Positions 1 to 21,416 of a DNA stretch of 21,416 nt are shown in pieces (positions within the stretch are counted from its first letter, which is position 1; each line of letters starts with the position of its first letter). A model generated the notes under the pieces. The model made no database searches. It was not told where the DNA came from and saw only the letters and a program-made list of their open reading frames with translations. Made by a program: the position numbers and the translations under genes. The stretch is from a virus: the IMG/VR virus record IMGVR_UViG_3300006789_000217, positions 1 to 21,416 of that record. One strand, 5' to 3'.

Positions 1-1
1 A

Positions 2-385
2 AGTTTTGGATCAGAAGCAACTTTTAATAGTGGTGCTACTCTTCATCCACAAGTAGCTTTTGACAGCAATGTAAATAAAGTCATAATTATGTATGAAGAC
101 GATGCTAATAGTGATTATGGAACATATGCAGTGGGTACTGTCAGTGGAACATCTATAAGTTTTGGTAGCGAAATAGTATTTGAAGCGGCTGCTGTTGAGG
201 ATTTAGGTATAGCTTTTGATAGCAATGCAAACAGAATGGTTATGGTGTATCAGGATCAAGGTAACAGTTCTCATGGTACTGCTATAATACAACAAAGTGC
301 AAACGATCTGTCAGGCGCATTATCAGCAAATGTTGTAACAGCAGGAACAGCACTGTCTGCTACTAAGTTATTGGTGAAAGGGTAA
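2..385 (+). CDS. C-terminal part of a beta-propeller-like tail fibre / receptor-binding protein (partial)
   Basis: The reading frame is open from base 2, so the gene begins outside the window and only about 127 C-terminal residues are visible. Two repeat units of 52 residues start with SFGSE (bases 2 and 158). Each continues into an AFDSNxN(K/R) segment, a hydrophobic strand ending in VY or MY, and an acidic/Asn loop. Such units are common in marine phage fibre proteins and resemble propeller blades (family knowledge). The chain ends in AGTALSATKLLVKG, which closely matches the end of the next protein, but the domain that precedes this motif there is missing here. The next gene starts three bases after this stop, in the same late operon. 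The likely role is host recognition on the virion, inferred from the repeats and position. Confidence 0.65.
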   Translation, partial: SFGSEATFNSGATLHPQVAFDSNVNKVIIMYEDDANSDYGTYAVGTVSGTSISFGSEIVFEAAAVEDLGIAFDSNANRMVMVYQDQGNSSHGTAIIQQSANDLSGALSANVVTAGTALSATKLLVKG

Positions 386-387
386 AG

Positions 388-735
388 ATGCGTACAGTAC
401 CACCAACAGAAAAAGGTAAATACAAAGCGTTTGCATCTGGTGCTATAACTAATGGTAAGCCTGTTGTGGTTAATAGTGCAGGTACTGTGAGTGTGGTTAA
501 TGGGTCAAATCTCACCACAGAAAACTATATAGGTATAGCATCAGGCGGTACTTATGCAGATGGACAGAGCGTAACTGTAGATACAATAGGTACAGTAAAT
601 GCTGATCAGTCTAGCTTAACAGCAGGGCAACAGTACTTTGTGCAGGAAGACGGTACACTTGGATTAACAGCAGACAGCACAAGTGTCGTAGCAGGTACTG
701 CCATATCTGCAACAGAATTAATAGTAAAGGAATGA
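388..735 (+). CDS. Small structural protein with a fibre-type C-terminal domain
   Basis: A 115-residue protein built from short beta-strand-like segments rich in Gly, Thr, Val and Ser, with no membrane segment or signal peptide. Recognisable stretches are ENYIGIASGG (about 47-56), LTAGQQYFVQEDGTLG (about 77-92) and AGTAISATELIVKE at the end. This pattern, an IG turn, then a GQxYxV strand with DGTL, then an AGxAxSAxxLxVK tail, recurs at the C-termini of marine phage fibre and spike proteins. Here it stands as a separate gene. It is almost contiguous with the fibre gene before it and shares its tail motif, so it is probably a virion appendage component or a split-off fibre domain. There is no enzymatic signature. 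Confidence 0.55.
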   Translation: MRTVPPTEKGKYKAFASGAITNGKPVVVNSAGTVSVVNGSNLTTENYIGIASGGTYADGQSVTVDTIGTVNADQSSLTAGQQYFVQEDGTLGLTADSTSVVAGTAISATELIVKE

Positions 736-738
736 TTT

Positions 739-978
739 ATGGAAGCAATATCACCAGTAATATTTTGGAATGTAGTACTAACACTGGTGATTGCACCTGC
801 AATATGGATGTTCAGAAATCTCATGGCAGAGGTTAAGCGCATAGATATACTCCTCAATCGTACTAGAGAAGACTACTCTACTAAACATGAGTTGCGTGAA
901 GATATGAAAATGGTATCAGACGCATTATACAGGTTAGAGGATAAATTAGATAAAGTATTAGAAAGAGGAGGAAAGTAA
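739..978 (+). CDS. Small membrane-anchored coiled-coil protein
   Basis: A 79-residue protein with one N-terminal hydrophobic segment (about residues 8-26). A highly charged helix follows (about 28-75) with Leu/Met/Ile spaced for a coiled coil, ending in LEDKLDKVLERGGK. The start is supported by AAGGA about seven bases upstream. The TM-plus-helix layout fits a holin-like or virion-associated membrane protein. It lies between fibre and virion genes, three bases after the previous stop, with the next gene starting one base after its own stop. No family is assigned with certainty. The membrane segment and probable coiled coil are clear; a role in lysis is only a guess. Confidence 0.5.
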   Translation: MEAISPVIFWNVVLTLVIAPAIWMFRNLMAEVKRIDILLNRTREDYSTKHELREDMKMVSDALYRLEDKLDKVLERGGK

Positions 979-979
979 A

Positions 980-2317
980 ATGGCAACTAATCACGAAATA
1001 GGTATGTATCTTGCACAAAATCCAGATGTACAACTTCATGCAGCAAATACAGCAGCAGCGACAGGTTTTGCTCTTAATACTCCAGGGTATATTCAAGCTT
1101 ATCAAAAAGCTGCTGTAGATCATGCCATAAATTTTGGTACTAGAGAAAATAGAATAGGAGCGGAAGCAGTTGCAGTTACCAGTCCTTTAGAAAATAATGC
1201 TCAAGCTGGTACTTCTACTGATGGTAGTCAAACATTTTCTTTTACTGCACCACCTCCACCTGCTCCTGTAGATCTTGCTCCTATACAAAGTGATATTAGT
1301 GGTGTAGCAGGTAGTATAGGAACACCTACTACTGCTCAAACTGCTGCAGATCAAACTACTTTAATGGGTCAAACAGCAGGATTAGCTACAGGTCAACAAG
1401 GTATAAGGGATGTAGTAGATCCTTTAGCAGGACAAGTAACAGGTATTGGTACAAGTATAGGAACTGCTGGAACTGGTCAAGCTCCTAGTTTAATGGGTCA
1501 AACAGCAGATATTCAAGCTGGTATAGGAACAGCAGGAACAGGTCAGACAGATTTATTTGCAGGTCAAGCAGGACTACAAGCTGGTATAGGAACAGCAGGA
1601 ACAGGTCAAACAGACCTATTTGCTGGTCAAGCAGGATTAACTACAGGCCAAGCTGGTATACAAGCTGGTATTGGAACTGCTGGTGAAGGACAGACAGACC
1701 TATTTGCTGGTCAGGCAGGATTAACAGCAGGTCAAACAGGATTAACAGCAGGTCAAACAGATATTCAGTCAGCTATAGGAACTGCTGATCCTGAGATAGA
1801 ACAACCTTCTACCTTATTTGCTGGTCAAGCAGGATTGGCTGCAAATCAAGCTGGATTAATGTCTGGTCAAACAGGATTAGGGACACAATTAACTGGCGTA
1901 GGTAGAGATTTGACAGCAGAGTTAGGTAGTGTATCTTCTCAATTAGGTAGTCAAATTGGAGACTTTCAAGCAGGGGCTGAACAATACCAACGTGAGGCGG
2001 CAGGTCAACGTGGTAATATTATGGGTGATCAAAGATCTAATCAGGCTGCTTTGCAATCTCAACTACAAGGAGTAGGACAACAGGCTAATCGTGCTTCAGA
2101 ATTACTTACTCAACAAAGACAGGCTGAAGCACAACAATTTCAACAGGCCGCTGCTCCATTACAACAACAGGTAGCACAATTTGCTCAAAACGCACCCGCC
2201 GCACCTGCTAATCAGCAAGTAGGTCCAATGGGTCCAATGGCTAATGACCCTAGAGATGCGTTGATTCAACAATTATTGTCTAGAAATGCATCATTGATGA
2301 ATCAAAGACCAACATAA
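980..2317 (+). CDS. Virion protein with NPDV head and Gly/Gln heptad repeats
   Basis: A 445-residue protein preceded by AGAGGAGG eight bases upstream. The N-terminus contains YLAQNPDVQ, and INFGTRENRIG lies around residue 50. This resembles the short 'YLxxNPDV ... H..xFGxxEgR' module found in many surface and phage structural proteins. A proline-rich linker (about 90-98) follows. Residues about 150-310 are a low-complexity array of 7-residue units of the type LFAGQAG or LTAGQTG, with longer IGTAGTGQ inserts. The C-terminal third is Gln/Ala-rich and probably helical, ending in a PMGPM stretch and a polar tail. There is no catalytic motif. Its place among late genes suggests a tail or internal virion protein; no function is known to me. 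Confidence 0.6.
   Translation: MATNHEIGMYLAQNPDVQLHAANTAAATGFALNTPGYIQAYQKAAVDHAINFGTRENRIGAEAVAVTSPLENNAQAGTSTDGSQTFSFTAPPPPAPVDLAPIQSDISGVAGSIGTPTTAQTAADQTTLMGQTAGLATGQQGIRDVVDPLAGQVTGIGTSIGTAGTGQAPSLMGQTADIQAGIGTAGTGQTDLFAGQAGLQAGIGTAGTGQTDLFAGQAGLTTGQAGIQAGIGTAGEGQTDLFAGQAGLTAGQTGLTAGQTDIQSAIGTADPEIEQPSTLFAGQAGLAANQAGLMSGQTGLGTQLTGVGRDLTAELGSVSSQLGSQIGDFQAGAEQYQREAAGQRGNIMGDQRSNQAALQSQLQGVGQQANRASELLTQQRQAEAQQFQQAAAPLQQQVAQFAQNAPAAPANQQVGPMGPMANDPRDALIQQLLSRNASLMNQRPT
1514..1770 (+). repeat. In-frame tandem repeat inside the heptad-repeat virion gene
   Basis: Two 63-bp units (21 codons each) start at 1514 and 1577. A third copy starts at 1661, displaced by an extra 21 bp that encodes one more 7-residue unit. 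All insertions are multiples of 21 bp, so the array can grow or shrink by one heptad without changing frame. The nucleotide copies differ mainly at third positions. Confidence 0.75.
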
Positions 2318-2333
2318 GGAATGGAATAAGAAT

Positions 2334-4085
2334 ATGGCAGAACCTCCTGTATTTAATGCTAATCAACAAGCTCAAGCAAATGCATTCAATACTAATCTAC
2401 AAGCTCAAACAGATGCATTTAATGCTAATCAACAGAATCAAGAGTGGTTAAAGTTTTCTGGGGCCACTACCCCTAATCTTACACCTGGCGAAATGCTTCC
2501 TGGTGGGGGAGTAGTTGCCCCTCAACCTGCACTTGATCCTACTCAAGTACATGAACGTAATCTTCGTGCATTACTAGAACAAGAATACGTAAATCCTGAA
2601 ACAGGTCAGTTACGTGAAGAGTTAATCGGTGGTGATTTACCTTCTATTGAAGATATTAGAAATCAGGATTTAGCAACATTAACAGGTACATTAGAAGGTT
2701 TAAAAAATAGAAAAACAGGTAGGTCAATAGGATTTAAAGGTGAATTTAGTTCTTTAGGTGGCGGTGAAGATTATGATAACTTTAAGACTTCAGTAGGAAT
2801 TAAATCAGGATATACAGATGAATATGGTAAATTAACTGCACTGGGTAAGCAAGGACAGTTAGCTGAAACTCCTACTCTACCTGAAGGTACTACACTAGAA
2901 TTAAGTAGAATAGCACCAGCAGCCAATGAATTTTTAGACCCTACTCAGTATAATATAGATGAAACTACAGGACAAATTACTACAAAAACTGGTACTGCTC
3001 AAACTGCTGACCAACAAACTAAAGCTGGTCCTACTTCTTTTACAGCAGAAAAAAGTTTTGAAGACGTTAAAGCTGAAGCTATGGAAGCTGCAAAACAACA
3101 AGGTTTAACAGATACTGTTCAAGCACAAGCAGGTACAGTAGAAAAAGAAGCTACTGTTCAGGGTCAATTAGAAGGACTAATGGCTCAGTTTGAAGATGGT
3201 AAAATACCTGCGTGGGCTGCTGGAGCTATTAGAAATGCGGAAAGTATGCTGGCTTCTAGAGGTATGGGTGCATCTAGTATGGCAGGGGCTGCTATCTTAC
3301 AGGCTGCTATGGAAGCTGCTACACCTATAGCGGCTGCTGATGCTCAGACATATCGTAGTATGCAAGAATTAAATTTAAATAACAGACAACAGGCAGAAGT
3401 AGTTAATGCCCAAATGACAATGCAACTAGATTTAGCTAATCTTAACAATGAACAACAGGCTAGAGTTACTAATACAACTAATAGAGTACAATCATTATTT
3501 AATGATCAGGCTGCTACAAATGCATCTAGACAATTTAATGCTGCTAATGAACAGCAGAATGACCAATTCTTTGCATCATTATTTAATAGTACTTCTCAGT
3601 TTAACGCTGCCCAACAAAACGCCATGAGCCAATTTAATGCTGGACAACAAAATACTGTTGCTCAATTTAATTCAACATTAAGAAATACTAGAGAACAATT
3701 TAATCAAAAAAACTCTATCTTAATAGATCAGGCTAATGCGGTGTATAGACGTAATATAAATACAGCTAATACTGCTATAGCTAATGCAGAGAATGAATAT
3801 AATGTTCGTACATTATTTAATATAAGTCAGACTGCACAAAACAATCTACTACAAGAACATCGTGATCAGGTTAATTTTTCTAGAGTTACTTCATTAAATG
3901 AGACTGCTTTTCAAAATCAATTAGCTTTATCTTCGTTTGCTTTTGATAAAGACATTGAATTAGCCGCAGATATAGCTCAAGGACAATTAGAAGGTAGAGT
4001 GTTAGGCAATATAACTGATTTTGTATTTAGTAGTTTTTCTGCACCTAGTAGTCCCTCGCCAGCACAATCAACAGGAGAAGAATAA
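2334..4085 (+). CDS. Large Asn/Gln-rich virion protein with 11-residue FNA repeats
   Basis: A 583-residue protein. Two blocks repeat every 11 residues: residues about 6-38 (FNANQQAQANA, FNTNLQAQTDA and so on) and about 400-460 (QFNAAQQNAMS, QFNAGQQNTVA, then QFNSTLRNTRE). This hendecad spacing suggests a long right-handed coiled coil. Between them lies a globular-looking part and an Ala/Gly/Met-rich segment around 290-330 (SMLASRGMGASSMAGAAIL), which could be an amphipathic or membrane-active helix. The last 150 residues look helical. No enzyme motif is visible. Proteins of this composition occur near fibre genes in uncultured marine phages (recalled). The next gene's ATG overlaps its stop as TAATG. 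Confidence 0.6.
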   Translation: MAEPPVFNANQQAQANAFNTNLQAQTDAFNANQQNQEWLKFSGATTPNLTPGEMLPGGGVVAPQPALDPTQVHERNLRALLEQEYVNPETGQLREELIGGDLPSIEDIRNQDLATLTGTLEGLKNRKTGRSIGFKGEFSSLGGGEDYDNFKTSVGIKSGYTDEYGKLTALGKQGQLAETPTLPEGTTLELSRIAPAANEFLDPTQYNIDETTGQITTKTGTAQTADQQTKAGPTSFTAEKSFEDVKAEAMEAAKQQGLTDTVQAQAGTVEKEATVQGQLEGLMAQFEDGKIPAWAAGAIRNAESMLASRGMGASSMAGAAILQAAMEAATPIAAADAQTYRSMQELNLNNRQQAEVVNAQMTMQLDLANLNNEQQARVTNTTNRVQSLFNDQAATNASRQFNAANEQQNDQFFASLFNSTSQFNAAQQNAMSQFNAGQQNTVAQFNSTLRNTREQFNQKNSILIDQANAVYRRNINTANTAIANAENEYNVRTLFNISQTAQNNLLQEHRDQVNFSRVTSLNETAFQNQLALSSFAFDKDIELAADIAQGQLEGRVLGNITDFVFSSFSAPSSPSPAQSTGEE

Positions 4086-4441
4086 TGTTTCATTTATTAG
4101 CAAAAAGTTTAGTTGGGGGTAGTTTAGAAAGTACTCTTGCTACGTTTGTAGGTTCACAAATTAAAGACCTTGCGTTTGGTCCAGGAGACAAAACTAGTTC
4201 TAAAAAATTACCAACAAAATTTTCAAAAGGAAATGTAAGTAGAGTTATTGATCCTGATCAAAAAGGTATAAGAAGGGTTGAGGCTTCTAGAGCTAGTAGA
4301 CCAGCTTCTACAGATCCATTTGGACCTAATACATCTATAGAAAGATTAATTGCAAAAGCAAGAGCATGGGAAAAAATGTATATAGATGCTTCAGCAGGAG
4401 CAGTTAAAACAGTCGCTACTCAACGTGGAATATCATTTTAA
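4085..4441 (+). CDS. Hypothetical late-operon protein, basic, 118 residues
   Basis: The start codon shares one base with the previous stop (TAATG), which suggests translational coupling. The N-terminus (residues 1-30) is mildly hydrophobic and Gly/Ser/Leu-rich. The middle (about 37-80) is basic and polar with many Lys, Arg and Ser, and probably flexible. Residues about 85-105 look like a helix (IERLIAKARAWEKMYIDA). I do not recognise a family. Its position between two virion-type genes and its basic charge fit a small virion or scaffold accessory protein, but this rests on context only. Confidence 0.5.
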   Translation: MFHLLAKSLVGGSLESTLATFVGSQIKDLAFGPGDKTSSKKLPTKFSKGNVSRVIDPDQKGIRRVEASRASRPASTDPFGPNTSIERLIAKARAWEKMYIDASAGAVKTVATQRGISF

Positions 4442-4459
4442 ATTATAAAGGAAATTAAC

Positions 4460-5140
4460 ATGGTAATGGAAATGGAACAAGACGTTACACCTGAGATGGA
4501 AGAAGCACCTCCACTTGAGGGGAATATGGATGTAGGTGGTGAAACTGATCCTGTAATGGAAGAAGAAAGTGAAGAAAGTGTAGTAGAGGAAGAAAATACA
4601 CCAGAGTTTAACGGGCCTATTCCTGGTGCGTCTTTAACAGGTGAACTGGGGGCAGAAACACATGAAAAACCTCCTGCAATTGTAGATCCAGAAGAAGCAT
4701 ATGATGACTTAGCTTCTCGAATGTCTAGTAAAGAAGCATTTAAAAGAGTAGCAGTTGCAGCTAAATTAGGTATTCCTGTAGAATTAATTGCACGTTCTTT
4801 AGTTTTTTCAGGTTGGGCTATGGGGCAATATACACAAGATGTAATGTTACTAATTTACACTCCAGTATTTTCTTTAATGATGAAAATGTTAGACCATGCA
4901 AATGTTGAATATGTTCCTTTAGCTGAAGATGCTAAAGATGTTAGACTAGAAGATGCTATGAAAGAACTTTCAGAATTAGAGAACTTATCAGAAGATCCTG
5001 TTAATTTTAATGCTGAAGACGCTACGAATGTAGATGTAGATATAGAAGATGGAAGTGAAGTTGACTCTATAGATAATTCAATAGAAGAAACGTCACAGGA
5101 TGTACCCGATACAGGGTTAATGGGTATGAGGAGAGAATAA
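4460..5140 (+). CDS. Acidic hypothetical late protein with a hydrophobic core segment
   Basis: A 226-residue, very acidic protein. Glu/Asp-rich flanks (residues 1-60 and about 150-215) enclose a compact, partly hydrophobic middle (about 80-150). That middle contains FKRVAVAAKLGIPVELIARSL and, around 118-140, QDVMLLIYTPVFSLMMKML. The second stretch could be one membrane or buried helix. The C-terminus is DTGLMGMRRE. AAAGGAAATTAAC precedes the ATG, and the next gene starts on the last base of the stop (TAATG). No family is recognised. Acidic partners of this kind can act as scaffolds or chaperones for basic virion proteins; here that is only a possibility. Confidence 0.5.
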   Translation: MVMEMEQDVTPEMEEAPPLEGNMDVGGETDPVMEEESEESVVEEENTPEFNGPIPGASLTGELGAETHEKPPAIVDPEEAYDDLASRMSSKEAFKRVAVAAKLGIPVELIARSLVFSGWAMGQYTQDVMLLIYTPVFSLMMKMLDHANVEYVPLAEDAKDVRLEDAMKELSELENLSEDPVNFNAEDATNVDVDIEDGSEVDSIDNSIEETSQDVPDTGLMGMRRE

Positions 5141-6684
5141 TGGGTATTATGTCCGGCGCAAGAGAGTTAGGTATGTGGCAGGGTTTAGGGGATTCGTTAA
5201 TTGAAAAAGCTAAATATGAACAAGATTTTACTAATGAGTTCAAAGCAAAAATGGATCGTGAGGCAAAAGAAGCTGCTGCTGAACTTAGTTCCAATAAAAA
5301 ATTAGATCAAGAGTATAGAGATAGAGGGGCTGTATTTTTAACTAGAGAACCTATTAAAAATATTGTTGCTAATATAGCTTCTAAAACAAACGGATTAGTT
5401 AATATAAATATTAATGATCCAGGATTGCAAAAACAACTAGGAAGAAGATTGGTTATAGACGGAAAAAACGGAGTAGCTAATCCAGAACAATCTCTTATAT
5501 TATCTTTTAGAAGAAATGTTTCGTCTGCTGCTAAAAAAGGTAGTGATGTTTTTGCAAATATTTATGAAAAGAAAGTTGATGATCAACCAGGCGAAGTTAC
5601 ACCAGAAGATAGACAAACTGACACTTTATTAAGTAAGGCAGTAGGTATGTTTGCACCAACAGCGGCGGGTAAAAAGAAAAGAGAACAAATTTATAGCAGT
5701 ATAGATCCTAAAGTACGGGAAAGAATGGAGGCTAGAAAAAGAGGTGAGCCTATAGATCCTGAATTTAAACCTGTATTAGAAGGCAAAGTAGCATCTGATA
5801 TATCTGGACAACGTAGAGTAAAAAATGAAGTGCTTCAATTAATTGCTAATGCTGATCCAAATTATAAGTATGCACAATCAGATGTTCCTGGTGGACCAGG
5901 TCGTATTGTAGAATCAGAGAAGTCACCTAAAGTAGGAGTTATATCAGAAGCTAATGGTTTAAGAGCATTAGCAGATAGTGTAATTGCAGGAGGTATCTAT
6001 GATGAAAATAGACCAGATCAGGTTTATCAAGACATTAAAATATTGAGTAGAGTTGCCATAGAATCTTCTATGACTATCGAAGATGGTACACCTCAAGAGA
6101 AATATAATCAAGCAACTCAATCACTTGTTGATAAATTAATGGCTATGAAAGATGTTGACAAAATTGCATATATAGAAAGACAAAAAGCTCTTATAAGAGA
6201 TGGAAAAATAGAAGTACTTACTCCTGCTAGTATGAGTAGTAAAGTTACTCAAGATGCATCTTTTAGATCTTCTATAACTAAAAAAGGTGTAGATATATCT
6301 ACGGATGAAAAATTTAAAGAATTTATAGAGAAATCTATTCAACATCCTAAGATTCCAAAAATATTAACTCACGATATAATTGAAGATGATGGAACAGTAA
6401 CAAGATACTATTTTGAATATAATCTTAGAACAAATAAGATAGATAATTTTAAAGTTTATAAATTTGATGAGGAAGATTTGCAAAAAGGCAAAGGTATAGG
6501 TACTAAAGGATTACCTTCTGCAAGATTAAGATCAGGGGCTGTTATACCTCCAAATGCAATAGATATAACCCAAGAAGAAAATAAATCATTAGTACCTACT
6601 AATCAAATTTCAGATGAGCCTAGCGTTATGATTAAACAACTGACAGAAGATGATACTTTTGCAAAGTTACTAGGAGGTAATTAA
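5140..6684 (+). CDS. Hypothetical virion-associated protein, 514 residues
   Basis: Mostly hydrophilic and charged. An N-terminal helix (about residues 5-50) is rich in Lys, Glu and Ala (EKAKYEQDFTNEFKAKMDRE). Several alpha/beta-like segments follow, with no membrane segment, signal peptide or catalytic motif that I can name. GAGGAGAG precedes the start, which overlaps the previous stop as TAATG. AGGAGG at the 3' end serves the next gene. The gene sits directly before the giant internal protein and in one operon with it, so a role in an internal core or ejection complex is plausible. This is inferred from position alone. Confidence 0.5.
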   Translation: MGIMSGARELGMWQGLGDSLIEKAKYEQDFTNEFKAKMDREAKEAAAELSSNKKLDQEYRDRGAVFLTREPIKNIVANIASKTNGLVNININDPGLQKQLGRRLVIDGKNGVANPEQSLILSFRRNVSSAAKKGSDVFANIYEKKVDDQPGEVTPEDRQTDTLLSKAVGMFAPTAAGKKKREQIYSSIDPKVRERMEARKRGEPIDPEFKPVLEGKVASDISGQRRVKNEVLQLIANADPNYKYAQSDVPGGPGRIVESEKSPKVGVISEANGLRALADSVIAGGIYDENRPDQVYQDIKILSRVAIESSMTIEDGTPQEKYNQATQSLVDKLMAMKDVDKIAYIERQKALIRDGKIEVLTPASMSSKVTQDASFRSSITKKGVDISTDEKFKEFIEKSIQHPKIPKILTHDIIEDDGTVTRYYFEYNLRTNKIDNFKVYKFDEEDLQKGKGIGTKGLPSARLRSGAVIPPNAIDITQEENKSLVPTNQISDEPSVMIKQLTEDDTFAKLLGGN

Positions 6685-6686
6685 TA

Positions 6687-9600
6687 ATGGCTGAAGAAGA
6701 CTTAACAGCTAAAGAATTACTAAAAAATGATGAACTTGTTGATACTTTAATACAACATAGTAGAGACAGATATGGTAAAACCCCTAAAACTAAAGAAGAA
6801 GCACTTGAAACTTTTTTAGAAGATTATCGTGCCGTACAATCTAATACTTATTCTGCTGTAAAATTTAAAAACTACGTCGAAAATATGCAAGACGATAGTA
6901 AAAGAAAAGCGTTGGGTAAATTATACGAAACTGTAGATAACAATTTAGAATGGTTTGCAGGAAAAGGAGGAATGTTAGGAGGATTATACGACTATATTAG
7001 GTATGGTATTGCAGATCCTTTGAATATACTTGGTTTTGGTGCAGGTAAAGTAGTTGCAGCTACAGCAGGTAGAGCAGTAATTGGTAAGTTAATACGAGAT
7101 TCATTTGCTAAACGTATAGTAGCTGGTGGAGTAGCTGGTGGATTAACTGAAGGTGGTATAAGCGGTGCAGGTGCATACTTAGTTGAAGAAGTCAAAGGTA
7201 AAGAAGGTTTAGGGATACAAGATGACATTAACTATGGTAATGTTGCTAGGGCTGCAGGAATTGGAACTTTATTTGGTGGTGCGTTAGGTGGTGTAACAGG
7301 TGCTGTAGGAAGAAAAACTACTAAAAATGTAGATGAGATCAAAGCTCAAATGGAATCCGTGGCTGAAAATACACCACAAGGACAATCTGCTAAATCAAAT
7401 AATATGCTAGAGCATAGAGATAAATTAGCCGCAGAAAAACAAGTAGATCCTGAAACTGGTAGAATATTGTCAGATGAAAATGATATCATAGGTTCTTTTG
7501 TAGAGCGTTTTGAAACAGTAGCACCTGAAAATGTTGTTGCTCAAGATATTAAAATTAGTTACCCTAAACAAGCAGATTTACCTACAGTATCATATAGAGG
7601 TGTAGAATTAAAAATAGGTGATGAGTTATCAATTAAAAAACAAGTTAATGATAAAGGTAAAACAACAGGATACTCTGTAGGAGATGAAAACTTCTCTAAA
7701 ATAACAGAAGCAAAAGAATTTATTAAAAATAGAATAAGAGAATCTAGCCCAAATGAATTAGGTATAACAGATGATCTCATAACTAAAAGCACTATAACCG
7801 ATAACGACTATAGTAAATTTGGTTTAATTACAGACTTTAAGGGTGACGTTGCAGAAATCGAGTATCTACCAACTACATATAAAAATAAAATTAATCCTAA
7901 AACAGGTAAGTATGATGAAAAGAAAATAGTTAACATTGAGTTAAGTAAACTAAAAGGCGTGAGTGAAGCACGAAAAAAAGATTACATATCTTTGTATGTA
8001 GAAAATTATGATAAGTTTTTAGATAAGGCTAAAATAGAGCAAGCTAAAGATTTTCTTAAACAGAGTAAAATATCTCAAACAGAAGTAGATGACATTTTTT
8101 CTGTAGCATTGTCTAAAGAAACATTTGAAGATCTAGTAAGATTTACTTTTGATACTGGTATGGAGATACAAAAATTAGCTCCAGAAAGAAAGTTAGGAAA
8201 ACAAATTAATGTAATACTAGATGATCCTAGTAAACGGATAACTGAAAAAATAGGAGACTTATTAGAACTAAGTGCAAAAAATCCAGATGTTTTAGGAGAT
8301 ATTATAGCTAAAGCTGCGGCTAAAAATAATTTAGAACCAAGTCAAATAGCTAATTTAATACGTGCTGAAGCAAGTATATCTATGAGCAAAGGTGCAGATG
8401 CATCAGCAGTTCAAAGACTGTTAAATAAATCTACAGACATAGGTAAAAAACTAAACAAAGCAACAGCAAATCTAACTAAATCTCAAAATGCTGCTATAAA
8501 AGCATTACAAAAAGAAACTGAACTTGAACGTGCAGCAGCCAGAAAATTTGGTGTCAGCGTAGATGTATGGAGATCTTACTTAGTTAGTCAACCTGCAACA
8601 ACACTTAGAAACATAATAGGATCTGTTTTAAGAGTTCCTGGTGAAACTTTAAATACAGCACTACGTAGATTTTTTCAATCTATGGAAGCTGAAGCATTAG
8701 GTATAGAACCTCCAAAAAATATCGTTGGTCAAGAAATAGGTTTATTAGCTAAGAATTTATTACGTCCACAAGAGTCTGTAGAAATAGCTAGAATATTAGC
8801 AGATAATTTTACTGAAGCAGATAGAAGAATATTTAAAGTATTTGATGATTATTTTTCAACATCGTTAGGTAAAGAAGCTAATGCAGGTAAATTATTAAAG
8901 ACATTACACAAAGGTTCTCAATATGTAAATGTTCTTAACAGAATGCAAGACAGAACTATTAAATCTGTAGGATTTCTAACTGAATTAGACCATCAAATTA
9001 AACAGGCTATTAATAGAGGTGAAATACCTGCCGATATTAACAATATACGTGATGTTATAGCTAAAAACAGATTAGATCTTATTAACGATAAGATGGTAGA
9101 TGAATCTTTAAAATTTGCTTACAAGATGACTTATCAAAATAGAAGAGCAGGTGATGAACTAATATTTGGTGGTAGAATTATAAACTCTTTCCAATCTACT
9201 TTAAATAGAGTTAGTGTAATAAAACTAGGTTTACCGTTTCCTAACTTTATTATGAATTCAATGGTTTATACTTTAAATAGAACTACTCCTCTTGGTTTGG
9301 CTAAATTAGCTACTTCTGGCTTTAGATTTGCAGGGCAACGAACAAAAAAAGGTAAAGGTTTAATTCAAGAAGAAGCAGCTAGAGCTAAAAATATAGAAAA
9401 AGAAATATTTGATTTAAAATCAATAACAAAAGGCAAAGCAAAACTTACATCAGAAGATAGTAATAGATTAAGAGTTTTAGAAGAAGAGTTAGGTCAACTA
9501 CAAGAACGCTCAGGTAAAAGATTAAAAAATGTAGAACAGCTTAGACAAGGTATTCAAGAAACAGTAGAAGGTGCTACACTTATTGCAGTAGGTTGGGGTA

Positions 9601-10850
9601 TAAGAGAAAAATTTGGTGGTGCTAGATATGATGAACTTGTAATTGATGGTAAAACTTATAATGTTGGACCTCTATTTCCATTAACTCCTTACTTATATAT
9701 GGGAGAAGCAGTTAGAAAATTAATGAATGGCGAAGAGATAGATGGTAGATTTATGGCAGAAGGTTTAGAAGTTTTAACAGGTGTTCAAGTAGATAGAGCA
9801 GGTGCATTTCCAAGAGCAATAGCTAATTTAATTAAAGAAACAAATTATTATGTCACGACAGGTAATACAGAAAGGGCAGCAGATAAATTTGGTGCTATAG
9901 TTGGTGGATTCTTTGGATATGCTATAACTGGTTATGCTACTCCTCTAAAAGCTTTCTATGATTTAGGTGCAACTGTAGCTGGTCCTGAAAACAGAGTTAA
10001 AAGAGAAAGAAGTTTACAAACTGTATTTAATCCTGGAGAAGCTTCCAGTATGGAAGGTGAGTTTTTTAAAGGTGCAGCAGATGCATTTTTAAAAGCTATG
10101 TTTAGCGGTACTCCACTTGAAGATAAAGTGTTTGATAGAAATTTACCTAAACTTACAGGAGCAACTTTAGATTTACAAACAGATGAAATGAGGTTTGGTA
10201 AGCATTTTTTTGGTGTAGCTTCAAAAGCACAAAGTTCTGTCGAAAAAGAGTTAGATAGATTAAATTACCCTATTTGGAAATTAGTTCCTAGATCTAACGT
10301 AAATGAATATTCATACGCATACAAAAGAGAGTTAGGTCGCCTTGTAGATGACATCGTTTATCCTGAAACATTACAAAACCCTAACTATCAAAATGCTCCT
10401 TTTGAGTCTAAAAAAGATTTTATGAGAGCTTTGTTTTCAGGAAAAGGATATGATCGAAGCCCTAGAGTAAAAAAAGCATTTAAAGGTGCAGGTTATAGTA
10501 ATTACAATAATATTAAAGAAATTGCTAATGAAAGGATGGAGGAGACTTATCCAGAGTTAACTAACTTAAAAAAATTTAGAGATTCACCAAGAAGAGATGT
10601 AGGTAGAGCAATAGAAAAATTTAGAAAAAAACATGGAAGAGATCCTGATTTAAAATATAATGGAAGAGTTAAAGATGCTACAGGATCAAAACGAGAAAAA
10701 ATAATAAGAGCAGTAAAAGACGTAAAAGTACTTAGGTCATACTTAAAAAGTGCTGATAAGGCAGTATCTGATCTTGTTAGTGAAAAAGCAAGAAGTTTAC
10801 CAAGAAATAAAGGTGGTTACGTATCACAAATGAATCAACTAGGATTTTAA
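6687..10850 (+). CDS. Giant internal virion / DNA-ejection protein (putative)
   Basis: At 1387 residues this is by far the longest gene in the window. Residues about 95-210 hold several Gly/Ala-rich hydrophobic segments (around GKVVAATAGRAVIGKLI, then GGVAGGLTEGGISGAGAYLV, then GIGTLFGGALGGVTGAVG). Further hydrophobic patches lie near 850-890 and 1080-1110. The rest is charged and helical, with a basic Lys/Arg-rich C-terminus ending in MNQLGF. Short-tailed phages encode such very long, membrane-penetrating proteins near the end of the virion operon as internal core proteins that carry DNA through the envelope. I see no lysozyme or transglycosylase motif. AGGAGG lies about nine bases before the start, and the mini-MscS gene begins immediately after the stop. 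Confidence 0.55.
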   Translation: MAEEDLTAKELLKNDELVDTLIQHSRDRYGKTPKTKEEALETFLEDYRAVQSNTYSAVKFKNYVENMQDDSKRKALGKLYETVDNNLEWFAGKGGMLGGLYDYIRYGIADPLNILGFGAGKVVAATAGRAVIGKLIRDSFAKRIVAGGVAGGLTEGGISGAGAYLVEEVKGKEGLGIQDDINYGNVARAAGIGTLFGGALGGVTGAVGRKTTKNVDEIKAQMESVAENTPQGQSAKSNNMLEHRDKLAAEKQVDPETGRILSDENDIIGSFVERFETVAPENVVAQDIKISYPKQADLPTVSYRGVELKIGDELSIKKQVNDKGKTTGYSVGDENFSKITEAKEFIKNRIRESSPNELGITDDLITKSTITDNDYSKFGLITDFKGDVAEIEYLPTTYKNKINPKTGKYDEKKIVNIELSKLKGVSEARKKDYISLYVENYDKFLDKAKIEQAKDFLKQSKISQTEVDDIFSVALSKETFEDLVRFTFDTGMEIQKLAPERKLGKQINVILDDPSKRITEKIGDLLELSAKNPDVLGDIIAKAAAKNNLEPSQIANLIRAEASISMSKGADASAVQRLLNKSTDIGKKLNKATANLTKSQNAAIKALQKETELERAAARKFGVSVDVWRSYLVSQPATTLRNIIGSVLRVPGETLNTALRRFFQSMEAEALGIEPPKNIVGQEIGLLAKNLLRPQESVEIARILADNFTEADRRIFKVFDDYFSTSLGKEANAGKLLKTLHKGSQYVNVLNRMQDRTIKSVGFLTELDHQIKQAINRGEIPADINNIRDVIAKNRLDLINDKMVDESLKFAYKMTYQNRRAGDELIFGGRIINSFQSTLNRVSVIKLGLPFPNFIMNSMVYTLNRTTPLGLAKLATSGFRFAGQRTKKGKGLIQEEAARAKNIEKEIFDLKSITKGKAKLTSEDSNRLRVLEEELGQLQERSGKRLKNVEQLRQGIQETVEGATLIAVGWGIREKFGGARYDELVIDGKTYNVGPLFPLTPYLYMGEAVRKLMNGEEIDGRFMAEGLEVLTGVQVDRAGAFPRAIANLIKETNYYVTTGNTERAADKFGAIVGGFFGYAITGYATPLKAFYDLGATVAGPENRVKRERSLQTVFNPGEASSMEGEFFKGAADAFLKAMFSGTPLEDKVFDRNLPKLTGATLDLQTDEMRFGKHFFGVASKAQSSVEKELDRLNYPIWKLVPRSNVNEYSYAYKRELGRLVDDIVYPETLQNPNYQNAPFESKKDFMRALFSGKGYDRSPRVKKAFKGAGYSNYNNIKEIANERMEETYPELTNLKKFRDSPRRDVGRAIEKFRKKHGRDPDLKYNGRVKDATGSKREKIIRAVKDVKVLRSYLKSADKAVSDLVSEKARSLPRNKGGYVSQMNQLGF

Positions 10851-11186
10851 ATGGATTCGTTAAATAGTATATCCTTGGATCTTACTAATGCTCTCGTACC
10901 TCTTATGGCTATATTCCTTAGTTTAGGACTTGGGTTCTTCATTAAAGACTTAATCACAAACTTTATCACTGGTATTAAGTTTAAGTTTGATGCTAGTTTT
11001 AATGAGGGAGATAGATGTATTGTCGATGGAGACAGAGCAATACTAGTTAAGGTAGGAATATACGAAAGCGTCTTTTCTATAAAAAATGGTAGAGGCCATG
11101 TATGGAGATTTGTTCCTAATGAAAGAATTAAATTCCTAAAGATAGAAAAAATAATAGAAGAACCAAACGAAGTTAAGGAGAAATAA
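10851..11186 (+). CDS. Miniature MscS-like membrane protein
   Basis: A 111-residue protein with one N-terminal membrane helix (about residues 12-35). Residues 26-95 can be read against the pore helix and beta domain of MscS mechanosensitive channels: GLGFFIKDLITNFITGI corresponds to TM3, and FNEGDRCIVDG to the 'F..GD.V.I.G' turn. A VKVGIYESVFSI strand follows, and FVPNERI corresponds to the 'iPN..i' end of the beta domain. The usual first two TM helices and the C-terminal cage are absent, so this is a stripped-down version. The ATG follows the stop of the giant protein directly, with AGGA about six bases before it. The next gene is a holin-like membrane protein, so a role in membrane permeation or lysis is possible. 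Confidence 0.6.
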   Translation: MDSLNSISLDLTNALVPLMAIFLSLGLGFFIKDLITNFITGIKFKFDASFNEGDRCIVDGDRAILVKVGIYESVFSIKNGRGHVWRFVPNERIKFLKIEKIIEEPNEVKEK

Positions 11187-11187
11187 A

Positions 11188-11640
11188 ATGGGTGGCTTCC
11201 CAATGGAAATATTTACCCTACTAGCATCAACCTTACTAGGTGGTGTTATGAGTATATGGGGGCAAAATATTAAGTCTAAGCAAGAAGCTAACAAGATGTA
11301 CATAGCTGCTTTAACAGAAGAAAGTAAGATCGTTGCTTCTGCAAGAGAACACGGTATAAAGGATGTTCACTTTGCTTGGACTAGAAGAATAATAGCATTG
11401 TCTGCTGTATTCTCTATTATCGTATTACCAAAAGTAATCCCCCTTATATATCCTGAGTTCCCTTGGTTAGTTACTGTAGGGTACACGGAGTTACAAGGAG
11501 GATTTATGAACTGGATGTTTGGTCCAGAAAAAGCTATGGAATGGAAAACATTTCAAGGTTTCGTAATAACGCCACTTGATACAAACTTAGTCGCTGCAAT
11601 CACTGGCTTGTATTTCGGTGCAGGTTTCACCAAAAGATAA
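11188..11640 (+). CDS. Putative three-TM holin
   Basis: A 150-residue protein with AAGGAG seven bases upstream, starting one base after the previous stop. It has three hydrophobic segments: about 7-24, 67-87 and 132-147. Between the first and second is a charged helix (EANKMYIAALTEESKIVASA), followed by FAWTRRIIAL just before TM2. This layout recalls the GTA-type three-TM holin family, in which a charged helix leads into a 'W+R' motif at TM2; the match is by eye only. It is the last gene of the rightward late operon, and its stop codon lies in the repeat that forms the terminator. The predicted role is inner-membrane permeabilisation at lysis. The endolysin candidate is in the other arm (20957-21394). 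Confidence 0.5.
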   Translation: MGGFPMEIFTLLASTLLGGVMSIWGQNIKSKQEANKMYIAALTEESKIVASAREHGIKDVHFAWTRRIIALSAVFSIIVLPKVIPLIYPEFPWLVTVGYTELQGGFMNWMFGPEKAMEWKTFQGFVITPLDTNLVAAITGLYFGAGFTKR

Positions 11641-11660
11641 AGGGGGAAATTAATCCCCCT
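11635..11660. repeat. 26-bp direct repeat, left copy (terminator sequence)
   Basis: This 26-bp sequence occurs again, identical and in the same orientation, at 12049-12074. It begins with AGATAA, which includes the stop codon of the holin-like gene, and ends with the CCCCCT arm of the hairpin. The copies diverge immediately on either side. Together they bracket the single gene at 11676-12035. Confidence 0.9.
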
Positions 11661-11661
11661 T
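11640..11661. terminator. Hairpin terminator between convergent operons
   Basis: AAGGGGG (11640-11646) pairs with CCCCCTT (11655-11661), with an A-T closing pair inside and a short A/T loop. It lies directly at the stop of the rightward late operon and a few bases past the end of the leftward gene at 11676, so it can serve both directions. T-tracts on either side are short (CACTTT on +, ATCTTTT on -). Confidence 0.7.
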
Positions 11662-11675
11662 CACTTTAAAATATT

Positions 11676-12035
11676 TTAGGATTTAAATATTTTAGGATCT
11701 ATATAATTATAGTAACCAAAGGCTGGACCTGATGGATTACCATCCCAATCATACCAGTGATATGAAAATTCTAGTTCAGGAAATTTTTGTAATAAAGAAT
11801 TATAAACTTCCGTAGGGGGTTCATTTCTAGATGGAAACCTACAATGAAATAATTTTTCATCATCACATACAATGTATGCTTCAGAATGACTATATTCTTT
11901 TTTGAAAAGTTCTTTAAACTTCTTAAACTTCCCTGTAAGCATCTTATGTAATGTGTCACTATATGTTGTAAATGGATCAACATCAGATAAATCAGGTACA
12001 CTAACTTTTAAACTATTTTCAATTTGTTGAGACAT
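11676..12035 (-). CDS. Hypothetical cassette gene between two terminator copies
   Basis: A 119-residue soluble protein, starting at an ATG with GGAG seven bases upstream. The N-terminal half is polar and includes a lysine-rich helix (KFKKFKELFKKE, about 36-47). The C-terminal half has VYNSLLQKFPELEF followed by SYHWYDWDGNPSGPAFG, an aromatic, Gly-rich strand/turn segment. This is faintly reminiscent of the ferredoxin-like fold of Api92-type phage proteins, but I would not assign it. It is the only gene between two identical 26-bp terminator repeats, as expected for a recently gained single-gene cassette (moron). I see no clear promoter in the 20 bases upstream, so expression may come from read-through. 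Confidence 0.6.
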   Translation of the reverse strand: MSQQIENSLKVSVPDLSDVDPFTTYSDTLHKMLTGKFKKFKELFKKEYSHSEAYIVCDDEKLFHCRFPSRNEPPTEVYNSLLQKFPELEFSYHWYDWDGNPSGPAFGYYNYIDPKIFKS

Positions 12036-12048
12036 AATTATTCTCCAT

Positions 12049-12074
12049 AGATAAAGGGGGAAATTAATCCCCCT
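12049..12074. repeat. 26-bp direct repeat, right copy (terminator sequence)
   Basis: Identical to 11635-11660 over all 26 bases and in the same orientation. The AGATAA that contains the holin stop codon in the left copy has no coding role here; it lies in the leader of the cassette gene. The repeat-to-repeat distance is 414 bp. Confidence 0.9.
12055..12074 (-). terminator. Hairpin terminator after the secreted-protein gene
   Basis: AGGGGG (12055-12060) pairs with CCCCCT (12069-12074) around the same A/T loop as the hairpin at 11640. Read leftward, it follows the stop of the gene at 12080-12373, with a TTTAT run after the stem. It should end that transcript and separate it from the cassette gene. 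Confidence 0.65.
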
Positions 12075-12079
12075 CTAGT

Positions 12080-12373
12080 TTACTTAGATGCGTTTTTATG
12101 TAGCTTTAATATAAGCTTTGCATCTTTTTTAGTTCTAGCATCACCTACAGTACCTAGTCTATCCCTGACTACTTTAGGCAATAAACCGTGGTAAGCACAA
12201 TCGGCTGCATCGTCCATAGTACCGTATGCAGATATCTGACCTGTAACTGGATCGTGCCAATCACCTGTCACATTATCATATGGACAAGCTGGAATTTTGT
12301 CTGAGGCAATAGACATACTCGCTATTACTAATCCAGCTAATGCTATACTACTTACTGCTAATGTTTTGATCAT
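12080..12373 (-). CDS. Small secreted (periplasmic) protein
   Basis: 97 residues with a standard signal peptide: a Lys at position 3, a hydrophobic core at about 5-20 and a likely cleavage after IAS near residue 24. The mature part is about 73 residues and holds exactly two cysteines (30 and 59), able to form one disulfide in the periplasm. It also has a short aromatic/Asp/Gly motif (TGDWHDPVTG) and a basic C-terminus. GGAAG lies six bases upstream of the ATG. The start overlaps the tail of the small upstream gene at 12348-12476, so the two are read together. I do not recognise the family. Phages use such exported proteins for superinfection exclusion or envelope change; which, if either, applies here is unknown. 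Confidence 0.65.
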   Translation of the reverse strand: MIKTLAVSSIALAGLVIASMSIASDKIPACPYDNVTGDWHDPVTGQISAYGTMDDAADCAYHGLLPKVVRDRLGTVGDARTKKDAKLILKLHKNASK

Positions 12374-12476
12374 CTTTAACTTCCTTTTTCTTAGTTGCTT
12401 TGGTTGGTAATTTATCCCACTCTTTACGCCATTCTGCGTTGTTTCGTTTCATAATGTCTAATACTGATTCTTTCAT
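12348..12476 (-). CDS. 42-residue basic hypothetical protein
   Basis: A short frame from an ATG at 12476 to a TAG at 12350-12348, encoding a charged, Lys-rich peptide (begins MKESVLDIMKRNNAEWRKEW). The start overlaps the stop of the preceding gene as ATGA, a classic coupling arrangement, and the end overlaps the secreted-protein gene by 26 bp. Without it there would be a gap of about 100 bases in an otherwise gapless operon. GGAAA precedes the start. No family is recognised. The overlap geometry is the main support that it is translated. Confidence 0.5.
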   Translation of the reverse strand: MKESVLDIMKRNNAEWRKEWDKLPTKATKKKEVKDDQNISSK

Positions 12477-12664
12477 TTCTTTTTCCAATCTTCTACGTCA
12501 TACTCGTAGAGTGTAAATACTTCTTTGTTACCTGATTCAGTTATAATTACATGATCACCAGGATCAGATATCTTTCTAACATATTTCTTGGCATCACGCA
12601 AGAGGTTAAATGTATTACTTATTTTACCTCCGTCTGTTTTAGTTACTACTGTTTTAAAGTTCAT
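12473..12664 (-). CDS. 63-residue hypothetical protein
   Basis: A small soluble protein preceded by two GGAG stretches within 15 bases of the ATG (AAGGAGAAAGGAG), giving a strong ribosome binding region. The sequence alternates short strands with a lysine-rich helix (LLRDAKKYVRKI, about 21-32) and ends in DVEDWKKK. The order strand, helix, strand, strand (VIITES then EVFTLYEY) suggests a small alpha/beta fold. No family is recognised. It lies eleven bases after the membrane-protein gene and is coupled by ATGA to the next small gene, so it belongs to the same leftward accessory operon. Confidence 0.55.
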   Translation of the reverse strand: MNFKTVVTKTDGGKISNTFNLLRDAKKYVRKISDPGDHVIITESGNKEVFTLYEYDVEDWKKK

Positions 12665-12675
12665 CTCCTTTCTCC

Positions 12676-12963
12676 TTACATTTCAAAATGTATTCTAAAT
12701 AGACTAGTTGTTAAAGTCGCTAATGCAAAAGTATTTATTACTATTAATGATCGGTCATTCCACAACATACCCACTATTAACCATCCCCCTATCCCTAAAA
12801 AATGAAAATACAAGTTTAGGGGAAAGATATTATTAGACGTTAATAGCATTCCTATCATCAGGATAATTGATGAAAACCATTTTACGTACCAATCAATAGT
12901 GTATAGTGGTGTCTTAGTAACAATCGTAACTCCAACGTGTTCATCTTCCATTTTTTGTCCCAT
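12676..12963 (-). CDS. DUF6552-like small membrane protein
   Basis: About 95 residues from the ATG at 12963. The frame can be extended to a TTG at 13011, which has no better support, and a second ATG at 12951 has GGGA six bases upstream. The chain has three hydrophobic segments (about 28-43, 49-67 and 70-88) with short loops. WYVKWFSSIILMIGMLLTS, then a PLN motif, GWLIVGMLWNDRSLIVIN and a final hydrophobic stretch match my memory of the DUF6552 family of small membrane proteins in Alphaproteobacteria and their phages. Function is unknown. Its neighbours include exported proteins, so an effect on the host envelope is plausible. The leader from 12964 to 13093 is non-coding and holds a weak promoter and a hairpin. 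Confidence 0.55.
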   Translation of the reverse strand: MGQKMEDEHVGVTIVTKTPLYTIDWYVKWFSSIILMIGMLLTSNNIFPLNLYFHFLGIGGWLIVGMLWNDRSLIVINTFALATLTTSLFRIHFEM

Positions 12964-13054
12964 TTTTAAAAAAACGGCTTCGTATAAGGGGCCAGAAAGG
13001 GGTGTAAGCAATACCTGTAGGGGGTATAGTCCAGATTTTACCTACATCCTCTCT

Positions 13055-13082
13055 AGCATACCTTAAAATGCCATATACTCAA
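13055..13082 (-). promoter_or_regulatory. Possible weak sigma70 promoter
   Basis: Reading leftward, TTGAGT (13082-13077) and TATGCT (13060-13055) are separated by 16 bases. Each matches four of six consensus bases. It overlaps the hairpin at 13065-13095 and could restart transcription for the membrane-protein operon below it. Support is modest. Confidence 0.3.
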
Positions 13083-13095
13083 TTTAGGCATTTTT
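13065..13095 (-). terminator. Hairpin terminator after the leftward replication/nucleotide operon
   Basis: AAAATGCC (13065-13072) pairs with GGCATTTT (13087-13094) around a 14-base loop. It begins at the stop codon of the gene at 13094-13528. The T-rich side lies in the stem itself, on both strands, so it may work in either direction. It is the only strong hairpin between 13539 and 12964. Confidence 0.55.
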
Positions 13096-13528
13096 ACTGG
13101 AAAAATCTTAGAAAATATTCGTTATCTACGTTAATATTAAAAAATCTACGATACCAAGGAACTCCTTCTAGTGGATCGGTACTAATTTTGTTAGCGGGGT
13201 CTTCGTCCACGGCCTCTCCAACTGATCCTGAATCAACTACACACATTTTATGTTGTAGCGTGGGGTATAAAATCAGCGCAGTCCACGTACCTGTAGTTGC
13301 ATTATAGTATACAGTAGTTACGTGTCCTCTAACAGACAAACCCCTAAAGATTAAGTGTTCCCCGAAGGTATCTTTAATATGTTTAATAGCGTCTTCCATA
13401 GGCCGACACTGCGTTCCTGGATTACTTGTTGAGTCTGGGTCTGGTGGTGGTTTTGTTTGTGCATACGTTGGGGAAACATAGAACATAGATAAACATAAAG
13501 CAATGTAACCTCCTATTATTTTATTCAT
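13094..13528 (-). CDS. Secreted protein with a two-cysteine core
   Basis: Two ATGs lie in tandem (13531 and 13528). AAGGAGG is only two bases from the first and five from the second, so I prefer 13528 (144 residues). A signal peptide covers about the first 23 residues (hydrophobic IIGGYIALCLSMFYV, cleavage after TYA), followed by a Pro-rich linker. The core has two cysteines, in QCRPMEDAIKHIKDTFGE and KMCVVDSG. Between them are strands including VRGHVTTVYYN and GTWTALILYP. This resembles small periplasmic proteins of marine bacteria and phages with a conserved 'C ... GE ... GTWT ... C' order (recalled, no name). The C-terminus ends in aromatic residues. It is the last gene before the hairpin at 13065. 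A role in envelope modification or exclusion is possible. Confidence 0.6.
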   Translation of the reverse strand: MNKIIGGYIALCLSMFYVSPTYAQTKPPPDPDSTSNPGTQCRPMEDAIKHIKDTFGEHLIFRGLSVRGHVTTVYYNATTGTWTALILYPTLQHKMCVVDSGSVGEAVDEDPANKISTDPLEGVPWYRRFFNINVDNEYFLRFFQ

Positions 13529-13538
13529 CATAACCTCC

Positions 13539-13739
13539 TTAAATTAAAGTTGTTGCACTTGTAGTTTCTAGTTTTTTTAGGTTAGAGGAGTATTCTAAAT
13601 TATATCCACGTAACCATTCTTTATGGCGATCAGAACTAGAAGGGAAAGGGTTGTTTCTATTTCTTCTAAACCCTAATCTACCCTGATGAACAATATCTCT
13701 CATAGGAAAAGGATATCTCCTACGTTTTTTATACGCCAC
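13539..13739 (-). CDS. Ribosome modulation factor (RMF)-like protein
   Basis: I start this at a GTG (13739) because GGAGG lies five bases upstream, inside the last codons of the reductase gene, which it overlaps by 11 bases. The longer frame (ATG 13796) would overlap by 68 bases without an obvious binding site. The 66-residue protein begins with a basic stretch (KKRRRYPF). It then has HQGRLGF, NNPFP (about 29-33) and a conserved-looking EWLRGYNLEY (about 41-50). This matches the RMF-type order 'G...G......nPY......W..G(F/Y)..a'. RMF binds and silences ribosomes in stationary cells; small phage relatives could alter host translation. The family call is by motif only. Confidence 0.55.
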   Translation of the reverse strand: MAYKKRRRYPFPMRDIVHQGRLGFRRNRNNPFPSSSDRHKEWLRGYNLEYSSNLKKLETTSATTLI

Positions 13740-15435
13740 ATACTCCTCCTGAGTTGGTAATATCACAGATATCATGTGTCTCAACGTGTTCTTCAAATTC
13801 TGTTCCTAACTTATCTATTGCTTCACTATATGGTACTACAGAGAGGGGTTGTCCACCTCTGCATCCATCTGGATAAGCAGTAAACCCTCTTAAACGGTGA
13901 GCATAAGAAGCTAATGTGTTAGCAAACTCATCTACTGTATCTTGATTGTTAAATTTAGACCCCCAAGAAGGTAGATTAATAGTAGAGCTAATACTCATGT
14001 CCACATAGTCCTGAACATCAGCTTGAAACTTAATCCTTCTTTCGTAGTCATCTGCTAAATCTAATGCAGACTCTATCTTATCAGGATTAGCACCATACAT
14101 ATCTATTAATTCTTGTGCGGCTGCATCAATAACATACTGATACTTCCACCTAGTACCACCTGTCAGGTATCTACGTTTATATGCTACAGCAAAGATAGGT
14201 TCTATCCCACTGGAGCTACCAGCGAGAATGCTAATAGAGCCAGTAGGAGCAATAGCCCTGTTTGCAACGGGTCTTGATATCGACAACTCATCAGAAAATT
14301 TCTTAGAGATGTCATCACTGATTCCTTTATACACCGACAGCCATTTATGTAACTCTGGGGTAACTTCATATTTTTCTCCTCTCTTTACTAACCATTCATG
14401 CATACCCATTAGACCTAATCCTAAACGTCTATTTTTTTGCCTAATTGAATACACTTTCTCGTAGGGTAGCTCTGCTTTTAATGTACCACACAGTAAAAAC
14501 TTGGTTCCTAACTCGACTACTCTTGCTAATTCTGAAATCGAGTCAATACGTCCCAAATTAATACTCCCCAAATTGCACACATCACTGTCATCAGCAGAAG
14601 TAACTTCAGTACAGGCATTTCTTAGGGTTTCCTTTTCATTGTCCATAAAATTAAAACTAAACCCAGGTTCCGCTGATCTAAGTGCTTGCTTAACATTGCT
14701 TTTAAATACCTCACCAACATCTCCTGTCTTCCAGTAGTTTAACAACCACTCTGTATCATAATTTACACTAATATTGGTCATGTCTAGAGGGGCGCGAAAG
14801 TTAAAGTCCTGTTCTTTAATCTGTTTAAGGGTAAATCCTGTATCACCTACAGGCATTGTATCCCAATCTTTAGCAGTCAAGAAGCTAGGGATATCATTAT
14901 GCTTCCAATTAAGAGATGCATACATAGCAGACCTACGTGACCCACCTTGCATGACATTGGCTCCGATGGAGTTAATCATCTGCATTTTAGGTATAGGGCC
15001 AGACGCTAGTCCACCAGAGCCACCCAATGATCTTCCTGACTCTCTATAAATAGAGTAGTCAATTCCTATACCACCACCCGTCATAAGACAGGATTCAGAT
15101 TTCCAACTAAGATTAGCCCAATCTTCCCTTGTGTCTTCTTCAGCAGACAACAAGAAACAGTTGTTATAAAAACGTCTTTCCCTACCAGCATAATAAATAT
15201 AACGCCCACCAGGAACAAATTTTAACTCAGTAATATATCTTTGTAACTCTTTACGTTCTTCCTTACGCATTAAAGCTTCTTCATCAGGGCGTAGCTTTCC
15301 ACATACATCTTCTACTAGTACTCTAGCTAGTTGTTCCCAAGTATCACAACCAGTATGGGCATACTTTAGATGAAAAATATCTTCAGAGAATTTAGAACGA
15401 AACATAGGATTCATATTAGATTTAAATGTCGTCAT
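13729..15435 (-). CDS. nrdJ: Class II (adenosylcobalamin-dependent) ribonucleotide reductase
   Basis: A 568-residue enzyme that reduces ribonucleotides to deoxyribonucleotides for phage DNA synthesis. Key residues are in the expected order: C93 in FYNNCFLL (first redox Cys), N273-C275-E277 in RNACTEV (radical Cys with its Asn and Glu), C287 in DVCNLGSINLGR (second redox Cys), and C557 and C566 near the end (GGVCGV) for re-reduction. TGGGIGIDYS (119-128) and APTGSISILAGSSSGIEPIF (396-415) are typical of the class II barrel. There is no ATP cone and no neighbouring small (radical-generating) subunit gene, which supports B12 dependence. The length suits a compact monomer-type NrdJ. It sits in the replication arm. 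The start overlaps the small gene upstream, and its 3' end carries the binding site for the RMF-like gene. Confidence 0.88.
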   Translation of the reverse strand: MTTFKSNMNPMFRSKFSEDIFHLKYAHTGCDTWEQLARVLVEDVCGKLRPDEEALMRKEERKELQRYITELKFVPGGRYIYYAGRERRFYNNCFLLSAEEDTREDWANLSWKSESCLMTGGGIGIDYSIYRESGRSLGGSGGLASGPIPKMQMINSIGANVMQGGSRRSAMYASLNWKHNDIPSFLTAKDWDTMPVGDTGFTLKQIKEQDFNFRAPLDMTNISVNYDTEWLLNYWKTGDVGEVFKSNVKQALRSAEPGFSFNFMDNEKETLRNACTEVTSADDSDVCNLGSINLGRIDSISELARVVELGTKFLLCGTLKAELPYEKVYSIRQKNRRLGLGLMGMHEWLVKRGEKYEVTPELHKWLSVYKGISDDISKKFSDELSISRPVANRAIAPTGSISILAGSSSGIEPIFAVAYKRRYLTGGTRWKYQYVIDAAAQELIDMYGANPDKIESALDLADDYERRIKFQADVQDYVDMSISSTINLPSWGSKFNNQDTVDEFANTLASYAHRLRGFTAYPDGCRGGQPLSVVPYSEAIDKLGTEFEEHVETHDICDITNSGGVCGV

Positions 15436-15598
15436 CTGTTATAACCTTTATACGTGTAATTTCTAAACCATCTATGCAGTCTTTAATTGATGAAGAGATT
15501 AAGTCTTTTAGCTCAGTCTCTAATCCCCTTGCTCCGTCGGCAGGAATCCATGAAGCATCCCTGTCTACGTTAGCAGCTATTCTAACAAATACTACCAT
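15422..15598 (-). CDS. 58-residue hypothetical protein before the reductase
   Basis: An ATG at 15598 opens a frame to a TAA at 15424-15422, overlapping the reductase start by 14 bases. The protein starts MVVFVRIAANVDRDASW, has an amphipathic helix at about 26-40 (LETELKDLISSSIKDC) and ends in a strand and acidic tail (ITRIKVITDDDI). This looks like a small alpha/beta fold. AGGG lies eight bases before the start. It fills what would otherwise be the only sizeable gap (about 170 bases) in this operon, and the overlaps on both sides suit the local gene packing. No family is recognised. Confidence 0.55.
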   Translation of the reverse strand: MVVFVRIAANVDRDASWIPADGARGLETELKDLISSSIKDCIDGLEITRIKVITDDDI

Positions 15599-15603
15599 AA
15601 TGA

Positions 15604-15879
15604 TTACCCTGAATTACTGTATGTGTCTTCATTTACTACTACTACCTCTTCTTGTCCTAATTCATCTATAGTAACTTCTTTAATAAGCCTATTGAGATAC
15701 CACTCAGCTTTCCTTAAATCATTTACAGGATCACCTTTATAGTCAAATCTCCATAAATACTTGAGTACATTACCTTGTAAATAGTATTTGAAGTTTTTAC
15801 CTGTAGCGGCCTCAATTGCGGTAATGCATTCGATACCATTTTGATTATAGTGAGGTGGTTTATTGACCATATCGTTCAT
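15604..15879 (-). CDS. DUF3310 (SaV-like) protein
   Basis: 91 residues. The diagnostic pattern is NKPPHY (6-11), GIECITAIEAATG (15-27), then QGNVLKYLWRFDYKGD (35-50) and LRKAEWYLNRLI (55-66). Together these form the small helical DUF3310 domain, which is widespread in phages; the T7 relative gp1.7 has been linked to nucleotide kinase activity (recalled). The C-terminal 25 residues are acidic and probably disordered. AAGGA lies seven bases upstream of the first ATG, and the start shares one base with the previous stop (TAATG). Its place next to NrdJ fits a role in nucleotide metabolism. Confidence 0.85.
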   Translation of the reverse strand: MNDMVNKPPHYNQNGIECITAIEAATGKNFKYYLQGNVLKYLWRFDYKGDPVNDLRKAEWYLNRLIKEVTIDELGQEEVVVVNEDTYSNSG

Positions 15880-16202
15880 TAATGTATCCTTTTAGAGAAG
15901 TTTGCGTAAACTATATTACCATCGCGTTGCTTAACACGATTAACTGGTTTTAATTCTACGTTAGTTTTATCTATGGCTTGAGAAATTGCAGTTTGAATAG
16001 TAGCTTCTAGCATCATCGTTATACTGTCACCTATATCTAACAGCATCTGGTGTGGTTCTGAGCCTTGCATCTTTTCTGATGCAAAATCCCCTACAAATAT
16101 TTCTACTGTTCTATTCTGATCATCATAATGACAAAATATACCAAAGGTATTGTCTGGTACTGTTATCTGATGAACTATTTTTTGTTCTTTTTCGTCGAAC
16201 AT
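15879..16202 (-). CDS. 107-residue hypothetical protein
   Basis: A soluble protein with alternating strands in the first half (IVHQITV, FGIFCHY, VEIFVGDF), a long helix around 55-80 (MLLDIGDSITMMLEATIQTAI) and a basic C-terminus (VNRVKQRDGNIVYANFSKRIH). GGAG lies eight bases upstream. The start falls inside the end of the nuclease gene before it (28-bp overlap), and its stop is coupled to the DUF3310 gene. No family is recognised. Its place between a nuclease and a nucleotide-metabolism gene suggests an accessory role in replication. Confidence 0.55.
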   Translation of the reverse strand: MFDEKEQKIVHQITVPDNTFGIFCHYDDQNRTVEIFVGDFASEKMQGSEPHQMLLDIGDSITMMLEATIQTAISQAIDKTNVELKPVNRVKQRDGNIVYANFSKRIH

Positions 16203-16564
16203 ATTAGTATCTCCAATAAATCCTCAGCATATAGTAATGCCATTGGTTTTTTACGATCACCTTTGAGTATGGCAATCGGCTTTGTGCTTTTAATCAAATT
16301 CTTTTCTGCTTGTTCAAGAGCAGAGTATATAGAAAAGGAAGACCTAGACTTGCACTCTACGGTCCAAGGAAATAACTTCCTTGCCAGTGGAGACAAGCCT
16401 ATATCAGGTCCATTAACTCCACCAGGAGTAGACGTAACATCATCCTCTTCCACACCTTTAAGATGTTGTTGAAGATAGTTACGCACCCACTGTTGGAGTC
16501 TTCTTCCCTTTGCCTTCGCGGAAGAAACTTTAATCCTTGAAGACTGTGTAGTAGTTGTAGGCAT
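16175..16564 (-). CDS. PD-(D/E)XK nuclease, putative Holliday-junction resolvase
   Basis: 129 residues from the ATG at 16564, chosen because AAAGG lies about six bases upstream; an ATG at 16594 gives ten more residues but no clear site. A basic N-terminal helix (KAKGRRLQQWVRNYL) precedes the catalytic core. GPD at 52-54 gives the first acid and VECK at 69-72 the E-x-K half of the PD-(D/E)XK signature. EQAEKN at 84-89 and a late strand with Leu/Ala follow. Phage proteins with this exact order (GPDI, FP...ECK, EQ.E.N) are annotated as resolvase-like nucleases. It would cut branched DNA made during replication or recombination. It overlaps the Fe-S exonuclease gene by 35 bases. Confidence 0.7.
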   Translation of the reverse strand: MPTTTTQSSRIKVSSAKAKGRRLQQWVRNYLQQHLKGVEEDDVTSTPGGVNGPDIGLSPLARKLFPWTVECKSRSSFSIYSALEQAEKNLIKSTKPIAILKGDRKKPMALLYAEDLLEILICSTKKNKK

Positions 16565-17396
16565 TAGCTGCCTTTGATTTAGGGTTACGGGCATACACTA
16601 AGCCAGACCAACAAGAGTATCTAAAGTTACAATACCCACAAGTCTTGTGAAGCTTACGATTACCTGTTGTTTTTCTATAAAATGTTTCAGGCTCATCTTC
16701 AAAACATCGTTTAAAGTTATTCTCGTCTGCTTCAATGTACTTATTAAGAGTGTTGTTGATCTTCTTAGTATACAGTTCTTCATCATCAGGATCAGCAGGT
16801 ACAACCTTCATTTCTCCCGATTCTTTATTGATGGCTATCCAACCACCTGCCTTTATATCAGGTGTTTCTTCGCGTTCTGCTTTAGTATATCCAAATAACT
16901 GTTCTAGATAACCAAAGTCATCATTGTCTTTTAACGCCTGATAAGATGCAAACTTTTTATCAAATGCAAACCTAGAAGCACTCTTAATATCCCAAAGGGA
17001 GTAGGAGTTACCGTCACGTATGATTAAATCAAGCTCTCCATTTATTATACCATGCTCTGTTGGTAGCATAACTCTTTTATTTAAGTCTACTATTTCTACA
17101 CCTGCTGCTAGTAACAAAGCGACTGCAATAACCTCAGTCATATCACCATACAGCATCTTTATCTTAAACGAATTTACCTCTGGTAGTTTTTCCCATCCCA
17201 ATTTCTCAGCATGTAACTGACAAAATGGTTTACCTACTTGAGACATAGAGGGAAGCTTTGCTCCCCCTTTTCTCTTGAAGTTGAATTTACCTAGTTTGTT
17301 ATTGAACATCTGACTAGCCCTGAATATAATATCATCAGGGATTTTCGGATCGTTTGCTAGGAAATCTTCAATCTTCTCAGAAAGATTAGTCGCCAT
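16530..17396 (-). CDS. RecB/Cas4-like PD-(D/E)XK exonuclease with Fe-S cluster cysteines
   Basis: 288 residues. Active-site motifs are in order: G84-D85..E88 (motif I position), GELD at 120-123, WDIKSA with D136 and K138, and QLFGY with Q166 and Y170, which fits the QxxxY motif of AddB/RecB/Cas4 nucleases. C59 (KPFCQ) near the N-terminus plus C253, C256 and C262 near the C-terminus (TCGYCNFRYSCW) form the four-Cys set that holds a 4Fe-4S cluster in Cas4- and AddB-type enzymes. The predicted role is a DNA exonuclease that makes single-stranded ends for recombination or degrades host DNA. There is no cas gene nearby. It overlaps the ssDNA-binding candidate by 11 bases and lacks an obvious binding site, so it is probably coupled. 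Confidence 0.8.
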   Translation of the reverse strand: MATNLSEKIEDFLANDPKIPDDIIFRASQMFNNKLGKFNFKRKGGAKLPSMSQVGKPFCQLHAEKLGWEKLPEVNSFKIKMLYGDMTEVIAVALLLAAGVEIVDLNKRVMLPTEHGIINGELDLIIRDGNSYSLWDIKSASRFAFDKKFASYQALKDNDDFGYLEQLFGYTKAEREETPDIKAGGWIAINKESGEMKVVPADPDDEELYTKKINNTLNKYIEADENNFKRCFEDEPETFYRKTTGNRKLHKTCGYCNFRYSCWSGLVYARNPKSKAANAYNYYTVFKD

Positions 17397-18210
17397 CTAT
17401 GATGTCACTAAAGTCATCATCGTTAATATCTAAGCCTGATGAGTTTTCTCTCATCTTAGTGGCAACTTGTTCGTTCTCTCGCCTAACTAAATCAACAAAG
17501 CCAGATAGGTATTCTCTTAATTCATCTGTAAGAGGATGCATCTTATTTAACATAGGCTGATACTTCAGTACAAACCATTTGTTAGAGCCTCGTTTCTCTT
17601 GCTTAAAAGATATCTTCATATCAAAGTTAAGAGGCATGTATTGCTGTTTAATCATACCACCCATAACCTTACTTACTTCCATAAAGTTTGATGGGCCTAA
17701 CTTCATACGAAAAGGTACATCTTCTATTTTTATCTTTTCTTCTGATCCTGCTACAACTGGATCATCCATTTTTATTAGACCAAAGATATGTCGATACAAC
17801 TTAACCTTAGTCGCATTAGCGTATGCTACAGGGTCTATGCCTCGTAGCTTCTCCTTCTCTCTGGCAGGTATCCACCCACACTTATCACCCCCAAACCAAT
17901 CGAGGGCAGTCTCAGAGAAGTTCTTAAAGTGCTGCGATATGTTGCTGAACTTTTCTTGATCTGCATCAAACACAGAAGTCTGCATTGTATCCAGGAATAT
18001 TCTGAAGTAACTATTCTTTGAATATACTTCACCATAATCAGGATGAGACAATGCAATAGAAGGTGAAGGTACATCTACTAGTTCTTCCCCAACCTCTATT
18101 GAACTATCCTTGTTTATTCTAGCCCTAGCTAATGATGGGCCTGAATCCATTGTAGAATATAAAGCAGATAGATCATCTGCATTTAAGTCTAATGTTGCTA
18201 AGTTACTCAT
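17386..18210 (-). CDS. Probable single-stranded DNA-binding protein
   Basis: 274 residues. The long middle part alternates strands and helices, with many aromatic and basic residues (for example KISFKQEKRGSNKWFVLKY around 203-221). The chain ends in a strongly acidic tail (DINDDDFSDIIDGD). An acidic C-terminal tail on a soluble core is typical of phage ssDNA-binding proteins such as T7 gp2.5 and T4 gp32, where it binds the polymerase and other partners. The gene lies between the polymerase/resolvase genes and the recombination nuclease. AAAGG precedes the ATG by seven bases. A consensus promoter directly upstream fits a need for high expression. I cannot see an OB-fold motif by eye, so the call rests on tail, context and promoter. 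Confidence 0.5.
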   Translation of the reverse strand: MSNLATLDLNADDLSALYSTMDSGPSLARARINKDSSIEVGEELVDVPSPSIALSHPDYGEVYSKNSYFRIFLDTMQTSVFDADQEKFSNISQHFKNFSETALDWFGGDKCGWIPAREKEKLRGIDPVAYANATKVKLYRHIFGLIKMDDPVVAGSEEKIKIEDVPFRMKLGPSNFMEVSKVMGGMIKQQYMPLNFDMKISFKQEKRGSNKWFVLKYQPMLNKMHPLTDELREYLSGFVDLVRRENEQVATKMRENSSGLDINDDDFSDIIDGD

Positions 18211-18237
18211 ATTCTAACCTTTCTAAAAAAAGAAACC

Positions 18238-18266
18238 TTTATACCACAAATTTACTCATTTGTCAA
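18238..18266 (-). promoter_or_regulatory. Consensus sigma70 promoter for the recombination/nucleotide operon
   Basis: Reading leftward, TTGACA (18266-18261) and TATAAA (18243-18238) are separated by exactly 17 bases. The -35 box is a perfect match and the -10 box matches five of six. The -35 box lies in the last codons of the endonuclease VII-like gene (Leu-Thr), the -10 in the gap before the ssDNA-binding candidate. Transcription would begin near 18231 and could run to the hairpin at 13065. Confidence 0.75.
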
Positions 18267-18653
18267 GTCATTTTTTAAATATTTTAATGCTCTTGTTAGT
18301 CCCTCTATATCATCTCCTAAAAGTCCAATCGCTAAATTACAGTGATGACATAACCAACCTCTAAATGTTTCAGTTTCATAACAGTGATCCAAAACAGTTT
18401 TTATATCTTTCTTTTTACATATAGCACAAGAAGTAGTCTGAGGAGGTGCGGTCTTTCTTATAATATCAACTACCCTGCTATGTGATTTTTGACATTCTTT
18501 GCAAGATGTGCTTCTACTTTGCCTGTGATCTCCTGTTGCTCTCCTGTATAACCTAAACATCATTAAAGGTTTTTCTACGTTACAATGTCTGCATACTATT
18601 GTGTCCTCTTCATTTGTTACTTCAACTTTAAATAAACTTAGTTGCTCATACAT
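18252..18653 (-). CDS. Endonuclease VII-like (His-Me finger) resolvase
   Basis: 133 residues with AGGAGG six bases before the ATG. The C-terminal half matches the recombination endonuclease VII family: C76-x2-C79 and C102-x2-C105 are the zinc ligands, D89-H90 the catalytic pair, then FRGWLCHHCNLAIGLLGDD with N106. In T4 endonuclease VII the corresponding Asp-His and Asn act in metal binding and catalysis. The His two residues after the Asp-His pair in T4 is Tyr92 here. An additional CxxC pair set (C21, C24, C51, C54) near the N-terminus probably forms a second zinc site. The enzyme should cut Holliday junctions and other branched DNA. It overlaps the polymerase gene by eight bases, and the downstream promoter begins within its last codons. 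Confidence 0.85.
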   Translation of the reverse strand: MYEQLSLFKVEVTNEEDTIVCRHCNVEKPLMMFRLYRRATGDHRQSRSTSCKECQKSHSRVVDIIRKTAPPQTTSCAICKKKDIKTVLDHCYETETFRGWLCHHCNLAIGLLGDDIEGLTRALKYLKNDLTNE

Positions 18654-20730
18654 CTACACCCTCCTGATGCATCCAATCTTTCCCTTGAGACATCTCAACC
18701 TCAAGTGGTATATAGTCACTTAATCCAAATCTTCTCTTAGCTTCAGATTGGGCATCAACTAAACATCCTGGTGCCACTGACTTGACTATATCTAGTTCAT
18801 CTGGATGTGTGTCAATTAGAACACTGTCATGCACTGTATTTATAACGATGCTGTTTAATTTCATCTCCCTTAACTTGTTAAATAATATGATTACTCCCAA
18901 TGGAACTATCTCAGCAGTTGCTACGGACTGCACTGGATAATTTACTATTTGTGTTTTAAATGTGGCAGACCCTGACAGGTTTCTTTCACAATCAGGGAAA
19001 CTAAACTGTCTGCCTGTAGCAGTCTTAACTACTTTAAACTTTATGGCTTCATTCTGAAGCTGTTCATGCCATTTAAATATACCTCTATACTTTCCGAAGA
19101 ACTCTTTAAAATAGGTTCTCTGAGCAGGTGTACCTTGGGTTCCCCCATACAAAGGACGGAAGGTGGAAGCTTTTGCTGCCCCTCTTTCAGTAGGTTCGCC
19201 ATTGTCTGTGAGGACTTTGGCAGTGTAGGCGTGAACGTCAAAGCCAGATTCGACTTCTCGTTTAACTGTTTCATCAGTTGCGAGTATTCCTGCAATCCTA
19301 AACTCAAGTTGAGAGTAATCAATTTCGACAAGCGAACCTCCATCAAATCTACTAACAAATGCTTTTCGTACAGGAAATAGCCTACCTTTAGGCATATTCT
19401 GTAGATTAGGACTACTACTACTTAGCCTACCAGTTGCAGTAATACACTGATTAAAATTAGCATGAAGTAAACCATCTGATTTAATACCCTTCCGTATACC
19501 TTCAATAAAGGCAGACCTATATGTTTCGATTGCTGACAGTCTTACTATGGATTCCAAGAATTTCTTAGCTTCAGGATCAGTAACCTCATTAAGAAGTGTA
19601 GTAAGTGTACCCTTGTCTGTCTTGAAGCCTCCGGCAGAAGCTAGAGATACTCTAGGAGATAGATTAAGACCACCTCTATCTGGTAAATCCTGATATGTTG
19701 TACCCTTGCCTAAACATTCAGGGCATTTAGTCTCCTTCTTAAAGTTAGTACCATCTTTCTTAATCTTAAAGTATCCACCCTTACCATAACAGGACACACA
19801 TTTGATTGACCTAACTTTGTGTGCGCGTTTAAAACATTTAGAGAGAACATCCCTAAAAGATTTAATATCCATGTTGGGTCTAAGTAAAGGTTTACCTCTG
19901 TCATCTAGACCAATGTTCATTTGATCCTTCCAAGTATTCTTATCAAGTAACTTACATGAATAGATTACTTGAGATAGCTGTTCGGGGGAAGATAGATTAA
20001 CATCTAGATCACCCATTAAAGAACGAACTTTCTGACTTAGGTATGAATTTAAGTCAGCCTGTTCTTTCTCATATTCCTGATCAACTTGATCTAATACAGT
20101 AAGGTCAATAGCCATGCCTGACCTCTCTATATCAGTTAAGACAGAACAGAACTGACACATGAGATCACGAATAGCAACTAAAGATTTATTCTTTTCTAAT
20201 TGAAATCTCTTTTGCTGCTTCTCAAATACTTCAGCAGTAGACATTACATCGTAGTATAAATACTTTCTCTGATCTTCTTCAGACATATCTGAGTAGTTCA
20301 AACCTTTACTCAGTGCATCGCTAAGTAAACTTTGTTTACGAATAACATTATATTTCGTAGATAAAGCATCTAACGAAAGTTTATTTCGTATACCCTTGCT
20401 CAATACATATTCACTGATCATGGTATCAATAATCTTTATGTCACACTCTATGCCTACCTCGCGTAACCATGCCAGGTCAAACTTAGCGTTGTGTGCTACG
20501 ATGTATGTAGCTTCATTTATTGCTTCTTGAAATTCATAAAGATAATGATTGTCTACAGGAAATTTCTTTATTTTTACAACCCCACCGCTGTCCCATATAG
20601 GTGAACCATCTAATGCTCTGTAGGTATAACCTATAGCTACTAAGGTGTTGTCCTTGTTATACGGTGAGGGGTCTTTGCGATTACCCCCAAGATCAACTTC
20701 AAGGTCTATAACTAATGCATAATCAGTCAT
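18646..20730 (-). CDS. polA: Family A DNA polymerase with 3'-5' exonuclease and DnaJ-like zinc module
   Basis: The phage replicative polymerase, 694 residues. The exonuclease domain (1-180) has D9/E11 (IDLEVD), HNAKFD with N81 and D85, and Y157-x3-D161. Residues 311-343 hold CVSCYGKG and CPECLGKG, a half-length DnaJ-type zinc module, not part of ordinary Pol I. The polymerase domain follows: TGRLSSSSPNLQNMP (433-447), motif A DYSQLEFR with D471, motif B R516-x3-K520-x3-F524-x3-Y528-G, and motif C VHDS with D635. The residue equivalent to E. coli Phe762 is F524. From memory, a partial DnaJ domain between exonuclease and polymerase is the mark of HMO-2011-type marine phages. The gene overlaps both neighbours by eight bases. 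Confidence 0.93.
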   Translation of the reverse strand: MTDYALVIDLEVDLGGNRKDPSPYNKDNTLVAIGYTYRALDGSPIWDSGGVVKIKKFPVDNHYLYEFQEAINEATYIVAHNAKFDLAWLREVGIECDIKIIDTMISEYVLSKGIRNKLSLDALSTKYNVIRKQSLLSDALSKGLNYSDMSEEDQRKYLYYDVMSTAEVFEKQQKRFQLEKNKSLVAIRDLMCQFCSVLTDIERSGMAIDLTVLDQVDQEYEKEQADLNSYLSQKVRSLMGDLDVNLSSPEQLSQVIYSCKLLDKNTWKDQMNIGLDDRGKPLLRPNMDIKSFRDVLSKCFKRAHKVRSIKCVSCYGKGGYFKIKKDGTNFKKETKCPECLGKGTTYQDLPDRGGLNLSPRVSLASAGGFKTDKGTLTTLLNEVTDPEAKKFLESIVRLSAIETYRSAFIEGIRKGIKSDGLLHANFNQCITATGRLSSSSPNLQNMPKGRLFPVRKAFVSRFDGGSLVEIDYSQLEFRIAGILATDETVKREVESGFDVHAYTAKVLTDNGEPTERGAAKASTFRPLYGGTQGTPAQRTYFKEFFGKYRGIFKWHEQLQNEAIKFKVVKTATGRQFSFPDCERNLSGSATFKTQIVNYPVQSVATAEIVPLGVIILFNKLREMKLNSIVINTVHDSVLIDTHPDELDIVKSVAPGCLVDAQSEAKRRFGLSDYIPLEVEMSQGKDWMHQEGVDV
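19702..19800 (-). other. DnaJ-like zinc-binding insert within the polymerase
   Basis: This segment encodes residues 311-343 of the polymerase: CxxCxGxG, a 17-residue Lys-rich spacer, and CxxCxGxG again. DnaJ cysteine-rich domains have four such motifs forming two zinc sites. Two motifs would give one zinc site. Confidence 0.8.
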
Positions 20731-20950
20731 TGCAAGTTACCCCAACCATATCAAACAATTTATAATCAGAATTTTTATCTACTTCACGCACTGCTAGTTC
20801 AACGTATTCGTCACCCCAAAGTCTTGCATATAACTCTATCTCTGCTTTCAATTCAGTCGTAGGTTTTTTCGATAGACACTCCCAATAATATACATCGTCT
20901 GATGCGTACATCTTACCTGCTGCAATATATCTTTTTCTGTAATTTGTCAT
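20723..20950 (-). CDS. 75-residue hypothetical protein
   Basis: A small soluble protein, preceded by GAGGTGAC directly before the ATG. The sequence is helical and rich in Tyr and Lys at the start (YRKRYIAAGKMYASDDVYYWE). It has an acidic/amphipathic helix around 30-58 (TELKAEIELYARLWGDEYVE) and ends in a short strand. No family is recognised. Its stop overlaps the polymerase start by eight bases and it follows the cell wall hydrolase gene with a six-base gap, so all three are co-transcribed. Confidence 0.55.
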   Translation of the reverse strand: MTNYRKRYIAAGKMYASDDVYYWECLSKKPTTELKAEIELYARLWGDEYVELAVREVDKNSDYKLFDMVGVTCND

Positions 20951-20956
20951 GTCACC

Positions 20957-21394
20957 TCACTTATAAAATATGTGATCGCCGATAGTAATAACCTTTTTTA
21001 ATTTTGTCCATCCTGGGTCTATATATTTAGCATGGAAATATTTTGCGTCTTCTACTATCCTCATTTTCCCATCACTATGATAAACATATCTAGCTACCTG
21101 CATAGATTTTTTCCACGCATTTACATTCTTTGGTTCATCTGATTTACCATCACAGTACCAAGAGAACTCACACTTATGTTTAATTGGATAGGTCTTCTTC
21201 CACCTGTAGGTTGGTCCTTGCTTTACAACTGAGCAAACATCATTAGGCCAACGTGGGTCTGCCACGCGATTTAAAGTAACTTCTGCTACAGCTATCTGAC
21301 CAACTGTAGATTGATCACGCGACTCGAAATAAATATTCTGTGCTAGACAAGTTAATGCTGCACCTACTTTTAATATAGAGTTTTCTAATAACAT
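20957..21394 (-). CDS. SleB-type cell wall hydrolase (endolysin candidate)
   Basis: 145 residues with AAGGA six bases upstream of the ATG. It covers a whole Hydrolase_2/SleB domain. CLAQNIYFESR (16-26) carries the likely catalytic Glu24, and VGQIAVAEVTLNRV (31-44) follows. CEFSWYCDGKSD (75-86) comes next, then YFHAKYIDPGW (119-129) and GDHIFYK at the very end. SleB enzymes are lytic transglycosylases that cut peptidoglycan. The domain fills the entire protein; there is no binding module and at most a weak hydrophobic N-terminus (about 7-17), so export may rely on a holin. It is the main lysis candidate but lies with the replication genes on the - strand, about 9 kb from the holin-like gene. 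Confidence 0.85.
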   Translation of the reverse strand: MLLENSILKVGAALTCLAQNIYFESRDQSTVGQIAVAEVTLNRVADPRWPNDVCSVVKQGPTYRWKKTYPIKHKCEFSWYCDGKSDEPKNVNAWKKSMQVARYVYHSDGKMRIVEDAKYFHAKYIDPGWTKLKKVITIGDHIFYK

Positions 21395-21416
21395 TATATA
21401 TCCTTATATATTATTA

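Follow-up and report, generated by a model that had tools for sequence, protein, structure and literature searches.

How did a single small gene come to lie between two identical copies of a terminator-like hairpin in a marine phage? The question is raised by a 21.4-kb IMG/VR record (IMGVR_UViG_3300006789_000217, the whole of which is called the window here), which is a fragment of the genome of an HMO-2011-type marine phage. The DNA polymerase of the window shows a 39–41% match to those of CRP-3, CRP-212, CRP-235, HTVC033P and HMO-2011, and its class II ribonucleotide reductase a 74% match to that of CRP-3. The HMO-2011-type group has been described previously (PMC9038755), and isolates of this type have genomes of about 53–55 kb. 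At position 11640 the rightward structural genes, the last of which is a 150-aa holin-like gene, meet the leftward replication genes. The label "holin" comes from an earlier note on this DNA, and the PHROG match of the gene is to a family of unknown function. In the cultured relatives CRP-3 and CRP-212, the equivalent convergent junction holds other strong hairpins.

The earlier note had described two perfect 26-bp copies of a hairpin in the same orientation, and this description proved exact, with AGATAAAGGGGGAAATTAATCCCCCT occurring twice on the same strand at a spacing of 414 (Table 1). No third copy was found in the window with up to 3 mismatches allowed, and 100 dinucleotide shuffles of the sequence yielded zero matches to the repeat. 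In the direct-repeat listing, the pair extends to 34 nt at 91% match. Both copies fold into strong hairpins on both strands, at −14.6 kcal/mol on the plus strand and −19 to −19.7 kcal/mol on the minus strand. Read leftward, the element consists of GGGGGATTAATTTCCCCC followed by TTTATCT, a U-rich tail whose plus-strand equivalent is AGATAAA. The stop codon TAA of the holin-like gene (11638–11640) falls within the first copy. The earlier note saw no coding purpose for AGATAA in the second copy; it indeed has no coding role there, but on the minus strand TTTATCT forms the U-rich tail of a leftward terminator. Jointly with the insertion and duplication set out below, we consider it likely that the hairpin acts as a conserved intrinsic terminator in both directions, placed where the structural and replication transcripts converge.

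The 414-bp unit carries one ORF only, on the minus strand, in agreement with the single leftward gene noticed before. Its G+C content of 29% is the lowest among the 23 genes tabulated (32–43% in the others and 39% in both neighbours). Searches of the 119-aa cassette protein against Pfam, NCBIfam, PADLOC and PDB sequences, together with tblastn against phages, viral contigs and genome contigs, returned nothing usable, and its lone PHROGs match was to phrog_12644, a family of unknown function (E 0.014, spanning 35 residues). An Api92/YubB ferredoxin-like fold was considered and rejected, as PF18406 gave no match. The AlphaFold model, made without relatives, was poor (pLDDT 52.5), and its BFVD matches were insignificant. 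Pfam, PHROG and NCBIfam gave no sign of a transposase, nuclease or recombinase encoded within the unit. At 11664–11697, an imperfect short tandem repeat of ~17 bp (TTTAAAATATTTTAGGA / TTTAAATATTTTAGGA) spans the 3' end of the cassette gene, stop codon included, and appears to lengthen the protein by a few residues.

Table 1 Features of the convergent junction and the inserted unit.
Feature	Position	Strand	Description
Holin-like gene, 150 aa	11188–11640	+	Closes the rightward structural block; 84–93% identity in close relatives
Left repeat copy	11635–11660	.	Hairpin GGGGGAAATTAATCCCCC, a predicted bidirectional intrinsic terminator; present as an orthologous single copy in 23 relatives
Unique part of inserted unit, 388 bp	11661–12048	.	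28% G+C; 3' spacer TTCACTTTA and 5' spacer with RBS
Cassette gene, 119 aa	11676–12035	-	ATG, RBS GGAG 7 nt upstream; without detectable homologue
Right repeat copy	12049–12074	.	Separates the 97-aa gene from the cassette gene, whose ATG follows 13 nt downstream
97-aa gene	12080–12373	-	Final leftward gene across all relatives; orthologues 38–67% identical

Comparison with relatives reveals what the site looks like without the cassette. All 23 IMG/VR relatives examined (L002–L021, L104, L114 and L153) have one hairpin and no cassette, which supports gain of the gene. Their order is holin-like gene, one hairpin and 97-aa gene, with the holin-like gene on the left in every case except L114, whose contig starts inside that gene. 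None of them carries a second hairpin or a different gene at this site, and a search of their complete records found the cassette protein in none of the 23. The relatives split into two sequence groups, between which the DNA of the 97-aa gene is ~50% identical. The 25-mer composed of AGATAAA and the 18-bp hairpin core occurs in 19 viral contigs, every one in the lineage of the window, and was absent from the GTDB species genomes searched. The proposal that a gene was gained at the terminator together with a duplication of it is thus supported by the empty single-hairpin flanks in 23/23 relatives and by the confinement of the 25-mer to the lineage. A contig joining the flanks of the window through a single hairpin, as would be left by the clean loss between the copies that the earlier note thought possible, was not found.

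The same comparison bears on a history in which the cassette is ancestral and recombination between the two hairpin copies removed it from the relatives, so that one hairpin was left. The geometry would allow a precise deletion yielding exactly the single-hairpin site of the relatives, but this history requires loss in all 23 of them, across two sequence groups, or several independent losses. Moreover, the cassette gene is atypical in G+C and has no homologue surviving anywhere searched, and we regard ancestral presence as very unlikely.

The only other record bearing the cassette is IMGVR_UViG_3300025103_000114, which is 99.8% identical to the window; the two show no differences from 11034 to 12768 and differ at ~27 positions elsewhere. 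An assembly artefact, in which two phage variants were joined at the hairpin, has to be weighed here, since assemblers can be misled by 26-bp repeats and both cassette records are metagenomic. Against this, the identical 414-bp arrangement recurs in a record with SNPs and an indel elsewhere, which counts against a single-contig assembly error, and both flanks are still syntenic with the relatives. Such an artefact is extremely improbable in our judgement, and we take the cassette to be a genuine gene insertion, specific to this lineage, at a bidirectional terminator that was duplicated.

The 18-bp core is not confined to this lineage: with A before it and mostly T after it, it is present in at least 119 viral-contig stretches, most of which are unrelated. 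We examined 56 distinct core contexts, 8 in the lineage of the window and 48 outside. Outside the lineage, a leftward-reading gene lies on the right of the core in 47 of the 48 contexts, and 43 of these genes end no more than 27 nt from the hairpin. This orientation bias looks like that of an oriented intrinsic terminator. It also lends weight to an explanation with no duplication at all, in which the cassette gene arrived already followed by a widespread terminator, and the likeness of the two copies reflects a common hairpin type. The core typically lies just downstream of leftward genes, and codirectional gene-hairpin-gene layouts are frequent, with the next gene 16–25 nt away. Yet the 7 nt preceding the core carry other letters in all contexts outside the lineage, and a chance match of the extra letters has a probability of about 1 in 100 by our estimate. 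We therefore hold this explanation to be unlikely, though less so than either of the two above. The possibility raised in the earlier note, that the hairpin is simply a common terminator type, accordingly applies to the 18-bp core across viral contigs; it does not apply within the window, and the 26-bp form is lineage-specific.

Returning to the insertion, a 388-bp one-gene piece was probably inserted at the conserved terminator hairpin, with the 26-bp terminator duplicated in the process. The entire 26-bp duplicate consists of recipient sequence, and the unit has no recognisable gene for a recombinase, transposase or endonuclease; the joint may therefore have formed by short-homology recombination or by replication template switching at the hairpin. 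On the template-switch path, replication would exit at the hairpin, copy the foreign gene and re-enter upstream of AGATAAA; the duplicated 26 bp starts with these recipient letters. The left copy is followed by TTCACTTTA, which is similar to TTCACTTA at the lone hairpin of L014, L017 and L021, and the right copy by TCTAGTTTACTT, which is similar to TCTACTTTACTT of L016 and L018. The identity of the two copies does not by itself date the event, because hairpins at the orthologous site in many relatives match just as perfectly. In addition, since terminators with this core hairpin are common, convergence could explain part of the identity. After the insertion, the left copy would terminate the holin-like and cassette genes while the right copy would still terminate the 97-aa gene. 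As the terminator was duplicated along with the insertion, every gene would therefore keep a terminator at its end.

No minus-strand sigma-70-like promoter was listed in 12036–12275, in a type of scan that does not cover phage-specific promoters. Because there is no convincing promoter between the cassette gene and the 97-aa gene, we infer that the cassette gene would be expressed at a low level, via read-through of the right terminator. Similar short-spaced gene-hairpin-gene layouts are common among the viral-contig contexts of the 18-bp core.

Seventeen relatives share with the window a conserved non-coding block in the early region, at 12975–13070, where a covarying outer stem encloses a possible pseudoknot (CTGG/CCAG and TAGGT/ACCTA). 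Here 95.9% of cells are paired, versus at most 50% when slid, and cells with both sides changed number 17, versus 7.8 in shuffles. No Rfam family matched the block, which is a candidate structured RNA.

Does the junction serve as a recombination point more generally? L003 and L017 change ancestry (sequence type) just right of the hairpin, at +14 to +33 from its first G, and recombination has therefore probably joined sequences at the right edge of the hairpin on two or more occasions. Ancestry switches are also found at other places in the region, and this evidence falls short of proof that the hairpin is a hotspot. Across the relatives, identities on the left and right correlate with r 0.94 and show no general decoupling at the hairpin, and for this reason we used the switches of L003 and L017 alone. 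L007 is ~90% identical to the window over 10809–11659 and only ~67% further left; judged from these identities, the similarity represents a putative local recombination tract with an end at or near the hairpin. The DUF6552 gene (12676–13011) is present or absent at the same place among relatives, and this hairpin is not at its ends, indicating that gene turnover in the region proceeds by other routes too.

The earlier suggestion that terminators serve as landing sites for small accessory genes found partial, indirect support. Across 1.76 Mb of loci, no other exact hairpin-containing direct repeat was found, and this phage type thus provides no second case. On the positive side stand the L003 and L017 switches and the genes located beside the hairpin in an unrelated family (L086, L109, L147, L157, L172, L198 and L111), where the same hairpin follows the same gene, the end of which resembles, in our reading, the C-terminus of a TonB-dependent receptor. 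Extra genes separating the hairpin from the next gene shared by the family are absent from L086 and take up ~1.0 kb in L157, L172 and L198, ~1.4 kb in L109 and L147, and 4.8 kb in L111, with differing gene sets. The flanks are colinear, the right side being ~77–97% identical to L086, and the hairpin is single, with no duplicate. As a general rule, terminators as landing sites are plausible, and the terminator-duplicating route has been seen once. A broader idea, which we put forward tentatively as a possible but doubtful one, is that the leftward terminator type GGGGGATTAATTTCCCCC, common to many unrelated marine phages, might act as a short-homology landing pad for the gain and exchange of accessory genes between lineages.

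The locus offers a clean before-and-after view of how a gene was gained in a phage group that is abundant and for the most part uncultured. It suggests that genes can be inserted safely at the terminators of convergent junctions, since the neighbouring genes keep their transcript ends. If it is true that the shared hairpin acts as a recombination joint across lineages, this would help to explain the spread of short orphan genes among marine phages.

Several known systems can be compared with the cassette. A transposon or IS element with target-site duplication was rejected, the cassette protein having no family match and the 25 longest inverted repeats listed including no terminal pair. Insertion by a homing endonuclease was likewise rejected, the protein having no Pfam, PHROG or NCBIfam nuclease match. 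With regard to an integron gene cassette, no integrase was noticed among the ORFs of the window, a fragment. Classical phage morons, whose best-known examples lie in prophages, carry a promoter of their own. The cassette is like a moron in being a single accessory gene of atypical composition with a terminator, inserted between genes that are adjacent in close relatives, but it may differ in its promoter, as no sigma-70-like one was found for its gene. At the L086/L109/L157/L111 locus, accessory genes lie directly beside the same 18-bp hairpin, which, unlike the hairpin in the window, is not duplicated at the far end of the insert.

PeSL elements are composites of an early promoter and a stem-loop, and are dense in shuffled regions. 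In T4-type phages, conserved hairpins at gene boundaries are reported to provide the homology for swapping or adding small genes (Arbiol et al. 2010; Comeau et al. 2014; cited in PMC4503421). By comparison, the window differs in having what appears to be a terminator only, in two copies, in an HMO-2011-type phage, with no sigma-70-like promoter found. Whereas PeSLs have many near-identical copies, there are two in this 21.4-kb record, itself a fragment; and whereas different genes lie between PeSLs in relatives, the relatives here have neither a second hairpin nor another gene at the site. Because of these differences in copy number and gene variety, we did not file the cassette as a PeSL. The likeness is that a stem-loop terminator stands at a gene boundary and that gain of the cassette would work like hairpin-mediated modular gain; by this analogy, the closest precedent for the insertion is PeSL shuffling in T4-type phages.
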